This document shows, in pieces, positions 1 to 64,000 of a stretch of DNA of 64,000 bases. The stretch is taken from NCBI GenBank assembly GCA_947561715.1, contig OX387198.1, forward strand, positions 13,764,001-13,828,000. Reading direction: 5' to 3'. The stretch comes from Ascidia mentula (taxonomy: Eukaryota; Chordata; Ascidiacea; Phlebobranchia; Ascidiidae). Within the stretch, counting starts at the first letter, position 1, and every line of letters begins with the position of its first letter. The notes under the pieces are model-generated. The model saw nothing but the letters and a program-made list of their open reading frames with translations. It was not told where the DNA came from and made no database searches. The translations under genes and the position numbers were made by a program.

Positions 1-78
1 AAAAGTATTCATGTACTGAAAAAGAAATTAGCAAGCGAATATACAAACTAACGATTTAGTAATTCCCAATAAAATATA

Positions 79-830
79 TCAATAATTGCACTGACTCAAC
101 ACTGTTTTAACTCCTATCCAAAATTTTTCATTGCGTTGAATCCACTCTTTCCTTTTCTCTTCAGTTATGTCTGTTGCCATTCTGTAAGCTTGAGTTGATT
201 TTTGAAAAAAATCCACGCTTTTATTCAGTCGATTTGTTTCAAGGCAAACAACACCAAGGTAGTTTAACAAGTGTCCGAACACTCGATGCTTTGCTGAGTT
301 TTCACCAAACTCTTTCCTCATCATTTCAAGTCCAAGTTTAATTGTTGATTCCTTCGACGAATATTCCCCGATTAAAGATTGACTCGATTGAATCTCGCAC
401 AAACACTTTACTTCATGCAGAGATTTTATTTTATCTTCCACGTTTTTAATATTTTGTATTTTGAGTCTCATCGTTTCCATGAGCGGTATCACGTGATCAC
501 GAATTATACGCTTGTTTTCAAGTTTTTGATTCAAATCCGATGTTTTCATCAAGTCTTTGCATGTCAGTCTCAAACCCCAAACACAATCCTTTACACCTTC
601 CACCCCTCTCACGTGATCGTGATGCCTTGAAAAAAATTCACCTCCAACGTCGTACAATAAAATCGATTCCAAACATTTTCCCTCTTCTCTCTTTTTATCT
701 CCAGTTGTTTCCAAATCTACTGCAGTTGTCCCAAGACCTTCAAGTGACCTTGAAAGTTGTTTTTTTGTTTTATTTGCTTCGGAATATTTTCGCTTTTTCA
801 ACAAATCCACATAAATTTTGGTGCTTTCAT
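79..830 (-). CDS. Terminal exon, gene A: TPR-like domain
   Basis: The exon opens after TTTCAG and contributes about 250 residues ending in SQCNY. The segment around LLNYLGVVCLETNRL followed by the SVDFFQKS helix has the spacing and small/aromatic pattern of a tetratricopeptide helix pair. Upstream helices contain CLESILLYDVGG and STIKLGLEMMRKEFGE. TPRs usually bind peptides of partner proteins. Compared with copy B, the last 112 residues (79..417) carry 29 replacements against one silent change, whereas the first 138 differ at two. The frame is intact. Confidence 0.8.
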
Positions 831-3800
831 CTGAAATTAAAACATTTGAAATTATGAAAAGAGAAAAATATTCTCATTATTTCTAAATATTCTGATGCGA
901 CACTACGTCACTACAGTGCTATACGTCACTACAAATAATACTTTTAACTTTGGGCTCATGTGTTGTAAATATCGGTGACAATTTGTACGAAATGTTAATT
1001 TTTCATGGCAGTCTTACATTACTCATGAAGGCACTGTTATTACGCCAGTTTTTAAATATTTAATCTAGGCGTGTTGATGAAACTTTGACGTGGCAAAACT
1101 TATGTATGAAGTTATCTTCAACTACTTTCATGTGTAATTGTTTTGTTAATGTTAACGGTATATATTTCGCCTATTCACATACATCGTCTGATGACGCACG
1201 AAAAAATACTTGCAGACAGTTTTGGAAAGTTCATGGTCGTTAAAAACGTACACACACCTTGTAAAATCACCTTGACATGCAGCAACCACTGTTTTCTCTG
1301 AGCTTAGGTGTGCCTTAACGTTAATTCACAACATGCTATCAGTGTAAAAAGTGTTTTCTTTGTTAAATTTAACGTCAGTAGTATATAGGTGACAGAGGAG
1401 AGAATCCCAGAGACTTCCTTCCTGTCTCTGAGATTCTCTTTCCGATTGGGAGACATAAAAGAGTACACTCTAAGTTTCTTACGTATGTATTGTAGAGGGT
1501 GAAATGTCTCAGGGAGACACTCACAGATACTCTATGTTTTCCAGTCTTGATTGGGAGTACGATACAATTCTCCCTGAAGCGGAATGAGAGCGCAGAGAGA
1601 GAGAGAGACTCTATTTTTAGTCATGACCCCGGTTTGACCCTTCGAGTTGTTTTTTTCGAGTCCATCGAGTTGTTAGCCGTTTTTGTCTCGGTGTGCTTAG
1701 GTTTTTTTGATTTCGGCCATTGCAAAGCTAAATCGTTTTAATGGCGGTTGAATTTGCTTCCTGTATAATTCGGACGACGTCTAAAATTCTTGTGCACCGA
1801 TCCGATGACGTCGGGCGAACAGGAAATTGCAACTTGTACATTAGAGTGTGATGAGCGGTAAGTGTGTTTTTACCGAACGACAAGCGATCCCGTTTGATTA
1901 AAAACCACATCTTCGCGCATCCCCAACCAAAACACGACTTTGCCGAATTTACAACCGGTCAACGGCGAAAGTAGGTGCGTTTGTAAAATTAACTCTTGCG
2001 TGCTACGGACTGACATCGTTTTCTCATTGGTAGATGTTTGCAAACAGACGGCGGTGCGAACCGACAATTATATGTTTCCGGTGAGCAACCGCCGGCAGAC
2101 CGCTTAATGGCCCAGCGCTGGTACGCAGTCCGCACCAACGCACGAATTGGACGTGTGACGTCATTGTACAATTGTTCGCTGCGGATCGTTTGGTCACGTG
2201 TCGACCATATGGTCCACGCAATATCAGGCGACGGCCAGAGAATCTACAAAATTAATTGCAGTTTCAGTTTCACGTCAGAAACCATTCTGGGGAACGACGA
2301 TATTTCACGAGTCATACAACAATGCAATACTTTTCCCCACGCCTTTTCTGATCCGCTCGCAGTCCGTTTACCGAGGTGTCTCACTCGCAACACGGGTCTC
2401 ATCATATTTCATAAAACGATTGACGGTCGACCGATCACAGACAACCTATGTGTTTTTCGATGTATCGCACCTAAAGATGCCACAGGGCGGTGGCCTTGGT
2501 CGCATCGTCACCGAGTTATGTCGGAAATTCACAGGCGGAAAATGTGTTGATAACTTCCGAAGTGTACGCTTGGGTGCTCTACCTTAAATCGAAGCGTGCT
2601 TTGTTTAAAAAATCAACCTCTTCAGGCTATAAGTGCTGGGGGCGTGCGAAATTTTATACCGTTATTTTCAACGGCTTAAGAATAAGCGCACCACGATCAT
2701 GAACCTGGATTTAACAAGCAATCATTTCTGTCCCATCGCGATTTTCCTACCTACGCATCGAACTTTGCTTGCTCGATGAGCAAAGTAACTCGGGAGCGGT
2801 TTGTCGAATATATGACGTCACAAGGGGATTTCGTGCAAGGTGACTGCTGGCGCGCGCGCGAGCGCCACTGCCAACGCGAACCGGGAAAGTTTGAAGTTGA
2901 ATTTTCTGGTCATTCCCTAGTGGCGCTGTCCGCCAAAACATATAACTGCGAAGTTGATACCGTTAAACGAGCCGCCAAGGGTTTGCCCAAGGCTCAGAAC
3001 CCGCTCGCCATGACTGATTGCACGGATGTGTTGAAAACAGACCGACCACGCAAAGGGTCAATGCAAATTTTCAAGTCGTCAATCAAAACGTGTTTACACG
3101 CCGTGGGGAACGTACAGGCCTAAATTACTTCTATGCTAAGCCTAGAAAACGCTAAAGTTCGAGAGCCCCGTGGTGGCCATTTTCCCCAAGAAATAGTGAT
3201 GACGGCTTCGAGCGTTTATTGCTTATTTACTACGCCACTTAGGACGAGGACTGCGATTGTCTTATTGCATCGCGTATTCGCCAAAAAAACGCCGAACTTT
3301 TGCACAATGGTTTTGCTGTTTTCTTAGCCGATAAATATTTGTCCCTCATTGTGGTAGATAGCCAGTATTATAAATGATTCGGCTCCGGAGTGCTCGCCGA
3401 CACTATCACAATTCAACCTTGTATAACGTGGGAGACTTACCACTAGTGGTTTCAGTGGCTGCCACTGATTTAAGACAAGCTTGAGGTGATGAGACAAATT
3501 TAAATGCACGGAGTCAGTATTATAACATTTTACTTCATAATAGGAATCTCTGGTTACCTGTTTGGTGAACCGTTCTCTGCACGATCTGCTCGTTTGTTTC
3601 ACCACTAGATGGCTGAAGGTGAGTGACGTCATGGGAGGTGGTTGCAAGCTCTTCAGTACCTCGAATTGCTGCAACAACAAATTATTTTACCTATAATAGG
3701 ACAACTTTCATCATGTGAAGTTATGTCATAGTTAAAACACCACACCAAATATATTAAATCAACCCCTGTTTATGCCGTTCAACAGATCAATAAATTCTTG

Positions 3801-6800
3801 TGGCAAATTATCGGGAATGGAAATTACTGTGGAGGACAATGTTGGACTTTATGTATTTGACAAATCCCTGTCTCAAAGCATGTTTAAAAATTCCAAACCA
3901 CACTTTCTTAACATAAAGCATTCATGTACTGAAAAAGCACTCCGGACGAGGACGGAGATTGTCCTATTGCATCGCGAATTCGCAAAAAAAACGCCGAGCT
4001 CTTGCATAATAGTGTTGCAATGTGCTTCAAACCGAAAGCTGTTTGCTCAGTCGGTAAATATTTGGCCCCCATTGTAGTAGATTGCCAGTATTATACATGT
4101 TTCGGCTCCCAGAGTGCTCGCTGACACTATATCTCATCACAGGTGGACACAGTTGAAAAAAAATTGTTCGTCGTTCGGTGCAATTCGTATGATGGATGAA
4201 GACGAACTCATGTTTAGCCGTATTTTCTCCCACCCACAACCCCAATTTTTTTTAATTCGATTTTTTCACGCCTCGTGGGCCGGAATAAAGACGGTATGGC
4301 GCAGAACGGACGCAGATAATTTCCCTTTATCTCAGAATTAACTTTCGCGCCCTGTTTTTGTGTGCTCGTGTTTTTTCGTGGCAAATGGCCTCGAGGGCGG
4401 GAATGAAATGCGCAGAACGGAAAACCTTTTTTCGGGTATTGTTTATGTGTTCTGTTTTCTCGCTTCTTTCTTATGCATGTGTTTTTCGGCAGATCGCACT
4501 TTTTTTTGCCAGGAATAAAAAGATCGCCTGTCCAGGCGTATTAGCCGCAAAGCACTTCTCGAATAAATCTTTCACTACAGGTTAGCCACAAAACGCTCCA
4601 CAAACAGATCATTTCCATATAAGAACTCTTGAAAGTAGGGCGGTCTCGCGAAAGTGTCAAACATCTCACTATGCCCGAGAGCATCAAATTAAATTACAAG
4701 CCAATGGGTTCCGGGTCGTTAAAAACAAGTCGCTGTGAACAATATGCAAAGCCGGCGATTGCTGTCAAATCGATATGTTACGCTTCTTAAATAAACGCTT
4801 TCCAAGGTCCTTAGGACGCTGCATTAATGGCCAACCACAAGCCTGTTCCAGCAAAACGGTTAAACCATTCAATTCAGTCTTGTTCATAAAAACTCTAAAA
4901 ATGCCACAGACGAATCACAATCTGCCAAAAACGGTCTGTCTCGCGATTTTCTCTTAGAGTCTCGTGTTAGCCCGGTTTATCTTTTGTCTCCCCCGTCATT
5001 GGCCCAACCGTGTCTCGTGAGAGGAAGGGAGCTAGCGCTGCGATATAAAATCAATGTGCGGTGACTGGTGCGTTCGAGACACTTCGTAAATAAAAATATA
5101 AATGAACACAAAACATTTAAATGAACAGGTGGAAGGTGAAATAACAAAAGGTGAAAAAGAACGTGGCGTAAAAGAATACGTGATATAACAAAGCGTGCAA
5201 CTTGAAAATGAAACGGAACAAGTGGGCAAATTATTTTGCGCTACAGATGCATCACATCACGTGCGTAAACACCGCGAAACACGCGTGATGCTGCAGGGTC
5301 ACTTGCCAGCAAGCCGCCGATTCTCAATTCGTCCGTCCGTTCACGAGAGGAAATCCGTAATTACGTTTCGAAAGCGGTCCAACTCAATGAGTGTCAAATT
5401 CGCATTTTTTTATGAAGCAATTGCAGCCACTGGTGTTGCTGCGTTCGCACTTCCAAGCACAAAGAACCGGAATGTCGGAGGTCAAACATTGCCAAGTCAC
5501 TGTGATCAGGCGTCAAATACACACAGAAAAGGCAGTATCCGCGCGGGTATGAGCGGTATGTTATTCCTGATTTGATTCGTGTAATGAGTGTTTGTCCTTA
5601 TAAACAGCGAAAAATAGCTTCACTGTATCGGCCGTTTTAAAAATCCGGTTGGAATGCTTTTGCCGGATGTGTACGTCCGCCCACGTGCAACGATAAGTAA
5701 TTAAAGTTCATAAGCTTGAACTCGAATGGATTTTGTTCCCAAGCGCCGTTGTAAGCAGCGCCGTCCACAAAGCCCAAGACAACTCTGACCGGAACCTGCA
5801 CGGTCACGAATGTATCGCACACGGTCGTTAAACTCCCGCCGGCGATTGTGAATACGCGAACTTCCGAACGACGCAGTGGGTATACACGGCCTAGTGAGAT
5901 TGGAGCGTTTTCTGATGCGCCAAAGTGATGGCGGCGGAGGGCTTCATTTTGCGAAGGAATAATCGGACATCGACAACTTTTATTTTTAGATCGGCGTCGG
6001 CGGCCGCCATGACGACGAATTGATCTTTGCCACGCATGAGACGAAGGCGTTCGTCAATAACGTTTAACACATAACGCTGCTGCTGACATATATCGCAATG
6101 AAGTTTAGACAGCATTTCGATGGGGCGACTCTCTGCCGCCTACGCGCGATGTATTTGAAACCTGCTATTGCAACGCGTCAGGGCGCTCATTTGTCCCGCG
6201 TCAACCGCGTACCAAACCGACGTGGTCAGCTGCGTGTTCTTCGCTTCGGATCCAAAAGATAAGAGGGTTTCGATGTACGCTTGGCATGCATAATTTTTGC
6301 TGGCTGGAGTCACTGTCTTATTATTGAGAGACAGTTCTATTTGACTGATTTCTATTTGTACCATCTGCTTTGACCGTACAAGATAATAGCGTGTCGTTCA
6401 AGTCGATGTAGTGATCCCCGTCGGCGGCAATGTACAAAATTATACAGTCCAATGTCTGTTACCGTGGCTAAAGGAGGATATTTGACCAGGAGCGACGACG
6501 AAACACTAGTCTGGGTGGGCTTCATCGAATAAATCCAACTCACGCACAGCTCATCGAGCACTCGTTGATCAGAGCCATCTTTCAAGCGTTAAGTATCGCC
6601 ACGGGTGCGCTTGCGTTAGCCAGCCGCCTTCTTGCGTTTGCGATTCTTGACCGGTTCACCGGGTCGACTTTAGGCTGCGACTCGCGGTGGCTAATAAACG
6701 ACGACCCGCCTGACGCAATCTCTTTATAGCGGCTTCCCGCGGTGGGCGACCCGCCAAGAAGTCGTCTGCAAAGCCCAAAACCGAATTTAAAACCTGTTTT

Positions 6801-9800
6801 TCTACGTGTCGTGCGTTCTACTTCAGAACAGGCAACACGGAACGCCCCAAAGTCGCGAACAACCCGCCCAGTCCATGGCCGCGTTGCAAATGCGAAGAAC
6901 CGGCTTAATGAGGCAAGCCGCCGCCCACCTTGCGGCGGTAATAGTTCTCACGTGTGCATAGGTTGCTCACAACGTGTGCAGATGTGCGTTGCGTTGATTC
7001 ATTCAACGTACGTAAATACACCGTGACCGGTCAGATCTTGAAATCATCCTGCTTTCGCATTCGTTGCACCAGAATCCCACCCGTTTTGTGTTGGCCGGCT
7101 TCGAGCGTGTATCGAATCGTGCTTCCACTGTTCGAAATATCAAACCAGCCCCCAAATTCGTGTATATTCCATGAACTTGGGAATATTATTTCGCTGAGGC
7201 CGATCTCTCATTTACCGGGCACCAAGGAAGAGACCGTCGGTAGTTTCTTTGTGAAATTGGACGGGCTATTGTTCGGGAAGTGTTCTGGGGGGTTATTAGA
7301 CGGAAGGGTAAGGTACATTGCGCATTTTCTTCAATTTAGGTGCCGGTAATATGTAACCCACCGAGCTGGAAAGCTGGGCGGTCCACAGGGTTTGGTAAGG
7401 CCTCCCCACCGCTAATAAGCAAGCTCGTCACAACCACGGAATATATTATGATAATCTGAAACACAAACACCACCTCCGATCGAGGAACGTCCCTGCCTAA
7501 AAATCACCACTCAACGCGTCTTCTTGGGTTTACTTCTGAAAGCTTGTCCATCGATCCAGGAATTAAACTACTCGCAGTAATGTCGTCACTTCACCAGGTA
7601 TTGTTGACGCCACGCCTTTTACTTGTTCGTAAAATTTTCTCCATCTCGAATGTATGTCTCCTTTCCACACGCTGTAATTTTTGCTCGTAAAACGTCCCCT
7701 TTATAAATGTCATCGCTGTAATCACGCATATTGTAAATCGGTGGGCGCCCACCACGCCGCTAATAGATAAAAATAGTTCCTGACTCCACTGGACCACGTA
7801 GCCCTTTTTAATGTGAGTTGTGGCAGAAGTAACGCGAACAGGTGCATCGATCGGAAGCTCACAGATATCCGGACATGACTGCTCGCCGTACAAATTATTC
7901 CAAACTTCTTCCTCGTTCGCATGACTGACCGCGACCAGGGTCATGCCAATGGTACGATGATGGATATGATTGTAACTCGTCACTATTTGCGGCAATTTCA
8001 AAAACTCACGACCCGCATCGCTTTGCAGCTGATCTGGTCAACGTCCGCGCTCGCAGCACGTGATCGAGCTTCAATACCCGATACAATAACGCGCGAACGT
8101 TTGAAATGCTTACGACGCGCGGGATGTGCGGAGTGGAGGGGATCGGCGCCGGCGCAGATGTTTTACCCAAAAGCGTCATGCCTGTGCGCGTTCGCGTTGT
8201 TTAGTGCTGCGATAAATTCAGCCTCACCGGTCGGTTTCAAGTCTTGCGGTGCCCTTTTGCGCAGCACACTGTGTATCAGGTTCTCGATATTACTATTATC
8301 GACGCGTTGTCCTTTCACAACTAGTTAGCCCGACGACAAACAATCAATAACGGGCGCTTTGCGAAGAAACGAAACTACGACCCACATCCGTAAAAAACTT
8401 ACGACCCACATCCGTAAAAAACCGCTCCACAGGTGTCATAGCCATGGGCGCCCTGTCACGCATTGTCTTTAAAACATTGGGATCAACCAGAGCAGTTTTT
8501 AGCATGGATTCCATCAGCGAGGAGCGAATAAATCCGCTAGAGCAGGGACCGCTGTTCCAATGAGAGGCCCCAGGAGTGCGGACAGGAATCCACAGAGTTG
8601 AATCAACTTCCGCTTCCGTGCCATTGTTGTCTTTTTCTTCACCTATTCACGCAGAGCGTGCTTATGCCGCAGCAACTTCTGTCATCGATCAAAGTTGCCT
8701 TTCAAAACGTTATGGCTGCATTCGGAAATTCACTTCATCAAATCGGGTCCGGCCGCGTTTATGATCGCGCGCGCGACTTTTGGTTGAGCCTTGCAGAGCG
8801 TATTTGAAACAGGCGCGTGTTTGTCGAGACGACGGGACATTTCAAAAGATTTTCGGAACGTAAGCGAACGAAGTTTCGACCACAAACACTCCGGCTCGCA
8901 TTCGACGCTTGTCAGGTGTTTGCTGCCGACAATAGAACACCAAATAATCATGCGGCGACGGCGTCTATATACGCCTCTTGCACGGCTTTCACGTGAGAGG
9001 GGAATACTTGCCTCGCGAGATGTGCGATTTGGAAAGAATCTCGGAGATTCTTAAACACAACAAAATAATGCGCATTCTAACTGATTGTGCGATGCTCGTT
9101 GCCCTTTAGAAAAAGGTTCTGCACGATGTAAATTATACTCGTATCTTTATGATGACTGCCCTGGGTGAACAAACGCGAAACGATTTTGCTTCTTTCACAC
9201 ATCAAGTCATCTGTATCAAAAGGGTTCCCACGCCTGTCTCGACAGAGGCAATAGCGCCCGGCACGAATTTAATTCTGTCCGGTAGGGTCTTGTACGCAGA
9301 CCCCACCTGCCATTGACCATAGTACCAAATAATGCGACAAAACAAGTCTTTCCACTCACTGTTGGTCCAGAAATAAGGCATGTAAACGGGTGCGCATATT
9401 AATGCAAAAACGAACAAGGCAAATCGAATGATTTCCACCTGTCGTCGCATTTTTAAAAATTCACGCCCGTAACCCGCACACGACAAGGCCAAACTGATAA
9501 TGGTACGAATCGGTAATTGAGCCCAATCATACCAACATTAATTTCAAACGCAATGCCAAAAAACCCACACCGTGATCAGCTTCAAAAAGCGATACATAAA
9601 ATAAATTTAATTTACGCATGGGACATCAAAAACATTGACGAATCACACTTTTTATTGCCACTGAGCGGTGAACATAATTCACGCAATTATTTAACTCGCC
9701 CGCCTGCACGCGACGTTTGTAATGACATAATCATGACGCCGTTTAGACGTCGTCCGAATCATACAGAAAGCAAATTTAAGCCATTAAAACGATTTGGCTT

Positions 9801-12800
9801 TGCAATGGCCGAAATCAATCAAGCTTAGGTCAAACCGGGGTCATGACTAAAATAGAGTCTCCTCTCTCTCTCTCTCTGCGCTCTCATGCCGGTTCAGGGT
9901 CTCACCTATATACTACTGACGTCTAACTGAGGTTGGTAAAATTGGTAGATTGATGTTTTCTTTTGCAGACCTACTGTTTTTACTAACATACCAAAGATAC
10001 ACAAGCAGCGCTCCAGGACCGTTTATGTCCCCTCCACAACATGCAATAATGCAGTTGACCTTGGAAACTGAATTTTATAGATTTAATTGCCATAAACATA
10101 CATGTTATAATGACTTGGCCATCAGCCAATAATAGATTAGAATTACCATTCAGTGTAGAGTGGCCATTCTTAATGTTGCCAGGGTAGTTGGGGGAGTCTT
10201 TCTTTCCAAACCGAGGGATGATCTTTCTCAAAAAGCTAGACCTGGATCTAGTTGAGCCTGAACAATTGCCAAAGTTACAGATTAATTATCTCAAAGTTTA
10301 GTTTTGTAAATAATTTTATTTAAACCGTTAAACCTGTGTTTGTTGACCCTTGGTCTATGGTGAAAATAGTTTCATTTTCTACAGCTCACATGTGGGAGTT
10401 TGTTATTGCTCCAATATTTTTATGACACCAAGATTTTGTTACTTTGTATTTTGTAACAAATAAATATTCCACAAAAAGTTCCAATAAGAACAAAACCAGG
10501 AATGCAAGTTTACAAAATTTAATTTGGTAAACAAACTGTTTTTCATAAAGTTTTGCTTCACTTGTGATGAGTCAGAATATGTTTAAAAGCGTTAGGATAA
10601 ATTGACCAGCTTGATTGACACATTACATTGTACCATGAAATGCAGACACTAGTGCACACTGCTTGACATGATAGGTCTCATCACTGCAGCTAATGACTGT
10701 AACAGAAAACTAGCTTTTAAACTAGCGGAGAATTTTCCACTTGTCCTTGGTCAAACAGCTCCAATGGTCTACTGTCTGAAGCTTAATTGTTATTATTGCT
10801 CTTTTGCTACTGTTATGTACCTTGTTCTTGTTGACGATTCTCTTTAGCATGGGATTGTTGTTGCACTTTAACACCAGATGAACTTTGACCTCCATCAGCA
10901 CCTAGTGAAGAAAAAATGTTAGAATAAACGTTTGAAGACAATTATTTTCTGGCATAAGTCTGTTTTAAGTTTAAGTAGAGACTGCAAGCATGATAATCTG
11001 AAGGCCACAAAGGGTAGATATTGACTCTTACATGAATGTATTTCCTATAAAATGGATTGCCATTAGCCAATAATAGATTAGAATTACCATTCAGTGTAGA
11101 GTGGTCATTCTTAATGTTGCCTGGGTAGTTCGAGGAGTCATTCTTTCCAAACCGAAGGAAGATCTTTCTCAAAAAACTGGGCTTGGATTTTGTTGCTGTG
11201 TTAAAAAAAAAATGTTAAACTAATGTTACACTTGGGGTTAAAGTTAATAGTAAACTAAAATAAGTGTGTAAACTATGTTTACAAAAAGCCAATAATGTGA
11301 ATTCGATGCAGTAGCCATCTGTATGCAGCTTACACAATTCATATTAATGGCTCTACTTTGCTTATCATATGATTATTGTGACACGGTGCCTGACCGTCGG
11401 TAGTTTCTTTGTGAAATTGGACGGGCTATTGTTCGGGAAGTGTTCTGGGGGGTTATTAGACGGAAGGGTAAGGTACACCGCGCATTTTCTTCAATTTAGG
11501 TGCCGGTAATATGTAACCCACCGAGCTGGAAAGCTGGAAAATTTACGCATGGGACATCAAAAACATTGACGAATCACACTTTTTATTGCCACTGAGCGGT
11601 GAACATAATTCACGCAATTATTTAACTCGCCCGCCTGCACGCGACGTTTGTAATGACATAATCATGACGCCGTTTAGACGTCGTCCGAATCATACAGAAA
11701 GCAAATTTAAGCCATTAAAACGATTTGGCTTTGCAATGGCCGAAATCAATCAAGCTTAGGTCAAACCGGGGTCATGACTAAAATAGAGTCTCCTCTCTCT
11801 CTCTCTCTGCGCTCTCATGCCGGTTCAGGGTCTCACCTATATACTACTGACGTCTAACTGAGGTTGGTAAAATTGGTAGATTGATGTTTTCTTTTGCAGA
11901 CCTACTGTTTTTACTAACATACCAAAGATACACAAGCAGCGCTCCAGGACCGTTTATGTCCCCTCCACAACATGCAATAATGCAGTTGACCTTGGAAACT
12001 GAATTTTATAGATTTAATTGCCATAAACATACATGTTATAATGACTTGGCCATCAGCCAATAATAGATTAGAATTACCATTCAGTGTAGAGTGGCCATTC
12101 TTAATGTTGCCAGGGTAGTTGGGGGAGTCTTTCTTTCCAAACCGAGGGATGATCTTTCTCAAAAAGCTAGACCTGGATCTAGTTGAGCCTGAACAATTGC
12201 CAAAGTTACAGATTAATTATCTCGAAGTTTAGTTTTGTAAATAATTTCATTTAAACCTGTAAACCTGTGTTTGTTGACCCTTGGTCTATGGTGAAAATAG
12301 TTTCATTTTTTATAGCTCACATGTGAGAGTTTGTTATTGCTCCAATATTTTTATGACAGCAAAGATTTTGTTACTTTGTATTTTGTAACAAATAAATATT
12401 CCGCAAAAAGTTCCAATAAGAACAAAAACAGGAATGCAAGTTTACAAAATTTAATTTGGTAAACAAACTGTTTTTCATAAAGTTTTGTCTCACTTGTAAT
12501 AAGTCACAATATGTTTAAAAGCATTAGGATAAATTGACCAGCTTGATTGACACATTACATTACATTGTATCATGAGATGCAGACAGTAGTGCACACTGCT
12601 TGACATGTTAGGTCTCATCACTGCAGCTAATGACTGTAACAGAAAACTAGCTTTTAAACTAGCGGAGAATTTTCCACTTGTTCTTGCAGGTCAAAACAGC
12701 TCCAATGGACTACTGTCTGAAGCTTAATTGTTATTATTGCTCTTTTGCTACTGTTATGTACCTTGTTCTTGTTGTCGATTCTCTGTAGCATGGGATTGTT

Positions 12801-15800
12801 GTTGCACTTTAACACCAGATGAACTTTGACCTCCATCAGCACCTAGTGAAGAAAAAATGTTAGAATAAACGTTTGAAGACAAATATTTTCTGGCACAAGT
12901 CTGTTTTAAGTTTAAACTGCAGTAGAGACTGCAAGCATGATAATGTGAAGGCCACAAAGGGTAGATATTGACTCTTACATGAATCTATTCCCTATAAAAT
13001 GGATTGCCATTAGCCAATAATAGATTAGAATTACCATTCAGTGTAGAGTTGTCATTCTTAATGTTGCCTGGGTAGTTCGAGGAGTCATTCTTTCCAAACC
13101 GAGGGAAGATCTTTCTCAAAAAACTGGGCTTGGATTTTGTTTCTTCTACACAAATGTTAAACTAATGTTACAGTTGGGGTTAAAGTTAATAGTAAACTAA
13201 AATAAGTGTGTAAATTATGTTTACAAAGTTTACAAAAAGCCAATAACATGAATTCGATACAGTAGCCATCTGTATGCAGCTTACACAATTCATATTATTG
13301 GCTCTACTTTGCTTATCATATGATTATTGTGACACGGTGCCTGACGACACTATTGGTTGAGCTTTGCTTGGCCATAGTGTTTCCACCTTGTTTTCTCCGT
13401 AAGGTTGCACCTAGTTTGGTGCCCAACGGATGGCAGTGATTGTATAGTCACCACAAAGTGGAAGTCTTTGCTTTCGTCGGCAAAGTCGTCTGACAGTCAC
13501 ACCAGTTACACTAATAAGACATTGTAGGTCGAAACAGTGGCCATCTGTATGCAGCTTACGTCAGTCATGAACATCACAGTAGCCACCCTACCCCATTCCA
13601 GGGTTGTTTATACCCCACCCCCCTCCTTGTTGGTCACAAGATCTTCCAGGAGGCTCAACAAATTTTTGCTGTGTGCTGTCCCATCCAGGTGCAAATTTTA
13701 TTTTTTAAACTCTGAAGAATATTAGATCCCTATATAAGTCACAAGACCAGTCAACGGCTATTGGGAAATAAGCGAACAGTCGTCAGTTGCATTATTGCAG
13801 AGGGCCTTGAAAACAGGATTTCCATTGGTTTAATTGGCATATAGGTCCTTCAGATAAATGTTGTAGTGTTTTGTTTCATAATCTTTGTGTTTTCAATATA
13901 TACTGCAAGTAGTTGAATTTTCATTTAAATTCTAGCTCGCCATGTCCTAGCTCGCCAAGCAGGCAAGTAAACACTTACACTATGTGGTAATTATACAATC
14001 ACTGTCATCCGTTGGGCACCAAATGAAATACCTCAATGGTTTCCTAACCTTTGTGTTGGAGATGATCTGTTTGTCCCAATGCAGAATTAGAACTCAATTG
14101 GTTGTCGGTGACATCATGAAGTGCTGAGGATCGATCCCTCCCACTTGTTCCTTTAAAAACACAATTGTTGTCAATAAAATCAGCGACTTGATGCAACACC
14201 AACACATGCTGGTAATAAATACTTCAAGGGAATGTTGGGTCAGTGCTTCCACAAGGTGGAGCTATGGAGCAGTATCATCAACCAGTGAAAGCAATAAAAG
14301 CATTTTTTTTAAAGCACAGTTTTTTTTTAAAGCACAATTTTTTTTAATTTTAAAAGATAATATCATTATATTTATATGTTTGTACTGAGTGTGCAAACAC
14401 CCCTACCCCCAACTCCATGATTGAGACTTTGTGATGGGCCTGACCATAAACTTTTTGTAGCAAAAAGTAGATGTTTTAACCAGTGACTTTTAACAAGGGC
14501 AGTTGGAGGAGTGCGGTCCAGGACAACCAAACCAGTTTATTCATCCACCAATTAACACGATTTGGTCATGACTAAACAAATATGTATGATGACAATGGTG
14601 TTACATACAATTGTGTGTGTGACATCATAGGCTTTCTATAAGTTCCCTCAGTAAGTACAATTATCCTGGCTTGTACGACTGCAACATGCAACAAATTTAT
14701 GTGTACCTGGTTGTTGTTGATCTTCCTCTTCAAGGTGCGGATGTTGTTCTGTTGTTAAACCAGATGAAGATGCACTTTGTCCACCTGGTTGTTGACGGTC
14801 TTCCTCTTCAAGATGAGGATGTTGTTCTGTTGTTAAACCAGATGAAAAGGCACTTTGTGTACCTGGTTGTTGTTGATCTTCCTCTTCAAGGTGCGGATGT
14901 TGTTCTGTTGTTAAACCAGATGAAGATGCACTTTGTGTACCTGGTTGTTGTTGATCCTCCTCTTCAAGGTGCGGATGTTGTTCTGTTGGTAAACCAGATG
15001 AAAAGGCACTTTGTCTACCTGGTTGTTGACGGTCTTCCTCTTCAAGATGAGGGTGTTGTTCTGTTGTTAAACCAGATGAAGATGCACTTTGTCTACCTGG
15101 TTGTTGCTGATCTTCCTCTGCAAGATGCGGATGATGTTCTGTTGTTAAACCAGATGAAAAGGCACTTTGTCTACCTGGTTGTTGACGGTCTTCCTCTTCA
15201 AGATGAGGATGTTGTTCTGTTGTTAAACCAGATGAAGATGCACTTTGTGCACCTGGTTGTTGTTGATCTTCCTCTTTAAGGTGCGGATGTTGTTCTGTTG
15301 TTAAACCAGATGAAGATGCACTTTGTGCACCTGGTTGTTGTTGATCTTCCTCTTCAAGGTGCGGATGTTGTTCTGTTGTTAAACCAGATGAAAATGCACT
15401 TTGTGTACCTGGTTGTTGTTGATCTTCCTCTTCAAGGTGCGGATGTTGTTCTGTTGTGAAACCAGATGAATATGCACTTTGTCTACCTGGTTGTTGACGG
15501 TCTTCCTCTTTAAGATGAGGATGTTGTTCTGTTGTTAAACCAGATGAAGATGCACTTTGTCTACCTGGTTGTTGCTGATCTTCCTCTGCAAGATGCGGAT
15601 GATGTTCTGTTGTTAAACCAGATGAAGAGGCACTTTGTCTACCTGGTTGTTGACGGTCTTCCTCTTCAAGATGAGGATGTTGTTCTGTTGTTAAACCAGA
15701 TGAAGATGCACTTTGTGCACCTGGTTGTTGTTGATATTCCTCTTCAAGGTGTGGATGTTGTTCTGTTGTTAAACCAGATGAAGATGCACTTTGTGTACCT

Positions 15801-18251
15801 GGTTGTTGGTGATCTTCCTCTTCAAGATGCGGATGTTGTTCTGTTGTACCTGGTTGTTGCAACAAAAATTTGAACAAAATTGTTGAAGCATAAGGCACTA
15901 TTTAAGGAAGCCAATATGTCTGTTTATTCAGATCAATGATAATCATAATAAAACAAAATCTAACTAAGAATATGAAGTGCAATCAAATGGCACTACATAG
16001 ATACACATACAAGGAAATTAGATTTTCTTTATGAGCAATGCCTTCCAACCAGTGGTCTGCAAATTTCTTTCGGGTGGGCAGTAAAGCATGGAGCAAGTTA
16101 CCACACAAATAGACCAAGTTCACAATTAATATGAACACATTTTCGGTATAAGTGTTTAAACCATGCTCCCAAAGTGGGTAAACCACCAAAATACACCGCC
16201 ATAAAAGTCGAGACAAGCCGTACAAACACACAATCAATGACGTCATTGTGACATCACAGACTGAGGTTGTGCGCAGAGGCATGTCGGCAAAAAGTACACA
16301 GAAATGAAAAACTATTTTAGAGATGGAGTTAATAGTAAACTAACCCCCTAAAAACAATTTAGTATCTGCTCAGTTTGTATAAAACTACACTTCTTGAGTG
16401 TTAAACCATTGAGTTGTTATTTCATTGCTGTTGTGCCGTACGCCACCATATGCTCTTACATGAGAACCATTAACAGGCCAGGGTAAGTATGTTTTTCCGA
16501 TAGCTGGTAACTCTGCTTCATGAAGTGATGTTAAATGTAATTTAAGATTTGATATCATAATTTCACCATGACCAATTATCAACTAGACCCATCATTTTTG
16601 CATGTACAAATACAAACTACTTAAGTTTAGTTACACTATTTTACCTGTTTCCTGCGGTGAACTTTGCACAACATTTCCTTGCTGTTGTACGTTAACAAAA
16701 GTGGTTGTTTCGGGCGATGCGTCAACAACTGCTGGAATTTCACCCTCCCCACTTCTTGCTGTCACCTCTAAAATTTAATCCGGTTTTTTATTTCGGCAAA
16801 TGTAAGATTTAGTGGTGCAAGTCAAAGAAATAGAAATATTGAATCATGGTTCACTGTGGATAGTTTTACAGAAGCAACACACAGTGATATCCAAACTTTA
16901 CCATTGCCTTCTGATCCATTCACTTGTTTATGTTCGCCAAACTCGTCCGACTGAAGCTTCGGATTCTGCACAGAAATAAATACAACATCAAAACAAATTA
17001 TATTTCACTTTAAAGTGCATGCAACACCGAAAAATAAAACATGTTAATAATTAAACTAAGAGATAGTCATAACTGTACGACGACTGGTTTCTGAGATACA
17101 GCTGATCAAAGTCTCATTTTTACCGTTGCGAACGAAATCGTGCGAAAGCGCGATTAGTGTTGCGTGACGTCATAGAAGGCGCTTTGGTCGTGCGAGTGCT
17201 GGCAGCAAGCCTTATGCGCAGGTATGGAAAACATTGTAAAACTGGTTTAGTATAGTATTGCAGTAAACAGGAGCACAACAAGTGCAACAAACTGATTTTG
17301 ATGTTAATTTGAGCTGTATAGACAGGTGGTCTCTGTTTCGACCTATTATGTCCTATTTAGTTTTGGAATAATACAACAGTTACTGGGACAGGGTGTTCTT
17401 GTTGTTACAGCATTTATGATCGCTAACGTGATACATGAACTTTTGGAAACACGACAGGGACAAACCGTCAATATAGCATTGTCGTTTAGTCAACTGACAG
17501 CAAAAATAGAAGTAGTTTAATTGAATTTTGTCCGACAATGACCAACGAGACGCTAGTCGACAAAACTCTGAACGCCCATAACTTTGCCGTTTCTCAATAG
17601 ATTTCGATGATTTTCGTACAGGTTGCATGGATGGCACGTAGGTTTAAAAGATATAAAAAATAAAAAAATTCAACGATTTATGGGACGAATATTAATGTAC
17701 ATTGTCATAAATCGGTCATAGCAACCTTATTTGAACCGCGGCCACGACCATTCATACACCGTTGGAAACTACATTAAAAACCCTTTCCAACCATACCAAA
17801 CTTGTCTAATTATCGCATCTGAATGTTAAAGACTTAATAACGAAAATCTGTATTTTTTTATGACGGTTATGAATAATATTCGGTCAGTATAGGCGTTCAA
17901 TAATGCCTCCGGCTTGTTGCTCGTTGTTGCTGCTGCTTCCCTTAATTCTGCCTTTCAGTCCCTTATTAACTCGACGCTTTTCTGCAACCTGCTGTAGTAG
18001 TATTGATGATGAACCAAGTATAAGTTCGAAACGTTTACTGAAAATGATTAACAGCATCTTAGCTTTGGCTTTTTTATTCGAAGTTATTAACTCCACTTAT
18101 TTTGCACCCAAGTATTCTGTCATACTTTTCCTGATTTTGCGTTGTAGCCTACATATTAAGATGTAAAATAAATTATGAAAAGCATTAGGCTAAGTAACTA
18201 ACATAAATTCTCGAATTCAAAAAATGTACTTACCTCTGATTGATTGTCCAT
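79..18251 (-). CDS. Modular repeat/TPR protein gene, copy A (12-exon model)
   Basis: I do not recognise the family; the model comes from splice signals and phase. Exons in transcript order: 18234..18251, 16902..16965, 16645..16767, 14707..15849, 14049..14150, 13035..13145, 12762..12842, 12078..12188, 11088..11195, 10821..10901, 10147..10257, 79..830. Together they are 2805 bases, an uninterrupted 934-residue frame. The start exon reads MDNQSE and has no signal peptide, so the product is probably cytoplasmic. An acidic Ser/Thr/Gln-rich N-terminus is followed by about 14.6 copies of a 26-residue repeat, a run of small linker modules and a C-terminal TPR-like domain. Every junction from exon 2/3 onward is phase 1, so internal exons can be gained or lost without a frameshift. 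The last intron holds a Polinton. Transcript support is unknown and some small exons may have been missed. Confidence 0.72.
831..1376 (-). other. Intron between terminal exon and Polinton (copy A)
   Basis: AT-rich intron sequence shared with 33895..34440. It contains the AACGTC target at 1371..1376. I see no other gene or RNA here. Confidence 0.6.
1371..1376 (+). repeat. Target site duplication, left (AACGTC)
   Basis: Six bases abutting the AG terminus. The partner at 9918..9923 is GACGTC. The unoccupied paralogous site at 32138..32143 reads AACGTC once. Confidence 0.88.
1377..1785 (+). repeat. Left terminal inverted repeat of Polinton A
   Basis: It matches the reverse complement of 9739..9917 in three blocks: the outer 16 bp, the GAGAGCGCAGAGAG tract with TCATGACCCCGGTTTGACC, and TTTCGGCCATTGCAAAGC through GGACGACGTCTAAA. 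About 180 bp after the outer block, with internal CTGAGATTCTCT-like repeats, and about 65 bp farther in are absent from the right arm, so the arms are asymmetric. Confidence 0.8.
2190..3230 (+). pseudogene. Protein-primed DNA polymerase B remnant, core deleted (Polinton A)
   Basis: The N-terminal landmark DNLCVFRC lies at 2440..2463, preceded by a short KINCSFSF segment. Downstream are a NLDLTSNHF segment near 2704 and a Cys-pair zinc-finger-like stretch near 2770. The sequence then jumps directly to the family's C-terminal region (REPGKFEVEF, ALSAKTYNC, FQVVNQNVFTR-like) at about 2840..3200. The exonuclease and polymerase motifs expected between them, including a YTDTDS-type motif, are absent. 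Several frameshifts divide the rest. This replication gene is dead here. Family assignment rests on remembered motifs of Polinton PolB. Confidence 0.72.
3432..3938 (+). repeat. Dispersed repeat inserted in Polinton A
   Basis: About 507 bp, also present at 36435..36941 in Polinton B and, outside any Polinton, at 32584..33085 immediately downstream of gene B. It starts at TTACCACTAGTG and ends at CATGTACTGAAAAAG. In the Polintons it is flanked by an imperfect duplication of about 180 bp of Polinton DNA (3242..3420 and 3950..4140). No protein is evident. Confidence 0.8.
4550..5400 (-). pseudogene. Adenain-like cysteine protease remnant (Polinton A)
   Basis: The minus strand contains GTHW, the catalytic-His motif of adenovirus/Polinton maturation proteases, followed by an EMFDTFARPP-type segment at about 4740..4640. 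A FRGVYARD segment typical of the N-terminal part lies near 5250..5280. About 475 bp at 4775..5246 that copy B lacks separates these pieces. A stop follows shortly after GTHW in this copy (the FY of copy B is lost). The enzyme would process capsid proteins. It is not functional. Confidence 0.65.
5637..6600 (-). pseudogene. Major capsid protein (double jelly-roll) remnant, Polinton A
   Basis: The minus strand carries the N-terminal PTQTSVSSSLLVKYPPLA segment (about 6525), a LNDTLL segment, and C-terminal blocks around FLRKMKPSAAITLAHQKTL (about 5940), VRVVLGFVD and NPFEF, then AFQPDF (about 5640). These are the hallmarks of the Polinton hexon-like capsid protein. At least three frame changes break it. 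Copy B keeps the C-terminal half (38124..38594) as one open frame. Confidence 0.82.
6600..6950 (-). pseudogene. Possible minor capsid (pVI-like) remnant, Polinton A
   Basis: It lies between penton-like and capsid remnants. The better frame is in copy B (39106..39423, minus), basic and Gly/Arg-rich with RRLLGGSPT and a run of Arg/Ala near the end. Polintons often have a small basic membrane-active protein here. The call rests on position and composition only. Confidence 0.28.
7000..7345 (-). pseudogene. Penton-like minor capsid protein remnant, Polinton A
   Basis: The minus strand from about 7320 reads YLTLPSNNPPEHFPNN and then a NFTKKLPTV segment and IGLSEIIFPSSWN, the characteristic start of the Polinton penton-like protein. 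Here the Trp codon before EIGL is TGA, while copy B has TGG at that place. Downstream GWFDIS and IRYTLEAGQH segments remain, then the frame fails. The expected C-terminal half is missing. Confidence 0.7.
7591..8001 (-). pseudogene. Unidentified Polinton reading frame
   Basis: A 136-residue minus-strand open frame upstream of the penton-like remnant, with MTLVAVSHANEEEVWNNLYG near its start. The copy B counterpart (40228..40524) is shortened by indels. I do not recognise it. It may be part of a structural gene or may lack function. Confidence 0.35.
8000..8560 (-). pseudogene. Polinton-conserved small protein remnant (A)
   Basis: This corresponds to the clearer copy B frames (40508..41345). 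It is shortened here: the VKLYVQALQRY segment seen in B is missing, and the stretch near 8390 contains an immediate repeat of ACGACCCACATCCGTAAAAAAC. The protein family recurs in Polintons but I know no function for it. Confidence 0.4.
8640..8880 (-). pseudogene. Polinton-conserved small protein with NVLKG motif (A)
   Basis: The minus strand reads CKAQPKVARAIINAAGPDLMK, then a TGA, then ISECSHNVLKGNFDR, then another TGA. The pattern resembles a small protein commonly found between ATPase and capsid genes in Polintons. Copy B has lost two bases of the CGCG run and is out of frame at the start. Confidence 0.55.
8880..9500 (-). pseudogene. FtsK/HerA-type packaging ATPase remnant, Polinton A
   Basis: The minus strand has RIIWYYGQWQVG and LPDRIKFVPGA, then shifted frames with VVFKN and QIAHLARQVFP and a C-terminal YLVFYCRQQTPD segment. 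The Walker A motif is best read in copy B. The ATPase would pump DNA into capsids. Here the Walker B area (near 9200) is frameshifted. Confidence 0.72.
9739..9917 (-). repeat. Right terminal inverted repeat of Polinton A
   Basis: Complement of the left arm, with a (CT)n run at 9860..9880 and the terminal CACCTATATACTACT. It lacks two stretches present in the left arm. Confidence 0.85.
10147..10257 (-). CDS. Exon 11, gene A (RSSFLRK module)
   Basis: 111 bases, phase 1 to phase 1, acceptor TTGTTCAG, donor GTAATT. It encodes GSTRSRSSFLRKIIPRFGKK and a polar tail ending STLNG. It is identical in design to exon 8, from which it differs only through the tandem duplication. The function of the module is unknown. 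Confidence 0.65.
10821..10901 (-). CDS. Exon 10, gene A (ADGGQSSSG module)
   Basis: 81 bases, phase 1-1, acceptor CTTCACTAG, donor GTACAT. It encodes ADGGQSSSGVKVQQQSHAKE and a Gln-rich tail. Duplicate of exon 7. Confidence 0.65.
11088..11195 (-). CDS. Exon 9, gene A (TKSKPSFLRK module)
   Basis: 108 bases, phase 1-1. The acceptor AACACAG follows a run of T on the minus strand; donor GTAATT. It encodes ATKSKPSFLRKIFLRFGKND and a polar tail. Duplicate of exon 6, with a slightly different 5' edge. Confidence 0.62.
11393..11848 (+). mobile_element. Polinton right-end fragment created by tandem duplication
   Basis: It matches 7229..7374 (penton-like region) joined to 9609..9917 (right end with TIR) and is followed by the same GACGTC and host DNA as the parent element. 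It has no left end. It arose as a passenger of the duplication, not by a new insertion. Confidence 0.9.
12078..12188 (-). CDS. Exon 8, gene A (RSSFLRK module)
   Basis: 111 bases, phase 1-1, acceptor TTGTTCAG, donor GTAATT. Its coding sequence is the same as exon 11. Confidence 0.65.
12762..12842 (-). CDS. Exon 7, gene A (ADGGQSSSG module)
   Basis: 81 bases, phase 1-1, acceptor CTTCACTAG, donor GTACAT. Ser/Gln-rich linker ending in NRQQEQ. Confidence 0.65.
13035..13145 (-). CDS. Exon 6, gene A (TKSKPSFLRK module)
   Basis: 111 bases, phase 1-1, acceptor TTTGTGTAG, donor GTAATT. It encodes EETKSKPSFLRKIFPRFGKN and a polar tail. The basic FLRKIFPRFGK core is shared with the RSSFLRK module, so the two are old duplicates of each other. 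Confidence 0.65.
13430..13545 (+). repeat. Dispersed repeat (GTCGAAACAG family)
   Basis: The sequence runs from CAACGGATGGCAGTGATTG through AGTCACACC to GTCGAAACAGTGGCC. Related copies lie at 21610..21745 and 24715..24845 (minus), 44330..44440 (plus), 54060..54180 (minus) and 60218..60295 (plus). No coding potential seen. Confidence 0.55.
14049..14150 (-). CDS. Exon 5, gene A (TSGRDRSS module)
   Basis: 102 bases, phase 1-1, acceptor TTTTTAAAG, donor GTTAGG. It encodes GTSGRDRSSALHDVTDNQLS and a hydrophilic tail ending QHKG. Conserved in copy B with two changes. Confidence 0.62.
14707..15849 (-). CDS. Exon 4, gene A: 26-residue tandem-repeat region
   Basis: 1143 bases, about 14.65 copies of a 78-bp unit encoding TTEQHPHLEEEDQQQPG then TQSASSSGL. 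The segment is acidic, Gln/Ser-rich and probably disordered or elongated. Acceptor CAACAACCAG before GTACAACAG; donor CAG|GTACAC at the low end. Every unit boundary repeats the CAG|GTACA word, so each could serve as a splice acceptor or donor in phase 1. Copy B has about 7.65 units. Confidence 0.75.
14707..15849 (-). repeat. 78-bp minisatellite (coding), copy A
   Basis: Units differ at a few positions (E/K/A after HL, D/Y, Q/R/H, T/A/R/G, S/F/Y). Variants such as EHHPHLAEED recur at intervals, which points to block duplication inside the array. Confidence 0.9.
15850..16644 (-). other. Intron 3, gene A
   Basis: Non-coding on the evidence of copy B, where frames differ and two TIR elements (46450..47187, 47628..48459) have landed. 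It contains TGACGTCATTGTGACATCA near 16,238. Nothing else recognised. Confidence 0.5.
16645..16767 (-). CDS. Exon 3, gene A
   Basis: 123 bases, phase 1-1, acceptor TTAAATTTTAG, donor GTAAAA. It encodes EVTARSGEGEIPAVVDASPE and a Thr/Val/Gln-rich tail. Conserved in copy B. Confidence 0.65.
16902..16965 (-). CDS. Exon 2, gene A
   Basis: 64 bases, phase 0 to phase 1, acceptor TTTCTGTGCAG, donor GTAAAG. It encodes NPKLQSDEFGEHKQVNGSEG and one more Asn. Acidic and polar. Confidence 0.65.
16966..18233 (-). other. Intron 1, gene A
   Basis: AT-rich. It contains a CRE-like TGACGTCA near 17,164, a partial GTCGAAACAG-family repeat near 17,330 and the hairpin repeat at 17,890. The plus-strand frame at 17326..17520 is not convincingly coding. 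Confidence 0.5.
17890..18118 (+). repeat. Hairpin repeat with CTGATGA/GAAAC core
   Basis: It contains a TGATGATGAACC, loop, GTTCGAAACG hairpin flanked by AGTAGTA/TTTACT. Other copies: 22062..22290, 50103..50330 and the foldback at 29619..29939. The core resembles, imperfectly, a hammerhead-ribozyme or kink-turn motif (one extra T after CTGATGA). Confidence 0.55.
18234..18251 (-). CDS. Exon 1 (start), gene A
   Basis: ATG in the context AACAATGG, encoding MDNQSE, donor GTAAGT, phase 0. The same exon occurs in copy B (50418..50435) and again at 22407..22424. Confidence 0.65.
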
Positions 18252-18383
18252 TGTTATGTGAGCAAAGCAGTCTGGTTACAAATGTTCAGCTTTAACTTTC
18301 AGGCTTCGCATCAGCAATGATATTAACATTTAAGCTGTACCAGCTTTGTAGCGAAACTTTGTTTGACTTTCGTTGCTGTGTTA

Positions 18384-19712
18384 AAGGCTGATGCCCACTG
18401 CCGTCGTAAGCGCGTCGTAAAGGCCTTACGATACGACGGTTACGACCGTCGGAGCAGTTGTATGCCCACTGCGTCGGAGCGCCGTCGGAGAAGCAATCGG
18501 CGGCGCCGCTTACGACGAAAGACGCTACAATCAAGTAGAATTTCGCGTCGTAGCGAAAATGGTTTATTGTAGAGTTGAAAATATGATTCGCTGTGCTGTT
18601 CAGAAGTGTTTTAGGATTGTTTTAATGCTCACTACTGGTGAATAATAATTAAAGTTTGTATATAAAAAAAAATTGTTCCTGTTTTTTTTTATAATATTTA
18701 CAGCAAATTTGTAATGATTCATGTGTGATTAGTGAATATTTGTCACATTAAATAAATTATCATTATAACAATTGTAATAGCTTACAAATAAATGCAAGTT
18801 TAGGAGTGAATATATGTAAGAGTGAATATGTACAAGATGTAAGCATGTAGCAGCAGTAGTTTATCAAAAAGTGCTTTTGTTTTATTACATATACATCCTA
18901 TCACATAGGACCAGGAATTTGACAGGGCATCAACTGCATATACCTGTAATTGAATTTTTGACACGGAATGTGAGTATAATTTGCTTAAGTTATATAAAGT
19001 TTAGTATTGTAGTGTCAGTAGCTGTTTGTGGTTTTGGCACGAAGCTGCGTTTTGTCAGTAATAATTAAACACTGTCACTTCAAAAAAATAAATCATCTTG
19101 TGGCACAGTGATTGCTTGCAGAATACTTATAATTTAGATTGTACTTGATGCTTAAGCACTTATATTGTCGGATATTCATAACAAATTCCTGATAACACCT
19201 TTAGTTCTTTATTGAATTGACATATTTATTGTGTACAGAAGAGAAAAAGCAAAATATTTTATTTTCAAGCAGTTGGCAATGAAGTGACCCACTTTATAGT
19301 CTGGAAATTGGGTTGTTTTTCACATAATGTATGTTCTGTGTGAGAAAAGTTATGTCATATCTCTTAATTTTATTAGAACTCACATTCGAAAACCAACAAA
19401 TTGTTTTTTGTGAAAATAATAGGAGCAAACTATTTGTAATTGTTTCATGTTGTTGATCATGTGTTTTGAAAAGGTGAATAAATTTTGAATGCATCAACAT
19501 TGTGGTTTTGGAGCTCTATCAAATATTTCTCTATAAACAAGATGGTTTAAGGTAGGTTTGCACGCGAACTTTTAACGTTACTGGAACTACACAAAACACA
19601 CCGAAGCACTTGCGTAACATACGATCGTTCCAGTGTGCATGCGCCGTCGCAGCGTCGTATCAGAGACGGTTTGCGAAATTGGGCGAGGCGCGGGTATTTC
19701 CCGATCGTTGTC
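18384..19712 (+). mobile_element. Non-autonomous TIR element (PIF/Harbinger-like), right end truncated
   Basis: It starts AAGGCTGATGCCCACTG after TTA. Copy B has the complete element (50568..51961) ending CAGTGGGAATCAGCCT. Here the last part, with the right TIR, is deleted. GTCGTAAGCG subrepeats lie near the left end. No transposase frame. Confidence 0.72.
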
Positions 19713-20390
19713 GTATCTGACACGCAAACGCATTATCACCCTTCAATAAAATGGTTGACGCTTTCAACAGTTATGTTACAAATTTACAATGCATATTAAC
19801 AGAGAGTGTCCTGATAAAATGTAGTTGTGTAAAGTCATAATTATTGATACGCGTGTTTCAGGTCAAGTCGGTGCCTGAATGTTGCGGGACATAATTCCTA
19901 CCGAAAAAACAGATGATTTTATTTAATGGAAGGAAGAGTTTTACTACTAAACATTTCGCAGCAAGGTTATAGGGGCTTTAAGCTTGACAAACACATCTTG
20001 ATTACTTTGTTAGCTTCCCAAACAAGGCTCAGCCGATCCAAGAGATGGTAAAATGACACTGGTTCATATTAGGCTAGGTCGACACGCGCCGACGGAATAT
20101 TGGTTTGTTTCTTCGTACGTCCACCCGCAGCTGATTTGCACCAAGCACTGCTTGATTACTGAAACTGGTATTTCGATAGTTCTAAAACTGTCGCAACAGT
20201 CGTTGACAATTTCAACAAAATATTGGAGTTTAACTGCTACACAAAACATAAATACAGTCAATTTGTGAGGTAAAGTAATGTAAAACATACAAATTGGCGA
20301 ATATGAGAGGATTTGAACACAATTAAATGTAATTTAGCTGATGTGTTTGGAACATGAGTCAACGCAGCATGGTCTTCGTTTACACGGACG

Positions 20391-20430
20391 TTGTTAGCAC
20401 ACGTTGCTATGTTGCGAACAAACATGCATT
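20391..20430 (+). other. Flank of 27-bp array, unit A1
   Basis: The flank conserved before all three 27-bp arrays (CACGTTGCTATGTTGCGAAC). The conserved flank after them (CGTAAACGGTTGGAAACATT) shows that the arrays are orthologous or paralogous loci. Confidence 0.5.
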
Positions 20431-20439
20431 GTTATTGTA

Positions 20440-20815
20440 GAATGCAACAATCCAGAAATCGCTGCAGAATGCAACGATCCACAAAACGCTGCAGAATGCA
20501 AAAATCCACAAAACGCTGCAGAATGCAACAATCCACAAATCGCTGCGGAATGCAACCATCCAGAAATCTCTGCAGAATGCAACGATCCACAAATCGCTGC
20601 AGAATGCAACAATCCACAAATCGCTGCAGAATGCAACCATCCACAAATCGCTGCAAAATGCAACGATCCACAAATCGCTGCAGAATGCAACCATCCACAA
20701 ATCTCTGCAAAATGCAACGATCCAGAAATCTCTGCAGAATGCAACGATCCAGAAATCGCTGCAGAATGCAACAATCCACAAATCTCTGCAGAATGCAACG
20801 ATCCACAAATCGCTT
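20440..20815 (+). repeat. 27-bp minisatellite, array A1 (about 14 units)
   Basis: Unit GAATGCAACGATCCAGAAAT + CGCTGCA. Variants alternate GAT/AAT/CAT and AGAA/ACAA. The period is a multiple of three and the unit carries few stops in any frame, so most frames look open. I do not regard these as genes. Confidence 0.92.
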
Positions 20816-20989
20816 GGAAAAACAATTTTCCAAAGCAAATTCCAACAAAACGTAAACGGTTGGAAACATTGGCGGAGTTGGCCGACCTCCATATATCAAG
20901 CGGAAATTAACTTATTTACACTTGCATTAAATATTTGTTTCGTGGGTTGGGGTAAGCGGCCAGGGTTAAGTCAGTGAATAAGTTTCTCA

Positions 20990-21085
20990 ACCACACCTGG
21001 ATTCGAACCCTCGATATTCTGGCCACGAATCCTGATCAAGTATTCTTCATACATGTGTCGGGCGCTTAACCGAGGTTGCGGATCG
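20990..21085 (-). repeat. tRNA-derived SINE-like sequence (A1)
   Basis: On the minus strand a CGGTTAAGCGCC word (A-box-like) is followed about 60 bases later by GGTTCGAATCC (B box). Spacing and A box resemble a class II (Leu/Ser-type) tRNA, but the acceptor stem does not pair, so this is a SINE head or tRNA relic. Repeated at 24,096 and 53,440. Confidence 0.5.
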
Positions 21086-22406
21086 AATTCCCAATATACA
21101 GTTTAACAGCGAGATCTTGTGGTTGTCGGTTACCCGAGCGCATACACCGAGAAAACCATTATCACATTCCACCAAATGCTCACAACGTTCCACGTTAAAC
21201 CATGGTCCAGGATTCTCCACACATAAGAAGCGCTGACTTGTTGTTCAGTTTCGACAAACATTGCTATGAGAACTTTGTACAAGCAAACACGGTCGACGCG
21301 GTAATGGATTCAGGCACGTACGCTTTATTTACTCAGGTTAAACGTAGGCAACCAGTGTGCGATATCACTTGCCGTATTGAAAACGATCAATGGATTTGTT
21401 GAAAACATTAAAGTGTTCAGAGCAAGCTAACGGTGTTTCTTGGTGAACTGCAGACTGGGCCACTGTTTCGACTTAATACATATGTGTTACTCGTGCAATT
21501 TTGTTGACTTGCATTAATCTTGTTGCCAAATTCACGAGCAAACGTGGGCTAAGGCAACGAACCCTCCCACGGTTTTAAACCAGGCTATGGGAAGATGATA
21601 CAAATATACCAGGTCTCATCAGTGCAGCTATGGTGTGACTTATCTTGCCAGCTAAATAGCAAAGCAAGACTGTTACTTTGTGGTAGCTATACAGTCTCCG
21701 TCAACCGTTGAATACCAACTCCATGGCACCACCTCGTGGCATAGATTGATATGACGCACACACAGATTACAAGTAAATCAGTAACCTTAATTCGAGCGGT
21801 TCAAGGCAAAGCGGCCGGATTTAGCGGCAACGAAGTCAACGTTTGTTCGCCGAGAAAAGTTTGAACAAACACAGCTCTTTGGCGCCCACTGCCTACGAAT
21901 AATGACTATTCATACACCGTTGGAAACTACATTAAAAACCCTTCCCAACCATACCAACCTTGTTAATTATCGCATCTGAATGTTAAAGACTTAATAACGA
22001 AAATTTGTATTTTTTTATGACGGTTATGAATAATATTCGGTCAGTATAATAGGCGTTCATTATAGGCGTTCAATAATGCCTCCGGCTTGTTGCTCGCTGT
22101 TTTGCTGCTGTTTCCCTTCTGCCTTTCAATCCCTTATTAACTCGACGCTTTTCTGCAACCTGCTGTAGTAGTACTGATGATGAACCAAGTATAGGTTCGA
22201 AACGTTTACTGAAAATGATTAACAGCATCTTAGCTTTGACTTTTTTATTCAAAGTTATTAACTCCACTTATTTTGCACCCAAGTATTCGGTAATAATTTT
22301 CCTGATTTTGCGTTGTAGCCTACATATTAAGATGTAAAATAAATTATGAAAAGCATTAGGCTAAGTAACTAACATAAACATTCTCGAATTCGAAAAATGT
22401 ACTTAC

Positions 22407-22424
22407 CTCTGATTGATTGTCCAT
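22407..22424 (-). CDS. Duplicate exon 1 (possible alternative first exon of gene A)
   Basis: Same MDNQSE codons and GTAAGT donor as 18234..18251, 4173 bases upstream in the transcript direction. It could be an alternative promoter and start exon, or an unused relic. Confidence 0.45.
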
Positions 22425-22553
22425 TGTTATGTGAGCAAAGCAGTCTGGTTACAAATGTTCAGCTTTAACTTTCAGGCTTCGAGTCAGCAATGATATTAAC
22501 ATTTAACCTGTGCCAGCTTTGTAGCGAAACTTTGTTTGACTTTCGTTGCTGTG

Positions 22554-22556
22554 TAA
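22554..22556 (+). other. Empty insertion site of the TIR element (TAA)
   Basis: GCTGTG-TAA-GCAACACC is continuous here, whereas A1 and copy B have the element between GCTGTGT(A)A and TAAGCAACACC. Confidence 0.85.
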
Positions 22557-23352
22557 GCAACACCTGGTATAATGTGGATTATGACACGCAAACGCATTAC
22601 CACCCTTCAATAAAATGGTTGACGCTTTCAAAAGTTATGTTACAAATTTACAATGCAAATTAACGGAGAGTGTCCTGATAAAATGTAGTTATTTTTATTC
22701 AGTGAATGTTTATTAATTGATGTCACACTACTTAGTGTAAAGTCACAATTATTGATACGCGTGTTTCAGGTCAAGTCGGTGCCTGAATGTTGCGGGACAT
22801 AATTCCTACCGAAAAAACAGAGGATTTTATTTAATGGAAGGAAGAGTTTTACTACTAAACATTTCGCAGCAAGGTTATAGGGGCTTAAGCTTGGCAAACA
22901 CATCTTGATTACTTTGTTTGCTTCCCAAACAAGGCTCAGCCGATCCAACAGATGGTAAAATTACACTTGTTCATATTAGGCTGGGTCGACACGCGCTTGG
23001 CGCCGATAGAATTTTGGTTTGTTTCTTCGTACGTCCACCCGCAGCTGATTTGCACCAAGCACTGCTTGATTACTGAAACTGGTATTTCGATAGTTCTAAA
23101 ACTGTCGCAACAGGCGTTGACAATTTCAACAAAATATTGGAGTTTAACTGCTACACATAACATAAATGCAGTCAATTTGTGAGGTAAAGTAATGTGAAAC
23201 ATACAAATTGGCGAATATGAGAGGATTTGAACACAATTAAATGTAATTTAGCTGGTGTGTTTGGAACATGAGTCAGCGCAGCTTGGACTTCGTTTACACG
23301 GACGTTGTTAACACACGTTGCTATGTTGCGAACAAACATGCATTGTAGTTGT

Positions 23353-23918
23353 AGAATGCAACAATCCGCAAATCGCTGCAGAATGCAACGATCCACAAAT
23401 CGCTGCAGAACACAACAAACCACAAAACGCTGCAGAATGCAACAATCCAGAAATCGCTGCAGAATGCAACCATCCACAAATCGCTGCAAAATGCAACGAT
23501 CCAGAAATCGCTGCAGAATGCAACGATCCAGAAATCGCTGCAGAATGCAACCATCCAGAAATCGCTGCAAAATGCAACGATCCAGAAATCGCTGCAGAAT
23601 GCAACGATCCTGAAATCGCTGCAGAATGCAACGATCCAGAAATCGCTGCAGAATGCAACGATCCTGAAATCGCTGCAGAATGCAACCATCCAGAAAACGC
23701 TGCGGAATGCAACCATCCAGAAATCGCTGCAGAATGCAACGATCCTGAAATCGCTGCAGAATGCAACGATCCAGAAATCGTTGCAGAATGCAACGATCCT
23801 GAAATCGCTGCAGAATGCAACGATCCAGAAATCGTTGCAGAATGCAACGATCCTGAAATCGCTGCAGAATGCAACCATCCAGAAAACGCTGCGGAATGCA
23901 ACCATCCAGAAATCGCTT
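23353..23918 (+). repeat. 27-bp minisatellite, array A2 (about 21 units)
   Basis: Same unit as array A1. An inner alternation of GATCCTGAAATCGCTGCA and GATCCAGAAATCG(C/T)TGCA makes a 54-bp higher-order pattern at 23,600..23,860. A CATCCAGAAAACGCTGCGG pair occurs twice (about 23,690 and 23,877). Confidence 0.92.
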
Positions 23919-24095
23919 GGAACAACAATTTGCCAAAGCAAATTCCAACAAAACGTAAACGGTTGGAAACATTGGCGGAGTTGGCCGACCTCCATATCAA
24001 GCGGAAACCTAACTTATTTACACTTGCATTAAATATTTGTTTCGTGGGTTGGGGTAAGCAGTCAGGGTTAAGCCAGTGAATAAGTTTCTTAACCA

Positions 24096-24185
24096 CACCT
24101 GGATTCGAACCCTCGATATTCTGGCCACGAATCCTGATCAAGTATTCTTCATACATGTGTCGGGCGCTTAACCGAGGTTGCGGAT
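24096..24185 (-). repeat. tRNA-derived SINE-like sequence (A2)
   Basis: B-box complement GGATTCGAACC at 24101..24111 and A-box complement GGCGCTTAACCG near 24,164. Duplicate of the 20,990 copy. Confidence 0.5.
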
Positions 24186-25252
24186 CGAATTCCCAATATA
24201 CAGTTTAACAGCGAGATCTTGTGGTTGTCGGTTACCCGAGCGCATACGCCGAGAAAACCATTATCACATTCCACCAAATGCTCACAACGTTTCACGTTAA
24301 ACCATGGTCCAGGATTCTCCACACATAGGAAGCGCTGACTTGTTGTTCAGTTTCGACAAACATTGCTATGAGAACTTTGTACAAGCAAACACGGTCGACG
24401 CGATAATCGATTCAGGCACGTACGGCTTTTACTCAGGTTAAACGTAGGCAACCAGTGTGCGATATCACTTGCCGTATTGAAAACGATCAATGGATTTGTT
24501 GAAAACATTAAAGTGTTCAAAGCAAGCTAACGGTGTTTCTTGGTGAACTGCAGACTGGGCCACTGTTTCGACTTAATATATATGTGTTACTCGTGCAGAT
24601 TTGATGACTTGCATTAATCTTGTTGCCAAATTCACGAGCAAACGTGGGCTAAGGCAAGGAACCCTCCCACGGTTTTAAACCAGGCTATGGGAAGATGATA
24701 CAAATATACCAGGTCTTATCAGTGCAGCTATGGTGTGACTTATCTTGCCAGCTAAATAGCAAAGCAAGACTGTTACTTTGTGGTAACTGTACAGTCTCCG
24801 TCAACCGTTGAATACCAACTCCATGGCACCACCTCGTGGCATACATTGATATGACGCACACACAGAATACAAGTATATCAGTATACTTGATTCGAGCGGT
24901 TCAAGGAAAAGCGGCAGGATTTAGTGGCAACGAAGTCAACGTTTGTTCGCCCAGAAAAGTTTGAACAAACACAGCTCTTTGGCGCCCACTGCCTACGAAA
25001 AAAAATTGTTTGCAAAAACCAATGTAAATGTTGCTTGAATTTAAAGATACGTCACACATCCTCAGTGTGTAAACATCAACGGATGAGCGGAAAGTTGTCG
25101 GAAATTGATATAAGTACTATCAATACTGAAAAAAACTAAACACAATTAATTTAAGATTATTACGTAGTAAATGCAAGCAAGATTTCTCGTTTTCCTTTTT
25201 GGGTGATCAGTTGTTAATTTGAAAGTTTAAAACCTGGTGTTGTGATTGCCAG

Positions 25253-25368
25253 GTGGCGTTAAATGTGAAAAACCTCACTCTCGGAACAACGCGGGTTGGC
25301 AAATCATATTGGCAAATTTGGCGAATAATCTGCTTTCAAGTGCATTACACCATAGATTTTTGAATACG
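25253..25368 (+). CDS. LRR gene exon, copy A (first visible)
   Basis: Acceptor GATTGCCAG, donor GTAAGT, ending in phase 0. It encodes a stretch with GWQIILANLANNLLSSALHH. Joined in phase to the next exon it gives leucine spacing compatible with leucine-rich repeats. Upstream exons were not found. A partial or decayed NLR/RNH1-type LRR gene is possible. Confidence 0.42.
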
Positions 25369-25369
25369 G

Positions 25370-26293
25370 TAAGTGTTATGTCCAGATGCCATGTTTCTAA
25401 TATTTTCTTATTATTTCGGTTTCACGTCGATGTCGGCCCTTGTTCAAAACCAACAAGTAAACTAGAGGTTTATAACGTTCCGCTAGACGTCGCTCATGAG
25501 TTAAGGATGTTTGTCACGAACCACGTCGTCTCACTGTCAGGTGAACCCTCACCTAAATCCTTGAGTGATTTTATCGAATGACGTGACGTCATCGGAATTG
25601 TAGATTGGCAGTTCGTTCGGTTTGCTAACACACATCTGTGCTCGCATTTAACCTTTACCTTTGTTGTTTTTTTGTTTACAAACAATGTAAAGATATGTTA
25701 TGTCATAATGTTATGACGTGAGGGATTTTTCCTTGATATCCGAAAATGATTCGAATCCCGCACTGGTTTGCATCAACTTGTAGGACAATGAGCTAATATT
25801 AGTTGATAGTCGGCAATATTTGTGAACTAAAACAAGAACCAACGTCCAATACTGGTTTTATTTTTGATATTTTAAAAAGTATACTATTGCAGCAGTGGTT
25901 AAATCGTATTGTACCAGTAAATAAAACTTTCCGCTAGACGTCGCATACGAGTAGAACCAGATCGCAGCCGGGTTGATGGTTAACTTTGCGGCTAACTTTA
26001 ACCTACACACAACCAATTACAAGACCGGGTTTCAGTTTATGTGACAAACTGCATTCACATGTTTGAAAAGTGTATCTGCGCGATTCTGGTCTGACCAGCG
26101 TTGGCGCCAAACACCCATCTAAGTAGATTAAACTCCGAAAGAAGCCAGTAAGCGACTTGATGGAAATCAATAAAACAAAGGAAACGTTGCAAATTTTACA
26201 ATTCTAACTTCTGTTGTGGGTTGAGAGAAGTATTTGCTTAGATTTCGTTGCCATGACAACTGAGTTTTATATCATTTTGTTGTTTAAATGGAG
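25370..26293 (+). other. Intron or intergenic DNA of LRR locus, copy A
   Basis: It has a TGACGTGACGTCATCGG cluster near 25,580. No gene seen. Copy B has about 110 extra bases, including a (TA)n run, at the corresponding place (55,200..55,310). Confidence 0.45.
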
Positions 26294-26434
26294 CTTCTCA
26301 GTCTTTCCGACAACCGCCTGACGGATAAAAATGCTGAATCATTGGCTGACTGTGTTCACAACATTAAAGTGTTGGAGGCAGTTGGATTCGGTTTCACTCA
26401 AGCAGGGAAAAATCGCATCGAATCCAAAACAAGG
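26294..26434 (+). CDS. LRR exon, copy A
   Basis: 141 bases, phase 0-0, acceptor AAATGGAG, donor GTAAAA. It encodes LLSLSDNRLTDKNAESLADC and ends VGFGFTQAGKNRIESKTR, a leucine-rich repeat of the ribonuclease-inhibitor/NLR type (LxLSxNxLTD). Identical in copy B, so under constraint or very recent. Adjacent exons were not identified with confidence. Confidence 0.58.
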
Positions 26435-26856
26435 GTAAAAGTTTACCTTTTAGCTACAAATTGAGGGAAGAGTGAGAAAAAGAATCATTTCATGAACAGT
26501 TGAGCGACTGCATCATCGATGTTCCACAATGCAGCGTTCTAGTGTTATTGTGACGTCACAACTTTGCTTAACATGTCTCTGTGTCAAATTACTTGGCATT
26601 TGAGATTGATGACCTATCGTTTTGCTCAAGCGCATTAAAAATAAGTTCAAATTTGTTGTGTGACCTCATAATATTGGTGATGCTGTGCCTCTAGTTCATG
26701 TTGCAAGAGTTACTGTTCTGGATGAATATATCGGCTTAACACATTGATTATAAAACCAGATCCTGTGGATTATGTATTCGGCAATCTTGTTTTTACAAGT
26801 TCGTTTATGATTTTTTGTTTCATGATTAATAGTGTGTTGAAAAGGTAAATACATGG

Positions 26857-27210
26857 ATGCAGTCCAACAAACTAACAGTTAATTGCCAGAAAACCAAGTT
26901 CATGCTCTTCTCCAGATGTAAAAAATTAAACAACAAGTCATTTCACCTGAAAATCAATGACATCACACTTGAACAAGTTGAGACAGCGAAATACCTTGGC
27001 ATAGAGTTTGATAGCCAACTTTTATGGGGTCCGCACATTAGCATGGTCTGTATAAAAATAGCTAAAAGCATCGCTATCATGTAAAAGCATAAGCACCACA
27101 TAGGCCAAGACACACTACGAACTGTGTATCATGCGCTAATACACTCTCGCTTAATATATAGTCTTCTTGCATGGGGTTTTGCTAGTCCATCACTGCTACA
27201 TCCTCTAGTA
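26857..27210 (+). pseudogene. Non-LTR retrotransposon (LINE) reverse-transcriptase fragment, copy A
   Basis: The segments NCQKTKFMLF, ETAKYLGIEFDSQLLWGPHI and, after a TAA, YHALIHSRLIYSLLAWG are the 3' part of a LINE reverse transcriptase (the KTK, YLG and W..HI motifs and the YG..WG motif). Truncated on both sides with an in-frame stop. Copy B has the same stop, so the insertion predates the duplication. Confidence 0.8.
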
Positions 27211-27542
27211 CAGTGCTTTTCAACCTTTTCACAGACTGTCCTCACTTTTTTGTGGCACGAAAGTTTTATCCGCACAACTAGCCAAGCATTAACATTTTTT
27301 AATTTTTAAACCTCTTGTTAAGGAAAAACGAATAATAACAGACAAGAAATAACAAAATATTTTGAAAACGTTTTGAAAAAAGGAGCATACATCGACATTT
27401 ATTTATTCAAAATGTTTAATCAAATCAATGACTAGCCTCCTGCTGAATACTTGTCGCTATTTCAGTCCAATTTGGGACAATGTCTTGCTCCAATGCTCCG
27501 CTCATTAAGTCATCTAGTGTCCAACCAAGAAGGCAACTCCTC

Positions 27543-27586
27543 AGTTTGGCCTTGTCGTGTGCGGGTTACAGGCGTGAATTTTTATA
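27543..27586 (-). mobile_element. Polinton-derived shard, copy A
   Basis: About 43 bases nearly identical to the complement of 9455..9500 in the Polinton (TTTGGCCTTGTCGTGTGCGG and GGCGTGAATTTTT), the region just 5' of the ATPase. No TIR lies nearby. The same shard is at 56984..57028. Confidence 0.5.
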
Positions 27587-27606
27587 ATTACAACTTCCGT
27601 AAGCAG

Positions 27607-27651
27607 TGTTTCTGCCCTCTCTGCAAGACGAAGATGTACAAAGATTGCAGA
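27607..27651 (+). CDS. Possible cysteine-rich mini-exon, copy A
   Basis: Between CCGTAAGCAG and GTAAGT lies an open stretch CFCPLCKTKMYKDCR with four cysteines. Copy B has one replacement (P to H). Too short to assign. It could belong to the plus-strand LRR locus or be chance. Confidence 0.25.
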
Positions 27652-27714
27652 GTAAGTGTCGCGTCTGACCCTAGACTGTTTTTCTTGGGCGACGCTGTCG
27701 GGTTAGTTTAATTG

Positions 27715-28263
27715 GCGTGTTTTTGAAACTGGCTTTACTGCTGCAGAATACTCGGTTGACAGTCTGCTCACTTTTTTAACAAAGATTCCGTTACCACTGT
27801 GCAGTAATTAACACATCACATTTACACTATGACGTCACAATATAACGTAACTTGACGTGTAACCACGTAATTTGTGACAGTAGAATCTAAAAACATTTGC
27901 AAGCAATTTAATTGTGTAGCGGATGAACATTACTCTGCGCTAAAGACTGAGTCATCAACGCAGAAATATGTGCGAATGCGCACTAGCTTTGTGACATCAA
28001 ACCGCAATAATAGGGGATTATCTCAAGTGAATTGCGATTATGACGCACGAATAATAATAGTTGGCGTTATAGAAAAGTGTGGATAGTTGTGATTGTCTCA
28101 ACTTTCCAACTTCTGCCGCATGGGCTAAAATGAACCAAAATATTAATAACAAGAAACAGACGAGCTACAAGATACCAACAAGGTTGGACACATACGTGGC
28201 TGCACGAGCTTACATCATTGCATCAAATAATTTGCACACAACATACCCAACGAGAATGAGTGT
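27715..28263 (+). other. Non-repetitive region, copy A
   Basis: Shared with copy B at 57,160..57,720. An open frame containing KMNQNINNKKQTSYKIPTRL (28,128 onward) is nearly conserved but has no ATG at its start. I cannot support a gene. Confidence 0.3.
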
Positions 28264-28271
28264 ATATTTGT

Positions 28272-28712
28272 TAGTGATGTGTTGCGCCGGATCCGGGTAC
28301 CCGGACCCGGCCGGATATTGACCAATTTTCAATACCCGGACCCGGCCGGATAATACACTTAATTTAACCGGATAGTTGGGAAAGCATTTTTGTCCTAAAA
28401 GCGGACAAACATTTCGCAAATTACTCGTTTTTGGGACCCAGTCTGTTATACTCGCCGACGTAAGATTTTTCTGTTATTTGTTATTAAGGTTTTTCGTGAC
28501 GTGTTATACCTTATTAATAAACACCCACGTTTATTTGTTCCACTCATGACAGGCTAACCTTAACATAGCATTCTGTTTGGCAATCAAACATTTTTGCCGT
28601 AATACACGAATCGGTGTTAACAAACTGCCGGATCCAAATTATCCGGCCGGATTTGATTAATAACTATCTGAATCCGGCCGGGTCGGATAATTTGGAACTG
28701 GGAACATCACTA
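28272..28712 (+). mobile_element. hAT-type MITE (441 bp)
   Basis: TIR TAGTGATGT...ACATCACTA with a perfect 8-bp target duplication ATATTTGT at 28264..28271 and 28713..28720. Copy B has the empty site (CTATTTGT once). The interior is rich in CCGGCCGGAT/CCCGGACCCGG words in both orientations and has no transposase. Confidence 0.9.
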
Positions 28713-28720
28713 ATATTTGT

Positions 28721-29608
28721 TAACATACGAGCAATTGTGATTGATTGTCATGTTAGTTAAAGTATTTAGTTTTATTATTCACCAACATATTTTACATTAA
28801 GTCACGTGTTAAAGGGTGCAAGGAACATATTCCGAACCTTTGTTTAGTGGGTTCCGTCTGGAGGGAATGACGTAACAATGCCGCGGTTTCCCACAGGAGA
28901 TACCACTTGATTCGGCATTCCATAACAGCAAGTGGCGTTAAGTTTAATGCAGTTGCAAGCATGTTGATGTGGAGTAGTTATCAGGTGTTCGAATGAAGGC
29001 AGGAAGATATTATTAAAAACGGTTGTTGTGTCTTACGTCATGTTTAAAACCGGGGGTTTCTAGTGTAAGTGTAGAGTGGGTGCGTATTCCCCTGTTTTGC
29101 AAGAACACTCGTGTTTAAATGAATGGTTACATAGCGACGTTGGATTAGCTTATTGCCTGACATACGAACGACTGCTTCTATGCTTGTTGCAAAATGTGTA
29201 TCTAATGAATATCTAAAACATGGGATGAACCTCCCCTACGTGAATGTTTCAAACTTAAAATGCAAATATTGATATAAATCGAGTTTAACTAAAAACATTG
29301 TTGAGGTTAAGGGATAGCGTCCGAGGTGTCAATATGGCACTACAGGGATTTGGACGGCAGCTTTCCAATAATATGGATAAAAGACAGTCAGTTACGTGAA
29401 CAAACCTTTCTGTGACGTTGTTTGAACGACGCCCTATTTGATCAGTTGTGAAACATATGTCTCCAAATCATTATGTAGTTGCAGGCGGTGGTAGTGCTGT
29501 GTACGCCCTGAAGTTGAAGGTCAGCTGTTGTTGTGATTAACAAACGTCTGTTCTGGCATGCTGGTATCACTGTATGGTACCAAGTGTTCTATAACTAAAT
29601 GTGAGAAG
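28721..29608 (+). other. Non-coding region, copy A
   Basis: Single-copy DNA shared with 57,716..58,580. No gene or RNA recognised. Confidence 0.4.
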
Positions 29609-29618
29609 AACTAAACAT

Positions 29619-29939
29619 TTGGGTGCAAAATATTTGGAGTTGATAACTTTGAAAATGAAAGCCAAAGCTAAAATGCTGTTAATCATTAGTAAACGTTTCG
29701 AACACTAACTGCGTTCATCATCAGTACTACCATGAGCGCATGGAAGAAAAGCGTCGGGGTGACATGCCTCAAGCCTGTTGCTCGTTGTTGCTGCTGCTGT
29801 TTCCCTTCTGCCTGCTCTGTCCTTTATTACCCCGACGCTTTTCTTGCATGCGCTCATTGTAGTACTGATGATGAACCCAGTAAGTGTTCGAAACGTTTAC
29901 TAATGATTACCAGCATTTTAGCTTTGGCTTTCATTTTCA
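29619..29939. mobile_element. Foldback (inverted-repeat) element
   Basis: Two arms of about 110 bases (29651..29760 and 29829..29938) are near-perfect inverted copies of the CTGATGA/GAAAC hairpin repeat, separated by 68 bases. The insertion is flanked by AACTAAACAT / AACTGAACAC, an imperfect 10-bp duplication, and is absent at the matching place in copy B (near 58,590). Confidence 0.75.
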
Positions 29940-29996
29940 AACTGAACACTGTTTTCAAACTTGGCCATTGTTTGTCGTAAGCTATTGTTTGTAAAG

Positions 29997-30083
29997 GAAA
30001 GCCAAAGCTAAAATGCTGTTAATCATTAGTAAACGTTTCGAACACTAACTGGGTTCATCATCAGTACTACAATGAGCGCATGC
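29997..30083 (-). repeat. Third partial copy of the hairpin repeat
   Basis: It repeats the first foldback arm in the same orientation (GAAAGCCAAAGCTAAAATGC to AATGAGCGCATG). Copy B keeps only its first ~20 bases at 58,644. Confidence 0.7.
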
Positions 30084-30453
30084 AAGCGCATGCCGAAACA
30101 AACGTTTCAAACACCACTGTGTTCAAGACCGCACACCTAACCAGTAAGCTGCTGTGCTGTAACCACGTTTGTACACTTCGATAAACGCTTTATTCCGGGG
30201 CCAATCAAAACGATCATAAACAATACAAACCTCTTTCTAAAACAGAGCAAACTATTTTTACCTCACAGAGAATCAGCAACAAAATGGAACAGAAAATCAA
30301 TGTGACGCGAAATATAACACAGATAAATATGTACAAATGTCCTCAGAGGGATAATGCACTGAATACGGAATCTCATAGCAAGTGCAAAGCAGCGTTGGAG
30401 CAACGCGACCAATAAAATCTTTGTCAACATCTATCCTAGGGATCAATGTCCAC

Positions 30454-30589
30454 TCAGAAAACCGGATCGAGACAAAGGAAACGGACTTGGAAGTCTCCGC
30501 ATCGCCTTCCGTCAGGTTGATGTTTATTAATACATATAAGTCCCTCCTCAGCACTTATCGTTACGTTGTTACCAGACATGGTTGACGGT
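30454..30589 (-). pseudogene. Orphan terminal WxxW exon, copy A
   Basis: 136 bases with acceptor TTCTTGCAG and stop TGA, encoding PSTMSGNNVTISAEEGLICI, then RRCGDFQVRFLC and a short tail. It is the C-terminal part of a WxxW (mucin/CILP-type) domain and is identical in protein to 59032..59167. The rest of the gene is missing because the duplication ends just upstream, so it is presumably dead. Confidence 0.75.
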
Positions 30590-30718
30590 CTGCAAGAAAA
30601 ATTCCTAGTTTAAAATAGGCTTTTGCGTTGTACAGTGAGTGTAAACACTGTTTTAATCAAATCGTCCTTCAGTATTTTTTTTCTAGAATGGTTTGATGAA
30701 TGAATTTGTGACATCTAA

Positions 30719-31220
30719 AATGCCGCTGACTATTGTTTCTAGATTTATAAGGGAAGTCCCAAGAGGAACAACTGATACTCCTGTACATCAAGTTGTGTAC
30801 GACTCGTATTAAGTGTAAGTTTATGGATCATGAATCATAATACTCATAAGAATATACCGTATTTCATTCTCTGTTTGACAAACAAAATAGAAAACACAAC
30901 TAATGCTTTCATGTTCTGCACGCAACTGATAAAAAGATACTTGAACAAGCAAAAAACTGACCTGGCAGGTTTCCCACCAACAATCCCAAGTTATAAACAA
31001 TATGTAACTTGCTTGTTTCTTACAAAGGAAAATAATCTTATTCACTTTTTCCCAACAAAATTAATGTATTCCGATTCTCAAACGCTATCACAACAATTTT
31101 CATTATTTACAAATCATTGCATGGATAAAATTCACATTTAGTGACACAATATTTACGCAAATCATCAATATTTGTTTTGCTTTGAGTAAAATTGTACAAA
31201 GTTATGTGACGTCACAATGC
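30719..31220. other. Unique spacer between duplications
   Basis: Sequence without a counterpart in copy B. It has an open plus-strand frame (30830..31141) rich in Thr/Asn/Leu with no recognisable domain. I see nothing supportable. Confidence 0.4.
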
Positions 31221-31981
31221 CTACTGTTGTAACAATCCTGTAACTTCTTGCAAATTGTTTTCACCTATTTCAATCCACTCCTCTCTTTCCTTTTCAGTTA
31301 TGTCTGTTGCCATTCTGTAAGCCTGGATTGCTTGTTGATAAAAATTCATGCTTTCATTCAGTCGATGTGTTTCCTTGCAAACAACACCAAGGTTGTATAA
31401 CAACTGTCCGAACACTTCATACTTTGCTGAGTTTTCACCAAACTGTTTCCTCATCATTTCAAGTCCAAGTTTAATTGTTGATTCCATCGACGAATAATCT
31501 CCAATTGAAAGTTGACTCACTCCAATCTCATGCAAACACTGCACTTCATAAATGCATTTTATTTCATCTTCCACGTTATGAATATTTTGTATTTTGAGTC
31601 TCATCGTTTCCATGAGCGGTATCGCATGATCATGAATCATTCGTTTGTTTTCAAGTTTTTGATTCGAATCCGATGTTTTCATCAAATCTTCGCATGTCAG
31701 TCTCAAAACCCTAACGCAATCCCAAACACCATTCACCCCTCTCACGTTATCGTAATGCCTTGCATAAAATTCACCTCCAAGGTCGTACAATAAAATCGAT
31801 TCAAAAAATTTTCCATCTTCTCTCTTTTTATCTCCAGTTGTTTCCAAATCTTCTGCAGTTGCCCCACGACCTTCAAGTGACCTTGAAAGTTGGTTTCTTG
31901 TTTCATTTGCTTCAGGATATTTTTGCTTTTCCAACAAATCCGCGTATTTTTTTGTCAGGGAATTAAGGTTGATATTTTCAT
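31221..31981 (-). CDS. Third TPR terminal exon, solo
   Basis: Opens after TTCTGTTTCAG in phase 1, like the terminal exons of genes A and B, and encodes about 253 residues. Relatives of every helix are present (LESILL becomes FESILLYDLGGEFYARHYD; LLYNLGVVCKETHRLNESMN). The frame is intact and more divergent than A and B are from each other. No upstream exons belong to it alone; it lies about 1.2 kb downstream of gene B's terminal exon and could be spliced as an alternative last exon of gene B. Confidence 0.65.
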
Positions 31982-32137
31982 CTGAAACAGAAACAATTAA
32001 ATTAAACAACGCGAAACAATTCAATTCCCAACATAAAAATATTTTTTGCAACTTGTTTCTCGTTATGGCGAAAACATTAGTGGCGCAAGAAAGCTGTAAA
32101 ATATACATACTTTAAATGTGGGGATTTCATTCAATTT

Positions 32138-32143
32138 AACGTC
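32138..32143 (+). other. Unoccupied Polinton target (AACGTC)
   Basis: AATTT-AACGTC-TAACTTATGTTGG matches the left flank of the Polintons (AAATTTAACGTC) fused to the right flank (GACGTCTAACTGAGGTTGG). Similarity continues through GGTAGATTACCGTTTTCGTTTGC. Confidence 0.9.
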
Positions 32144-32229
32144 TAACTTATGTTGGTAATAACTGGTAGATTACCGTTTTCGTTTGCACCCATTTTTTTT
32201 TTCACTAAAGCACCATAGACATATCACTT

Positions 32230-32583
32230 GAGTAGGTTTACCAAATAACCCGCATCAAAACACTGAAGGTTGAAGTATTTGTTTCATGTTGCTGCGGTAA
32301 TTGTATTTTTATCAATAAAACGGTGCTGCATAATCTGTAATATTACATGGCAAGAATCTTTAAATGGGAGGTTGTTTAGAAACACTACGATATCTATGGT
32401 TTGTATTTAATGTAATCGTCACGGAATTATTTCGGCAGCGCAGGAATTGAGCCTAGTGTTCTTCTCCCCTGGCTTATAATACATGGGATGGACTTGGGAC
32501 AAAGCATGAATTACTTTATTTACATATTTGGACATTTTATTGTCCATACACTTTTTTTACGGCGCCACTCATTTTGATTTGTT
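32230..32583. other. Unique non-coding sequence
   Basis: Homology to the gene A/B intron fades after about 32,230. Nothing recognised up to the dispersed repeat. Confidence 0.4.
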
Positions 32584-33085
32584 TACCACTAGTGTCTAGA
32601 GTGGCTGTCACTGATTTAAGGCAAGCTTGAGGTGATGAACCTATATTAAATGCACGGAGTCAGTATTATAACATTTTACCTCATTATAGGAATCTCTGGT
32701 TACCTGTTTGCTGACCGGTTCTCTGCACGATCTGCTCATTTGTTTCACCGCTAGATGGCCGAAGGTGAGTGACGTAATGGGAGGTGGTTGCAAGCTCTTC
32801 AGTACCTCGAATTGCTGCAAAAACAAATTTTTACCTATAATAGGACAAGTTTTATCATATGAAGTTATGTCATAGTTACAACACCATACCAAATATATTA
32901 AATCAACCCCTGTTTACGCCGTTCAACAGATCAACAAATTCTTGTGGCAAATTATCGGGCATGAAAATTACTGTGGAGGACAACGTTGGACTTGACAAGA
33001 AAACTTTATGTATTTGACAAATCCATGTCTCACAGCATGTTTAAAAATCCCCACATTGTTAACATAAAGTATTCATGTACTGAAA
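32584..33085 (+). repeat. Dispersed repeat / gene 3' flank also found in Polintons
   Basis: The same sequence as 3432..3938 and 36435..36941, but here outside the Polinton and continuous with the DNA 3' of gene B. This may be the source of the Polinton-borne copy or an independent insertion. Confidence 0.7.
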
Positions 33086-33142
33086 AAGAAATTAGTAAGT
33101 GAATATACAAACTAACGATTCAGTAATTCCCAATAAAATGTA

Positions 33143-33894
33143 TCAAAAATTGCACTGACTCAACAATGGTTTAATTCCTCTACAAGATTCTTCATTTATT
33201 TTAATCCACTCTTTCCTTTCCTCTTCAGTTATGTCTGTTGCCATTCTGGAAGCTTGAATTGATTTTTGAAGAAAATCCACGCTTTCATTCAGTCGATTTG
33301 TTTGATGGCAAACAACACCAAGGTTGTTTAACAAGTGTCCGAACACTCCATACTTTGCTGAGTTTTCACCAAACTCTTTCCTCATCATTTCAAGTCCAAG
33401 TTTAATTGTTGATTCTATCGACGAATAATCCCCGATTGAATGTTGACACATTTGAATCCCGCACAAACAATTCACTTCATTCAGAGATTTTATTTTATCT
33501 TCCACGTTTTTAATATTTTGTATTTTGAGTCTCATCGTTTCCATGAGCGGTATCACGTGATCACGAATTATACGCTTGTTTTCAAGTTTTTGATTCAAAT
33601 CCGATGTTTTCATCAAGTCTTTGCATGTCAGTCTCAAACCCCAAACACAATCCTTTACACCTTCCACCCCTCTCACGTGATCGTGATGCCTTGAAAAAAA
33701 TTCACCTCCAACGTCGTACAATAAAATCGATTCCAAACATTTTCCCTCTTCTCTCTTTTTATCTCCAGTTATTTTCAAATCTACTGCAGTTGTCCCAAGA
33801 CCTTCAAGTGACCTAGAAAGTTGTTTTTTTGTTTTATTTGCTTCGGAATATTTTCGCTTTTTCAACAAATCCACATAAATTTTGGTGCTTTCAT
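33143..33894 (-). CDS. Terminal exon, gene B: TPR-like domain
   Basis: 752 bases as in copy A, same acceptor and stop position. Residues 1-138 are nearly identical to A (two changes). The C-terminal 112 residues (33143..33481) differ at 29 positions, e.g. LNNLGVVCHQTNRLNESVDF here, with a single silent difference (GTA/GTG). Confidence 0.8.
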
Positions 33895-36800
33895 CTGAAA
33901 TCAAAACATTTGAAATTATGAAAAGAGAAAAAAATTCTCATTATTTCTAAATATTCTGATGCGACACTACGTCACTACAGTACTATACGTCACTACAAAT
34001 AATACTTTTAACTTGGGGCTCATGTGTTGTAAATATCGGTGACAATTTGTACGAAATGTTAATTTTTCATGGCAGTCTTACATTACTCATGAAGGCACTG
34101 ATATTACGCCAGTTTTTAAATATTTAATCTAGGCGTGTTGATAAAACTTTGACGTGGCAAAACTTATGTATGAAGTTATCTTCAACTACTTTCATGTGTA
34201 TTTGTTTTGTTAATGTTAACGGTATATATTTCGCCTATTCACATACATCGTCTGATGACGCACGAAAAAATACTTGCAGACAGTTTTGGAAAGTTCATGG
34301 TCGTTAAAAACGTACACACACCTTGTAAATCACCTTGACATGCAGCAACCACTGTTTTCTCTGAGCTTAGGTGTGCCTTAACGTTAATTCACAACATGCT
34401 ATCAGGGTAAAAAGTGTTTTTCTTTGTTAAATTTAACGTCAGTAGTATATAGGTGACAGAGGAGAGAATCCCAGAGACTTCCTTCCTGTCTCTGAGATTC
34501 TCTTTCCGATTGGGAGACATAAAAGAGTACACTCTAAGTTTCTTACGCATGTATTATCGAGGGTGAAATGTCTCAGGGAGACACTCACAGATACTCTATG
34601 TTTTCCAGTCTTGATTGGGAGTACGATACAATTCTCCCTGAAGCGGAATGAGAGCGCAGAGAGGAAGAGAGACTCTATTTTTAGTCATGAGGTGTGCTTA
34701 GGCTTTTTTGATTTCGGCCATTGCAAAGCTAAATCGTTTTAATGGCGGTTGAATTTGCTTCCTGTATGATTCCGACGACGTCAAAAATCACAGTGCACCG
34801 ATCCGATGACGTCGGGCGAACAGGAAATTGCAACTTGTACATTAGAGTGTGATGAGCGGTAAGTGTGTTTTTACCGAGCGACAAGCGATCCCGTTTGGTT
34901 AAAAACCACATTCTCGCGCATCCCCAACCAAAACACGACTTTGCCGAATTTACAACCGGTCAACGGCGAAAGTAGGTGCGTTTGTAAAATTAACTCTTGC
35001 GTGCTACTGACTGACATCGTTTTCTCATTGGTAGATGTTTGCAAACAGACGGCGGTGGGAACCGACAATTATATGTTTCCGGTGAGCAACCGCCGGCAGA
35101 CCGCTTAATGGCCCAGCGCTGGTCCGCAGTCCGCACTAACGCACGAATTGGACGTGTGACGTCATTGTACAATTTTTCGCTGCCGATCGTTTGGTCACGT
35201 GTCGACCATATGGTCCACGCAATATCAGGCGATGGGCAGAGAACCTTCAAAATTAATTGCAGTTTCAGTTTCACATTAGAAACCATTCTGGGGAACGACG
35301 ATATTTCACGAGTCAGATAACAATGCAATACTTTTCCCCACGCCTTTTCTGATCCGCTCGCAGTCCGTTTACCGAGGTGTGTCACGCTCAACACGGGTCT
35401 CATCACATTTCATAAAACGATTGACGGTCGACCGATCACAGACAACCTATGTGTTTTTCGATGTATCGCACCTAAAGATGCCACAGGGCGGTGGCCTTGG
35501 TCGCATCGTCACCGAGTTATGTCGGAAATTCACAGGCGGAAAATGTGTTGATAACTTCCGAAGTGTACGCTTGGGTGCTCTACCTTAAAACGAAGCGTGC
35601 TTTGTTTAAAAAATCAACCTCTTCAGGCTATAAGTGCTGGGGGCGTGCGAAATTTTATACCGTTATTTTCAACGGCTTAAGAATAAGCGCACCACGATCA
35701 TGAACCTGGATTTAACAAGCAATCATTTCTGTCCCATCGCGATTTTCCTACCTACGCATCGAACTTTGCTTGCTCGATGTGCAAAGTAACTCGGGAGCGG
35801 TTTGTCGAATATATGACGTCACAAGGGGATTTCGTGCAAGGTGACTGCTGGCGCGCGCGCGAGCGCCACTGCCAACGCGAACCGGGAAAGTTTGAAGTTG
35901 AATTTTCTGGTCATTCCCTAGTGGCGCTGTCCGCCAAAACATATAACTGCGAAGTTGATACCGTTAAACGAGCCGCCAAGGGTTTGCCCAAGGCTCAGAA
36001 CCCGCTCGCCATGACTGATTGCACGGATGTGTTGAAAACAGACCGACCACGCAAAGGGGTCAATGTAAATTTTCAAGTCGTCAATCAAAACGTGTTTACA
36101 CGCCGTGGGGAACGTACAGGCCTAAATTACTTCTATGCTAAGCCTAGAAAACGCTTAAGTTCGAGAGCCCCGTGGTGGCCATTTTCCCCAAGAAATACTG
36201 ATGACGGCTTCGAGCGTTTATTGCTTATTTACTACGCCACTTAGGACGAGGACTGCGATTGTCTTATTGCATCGCGTATTCGCCAAAAAAACGCCGAACT
36301 TTTGCACAATGGTTTTGCTGTTTTCTTAGCCGATAAATATTTGTCCCTCATTGTGGTAGATAGCCAGTATTATAAATGATTCGGCTCCTGAGTGCTCGCC
36401 GACACTATCACAATTCAACCTTGTATAACGTGGAAGACATACCACTAGTGGTTTGAGTGGCTGCCACTGATTTAAGACAAGCTTGAGGTGATGAGACAAA
36501 TTTAAATGCACGGAGTCAGTATTATAACATTTTACTTCATAATAGGAATCTCTGGTTACCTGTTTGGTGAACCGTTCTCTGCACGATCTGCTCGTTTGTT
36601 TCACCACTAGATGGCTGAAGGTGAGTGACGTCATGGGAGGTGGTTGCAAGCTCTTCAGTACCTCGAATTGCTGCAACAACAAATTATTTTACCTATAATA
36701 GGACAACTTTCATCATGTGAAGTTATGTCATAGTTAAAACACCACACCAAATATATTAAATCAACCCCTGTTTATGCCGTTCAACAGATCAATAAATTCT

Positions 36801-39800
36801 TGTGGCAAATTATCGGGAATGGAAATTACTGTGGAGGAAAATGTTGGACTTTATGTATTTGACAAATCCCTGTCTCAAAGCATGTTTAAAAATTGCAAAC
36901 CACACTTTCTTAACATAAAGCGTTCATGTACTGAAAAAGCACTCCGGACGAGGACGGAGATTGTCCTATTGCATCGCGAATTCGCAAAAAAAACGCCGAG
37001 CTCTTGCATAATAGTGTTGCAATGTGCTTCAAACCGAAAGCTGTTTGCTCAGTCGGTAAATATTTGGCCCCCATTGTAGTAGATTGCCAGTATTATACAT
37101 GTTTCGGCTCCCAGAGTGCTCGCTGACACTATATCTCATCACAGGTGGCCACAGTTGAAAAAAAATTGTTCGTCGTTCGGTGCAATTCGTATGATGGATG
37201 AAGACGAACTCATGTTTAGCTGTATTTTCTCCCACCCGCAACCCCATTTTTATAAATTCGATTTTTTTGACGCCTCGTGGGCCGGAATAAAGACGTTATG
37301 GCGCAGAACGGACGCAGATAATTTCCCTTTATCTCAGAATTAACTTTCGCGGCCTGTTTTTGAGTGCTCGTGTTTTTTCGTGGCAAAAGGCCTCGAGGGC
37401 GGGAATGAAATGCGCAGAACGGAAAGCCTTTTTTCGGGTATTGTTTATGTGTTCTGTTTTCTCGCTTCTTTCTTACGCATGTGTTTTTCGGCAGATCGCA
37501 CTTTTTTCTGCCAGGAATAAAAAGATCGCCTGTCCAGGCGTATTAGCCGCAAAGCAATCTTCGAATAAATCTTTCACTACAGGTTAGCCACAAAACGCTC
37601 CACAAACAGATCATTTCCATATAAGAACTCTTGAAAGTAGGGCGGTCTCGCGAAAGTGTCAAACATCTCACTATGCCCGAGAGCATCAAAATAAAATACA
37701 AGCCAATGGGTTCCGGGTCGTTAAAGACAAGTCGCTGTGAACAATATACAAAGCCGGCGATTGCGGTCAAATCGATGCAACATCACGTGCGTAAACACCG
37801 CGAAACACGCGTGATGCTGCAGGGTCACGTGCCAGCAAGCCGCCGATTCTCAATTCGTCCGTCCGTTCACGAGAGGAAATCCGTAATTACGTTTCGAAAG
37901 CGGTCCAACTCAATGAGTGTCAAATTCGCATTGTTTTATGAAGCAATTGCAGCCACTGGTGTTGCTGCGTTCGCACATCGAAGCACAAAGAACCGGAATG
38001 TCGGAGGTCAAACATTGCTAAGTCACTGTGATCAGGCGTCAAATACACACAGAAAAGGCAGTATCCGCGCGGGTATGAGCGGTATGTTATCCCTGATTTG
38101 ATGCGTGTAATAAGTGTTCGTCCTTATAAACAGCGAAAAATAGCTTCACTGTATCGACCGTTTTGAAAATCCGGTTGGAATGCTTTTGCCGGACGTGTAC
38201 GTCCGCCCACTTGTAACGATAAGTAATTAAAGTTCATATGCTTAAACTCGAATGGATTATGTTCCCAAGCGCCGTTGTAAGCGGCGGCGTCCACAAAGCC
38301 CAAGACAACTCTGACCGGAACCTGCACGGTCACGAATGTATCGCACACGGTCGTTAAACTCCTGCCGGCGAATGTGAATACGCGAACTTCCGAACGACGC
38401 AGTGGGTACACGGCCGAGTGAGATTGGAGCGTTTTCTGATGCGCCAAAGTGATGGCGGCGGAGGGCTTCATTTTGCGAAGGAATAATCGGACATCGACAA
38501 CTTTTATTTTGAGATCGGCGTCGGCGGCCGCCACGACGACGAATTGATATTTGCCACGCAAAGGACGAAGGCGTTCGTCAATAACGTTTGACACATAACG
38601 CTAATGCTGACATATATCGCAATGAAGTTTAGACAGCATTTCGATGGGGCGACTCTCTGCCGCCCGCGATTTGAAACCTGCTATTGCAACGCGTCAAGGC
38701 GCTCATTTGTCCCGCGTCAACCGCGTACTAAACCGACGTGGTTAGCTGCGTGTTCTTCGCTTCGGATCCAAAAGATAAGAGGGTTTCGATGTATGCTTGG
38801 CATGCATAATTGTTGCTGGCTGGAGTCACTGTCTTATTATTGAGAGACAGTTCTATTTGACTGATTTCTATTTGTACCATCTGCTTTGGCAATGTGCACC
38901 GTACAAGATAATAGCGTGTCGTTCAAGTCGATGTAGTGATCTCCGTCGGCGGCAATGTACAAATCATACAGTCCAATGTCTGTTACCGTGGCTAAAGGAG
39001 GATATTTGACCAGGAGCGACGACGAAACACTAGTCTGGGTGGGCTTCATCGAATAAATCCAACTCACGCACAGCTCATCGAGCACTCGTTGATCAGAGCC
39101 ATCTTTTAGGCGTTAAGTATCGCCACGCGTGCGCTTGCGTTAGCCAGCCGCCTTCTTGCGTTTGCGATTCTTGACCGGTTCACCGGGTCGACTTTAGGCT
39201 GCGACTCGCGGTGGCTAATAAACGACGACCCGCCTGACGCAATCTCTTTATAGCGGCTTTCCGCGGTGGGCGACCCGCCAAGAAGTCGTCTGCAAAGCCC
39301 ACAACCGAATTTAAAAACTGTTTTTCTACGTGTCGCGCGTTCTACTTCAGAACAGGCAACACGGAGCGCCCCAAAGTCGCGAACAACCCGCCCAGTCCAT
39401 GGCCGCGTTGCAAATGCGAACAACCGGCTTAATGAGGCAAGCCGCCGCCCACCTGGCGGCGGTAATAGTTCTCACGTGTGCATAGGTTGCTCACAACGTG
39501 TGCAGATGTGCGTTGCGTTGATTCATTCAACGTACGTAAATACACCGTGACCGGTCAGGCGCCTGATATTGAAATCATCCTTCTTTCGCATTCGTTGCAC
39601 CAGAATCCGACCCGTTTTGTGTTGGCCGGCTTCGAGCGTGTATCGAATCGGGCTTCCACTGTGCGAAATATCAAACCAGCCCCCGAATTCGTGTTTATTC
39701 TATGAACTTGGGAATATTATTTTGCTGAGGCCGATCTCCCATTTACCGGGCTCCAAGGAAGTGACCGTCGGTAGTTTCTTTGTGAAATTGGACGGGCTAT

Positions 39801-42800
39801 GGTTCGGAAAGTGTTCTGGGGGGGTTATTAGACGGAAGGGTAAGGTACATCGCGCATTTTCTCCAATTTAGGGGCCGGTAATATGTAACCCACCGAGCTG
39901 GAAAGCTTGGCGGTCCACAGGGTTTGGTAAGGCCTCCCCACCGCTAGGTTAAGCAAGCTCGTCACAACCACGGAACATATTATGATAATCTGAAACACAA
40001 ACACCACCTCCGATCGAGGAACGTCCCTGCCTAAAAATCACCACTCAACGCGTCTTCTTGGGTTTCCTTCTGAAAGCTCGTCCATCGATCCAGGAACTCG
40101 CCGTAATGTCGTCACTTCACCAGGTATTGTTTGACGCAACGCCTTTTACTTGTTCGTAAAATTTTCTCCATCTCGAATGTATGTCTCCTTTCCACACGCT
40201 GTAATTTTTGCTCGTAAAACGTCCCCTTTATAATGTCATCGCTGTAATCACGCATATTGTAAGTCGGTGGGCGCTCACCACGCAGCTAATAGATAAAAAA
40301 TATATCCTGACTCCACTGGACCACGTAGCTCTTTTTAATGTGAGTGCATCGATCGGAAGCTCACAGGTATCCGGACATGACTGCTCGCCGTACAAATTAT
40401 TCCAAACTTCTTCCTCGTTCGCATGACTGACCGCGACCAGGGTCATGCCAATGCTACGATGATGGATATGATTGTAACTCGCCACTATAGGGCAGCACTT
40501 CGATAAACTATTCACTGTCGACACTCACCAAACACTCGATCTTTCTGCGTGCGATTAAATCGTTCCACGACCGACGCTTATGTTTCCTGATTGTAAGTGA
40601 CGTAAAATCGAATTCGACGCCTGGAAAGCTATTTCTGATAGACCCCGTACAAAAACTCACGACCCGCATCGCTTTGTAGCTGATCCGGTCAACGTCCGCG
40701 CTCGCAGCACGTGATCGAGCTTCAATACCCGATACAATAACGCGCGAACGTTGGAAATGCTTACGACGCGCGGGATGTGCGGAGTGGAGGGATCGGCGCC
40801 GGCGCAGATGTCCAAAAGCGTCATGCTTGTGCGCGTTCGCGTTATTTAGTGCTGCGATAAATTCAGCCTCACCGGTCGGTTTCAAGTCTCGCGGTGCCCT
40901 TTTGCGCAGCACACTGTGTATCAGGTTCTCGATATTACTATTATCGACGCGTTGTCCTTTCACAACTAGTTAGCCCGACGACAAACAATCAATAACGGGC
41001 GCTTTGCGAAGAAACGAAACTAAAGAATCCGCTTTAACTTGAAGTGTTTTGGGCATCGTCCGGATGACGCGTTGTGCAATCACATGCTTTCCAACGGTCG
41101 CGTTGTCCGCTGTGCGCTCGATTTATCTCCATGGGTTTATTCGCCTGCTCTTTGCTGATGTATCGATAGCGCTGCAGGGCTTGAACATAAAGCTTTACCT
41201 TTTCCTGATATAGCTCCGTGTCATTTGGGATATTCGATATTTTTCGACCCACATCCGTAAAAGGTGTCATAGCCATGGGCGCCCTGTCACGCATTGTCTT
41301 TAAAACATTGGGATCAACCACAGCAGTTTTTAGCATGGATTCCATCAGCGAGGAGCGAATAAATCCGCTAGAGCAGGGACCACTGTTCCAATGAGAGGCC
41401 CCAGGAGTGCGGACAGGAATCCACAGAGTTGAATCAACTTCCGCTTCCGTGCCATTGTTGTCTTTTTCTTCACCTATTCACGCAGAGCGTGCTTATGCCG
41501 CAGCAACTTCTGTCATCGATCAAAGTTGCCTTTCAAAACGTTATGGCTGCATTCGGAAATTCACTTCATCAAATCGGGTCCGGCCGCGTTTATGATCGCG
41601 CGCGACTTTTGGTTGAGCCTTGCAGAGCGTATTTGAAACAGGCGCGTGTTTGTCGAGACGACGGGACATTTCAAAAGATTTTCGGAACGTAAGCGAACGA
41701 AGTTTCGACCACAAACACTTCGGCTCGCATACGACGCTTGTCAGGCGTCTATATACGCCTCTTGCACGACTTTCACGTGAGAGGGGAATACTTGCTTCGC
41801 GAGATGTGCGATTTGGGAAGAATCTCGGAGATTCTTAAACACAACCAAATAATGCTCATTCTAACTGATTGTGCGATGCTCGCTGACCTTTGGAAAAAGG
41901 TTCTGCACGATGTAAATTATACTCGTGTCTTTATGATCACTGCCCTGGGTGAACAAACGCGAAACGATTTTACTTCTTTCACACATCCAGTTATCAAGTA
42001 TCAAAAGGGTTCCCACGCCTGTCTCGACAGAGGTAGGAGCGCCCTGCACGAATTTAATTCTGTCCGGTAGGGTCTTGTACGTTGACCCCACCTGTCATTC
42101 ACCATAGTACCAAATAATGCGACAAAACAAGTCTTTCCACTCACGGTTGGTCCAGAAATAAGGCATGTAAACGGGTGCGCACAGTAATGCAAAAACGAAC
42201 AAGGCAAGTCGAATGATTTCCAGCTGTCGTCGCATTTTTAAAAATTCACGCCCGTAACCCGCACACGACAAGGCCAAACTGATAATGGTACGAATCGGTA
42301 ATTGATCTCAATCATACCAACCTTAATTTCAAACGCAATGCCAAAAAAACCCACACCGTGATCAGCTTCAAAAAGCGATACATAAAATAAATTTAATTTA
42401 CACATGGGACATGAAAAACATTGACGAATCACACTTTTTATTGCCACTGAGCGGTGAACATAATTCACGCAATTATTTAACTCGCCCGCCTGCACGCGAC
42501 GTTTGTAAAGGAAGCAAATTTAAGCCATAAAAACGATTTAACTTTGCAATGGCCGAAATCAATCAAGCTTAGGTCAAACCGGGGTCATGACTAAAATCGA
42601 GTCTCTCTCTCTCTCTCTCTCTCTGCGCTCTCATTCCGGTTCAGGGTCTCACCTATACACTACTGACGTCTAACTGAGGTTGGTAAAAATTGGTAGATTG
42701 ATGTTTTCTTTTGCAGACCTACTGTTTTGCTAGAGACAGGAAGGAAGTCTCTGAGATTCTCTCCTTTGTCACCTATATACTACTAACGTCTTGCTGTTTT

Positions 42801-45800
42801 CTTTTGCAGACCTACTGTTTTCACAAATATACCAAAGATACATAAGCAGCGCTCCAGGACCGTTTATGTCCTCCACAACATGCAATAATGCAGTTGACCT
42901 TGGAAACTGAATTTTATAGATTTTAATTGCCATAAACATACATGTTATAATGACTTGGCCATCAGCCAATAATAGATTAGAGTTACCATTCTGTGTAGAG
43001 TGGCCATTCTTACTGTTGTCTGGGTAGTTGGGGGAGTCTTTCTTTCCAAACCGAGGGAAGATCTTTCTCAAAAAGCTAGACCTGGATCTAGTTGAGCCTG
43101 AACAATTGCCAAAGTTACAGATTAATTATCTCAAAGTTTAGTTTTGTAAATAATTTTATTTAAACCGTTAAACCTGTGTTTGTCGACCCTTGGTCTATGG
43201 TGAAAATAGCTTCATTTTCTACAGCTCACATATGGGAGTTTGTTATTGCTCCAATATTTTTATGACACCAAGATTTTGTTACTTTGTATTTGTAACAAAT
43301 AAATATTCCACAAAAAGTTCCAATAAGAACAAAAACAGTAATGCAAGTTTACAAAATTTAATTTGGTAAACAAACTGTTTTTCATAAAGTTTTGCCTCAC
43401 TTGTAATAAGTCACAATATGTTTAAAAGCATTAGGATAAATTGACCAGACACATTACATTACATCGTACTATGAGATGCAGACAGTAGTGCACACTGCTT
43501 GACATGTTAGGTCTCATCACTGCAGCTAATGACTGTAACAGAAAACCAGCTTTTAAACTAGCGGAGAATTTTCCACTTGTCCTTGCAGGTCAAAACAGCT
43601 CTAATGGACTACTGTCTGCAATTAAATTGGTATTATTGCTCTTTTGCTACTGTTATGTACCTTGTTCTTGTTGATGATTCTCTGTAGCATGGGATTGTTG
43701 TTGCACTTTAACACCAGATGAACTTTGAGGTCCATCAGCACCTAGTGAGGAAAAAATGTTAGAATAAACGTTTGAAGACAAATATTTTCTGGCATAAGTC
43801 TGTTTTAGGTTTAAACTGCAGTAGAGACTGCAAGCATGATAATCTGAAGGCCACAAAGGGTAGATATTGACTCTTACATGAATCTATTTCCTATAAAATG
43901 GATTGCCATTAGCCAATAATAGATTAGAATTACCATTCATTGTAGAGTGGTCATTCTTAATGTTGCCTGGGTAGTTGGGGGAGTCTTTCTTTCCAAACCG
44001 AGGGAAGATCTTTCTCAAAAAACTGGGCTTGGATTTTGTTGCTTCTACACAAATGTTAAACTAATGTTACAGTTGGGGTTTTAAGTTAAAGTAAACTAAA
44101 ATAAGTAAAATAACTATGTTTACAAAGTTTACAAAAAGCCAATAATATGAATTCGATACAGTAGCCATCTGTATGCAGCTTACACAATTCATATTATTGG
44201 CTCTACTTTGCTTATCATATGATTATTGTGACACGGTGCCTAACGACACTATTGCTTGAGCTTTGCTTGGCTATAGTGTTTCCACCTTGTTTTCTCCATA
44301 AGGTTGCACCTAGTTTGGTGCCCAACGGATGACGGTGATTGTGTAGTCACCACAAAATGGAAGTCTTTGCTTTCGTCGGCAAAGTCGTATAAGAGTCACA
44401 CCAGCTACACTAATGAGACATTATAGGTCGAAACAGTGGCCATCTGTATGCAGCTTACGTCAGCCATGAACATCACAGTAGCTACCCTACCCCATTCCAG
44501 GGTTGTTTATACCCCGCCCCCCTCCTTGTTGGTCACAAGATCTTCCAGGAGGCTCAACAAATCTTAGCTGTGTGCTGTCCCATCCATGTGCAAATTTTAT
44601 TTTTTAAACTCTGAAGAATATTAGATCCCTATATAAGTCACAAGACCCGTCAACGGCTATCGGGAAATAAGCAAACAGTCGTCAGTTGCATTATTGCATA
44701 GGGCCTTGAAAACAGGATTTCCATTTGTTTAATTGGCATATAGGTCCTTCAGATAAATGTTGTGGTGTTTTGTTTCATAATCTTTATGTTTTCAATATAT
44801 ACTGCAAGTAGTTGAATTTTCATTTAAATGTCTTTTTGTGACAGTTACAAAATTATTATTTGCATCTTATTTTTACATTTCAGATCAAGAAAATTGACAA
44901 TCAAAACAACTATATCTAAATGGATTCTGTGTGGTGCAGACAAATAGGAACTGTTTTAATTTACTTGGTCACTTTAGTGCAGCTTGGTGATTGTAAATGT
45001 TCTAGCTCGCCAAGCAGGCAAGTCGCCGAGCAGGTATACAATCACTGTCATCCGTTGGGTACCAAATGAAATACCTCAATGGTTTCCTAACCTTTGTGTT
45101 GGAGATGATCTGTTTGTCCCAATGTAGAATCAGAACTCAATTGGTTGTCGGTGACATCATGAAGTGCTGAGGATCGATCTCTCCCACTTGTTCCTTTAAA
45201 AACACAATTGTTGTCAATAAAATCATGGACTTGATGCAACACCAACATATGCTTTACTTTAACATACTTTAAGGGAATGTTGGGGCAGTGCTTCCACAAG
45301 GTGGAGCTATGGAGCAGTATCATTAACCAGTGAAAGCATCAAAAGCATTTTTTTTAAAGCACAGAACAAATTTTTTAAACTTTAAAACATAATATCATTA
45401 GATTTATATGTTTGTACTGAGTGTACACATCCCTACCCCTAACTCCATGATTGTGACTTTATGCCTGACCTGACCATAAACTTTTTGTAGCAAAAGTAGA
45501 TGTTTTAACCAGTGACTTTTAACAAGGGCAGTTGGAGGAGTGCGGTCCAGGACAACCAAACCAGATTATTCATCCACCAATTAACACGATTTGGCCATGA
45601 CTAAACAAATATGTATGATGACAATGGTGTTACATAAAAATTTGTGTGTGACATCATAGGTTTTCTATAAGTTCCCCCAGTAACTACAATAACCCTGGCT
45701 TGTACGACTGCAACACGCAACAAATTTATGTGTACCTGGTTGTTGTTGATCTTCCTCTTCAAGGTGTTGATGTTGTTCTGTTGTTAAACCAGATGAAGAT

Positions 45801-48800
45801 GCACTTTGTCTACCTGGTTGTTGACAGTCTTCCTCTTCAAGATGAGGATGTTGTTCTGTTGTTAAACCAGATGAAGATGCACTTTGTCTACCTGGTTGTT
45901 GCTGATCTTCCTCTACGAGATGAGGATGTTGTTCTGTTGTTAAACCAGATGAAGATGCACTTTGTGTACCTGGTTGTTGCTGATCTTCCTCTTCAAGATA
46001 CGGATGTTGTTCTGTTGTTAAACCAGATGAAGATGCACTTTGTGTACCTGGTTGTTTCTGATCTTCCTCTACAAGATGCGGATGTTGTTCTGTTGTTAAA
46101 CCAGAGGAAGATGCACTTTGTGTACCTGGTTGTTGGTGATCTTCCTCTTCAAGATACGGATGTTGTTCTGTTGTTAAACCAGATGAAGATGCACTTTGTA
46201 TACCTGGTTGTTGCTGATCTTCCTCTACAAGATGCGGATGTTGTTCTGTTGTAAAACCAGATGAAGATGCACTTTGTGTACCTGGTTGTTGGTGATCTTC
46301 CTCTTCAAGATACGGATGTTGTTCTGTTGTACCTGGTTGTTGCAACAAAATTTGAACAAGATTGTTGAAGCATAAGGCACTATTTAAGGAAGCCAACATG
46401 TCTGTTTATTCAGATAAATGATTATCATAATAAAACAAAGTCTAACTTAAGGCCCGTTTACACTACAGACGATTCCGTGTTTGTTTTATTGTGCGCGCGT
46501 GCTGAGTTGTGTTGGGATGGGATGTGCCGGTCTGTGCTAGGATGTGCTCGCTTTTGCTCGACGAGCATAAATTCGGGCACAGTTGGGCACATTTCGGCAC
46601 ACATTGATGCGAGAGTGCAAGGCGACTGCTTGAAAGGAGAGGACATATATTATTTTAGTGGTGGTTGTGTGATGCGGCCGCGTTTGACATATGAGCGATT
46701 GTTTTTAAGAGTATGAAATGGTGCCGTAACTGAATTACAAAGTGGTGTGTGGAACGGCGTCTCAGCGGGATGCTGCTGTGGAACCTTTGTCTTGTTTCAA
46801 TTATAGGCTACCATCTTGTTTTTTATAATCTGTGATGTTTGGTTCAGCATATTGTAGTGTTACCTTGCGTCGTAAAAAATTATGCAAAACATTACATGCC
46901 TTAACTGTGTAAAACAGTACATGCTTTTTGTTGAAGAATATGTACAGCCAATAGCAACAACTTCAATTTGTACTTATAATAACGCTGGCGGGGCCGAGAA
47001 ATGCAAGGCAAGACTGACATCCTTCAAAAATTATCAACGTAACTTGTCACTTGCACTTGCCAGTTTCGTGGTTATTACAGGGAAATCCCTGTAGTCGTGT
47101 TCGATTATTCCAGTAGTGTAAACGCCGTGTGTGCCATACTGTGCTGTGCTGTGCCGTGCCAAACTGTGTTCGTGTGTAAACGGGCCTTAAGAATATGAAG
47201 TGCAATCAAATGGCACTACACAGATACACATACAAGGAAATTAGATTTTCTCTGAGAGAAATGCCTTTCAACCAGTGGTCTGCAAATTTCTTTCAGGTGG
47301 GCAGTAAAGCATGAAGCAAGTCACCACACTAATAGGCCAAGTTCACAGTTAATATGAACACATTTTGGGTATAGGTGTTTAAACTATGCTCCCAAAGTGG
47401 GTAAACCACCAAAATACATCGCCATAAAAGTCGGGACAAGCTGTACAAACACACAATCAATGACGTCATTGTGACATCACAGACTGAGGTTGTGCGCAGA
47501 GACATGTCGGCACAATGTAAACAGATATGAATAACTATTTTAGAGATGGAGTTAATAGTAAACTAACCCCCTAAAAACAATTTAGTGTTTGCTCAGTTTG
47601 TATTAAACTACACTTCTTGAGTGTTAAAGGCCGCATCTCTCAATTAAATCCCAAAAATTGAGTTTTAGAAGTCATTTGTTATTGTGCACCTGGTTACAGT
47701 TTCTCTTGTTTGCCAAAAACAATTGCCGGGTCTGATGACTCATGAAGGGTTACTACTATTGCTGAACAGAAAAAAATTGATTGCAGCTGCATTAAGACAG
47801 CACATTGGGGGGTTTTGCAAAGGCTAACTGCTAAATTGTCAGTCCTAGGGGGTGTACAAACAGCCCCGGTGGGGCCCCAAGACAATTACAAAACATCTAA
47901 TTCTTCATGAATTGTGTAGAGGAGGGTTGGTGGCTTCACTTAATCGCAAATGGAGGTGACTTTCTGTGATTCATTTTTTCACAAAACAAACCTACACTTT
48001 TTTCTGCTTTTTTGACCAAAATAATGGCCAACAGAGGGTCAAAATGCCCCCGGGGGAGCAGTTTAAGTAGTTATTTCGATTATAAATTTGGCCACAATTC
48101 CTTGCCAAGGGTCCGCACTGACAGAAAATCACAAATTGAACATACTTTCTGTGATTCATTTTTTCACAAAATCAACCTCAATATTTGGGTAGTTTTTCAG
48201 CTACATGTACAACAGCACCCTCTACCAATTTACTGCCTGACTAATAACCCTGAAAAACAAACTAAAACTGCCCCAAACACGCTGAAAATCGCCCTGGCAA
48301 CAGCCTGTTCATCTGCGCTCATTCAACCAAAACACTGGCGCCCATGCATGACCCATTGCATTGTTACACATAATTTTACACTGTTACGCAGGACAGAGTT
48401 CGAGAAGGGCAATTCCCAACCGGGAAAGTCTTTTCCATAGAAATACAGAGATGCGGCCTAAAACATAGTTGTTATTTCATTGCTGTTGTGTCATACGCCA
48501 CCTTATGCTCTCACATGAGAACCATTAACAGGCCAGGGTAGGTATGTTTTTCCGACAGCTGGTAACTCTGCTTCATGAAGTCATGTTAATGTAATTTAAG
48601 GTTTGATATCATAATTTGACCATAACCAATTATCAACTAGACCCAACATTTTTGCATGTACAAACTACTTAAGGTTTAGTTACACTATTTTACCTGTTTC
48701 CTGTGGTGAACTTTGCACAACATTTCCTTGCTGTTGTACATTAACAACACTGGTTGTTTCGGGCGATGCGTCAACAACTGCTGGAATTTCACCCTCACCA

Positions 48801-50435
48801 CTTCTTGCTGTCACCTCTAAAATTTAATCAGGTTTTTAATATTTTTCGGCAAATATAAGATTTAGTGGTGCAAGTCAAATAAAATAGAAATATTGAATCA
48901 CGGTCCATTGTGGTCAGTTTTACAGAAACAACACACAGTGGTATCCAAACTTCACCATTGCCTTCTGATCCATCCACTTGTTCATGTTCGCCAAACTCGT
49001 CCGACTGAAGCTTCGGATTCTGCACAGAAATAAATACAACATCAACACAAATTATATTTCACATTAAAGTGCATGTGACACGGAAACATAAAATATGTTA
49101 ATAATTAAACTAAGAGATGGTCATAACTTTAAAACATTTTTGGCGTAAAAAGTAGCTTGATACGACGACTGGTTTCTGAGATACAGCTTATCAAAGTCTC
49201 ATTTTTACCGCTGCGAACGAAATCGTGCGAAAGCGCGATTATTGTTGTGTGACGTCATAGAAGGCGCTTTGGTCGTGAATCGTGCGAGTGCTGGCAGCAA
49301 GCCTTTGCGTAGGAGTGGAAAACATTGTAAAACTGGTTTAGTATAGTATTGCATTAAACAGGAGCACAACAAGTAAACAAGTGCAACAAACGGATTTTAA
49401 TGTTAATTTGAGCTGTAGACAGGTGGCCGCTGTTTCGACCTATTATGTCTTATTTAGTTGTGGAATAATACAACAGTTACTGGGACAGGGTGTTCTTGTT
49501 GTTACAACATTTATTATCGCTAACGTGATACATGAACTTTTGAAAACACGACAGAGACAAACCGTCAATTTAGCATTGTCGTTTTGTCAACTAACAGCAA
49601 AAAACAGTTTAATTGAATTTTGAGGCTGGCAAAGACCGCCGAAAAAAACCGACCAAATTAGCTGATTATGCATCACAACGTAATTCTGTCGTAGTACCAC
49701 TTTTTGTCCGACAATGACCAACGACACGCTGGTCGACAAAACTTTTTTTTTAGTCGACAAAACTCTGAAGGCCTATAACTTTGCCGTTTCTCAATGGATT
49801 TCGATGATTTTTAAACAGGTTGCATGGAATGGCATGTAGGTTTAAAAGATATAAAAAATAAAAAAATTCAACGATTTATGGGACGAATATTAATGTACAT
49901 TGTCATAAATCGGTCATAGCAACCTTATTTGAACCGCGGCCACGACCATTCATACACCGTTGGAAACTACATTAAAAACCCTTTCCAACCATACCAAACT
50001 TGTCTAATTATCGCATCTGAATGTTAAAGACTTAATAACGAAAATCTGTATTTTTTTATGACGGTTATGAATAATATTCGGTCAGTATAGGCGTTCATTA
50101 TAGGCGTTCAATAATGCCTCCGGCTTGTTGCTCGTTGTTGCTGCTGCTTCCCTTAATTCTGCCTTTCAGTCCCTTGTTAACTCGACGCTTTTCTGCAACC
50201 TGCTGTAGTAGTACTGATGATGAACCAAGTATAAGTTCGAAACGTTTACTGAAAATGATTAACAGCATCTTAGCTTTGGCTTTTTTATTCAAAGTTGTTA
50301 ACTCCACTTATTTTGCACCCAAGTATTCTGTAATACTTTTCCTGATTTTGCGTTGTAGCCTACATATTAGGCTAAGTAACTAACATAAACATTCTCGAAT
50401 TCAAAAAATGTACTTACCTCTGATTGATTGTCCAT
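33143..50435 (-). CDS. Modular repeat/TPR protein gene, copy B (9-exon model)
   Basis: Exons in transcript order: 50418..50435, 48956..49019, 48694..48816, 45736..46332, 45092..45193, 43934..44044, 43661..43741, 42987..43097, 33143..33894. The total of 1959 bases gives 652 residues with no stop. The architecture matches gene A: MDNQSE start, acidic linkers, about 7.65 repeats of 26 residues, single copies of the three small modules and the TPR-like end. Gene A has the three modules twice. The last intron contains Polinton B. No signal peptide. Family and function are not recognised. Confidence 0.72.
33895..34440 (-). other. Intron segment 3' of Polinton B
   Basis: Matches 831..1376. It ends with the AACGTC target at 34435..34440. 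Nothing else recognised. Confidence 0.6.
34441..34785 (+). repeat. Left terminal inverted repeat of Polinton B
   Basis: As in copy A but lacking the CCCCGGTTTGACC to GTCTC stretch (A 1626..1691). Confidence 0.78.
35190..36244 (+). pseudogene. DNA polymerase B remnant, Polinton B
   Basis: DNLCVFRC-equivalent codons lie at about 35,442. The C-terminal region is a clean open frame at 35777..36244 with QREPGKFEVEF, ALSAKTYNC and GERTGLNYFYAK segments. The polymerase core is deleted at the same point as in copy A. Confidence 0.72.
36435..36941 (+). repeat. Dispersed repeat inserted in Polinton B
   Basis: Counterpart of 3432..3938, with the same imperfect direct duplication of Polinton DNA on each side (about 36,245..36,425 and 36,953..37,140). 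Confidence 0.8.
37543..37900 (-). pseudogene. Adenain-like protease remnant, Polinton B
   Basis: RPGTHWLVFYFDALGH at about 37,715, then EMFDTFARPP. FRGVYARD lies upstream near 37,795 in another frame. The catalytic His context is intact, but a TAA immediately precedes RPGTHW and the Cys half is missing. Confidence 0.68.
38124..39090 (-). pseudogene. Major capsid protein remnant, Polinton B
   Basis: The N-terminal part reads in one frame (38837..39085, PTQTSVSSSLLVKYPPLA and YIDLNDTLL). The C-terminal part is a second open frame (38124..38594, 156 residues: FLRKMKPSAAITLAHQKTL, YPLRRSEVRVFT, RVVLGFVD, NPFEFKHMNFNYL, AFQPDF). The middle between them is short and frameshifted. Clear Polinton hexon-like protein. 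Confidence 0.85.
39106..39423 (-). pseudogene. Possible pVI-like minor capsid remnant, Polinton B
   Basis: 105-residue basic frame, RRLLGGSPT near the middle and Arg/Ala-rich at the end, directly upstream of the capsid gene. Position and composition are the only arguments. Confidence 0.28.
39545..39890 (-). pseudogene. Penton-like protein remnant, Polinton B
   Basis: The NFTKKLPTV and KWEIGLSKIIFPSS segments are readable with the Trp codon intact. The YLTLPS start is shifted by an extra C in the run at 39,820. Confidence 0.7.
40228..40524 (-). pseudogene. Unidentified Polinton frame (B)
   Basis: 98-residue counterpart of 7591..8001, missing a central block. Not recognised. Confidence 0.3.
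40508..41345 (-). pseudogene. Polinton-conserved protein of unknown function (B)
   Basis: Two open pieces. 41034..41345 contains YQEKVKLYVQALQRYRYISK. 40508..40963 begins KGQRVDNSNIENLIHSVLRK and continues with PTGEAEFIAALNN. Both match a protein I recall as a regular Polinton companion. A frame break separates them. Confidence 0.5.
41460..41720 (-). pseudogene. Polinton-conserved small protein with NVLKG motif (B)
   Basis: ISECSHNVLKGNFDR is present, with TGA codons on both sides at the same places as copy A. The upstream part is out of frame because a CG pair is missing. Confidence 0.55.
41738..42277 (-). pseudogene. Packaging ATPase remnant, Polinton B
   Basis: The Walker A segment HPFTCLISGPTVSGKT lies at about 42,180. 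After a frameshift near 42,095 follow LPDRIKFVQGA, the Walker B-like TLLILDNW, LFTQGSDHKDTSIIYIVQNL, HRTIS, then a TAG, and VVFKNLRD and IAHLAKQVFPSH. This is an A32/FtsK-type genome-packaging ATPase. The acidic second Walker B position is Asn here. Confidence 0.85.
42500..42664 (-). repeat. Right terminal inverted repeat of Polinton B
   Basis: (CT)n at 42,602..42,624 and a terminal CACCTATACACTACT with one change in the conserved end. Confidence 0.82.
42731..42784 (-). mobile_element. Solo inverted fragment of the left Polinton end
   Basis: 54 bases equal to the complement of the outer left arm (AGAGACAGGAAGGAAGTCTC to CACCTATATACTACT), followed by AACGTC and flanked by a repeat of host DNA (TGTTTTCTTTTGCAGACCTA, then CTGTTTT) on both sides. 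Not present in copy A. Confidence 0.82.
42987..43097 (-). CDS. Exon 8, gene B (RSSFLRK module)
   Basis: 111 bases, phase 1-1, acceptor TTGTTCAG, donor GTAACT. GSTRSRSSFLRKIFPRFGKK plus a polar tail. Confidence 0.65.
43661..43741 (-). CDS. Exon 7, gene B (ADG.QSSSG module)
   Basis: 81 bases, phase 1-1, with ADGPQSSSG in place of ADGGQSSSG; donor GTACAT. Confidence 0.65.
43934..44044 (-). CDS. Exon 6, gene B (TKSKPSFLRK module)
   Basis: 111 bases, phase 1-1, acceptor TTTGTGTAG, donor GTAATT. Confidence 0.65.
45092..45193 (-). CDS. Exon 5, gene B (TSGRDRSS module)
   Basis: 102 bases, phase 1-1, acceptor TTTTTAAAG, donor GTTAGG. Two residues differ from gene A. Confidence 0.62.
45736..46332 (-). 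CDS. Exon 4, gene B: 26-residue tandem-repeat region
   Basis: 597 bases, about 7.65 units of the 78-bp repeat, half the length of gene A. Units alternate HPYLEEED and HPHLVEED at the start, a 156-bp dimer pattern not seen in A. Same CAG|GTACA boundaries. Confidence 0.75.
46450..47187 (+). mobile_element. TIR element in intron 3 of gene B (PIF/Harbinger-like MITE)
   Basis: TTAAGGCCCGTTTACAC is inverted at the other end (GTGTAAACGGGCCTTAA), the 3-bp target is TTA/TAA, and copy A has the plain CTAACTAAGAATATG. About 738 bp with GTGCTGTGCTGTGCC simple repeats near the right end. No transposase. TWA targets and GGCC-starting TIRs suit PIF/Harbinger. Confidence 0.83.
47628..48459 (+). mobile_element. 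Second TIR element in intron 3 of gene B
   Basis: TIR AGGCCGCATCTCT / AGAGATGCGGCCT, 832 bp, absent from copy A (GAGTGTTAAACCATTGAG). The target duplication is short and A-rich (TAA or TA) and cannot be fixed exactly. Two internal copies of TTTCTGTGATTCATTTTTTC. The 142-codon open frame inside (48012..48440) is not recognised. Confidence 0.78.
48694..48816 (-). CDS. Exon 3, gene B
   Basis: 123 bases, phase 1-1, same splice signals as in A. Confidence 0.65.
48956..49019 (-). CDS. Exon 2, gene B
   Basis: 64 bases, phase 0-1; the donor is GTGAAG instead of GTAAAG. NPKLQSDEFGEHEQVDGSEG. Confidence 0.63.
50103..50330 (+). repeat. Hairpin repeat, copy B
   Basis: Counterpart of 17890..18118 with CTGATGATGAACC and GTTCGAAACG. 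Confidence 0.55.
50418..50435 (-). CDS. Exon 1 (start), gene B
   Basis: MDNQSE followed by GTAAGT, identical to gene A. Confidence 0.65.
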
Positions 50436-50567
50436 TGTTATGTGAGCAAAGCAGTCTGGTTACAAATGTTCAGCTTTAACTTTCAGGCTTCGCATCAGCA
50501 ATGATATTAACATTTAATCTGTACCAGCTTTGTAGCGAAACTTTGTTTGACTTTCGTTGCTGTGTAA

Positions 50568-51961
50568 AAGGCTGATGCCCACTGCCGTCGTAAGCGCGTC
50601 GTAAGCGCGTCGTAAAGGCCTTACGATACGACGGTTACGACCGCAGCAGTTGTATGCCCACTGCGTCGGAGCGCCGTCGGAGAAGCAATCGGCGGCGCCG
50701 CTTACGACGAAAGAAGTCGATCTAACGACGCTACATCAATCAAGTAGAATTGAGTTCTACTTCGTCGTGCGTCGTAAGCGCGTCGTAGCGAAAATGGTTT
50801 ATTGTAGAGTTGAAAATATGATTCGCTGTGCTGTTCAGAAGTGTTTTAGGATTGTTTTAATGCTCACTACTGGTGAATAATAATTAAAGTTTATATAAAA
50901 AAAAATTGTTCCTTTTTTTTTATAATATTTACAGCAAATTTGTAATGATTCATGTGTGATTAGTGAATATTTGTCATATTAAATAAATTATCATTATAAC
51001 AATTGTAATAGCTTACAAATAAATGCAAGTTTAGGAGTGAATATATGTAAGAGTGAATATGTACAAGATGTAAGCATGTAGCAGCAGTAGTTTATCAAAA
51101 AGTGCTTTTGTTTTATTACATATACATCCTATCACATAGGACCAGGAATTTGACTGGGCATCAACTGCATATACCTGTAATTGAATTTTTGACACGGAAT
51201 GTGAGTATAATTTGCTTAAGTTATATAAAGCTTAGTATTGTAGTGTCAGTAGCTGTTTGTGGCTTGCCACGAAGCTGAGTTTTGTCAGTAATAATTAAAC
51301 ACTGTCACTTCAAAAAAATAAATCATCTTATGGCACAGTGATTGCTTGCAGAATACTTATAATTTAGATTGTACTTGATGCTTAAGCACTTATATTGTCG
51401 GATATTCATAACAAATTCCTGATAACACCTTTAGTTCTTTATTGAATTGACATATTTATTGTTTACAGAAGAGAAAAAGCAAAATATTTTATTTTCAAGC
51501 AGTTGGCAATGAAGTGACCCACTTTATAGTCTGGAAATTGGGTTGTTTTTCACATAATGTATGTTCTGTGTGAGAAAAGTTATGTCATATCTCTTAATTT
51601 TATTAGAACTCACATTCGAAAACCAACAAATTGTTTTTTGTGAAAATAATAGGAGCAAACTATTTGTAATTGTTTCATGTTGTTGATCATGTGTTTTGAA
51701 AAGTTGAATAAATTTTGAATGCATCAACATTGTGGTTTTGGAGCTCTATCAAATATTTCTCTATAAACAAGATGGTTTAAGGTAGGTTTGCACGCGAACT
51801 TTTAACGTTACTGGAACTACACAAAACACACCGAAGCACTTGCGTAACATACGATCGTACCAGTGTGCATGCGCCGTCGCAGCGACGGTTTGCGAAATCG
51901 GGCGAGGCGCGGGTATTTCCCGATCGTTGTCGTTATATCGTTAGCCAGTGGGAATCAGCCT
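50568..51961 (+). mobile_element. Complete PIF/Harbinger-like non-autonomous element
   Basis: 1394 bp from AGGCTGATGCCCACTG to CAGTGGGAATCAGCCT, with TAA at 50565..50567 and 51962..51964. Confirmed by the empty TAA site at 22554. GCGTCGTAAGCGCGTCGTAA subrepeats near the left end. No transposase frame. Confidence 0.85.
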
Positions 51962-52754
51962 TAAGCAACACCTGGTAATGTGGATTATGACACGCAAACG
52001 CATTATCACCCTTCAATAAAATGGTTGACGCTTTCAACAGTTATGTTACAAATTTACAATGCATATTAACAGAGAGTGTCCTGATAAAATGTAGTTATTT
52101 TTATTCAGTGAATGTTTATTAATTGATGTCACACTACTTAGTGTAAAGTCATAATTATTGATACGCGTGTTTCAGGTCAAGTCGGTGCCTGAATGTTGCG
52201 GGACATAATTCCTACCGAAAAAACAGAGGATTTTATTTAATGGAAGGAAGAGTTTTACTACTAAACATTTCGCAGCAAGGTTATAGGGGCTTTAAGCTTG
52301 ACAAACACATCTTGATTACTTTGTTAGCTTCCCAAACAAGGCTCAGCCGATCCAAGAGATGGTAAAATGACACTCGTTCATATTAGGCTAGGTCGACACG
52401 CGCCGACAGAATATTGGTTTGTTTCTTCGTTCGTCCACCCGGAAGCTGATTTGCACCAAGCACTGCTTGATTACTGAAACTGGTATTTCAGTAGTTCTAA
52501 AACTGTCGCAACAGTCGTTGACAATTTCAACAAAATATTGGAGTTTAACTGCTACACATAACATAAAGGCAGTCAATTTGTGAGGTAAAGTAATGTAAAA
52601 CATACAAATTGGCGAATATGAGAGGATTTGAACACAATTAAATGTAGTTTAGCTGATGTGTTTGGAACATGAGTCAGCGCAGCATGGACTTCGTTTAAAC
52701 GGACGTTGTTAGCACACGTTGCTATGTTGCGAACAAACATGCATTGTAGTTGCA

Positions 52755-53265
52755 GAATGCAACAATCCACAAATCGCTGCAGAATGCAACTATCCAGAAA
52801 TCGCTGCAGAATACAACAAACCACAAAACGCTGCAGAATGCAAAAATCCACAAAACGCTGCAGAATGCAACAATCCAGAAATCGCTGCAGAATGCAACCA
52901 TCCACAAATCGCTGCAAAATGCAACGATCCAGAAATCTCTGCAGAATGCAACGATCCATAAATCGCTGCGGAATGCAACGATCCATAAATCGCTGCAGAA
53001 TGCAACGATCCATAAATCGCTGCAGAATGCAACGATCCACAAATCGCTGCAGAATGCAACGATCCAGAAATCTCTGCAGAATGCAACGATCCAGAAATCG
53101 CTGCGGAATGCAACGATCCATAAATCGCTGCAGAAGGCAACGATCCACAAATCGCTGCAGAATGCAACGATCCATAAATCGCTGCAGAAGGCAACGATCC
53201 ACAAATCGCTGCAGAATGCAACGATCCACAAATCGCTGCAGAATGCAACGATCCAGAAATCGCTT
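52755..53265 (+). repeat. 27-bp minisatellite, array B (about 19 units)
   Basis: Same unit as A1/A2, but several units read GATCCATAAATCGCTGCA, which puts TAA codons in the frame that stays open in A. The other frames remain open. Confidence 0.92.
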
Positions 53266-53441
53266 GGAAAAACAATTTGCCAAAGCAAATCCTAACAAAA
53301 CGTAAACGGTTGGAAACATTGGCGGAGTTGGCCGACCTCCATATCAAGCGGAAATTAACTTATTTACACTTGCATTAAATATTTGTTTCGTGGGTTGGGG
53401 TAAGCAGCCAGGGTTAAGTCAGTGAATAAGTTTCTTAACCA

Positions 53442-53525
53442 CACCTGGATTCGAACCCGCGATATTCTGGCCACGAATCCTGATCAAGTATTCTTCATAC
53501 ATGTGTAGGGCGCTTAACCGAGGTT
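53442..53525 (-). repeat. tRNA-derived SINE-like sequence (B)
   Basis: B-box complement at 53447..53457 and A-box complement GGCGCTTAACCG at 53509..53520. Confidence 0.5.
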
Positions 53526-54594
53526 CGAATTCCAGATATACAGTTTAACAGCGAGATCTTGAGGTTGTCCGTTACCCGAGCGCATACACCGAGAAAACCA
53601 TAATCACATTCCACCAAATGCTCACAACGTTCCACGTTAAACCATGGTCCAGGATTCTCCACACATAGGAAGCGCTGACTTGTTGTTCAGTTTCGACAAA
53701 CATTGCTATGAGAACTTTGTACAAGCAAACACGGTCGACGCGGTAATGTATTGACGCACGTACGCCTTTATTTACTCAGGTTAAACGTAGGCAACCAGTG
53801 TGCGATATCACTTGCGGTATTGAAAACGATCAATGGATTTGTTGAAAACATTAAAGTGTTCAAAGCAAGCTAACTGTGTTTCTTGGTGAACTGCAGACTG
53901 GGCCACTGTTTCGACTTAATACATATGTGTTATTCGTGCAGATTTGATGACTTGCATTAATCTTGTTGCCAAATTCACGAGCAAACGTGGGCTAAGGCAA
54001 GGAACCCTCCCACGGTTTTAAACCAGGCTATGGGAAGATGATACAAATATACCAGGTCTCATCAGTGCAGCTATGGTGTGACTTATCTTGCCAGCTAAAT
54101 AGCAAAGCAAGACTGTTACTTTGTGGTAACTGTACAGTCTCCGTCAACCGTTGAATACCAACTCCATGGCACCACCTCGTGGCATAGATTGATATGACGC
54201 ACACACAGATTACAAGTATATCAGTAAACTTGATTCGAGCGGTTCAAGGCAAAGCGGCAGGATTTGGCGGCAACGAAGTCAACGTTTGTTCGCCCAGAAA
54301 AGTTTGAACAAACACAGCTCTTTGGCGCTCACTGCCTACGAATAAAATTCGTTTGCAAAAACCAATGTAAATGTTGCTTGAATATAAAGATTCGTCACAT
54401 ATCCTCAGTGTGTAAACATCAACGGATGAGCGGAAAGTTGTCTGAAATTGATATAAGTACTATCAACACTGAAAAAACTAGACACAATTAGTTCAAGATT
54501 ATTACGTAATAAATGCGAGCAAGATTTCTCGTTTTCTTTTTTGGGGGATCAGTTTTTAATTTGAAAGTTTAAAACCTGGTGTTGCGATTGCCAG

Positions 54595-54710
54595 GTGGCG
54601 TTAAATGTGAAAAACCTCACTCTCGGAACAACGCGGGTTGGCAAATCATATTGGCAAATTTGGCAAATAATCTGCTTTCAAGTGCATTCCACCATAGATT
54701 TTTGAATACG
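54595..54710 (+). CDS. LRR gene exon, copy B (first visible)
   Basis: Counterpart of 25253..25368 with the same splice signals; one replacement near the end of the helix. Confidence 0.42.
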
Positions 54711-55732
54711 GTAAGTGTTATGTCCAGATGCCATGTTTCTAATATTTTCTTATTATTTCGGTTTCACGTCGATGTCGGCCCTTGTTTAAAACCAACAAGT
54801 AAACTAGAGGTTTATAACGTTCCGCTAGACGTCGCTCATGAGTAAAGGATGTTTGTCACGAACCACGTCGTCTCACTGTCAGGTCCTTGAGTGATTTTAT
54901 CGAATGACGTGACGTCATCGGTATTGTAGATTGACAGTTTGTTCGGTTTGCAAACACACATCTGTGCTCGCATTTAACCTTAACCTTTGTTGTTTTTTTG
55001 TTTACAAACAATGTAAAGATATGTTATGTCATAATGTTATGACGTGAGGGATTTTTCCTTGATATCCGAAAATGATTCGAATCCCGCACTGGTTTCCATC
55101 AACTTGTAGGACAATGAGCTGATATTAGTTGATAGTCGGCAATATTTGTTAACTAAAACAAGAATCAACGTCCAATATTGGTTTTATTTTTGATATTTTA
55201 CTCTTTCGCAATAAAAAGTATAAATTACCTTCATATGCAATAGTGAACAGACATTATTAGTTGGTAATGCTGTTATATATATATATTCCACAGTTTAACA
55301 TTTACTATTGCAGCAGTGTTTAAATCGTATTGTACCAGTAAATAAAACTTTCCGCTAGACGTCGCATACGAGTTGAACCAGATCGCAGCCGGGTTGATGT
55401 CAGGCGAGAACCACATCGTATGACTTTGCGGCTAACTTTAACCTACACACAACCAAATACAAGACCGGGTTTCAGTTTATGTGACAAACTGCATTCACAT
55501 GTTTAAAAAGTGTATCTGCGCGATTCTGGTCTGACCAGCGTTGGCGCCAAACACCTATCTAAGTAGATCAAACTCCGAAAGAAGCCGGTAAGCGACTTGA
55601 TGGAAATCAATAAAACAAGGAAACGTTGCAAATTTTACAATTCCAACTTCTGTTGTGGGTTGAGAGAAGTATTTGCTTAGATTTCGTTGCCATGACAACT
55701 AAGTTTTATATCATTTTGTTGTTTAAATGGAG

Positions 55733-55873
55733 CTTCTCAGTCTTTCCGACAACCGCCTGACGGATAAAAATGCTGAATCATTGGCTGACTGTGTTCACAA
55801 CATTAAAGTGTTGGAGGCAGTTGGATTCGGTTTCACTCAAGCAGGGAAAAATCGCATCGAATCCAAAACAAGG
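55733..55873 (+). CDS. LRR exon, copy B
   Basis: 141 bases, identical protein to 26294..26434 (LLSLSDNRLTDKNAESLADC...), phase 0-0. Confidence 0.58.
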
Positions 55874-56298
55874 GTAAAAGTTTACCTTTTAGCTACAAAT
55901 TGAGGGAAGACTGTGAAAAAGAATCATTTCATGAACAGTTGAGCGACTGCATCATCGATGTTCCACATTGCAGCGTTCTAGTGTTATTGTGACGTCACAA
56001 CTTTGCTTAACATGTCTCTGTGTCAAATTACTTGGCATTTGAGATTGATGACCTATCGTTTTGCTCAAGCGCATTAAAAATAAGTTCAAATTTGTTGTGT
56101 GACCTCATAATATTTGTGATGCTGTGCCTCTAGTTCATGTTACAAGAGTTACTGTTCTGGATGAATATATCGGCTTCACACATGGATTATAAAACCAGCA
56201 GATCCTGTCGATTATGTATTAGGCAATCTTGTTTTATCAAGTTCGTTTATGATTTTTTGTTTCATGATTAATAGTGTGTTGAAAAGGTCAATACATGG

Positions 56299-56650
56299 AT
56301 GCAATCCAACAAACCAACAGTTAATTGCCAGAAAACCAAGTTCATGCTCTTCTCCAGATGTAAAAAATTAAACAACAAGTCATTTCACCTGAAAATCAAT
56401 GGCATCGCGCTTGAACAGGTGGAGACAGCTAAATATCTTGGCATAGTGTTGGATAGCCAACTTTTATGGGATCCGCACATTAGCATGGTCTGTAAAAAAA
56501 TAGCTAAAAGCATCGCTATCATGTAAAAGCATAAGCACCACATAGGCCAAGACACACTACGAACTGTGTATCATGCGCTAATACACTCTCGCTTAATATA
56601 TGGTCTTCTAGCATGGGGTTTTGCTAGTCCATCACTGCTACATCCTCTAG
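56299..56650 (+). pseudogene. LINE reverse-transcriptase fragment, copy B
   Basis: Counterpart of 26857..27210. Slightly closer to a functional sequence (YLGIVLDSQLLWDPHI, YGLLAWG) but with the same TAA. Confidence 0.8.
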
Positions 56651-56983
56651 TGCAGTGCTTTTCAACCTTTTCACAGACTGTCCTCACTTTTTTGTGGCAC
56701 GAAAGTTTTATCCGCACAACTGGCCAAGCATTAACATTTTTTAATTTTTAAACTCCAAGTTAAGGAAAAACGAATATTAACAGACAAGAAATAACACAAA
56801 ATTTAAAAACGTTTTGAAAAAAGGAACATACGTCGACATTTATTTATTCAAAATGTTTAATCAAATCAATGACTATCCTCCTGCTGAATACTTGTCGCTA
56901 TTTCAGTCCAATTTGGGACAATGTCTTGCTCCAATGCTCCGCTCATTAAGTCATCTATAGTCCCACCAAGAAGGCAACTCCTT

Positions 56984-57028
56984 AGTTTGGCCTTGTCGTG
57001 TGCGGGTAACAGGCGTGAATTTTTAAAA
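56984..57028 (-). mobile_element. Polinton-derived shard, copy B
   Basis: As 27543..27586. Confidence 0.48.
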
Positions 57029-57159
57029 TATAATTACAACTTCCGTAAGCAGTGTTTCTGCCATCTCTGCAAGACGAAGATGTACAAAGATTGCAGAGTA
57101 AGTGTCGCGTCTGACCCTAGACTGTTTTTCTTGGGCGACGCTGTCGGGTTAGTTTAATT

Positions 57160-58870
57160 GGCGTGTTTTTGAAACTGGCTTTACTGCTGCAGAATACGCG
57201 GCTGACAGTCTGCTCACTTTTTTAATAATGATTCCGTTACCACTGTGCAGTAATTAACACATCACATTTACACTATGACGTCACAATATAACGTAACTTG
57301 ACGTGTAACCACGTAATTTGTGACAGTAGAATCTAAAAACATTTGCAAGCAATTTAATTGTGTAGCGGGTGAACATTACTCTGCGCTAAAGACTGAGTCA
57401 TCAACGCAGAAATATGTGCGAATGCGCACTCGCTTTGTGACATTAAACCGCAATAATAGGGTATTATCTCAAGTGAATTGCGATTATGACGCACGAATAA
57501 TAACAGTTGGCGTTATAGAACAGTGTGGATAGTTGTGATTGTCTCAACTTTCCAACCTCTGCCGCATGGGCTAAAATGAACCAACATATTAATAACAAGA
57601 AACAGACGAGCTACAAGATACCAACAAGGTTGGACACATACGTGGCTGCACGAGCTTACATCAGTGCATCAAATAATTTGCACACAACATACCCAACGAG
57701 AATGAGTGTCTATTTGTTAACATACGAGCAATTGTGATTGCTTGTCATGTTAGTTAAAGTGTTTAGTTTTATTATTCACCAACATATTTTACATTAAGTC
57801 ACGTGTTTAAGGGTGCAAGGAACATATTCCGAACCTTTGTTAAGTGGGTTCCGTCTGGAGGGAATGACGTAACAATGCCGCGGTTTTCCACAGGAGATAC
57901 CACTTGATACGGCATTCCATAACAGTCAGTGGCGTTAAGTTTAATGCAGTTGTAAGCATGTTGATGTGGAGTAGTGATCAGGTGTTCGAATGAAGGCAGG
58001 AAGACATTATTAAAAAACGGTTTTGAAACCGGGGGTTTCTAGTTTAAGTGTAGAGTGGGTGCGTATTCCCCTGTTTTGCAAGAACACTCGTGTTTAAATG
58101 AATGGTTACATAGCGACGTTGGATTAGCTTATTGCCTGACATACGAACAACTGCTTCTATGCTTGTTGCAAAATGTGTATCTAATGAATATCTAAAACGT
58201 GGGATGAACCTCCCCTACGTGAATGTTTCAAACTTAAAATGCAAATATTGACATAAATCGAGTTTAACTAAAAACGTTGTTGAGGTTAAGGGATACCGTC
58301 CGAGGTGTCAATATGGCACTACAGGGATTTGGACGGCACCTTTCCAGTAATATGGATAAAAGACAGTCAGTTACGTGAACAAACCTTTCTGTGACGTTGT
58401 TTGAACGACGCCCTATTTGATCAGTTGTAAAACGTATGTCTCCAAATCATTATGTAGTTGCAGGCGGTGGTAGTGCTGTGTACGCCCTGAAGTTGAAGGT
58501 CAGCTGTTGTTGTGATTAACAAACGTCTGTTCTGGAATGCTGGTATCACTGTATGGTACAAAGTGTTCTATAACTATATGTGAGAAGAACTGAACATTGT
58601 TTCAAACTTGGCCATTGTTTGTCGTAAGCTATTGTTTGTGAAGGAAAGCCAAAGCTAATATGCTACGCATGCCGAAACAAACGGTTCAAACACCCCTGTG
58701 TTCAAGATCACACACCTAACCAGTAAGCTGCTGTGCTGTAACCACGTTCGTACACTTCGATAAACGCTTTATTCCGGGGCCAATCATAACGATCATAATC
58801 AATACAAACCTCTTTCTAAAACAGAGCAATTATTTTTACCTCACAGAGAATCAGCAACAAAATGGAACAA
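57160..58870. other. Non-coding region, copy B
   Basis: Shared with copy A minus its hAT MITE and foldback element. No gene recognised. Confidence 0.4.
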
Positions 58871-59031
58871 AAAATCAATGTGACGCGAAATATAACACAG
58901 ATAAATATGTACAAATGTCCTCAGAGGGATAATGCACTGAATACAGAATCTCATAGCAAGTGCAAAGCAGCGGTGGAGCAACGCGACCAATAAAATCTTT
59001 GTCAACATCTATCCTAGGGATCAATTTCCAC

Positions 59032-59167
59032 TCAGAAAACCGGATCGAGACAAAGGAAACGGACTTGGAAGTCTCCGCATCGCCTTCCGTCGGGTTGATG
59101 TTTATTAATACATATAAGTCCCTCCTCAGCACTTATCGTTACGTTGTTACCAGACATGGTCGACGGT
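59032..59167 (-). CDS. Terminal exon: end of WxxW domain
   Basis: Acceptor TTCTTGCAG. EEGLICINKHQPDGRRCGDF and VRFLC complete the WxxW fold, then TGA. It lies inside duplicated block B. Confidence 0.75.
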
Positions 59168-62100
59168 CTGCAAGAAAAGTTCATAGTTTAAAATAGGCTT
59201 TTGCGTTGTGCAGTGAATGTAAACACTGTTTTAATCAAATCGTTCTCCTGTATTTTTTCTAGAATGGTTTGATGAATGAATTTGTGACATCTCCATGCAG
59301 TGCACTGATTGGATCCTGTATATAGTCGAGATTCAACCACCAACCTTCCATCCGCCATTCGCGATTCTATAGCAACTGGATTAGCGCATAGGAGATGTGG
59401 ATATTCGCGACGAAGTTGGACGAATGTCTCCTCGTCTCCCAGGCCACCGGGACCGTCTCTATCCAACCACGGTGTCCATTGTGATCCGCACACTTCAAAT
59501 ACAAGTCGACATGTTTTTTCTAAGTACAGTCTGGCTTCTGTGAGATACTTACACAATAAGCGGCTGACATACACCTCCTTTAACTGTTCTAAAGCTTATA
59601 ACAGAGAATCATTTAATTGTTGCTCTGTTGGTCATAAATTTACTATAGATTTTACAAAGAAAACGACGTTTCGTTAACAACAACAAACGTTATTAAACTG
59701 CAAGTCACTAATAAACCTTATTTAAATTGGACTAATTGTTCTAGTAGACCTTTTCAACACATTGCATGGAGGAAAAATTTGGGTAATTAACGGTACTACA
59801 AAATTTTATCAATTAAGACTATAAACGACATCGTCTGTGTCCAAATCAAATACAATACATCTCTCTCTCAGCAATTCCGGCTAAATTTTCTGTTTCTTTT
59901 ATGAATATGTCACACTTTACACTTACTTGATGATATGGTCGCGCCGTTCGCGTTATTTTGTACAAGAACCATATACTTTTCCAGTTTCATCATCCATTCT
60001 CTAATCGCCCTCTCTCGCCAAGTGGAGTATCGTTGCTCCTCAGTTTGCCCGTCTTCGCAAAATATGTCCACAGAGGCTAACAAAAAGTTGCGGAAAATAA
60101 AAATGTTGCAGACAACGCCTAAGCATGTAGGAAATCATTCGATAAAATTTTGAACAAACTTTTGCTATTGGTGCCTGCAGTAAACTGCTTTGTACAGAAA
60201 AGACATAAATTAACTCATAGTCATGTCTTGCTTGGCTATTTAGTTGTGAATAAGTCACAGCGATGAGACTTATTACATCGAAACAGAGGCCATGTCTACA
60301 GCCCACTATAAAAACATTATTGACACAGTTGCTTGGAGAAAGTTATGTGTTAGGTTTGCTGCATACCTTCCGGTAAGTTGCACGTTTTACCGTCATCGCT
60401 CATAGTGTAACCGTTCGGACAATTGCACACTGTCGTGTTGCCTTCCATCTCACAAGTATGACTGCAACCCCCGTTGTTGTACTCGCATTCATCTGCAAGG
60501 CAGTAAAAAGTTACTTCAAGTTGTAAAGGCAGGTAAGAACATAATCTTTACTTTTTTTGGTTGCAGTAAATATGGCTACGTACGCTAAAAGGTGTTCATT
60601 GCAGTAATTGGCCTACCTTTTTCAGTGTGAAAATTAATAAAGTTTGCCTTTACGCCGCATTGAGCTTTACATATACGTTTTTTTACGATATCCAATAAAG
60701 CAGAAACCGTAGAAAGAATTGTCACCTATCCAATGACATCCGTGCACGTCATCTCTGATTCCGCAATACTGGTCGTCATAACAAGATGATGACGAACAAG
60801 TTAGAATACCCATGATGCAATCGCACATTTTTGAACACGAATTAATGTAACCAGTGCCGTTCGCCTGCAATGAAAGACCAGTTCATCCACAATGTTTACC
60901 ACTCCGTTTTTCCGCGGCACCACCAAAACCATTTCAATTGCGGAGTTGGTCATATTGTGGTCATTTGACAGTTTAGGATGCGTACAATTTGTTGCAGTTA
61001 AGTTTAGCATTCTTGTGGTAGAAATGTTCATATCCTATATGAATTTGTGCATTTTGATCTATGGAAATGGCTTTTCCAATAAAACAATCCTTCGCGGCAA
61101 TTTTGCCTTTACTTTGATGTCACATCAAGGGAAAAATGGGAGAAGACAGTATTGATTACTGCTTACCGGTATGTAAATATCGCCTGGAGCCAGACATCCA
61201 CATTCTTGCATAGGAATACATTCCTTTCCATCTCTCACGTAACCATCGATACACTGACAACCTGTATGTCACAAAACCAATTTAAAGTACAGAACAGTTG
61301 CGATGAATACATAGAGATTTAAAGTGCTTCGCGTCCGTTTTAGTGTTTAGTTATGTGATGGTGGTTGCCGTATTAGAAAATTTTCTGTTTGAATGATGTG
61401 TGACATTTCCAAGGCAGCAGTCTCAACCGTTTTGTCACAAACGGCAACATCAACACGGAAAAAACGCCTTTTCAGGCTCTTTAATCCTCATGCAACTCTA
61501 CTTGGTTTGTACGAACATTTACAAACCAGCTAACCGCCATTACACTAAAACACATTCAAACAAAGAACAGAAAAAAGATACACAGCACCTTCTACACATT
61601 CCTCGCCAAGCAGGGTGATTGCCTGACACGAGGTGGCGCCACGGTCCGAGCACATCGGCTGACATTGAGACATGCAGTTGTTGTAGAAACTGTGCGCGGG
61701 ACAGTCAAGCACTGCGCACATGAAAGTAAGGTAATGTGGATACCCAAAGGGGCGAATTCCACACCCATGGCTACACACTCTGTAGCGAATTTCATATTGC
61801 TTCGCACAGTATGATCTCATTTTGTTGTTACTCAATGAGGTTTGAAAGTTAATGCAAACACTACTCTACAGGACATAACGCGCAGTGAGGCTTGATTGCT
61901 ATTTCAAATAAAGCCTTAAACTGGCGTTACGCCACGACATACGCATGCAACGAACATTATCTACTCTCATTTAACAACATGCACCTCTATCTTCAACGTC
62001 ATTTCGCCACTTGACAACGTCACTGCTTTCTTCGCGGCAATCTTGGGCGTACGCTTCCATCACCCTGTTCTCTTCCGTCGAATCTAAATCACTTGCGCAA

Positions 62101-63819
62101 GAATCGAATACGCAGTCATTGTAAGCTTGATGAAGGTCAACATGTTGGTGGCAATCTTCAAACGGCCCTTCTCGATCGAGCAAAATATTGCAGCGGGTCC
62201 TGGCAGTCGCTAAATCGTCATGCGTCGGACACGGTGGCGGCTCTAGGCCCTTGACGCGGTCATGGCACCTATAGGTTACCAAAATGATGTTTGACATAGT
62301 TGAAAATTTGGTAAGACAAAAAACTGTAAAGTGCAATAGTGAAGCCTGGGAGACAGGCACAATTTACACAGTACGCAATTTTCTGCAACCAACACTTTAG
62401 CTACAACAAATTCAGCTCCGTCACTGCGTCTAAAACCTTTTCTTTAGATAACTTTGTGCAAAAATTGTTTTTACCCATTAGCGCATCGATCATTAAATTT
62501 CAAGTGACCTTTTAAAAGATTGGTCGTCACCTACCCGGTGTTATTGTGATCTGTGATTTTCCAATCATTGAAGAAAGATGCCACGTCGTCACTGATGGTT
62601 CCATCTTGCAACACGAAATCATTCAGTGGAAGATCGTCGAAATCTCCACATAAACCTTCCACCTTGCTGTGCAGTTGTCTCCAAGCGTCGATACGCAGAC
62701 TTTAAAAGTGATTCAGGTTTTAATAATTTTGGATTCAATTTCAATTAAATGAATTTAAGGCCAAGACAGCATTGGAGATTGTTATGTTGCTCATAATAAA
62801 GTCACGTTTACCATCAGGCAAATAACAAAAAGACTAGATTAACTTTGTTCCCAAAGAACAGAAACAAGATACACAGCACCTTCTCATATATCTTATTGAA
62901 TTATGTTGTTGCTTACACTCTGTGCCCGTTCCAGCGTATCACCAAACCGAAGTCGAATGCAGCTACCAGGTACTCGCCAACGTGAGTTATAGCGACGCCA
63001 TGCAGAGATGTTCCGGCTATCACCAGTAAGCCATCGATCTGCAATTACACACAACCTTGTATCTTGCGACAAACCGCATGGCTGAATCATATAAAACTTT
63101 TCAGTTTTTAAACGATTTGTCCAATCAAATAGTTTTTAAACAATTACCCAATCATCTTCTTGTAACGCATTAATTTTTTTTTAGATTTTTTATGATGATT
63201 GCATAGTTTCATTGACAAAAGATCACTGTAAGAACATTTTAGACTTTCGCTGAAAATACAAGCACAGTGGTGCTGAAAGAAGTTTAGAAGGTTACCAAGG
63301 TAAAGTGTAACGCGTCGAATAAATAGTTTTTATTTGAAAGACTTCTTTAGAAAGGATAAACAAATACAAACAACTCCATTTTTCGAAATGGTAACAACCT
63401 GCATTCGGATTAAATCGGGACGGTTTATGATAATGCTGTAAAGTCAATGTGATTAGTAAATCAAATCTGGATCCAAAAAAAACCAAAGGCCCCTCGATCG
63501 CACACCGTATCAATAATAATATATTAAAATCCAAACACAGCGATCTTCAAACAGCTCAGATCGATTTATTTAGAGAAAAATATATTTCGCCTAAAACGGC
63601 ATCATCAGTTTCTCCATTTACCAAAAGCTGTAAAGTCAACGTTTTTGTTTTTCCAAACTCACCCTCACTACAACGCCCGGTTTCATCACAAGTTCATGTC
63701 GTCCTCCGTCGTAAATGACCTTTATTTCAGTGATGGTGGATCTATGAGCGTGAGTGTCCATACGTTGTTGCATAACGACAACACTAAATGGCTCCACATC
63801 TTTCGCGTTTAGAATTGAC
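59032..63819 (-). CDS. VWD-C8-TIL-EGF-WxxW secreted protein gene (5' partial)
   Basis: Eleven exons join in perfect phase: 63663..63819, 62917..63038, 62535..62699, 61985..62268, 61589..61711, 61167..61261, 60726..60864, 60367..60492, 59927..60076, 59306..59537, 59032..59167 (575 residues here). Domain order is von Willebrand D, C8, TIL, a Cys-rich segment, calcium-binding-type EGF, a charged linker and a WxxW domain at the C-terminus. This is the style of zonadhesin, mucins and other extracellular matrix or gel proteins; such proteins are secreted and disulfide-rich. The start lies beyond the right edge. The donor of the penultimate exon is weak (GTGCAC), so that junction is the least certain. 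Confidence 0.83.
59306..59537 (-). CDS. WxxW domain exon
   Basis: CGSQWTPWLDRDGPGGLGDE is the WxxW signature. Phase 1 to 2, acceptor TATCTCACAG. Confidence 0.82.
59927..60076 (-). CDS. Linker exon between EGF and WxxW
   Basis: 150 bases, phase 1-1, acceptor TTTGTTAG, donor GTAAGT. Charged and helical (WRERAIREWMMKLEKYMVL). Confidence 0.65.
60218..60295 (+). repeat. Dispersed repeat (GTCGAAACAG family) outside the duplication
   Basis: GTCTTGCTTGGCTATTTAG to TCGAAACAGAGGCC resembles the repeats at 13,430 and 21,610, here in an intron of the WxxW gene, so the family is genuinely dispersed. Confidence 0.5.
60367..60492 (-). CDS. EGF-like domain exon
   Basis: 126 bases, phase 1-1. DECEYNNGGCSHTCEMEGN then CNCPNGY and a closing Cys: six cysteines with a calcium-binding DE start. 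Confidence 0.88.
60726..60864 (-). CDS. Cys-rich exon after TIL
   Basis: 139 bases, phase 0-1. SCSKMCDCIMGILTCSSSSC continues the TIL/VWC-like module. Confidence 0.75.
61167..61261 (-). CDS. TIL domain, second exon
   Basis: GCQCIDGYVRDGKECIPMQE then CGCLAPG, the classic C-x-C-x-GYVRDG end of a TIL domain. Phase 1-0, donor GTAAGC. Confidence 0.85.
61589..61711 (-). CDS. TIL domain, first exon
   Basis: CPAHSFYNNCMSQCQPMCSD and following Cys positions fit TIL. Phase 1-1, acceptor GTGCGCAG. Confidence 0.82.
61985..62268 (-). CDS. C8 domain exon
   Basis: CNILLDREGPFEDCHQHVDL, CVFDSCASD and an AYAQDC/VKWRN pair are the C8 cysteine pattern. Phase 2-1, acceptor AACCTATAG. Confidence 0.85.
62535..62699 (-). 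CDS. VWD domain, third exon
   Basis: KVEGLCGDFDDLPLNDFVLQ is the conserved GLCG end of a VWD domain. Phase 2-2, donor GTAGGT. Confidence 0.85.
62917..63038 (-). CDS. VWD domain, second exon
   Basis: IDGLLVIAGTSLHGVAITHV and FDFGLVIRWNGH. Phase 0-2, acceptor GTAATTGCAG, donor GTAAGC. Confidence 0.8.
63039..63662 (-). other. Intron of VWD gene
   Basis: AT-rich with a T8/T-rich tract near 63,175. No repeats or RNA recognised. Confidence 0.5.
63663..63819 (-). CDS. VWD domain, first visible exon
   Basis: FSVVVMQQRMDTHAHRSTIT and beta-strand HELVMKPGVVV. Phase 2-0, acceptor ACATTTCAG, donor GTGAGT. The preceding exon is outside the window or not recognised. Confidence 0.75.
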
Positions 63820-64000
63820 CTGAAATGTTGTCAAAATATGGCGTATGGAAGAAATTCAAGACACTTCATCAGATCATTTACAGAATGTATTGACGCATGA
63901 GGGTGGTTCAAAAATAGAAAAGGTACATGCTGGGCAAAAGAAACTTATTAGAAATTACATTGAAATGAGATTATCAATATAAAGCAGAAAAAGGATGAAT

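Follow-up and report, generated by a model that had tools for sequence, protein, structure and literature searches.

A tandemly expanded TPR-type exon family in a sea squirt with a predicted groove under strong diversifying selection

What kind of evolution makes two paralogous exons differ over one half almost exclusively by amino-acid replacements and leaves the other half nearly alike? This question is raised by exons A (79..830, minus strand) and B (33143..33894, minus strand) in the analysed stretch of Ascidia mentula DNA (64,000 nucleotides, hereafter the window), which lies on contig C2 of the 195.8-Mb assembly that was searched. Two GH6 matches in this assembly agree with a tunicate source, GH6 being a mark of tunicate cellulose synthase. 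A is a terminal exon with a TTTCAG acceptor at 831 and encodes a TPR-like helical domain of ~249 residues followed by a stop; its paralogue B is likewise opened by a splice acceptor. Exon C (31221..31981, minus strand), a second paralogue type, lies ~1.2 kb downstream of B with the acceptor and phase found in B. The original prediction reported 29 replacements and one silent change between A and B in the last 112 residues, with the preceding part of the exon nearly unchanged. With the frame anchored at the stop codon and B numbering (residue 257 being the last before the stop), our re-count reproduced these numbers exactly. Thirty codons differ among codons 146-257 (82..417 in A and 33146..33481 in B, minus strand), the sole silent difference being GTA/GTG at residue 148, and codons 9-144 hold two replacements (residues 48 and 49) and one silent change (residue 34).

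Path counting yielded 32.5 replacement and 2.5 silent nucleotide steps in codons 145-257. The chance probability for this pair alone ranged from 0.003 to 0.06 depending on the counting scheme (0.0032 for at most one silent difference in 30 codons, 0.0056 and 0.020 for at most two silent in 35 steps, and 0.0635 for at most three silent in 35 steps); taken alone, the pair provides modest evidence for a departure from neutral expectation. In a profile of 150-bp blocks, the raised divergence between A and B ran past the stop codon and spanned about -405 to +417, covering the 3' flank and the C half at 4-11% per block, and the remaining blocks of the duplicated unit were mostly at 0-3%, with a few at 5-6%.

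The surroundings of B are themselves duplicated. Window positions 29927..~49700 are nearly identical to C2:13866386..~13886161 (99.8% in a direct alignment of 3 kb), with equal offsets and identical exons B and C and repeat frame further on. The twin of B at C2:13869605 is nucleotide-identical over the exon and shows one difference to B over the unit profile, suggesting either that the segment was duplicated very recently or that the assembly retains a haplotype. A conserved block at 32584..33088 (minus strand), ~55 bp past the stop of B, is putative 3' flank or UTR. With positions compared by eye, 10 of its 17 genome matches lie ~55 bp past the stop of an A-type exon, and three others are copies upstream of A-type exons. 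We rejected the reading of this ~500-bp block near A and B as a mobile repeat, as it is mostly 3' flank of A-type genes. Elsewhere in the window, 27-bp minisatellites with long open frames occupy 20439..20814, 23353..23917 and 52751..53264, ten other frames gave no Pfam match above the cut-off, and Rfam gave no match at the gathering score.

Searching the genome with protein B returned at least 148 scored exon matches from 286 candidates. They lie mostly on C2 (0.19-0.32, 0.79-1.40, 2.1-3.05 and 13.76-13.87 Mb, with a few further ones at 14.98-14.99 and 15.85 Mb), and some are on C71, C52, C69, C70, C1 and C67. Counted by eye, 124 of the 148 have no stop in the matched stretch and 24 have one. 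A splice acceptor in one common phase opens all 18 members that were printed out. On C2 at 2.2-2.7 Mb (minus strand), TPR exons recur in triplets with near-fixed spacing (~2-2.5 and 1.5 kb), and two matches on C71 are separated by only ~360 bp; the C71 pair and the recurrent triplets suggest that some genes may possess two or three alternative last exons. For further analyses, we took the best 70 of the 148 matches, of which 68 were distinct (L010 and L032 being identical to L009 and L031), and left out L026 (premature stop, 106 residues), so that 67 were used. Codon models were fitted to 54 of the 67, and 48 of the 68 distinct exons entered the structure alignment. All but one of the distinct exons (67/68) read to or near the usual end, in a sample biased to intact exons because it was drawn from the best 70 of 148.

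The family belongs to the TPR superfamily by both its profile motif (the 34-residue helix-turn-helix) and its superhelix of paired antiparallel helices. At E 0.01, the TPR_12 profile matched 36 of the 48 aligned members (best 7.5e-9) and TPR_2 matched 34, B itself falling under the curated TPR cut-off (18.2 vs 30.1 bits). A sequence search of the PDB returned chiefly short TPR matches. No homologue outside this genome was detected at E 1e-3 with either a single sequence or the 48-member alignment, in a collection that may hold few animals.

Does the replacement excess reach beyond A and B? The original prediction had proposed strong diversifying selection on the TPR surface and a family-wide dN/dS analysis as its test. 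Site models were run with our own code, using FastTree topologies and IQ-TREE branch lengths, and fitted separately to three subfamilies of 16, 16 and 22 sequences. M2a was favoured over M1a with 2dlnL of 249, 309 and 472, M8 over M8a with 249, 305 and 466, and M2a assigned omega2 of 9.4, 7.9 and 8.4 to 12, 12 and 17% of codons, respectively. Whole-exon omega (M0) was 1.3, 1.6 and 2.1, and 32-43% of codons were at omega 0.09-0.18. Seventeen codons had posteriors above 0.9 in all three subfamilies, but these calls are naive empirical Bayes and come from our own code rather than PAML or HyPhy, and recombination renders the underlying trees approximate. Any two subfamilies had 18-19 selected sites in common, against 2.3-3.6 expected. 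In null simulations made for A's subfamily, the statistic reached at most 3.2 in four runs without recombination and at most 18.4 in eight runs with heavy recombination (six segments, shuffled trees), indicating that even heavy simulated recombination does not reproduce the model signal. These data, with a class at omega 8-9, bear out the proposed selection: omega exceeds 1 at surface sites, and this is robust to recombination.

The A/B pair samples a pattern common to the whole family, and the A/B changes fall on 13 of the 25 C-half sites selected in other subfamilies (P 0.001). The same models removed one part of the original prediction, namely that selection is confined to the C-terminal half, as five of the 17 common codons (88, 92, 95, 96 and 99) lie in the N half, at positions where A and B are identical. 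Correspondingly, 84 pairs with pS < 0.05 had pN/pS of 2.33 and 2.27 in the two halves, a ratio that falls towards 1 in wider sets. The lowest-pS pairs (e.g. 60.5 replacements to 1.5 silent) are picked extremes and not typical.

Introns supplied a neutral reference for these sites. The hypervariable codons for this comparison were taken solely from the two other subfamilies, which avoids the circularity of an earlier set of 24 codons chosen by entropy, and 85 pairs were compared among members with 1.5-kb flanks and alignable introns. In the 42 pairs with introns less than 8% diverged, replacement divergence at hypervariable codons was 0.27-0.49 against intron means of 0.033-0.059, an excess of 7-11 times. 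Silent divergence in these codons was 0.05-0.13, and both replacement and silent divergence in the exon outside them were near the intron value. In the 43 pairs with introns above 8%, hypervariable silent divergence was 0.11-0.26 and replacement divergence stayed at ~0.45, so that the excess over introns drops to 3-4 times. The most variable columns fall into four blocks, where they are mostly spaced 3-4 residues apart, and in many of their codons the first two bases vary widely and the third hardly. At the 17 sites, variation at the third codon position was 0.21, compared with 0.53 and 0.57 at the first and second. The second positions of these core codons almost lack C (3%), and Ser (TCN), Pro, Thr and Ala are therefore rare in the predicted groove.

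The structure predicted for the B homologue (pLDDT 95.1, pTM 0.90) allowed the selected sites to be mapped, as had been proposed. Sixteen of the 17 lie on helices 5, 7, 9 and 11 of the model (P 1e-7), on one face of each, and this face corresponds to the predicted concave groove of the TPR domain. In A, the hypervariable codons of helix 5 (88-99) are at 556..591, those of helix 7 (149-160) at 373..408, those of helix 9 (190-204) at 241..285 and those of helix 11 (233-247) at 112..156, all on the minus strand. Their B counterparts are 33620..33655, where A and B are identical in spite of family-wide positive selection, and 33437..33472, 33305..33349 and 33176..33220. With the TPR register of helix 7 inferred from the G15 turn, its sites 149, 152, 153, 156, 159 and 160 occupy TPR positions 2, 5, 6, 9, 12 and 13. 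In the excerpted text of PMC1261162, these are the positions through which the TPRs of HOP bind peptides, so that the selected positions of helix 7 coincide with the contact positions of HOP-type receptors. Strong diversifying selection on the groove is thus well supported. Judged from fold and positions, the predicted groove likely binds peptides, and its ligand would be variable and peptide-like. A predicted groove that changes far faster than neutral DNA within a domain that stays recognisable is the pattern that a repertoire of recognition receptors would be expected to show.

Fungal NLRs, with their TPR and ANK repeats, provide the nearest known case. In the excerpted text on Podospora anserina (PMC4986451), the selected TPR positions are on the concave face and copies exchange sequence, both as in this family. 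The fungal proteins differ in carrying near-identical tandem repeats within a gene, on NB-ARC or NACHT, whose number changes (the same excerpts of PMC4986451), whereas the ascidian family has an 11-helix domain in a terminal exon, more than 100 copies and no NOD domain found attached. TPR positions 2, 5, 9, 12 and 13 are listed among the most variable across TPR repeats in the excerpts of PMC1261162, but that variability is across repeats of all kinds, whereas here it arises within one family at omega 8-9. The groove of 14-3-3 proteins is formed by helices 3, 5, 7 and 9 of nine, which helices 5, 7, 9 and 11 of the model here would match in order. However, the inner surface of 14-3-3 is highly conserved and its outside variable, the reverse of this family, in which groove positions are the most variable; moreover, Pfam 14-3-3 matched none of the 48 members at E 0.01, and identity in the 14-3-3 rows was 7-11%. 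The family thus shows neither the sequence match nor the conserved inner groove of 14-3-3. The TPR domains of NASP and LGN/Pins are also among the closest known systems. They are conserved partners of histones and cell-polarity proteins, and we know of no hypervariable groove in them. Among the titles and abstract openings listed from open-licence PMC papers, none described a family of this sort in ascidians, and the excerpted text of a lancelet pangenome paper (PMC12373286) mentions neither TPR nor NACHT.

Which upstream exon and partner domains might accompany the groove? No ATG exon with a phase-1 donor scored above the limit in 17 of the 18 members searched (14 with up to ~1.45 kb and four with ~0.4 kb upstream), and the sole candidate, in L034, had a weak donor. 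A short ATG stretch before a conserved intron block was rejected, both its ATG and its GT being unconserved in seven aligned members. The window also holds 78-bp tandem repeats with an open 26-residue repeat frame, in the A unit at 14651..15901 and in the B unit at 45668..46405 (both minus strand), the array of the B unit being open on the opposite strand too (45652..46254). The donor-like end of this frame could fit phase 1 by eye, yet its nine matches are all at the 13.8 Mb locus save one weak match on C70 (21% identity), and it was discarded as the 5' exon of the family. The NACHT profile gave at least 95 scored matches from 317 candidates. C2 carries four of these, and in two cases a TPR exon lies on the opposite strand at distances of 8 and 10 kb. 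Dense tandem NACHT frames, ~20 kb apart, occur on C71 at 14.2-15.3 Mb and 0.68-0.95 Mb. Also on C71, the plus-strand NACHT frame at 16010165-16010665 precedes two TPR exon matches of that strand (16017942-16019989; one with a stop) by 7.3 kb, so that a NACHT-TPR gene is possible there. The Death profile gave 17 matches, none inside the C2 TPR clusters, and HEPN_DZIP3 matched nowhere in the genome and was hence uninformative. Across these three profiles, no signalling domain clearly tied the family to immunity.

The original prediction had further offered recombination from an unseen divergent paralogue. The step in divergence at 417 is a recombination or homogenisation boundary in the A/B pair and not the edge of selection. 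The N halves of A and B are 0.7% apart, and each is ~3% from that of exon D (13847998); in the C half, the A-B, B-D and A-D differences are 10.3, 7.6 and 9.1%. The introns of A and B are 1.6% diverged from each other and 5.0-5.4% from that of D. The N halves of A and B would be alike because they were recently shared or homogenised. Most simply, A, B and D would have separated at ~5%, after which sharing or homogenisation between A and B affected the upstream flank and N half and left an older, selected C half. Across the family, PHI tests indicated recombination in two subfamilies (P 0.002 and 0.016) but not in A's two groups (P 0.51 and 0.72, with 50 and 45 informative sites). The nearest neighbour differs between halves in 50 of 67 members, to which noise at hypervariable sites contributes. 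Among the 351 pairs formed by 27 members, 38 had pS < 0.06, and in 13 of these, lying 0.85-1.2 Mb apart, the flanks could be aligned on neither side, which suggests either exon-confined exchange or very fast turnover of the flanks.

Taken together, we consider it about 75% probable that this is an expanded family of TPR-type last exons whose groove is under very strong diversifying selection and whose exon is reshuffled by exchange. A and B would belong to a large sea squirt gene family that expanded in tandem and encodes, in its last exon, a compact helical domain of TPR type whose helices follow a 14-3-3-like course. Residues lining the predicted groove, on one face of helices 5, 7, 9 and 11, would diversify under selection at omega ~8-9, with the remaining residues conserved or nearly neutral. 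Copies would duplicate and exchange sequence, which would reshuffle the exon, and the A/B pair would combine a recently shared N half and flank with an older C half retaining selected differences.

Several other explanations have to be weighed against this reading. The A/B step could stem from a conversion tract whose donor, a divergent paralogue or allele, is unseen, selection being ordinary and the 29:1 ratio carried by that donor. The inclusion of the 3' flank in the raised divergence, the different nearest neighbours of the two halves in most members (50/67) and the fact that the deposited assembly is one haplotype (according to the excerpted text of PMC11109543) are consistent with such a tract. 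Nevertheless, with B's identical twin set aside, none of the 66 other members came closer than 7.6% to the C half of B or 9.1% to that of A, and the best other genome match of the A segment was 92% among the 40 of 152 candidates that were scored. A donor invoked by the original prediction is also not needed, as the silent divergence of the C half (3.7%) and the divergence of the 3' flank (~5%) fit the split of A, B and D. Moreover, the replacement excess recurs in all three subfamilies fitted, so that a donor too would have been shaped by that selection, and we regard this explanation as unlikely. Still less probable, and very unlikely in our view, is that groove codons are mutational hotspots, by targeted hypermutation or cassette copying, rather than targets of selection on ordinary mutations. 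Such hotspots would agree with the similar hypervariable divergence (0.27-0.49) across mean intron divergences of 3-15%, with the rarity of C at second positions (3%) and with the copying confined to exons that the 13 of 38 low-pS pairs suggest. However, untargeted mutation would not leave silent divergence as low as 0.05-0.13 (introns < 8%) and third positions least variable, and the selected sites track the groove face of the model. That a tandem array is decaying into pseudogenes or evolving under relaxed constraint is scarcely credible: the stops in 24 of 148 matches (by eye, some perhaps in the intron part) and the similar replacement and silent divergence outside hypervariable sites would suit it, but decay would give omega 1 and not 8-9, 32-43% of codons are at omega 0.09-0.18, and nearly all distinct exons from the best 70 of 148 are near full length.

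A different alternative accepts the selection and assigns it to a role other than immunity, such as gamete recognition, self-sterility or a diversifying internal partner. Ascidians have self/non-self recognition of gametes, which lends this alternative some weight, whereas copy number and a NACHT-rich genome suit immunity circumstantially. We hold a non-immune role to be a real possibility, if the less probable one. Under the preferred reading, diversifying selection on the groove of an expanded, exchanging exon family, its members would form a germline repertoire for pathogen or non-self molecules inside cells, and the family may thus serve immunity or non-self recognition. A bolder version would see a germline repertoire of more than 100 peptide receptors that use a 14-3-3-like domain in inverted form, its groove variable and its outside conserved, with whole-exon cassettes exchanged between clusters up to ~1.2 Mb apart, a choice of two or three last exons in some genes and renewal outpacing the surrounding DNA. 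As a whole, this version is tentative and rather doubtful.

A whole-exon omega of 1.3-2.1 together with groove codons common to three subfamilies is, in our judgement, rare, and such a pattern of selection would mark a recognition surface ahead of any ligand. Tunicates are more closely related to vertebrates than any other animals, and this family would be a concrete and testable candidate, with named contact residues, for the recognition of pathogens or non-self in tunicates without antibodies.
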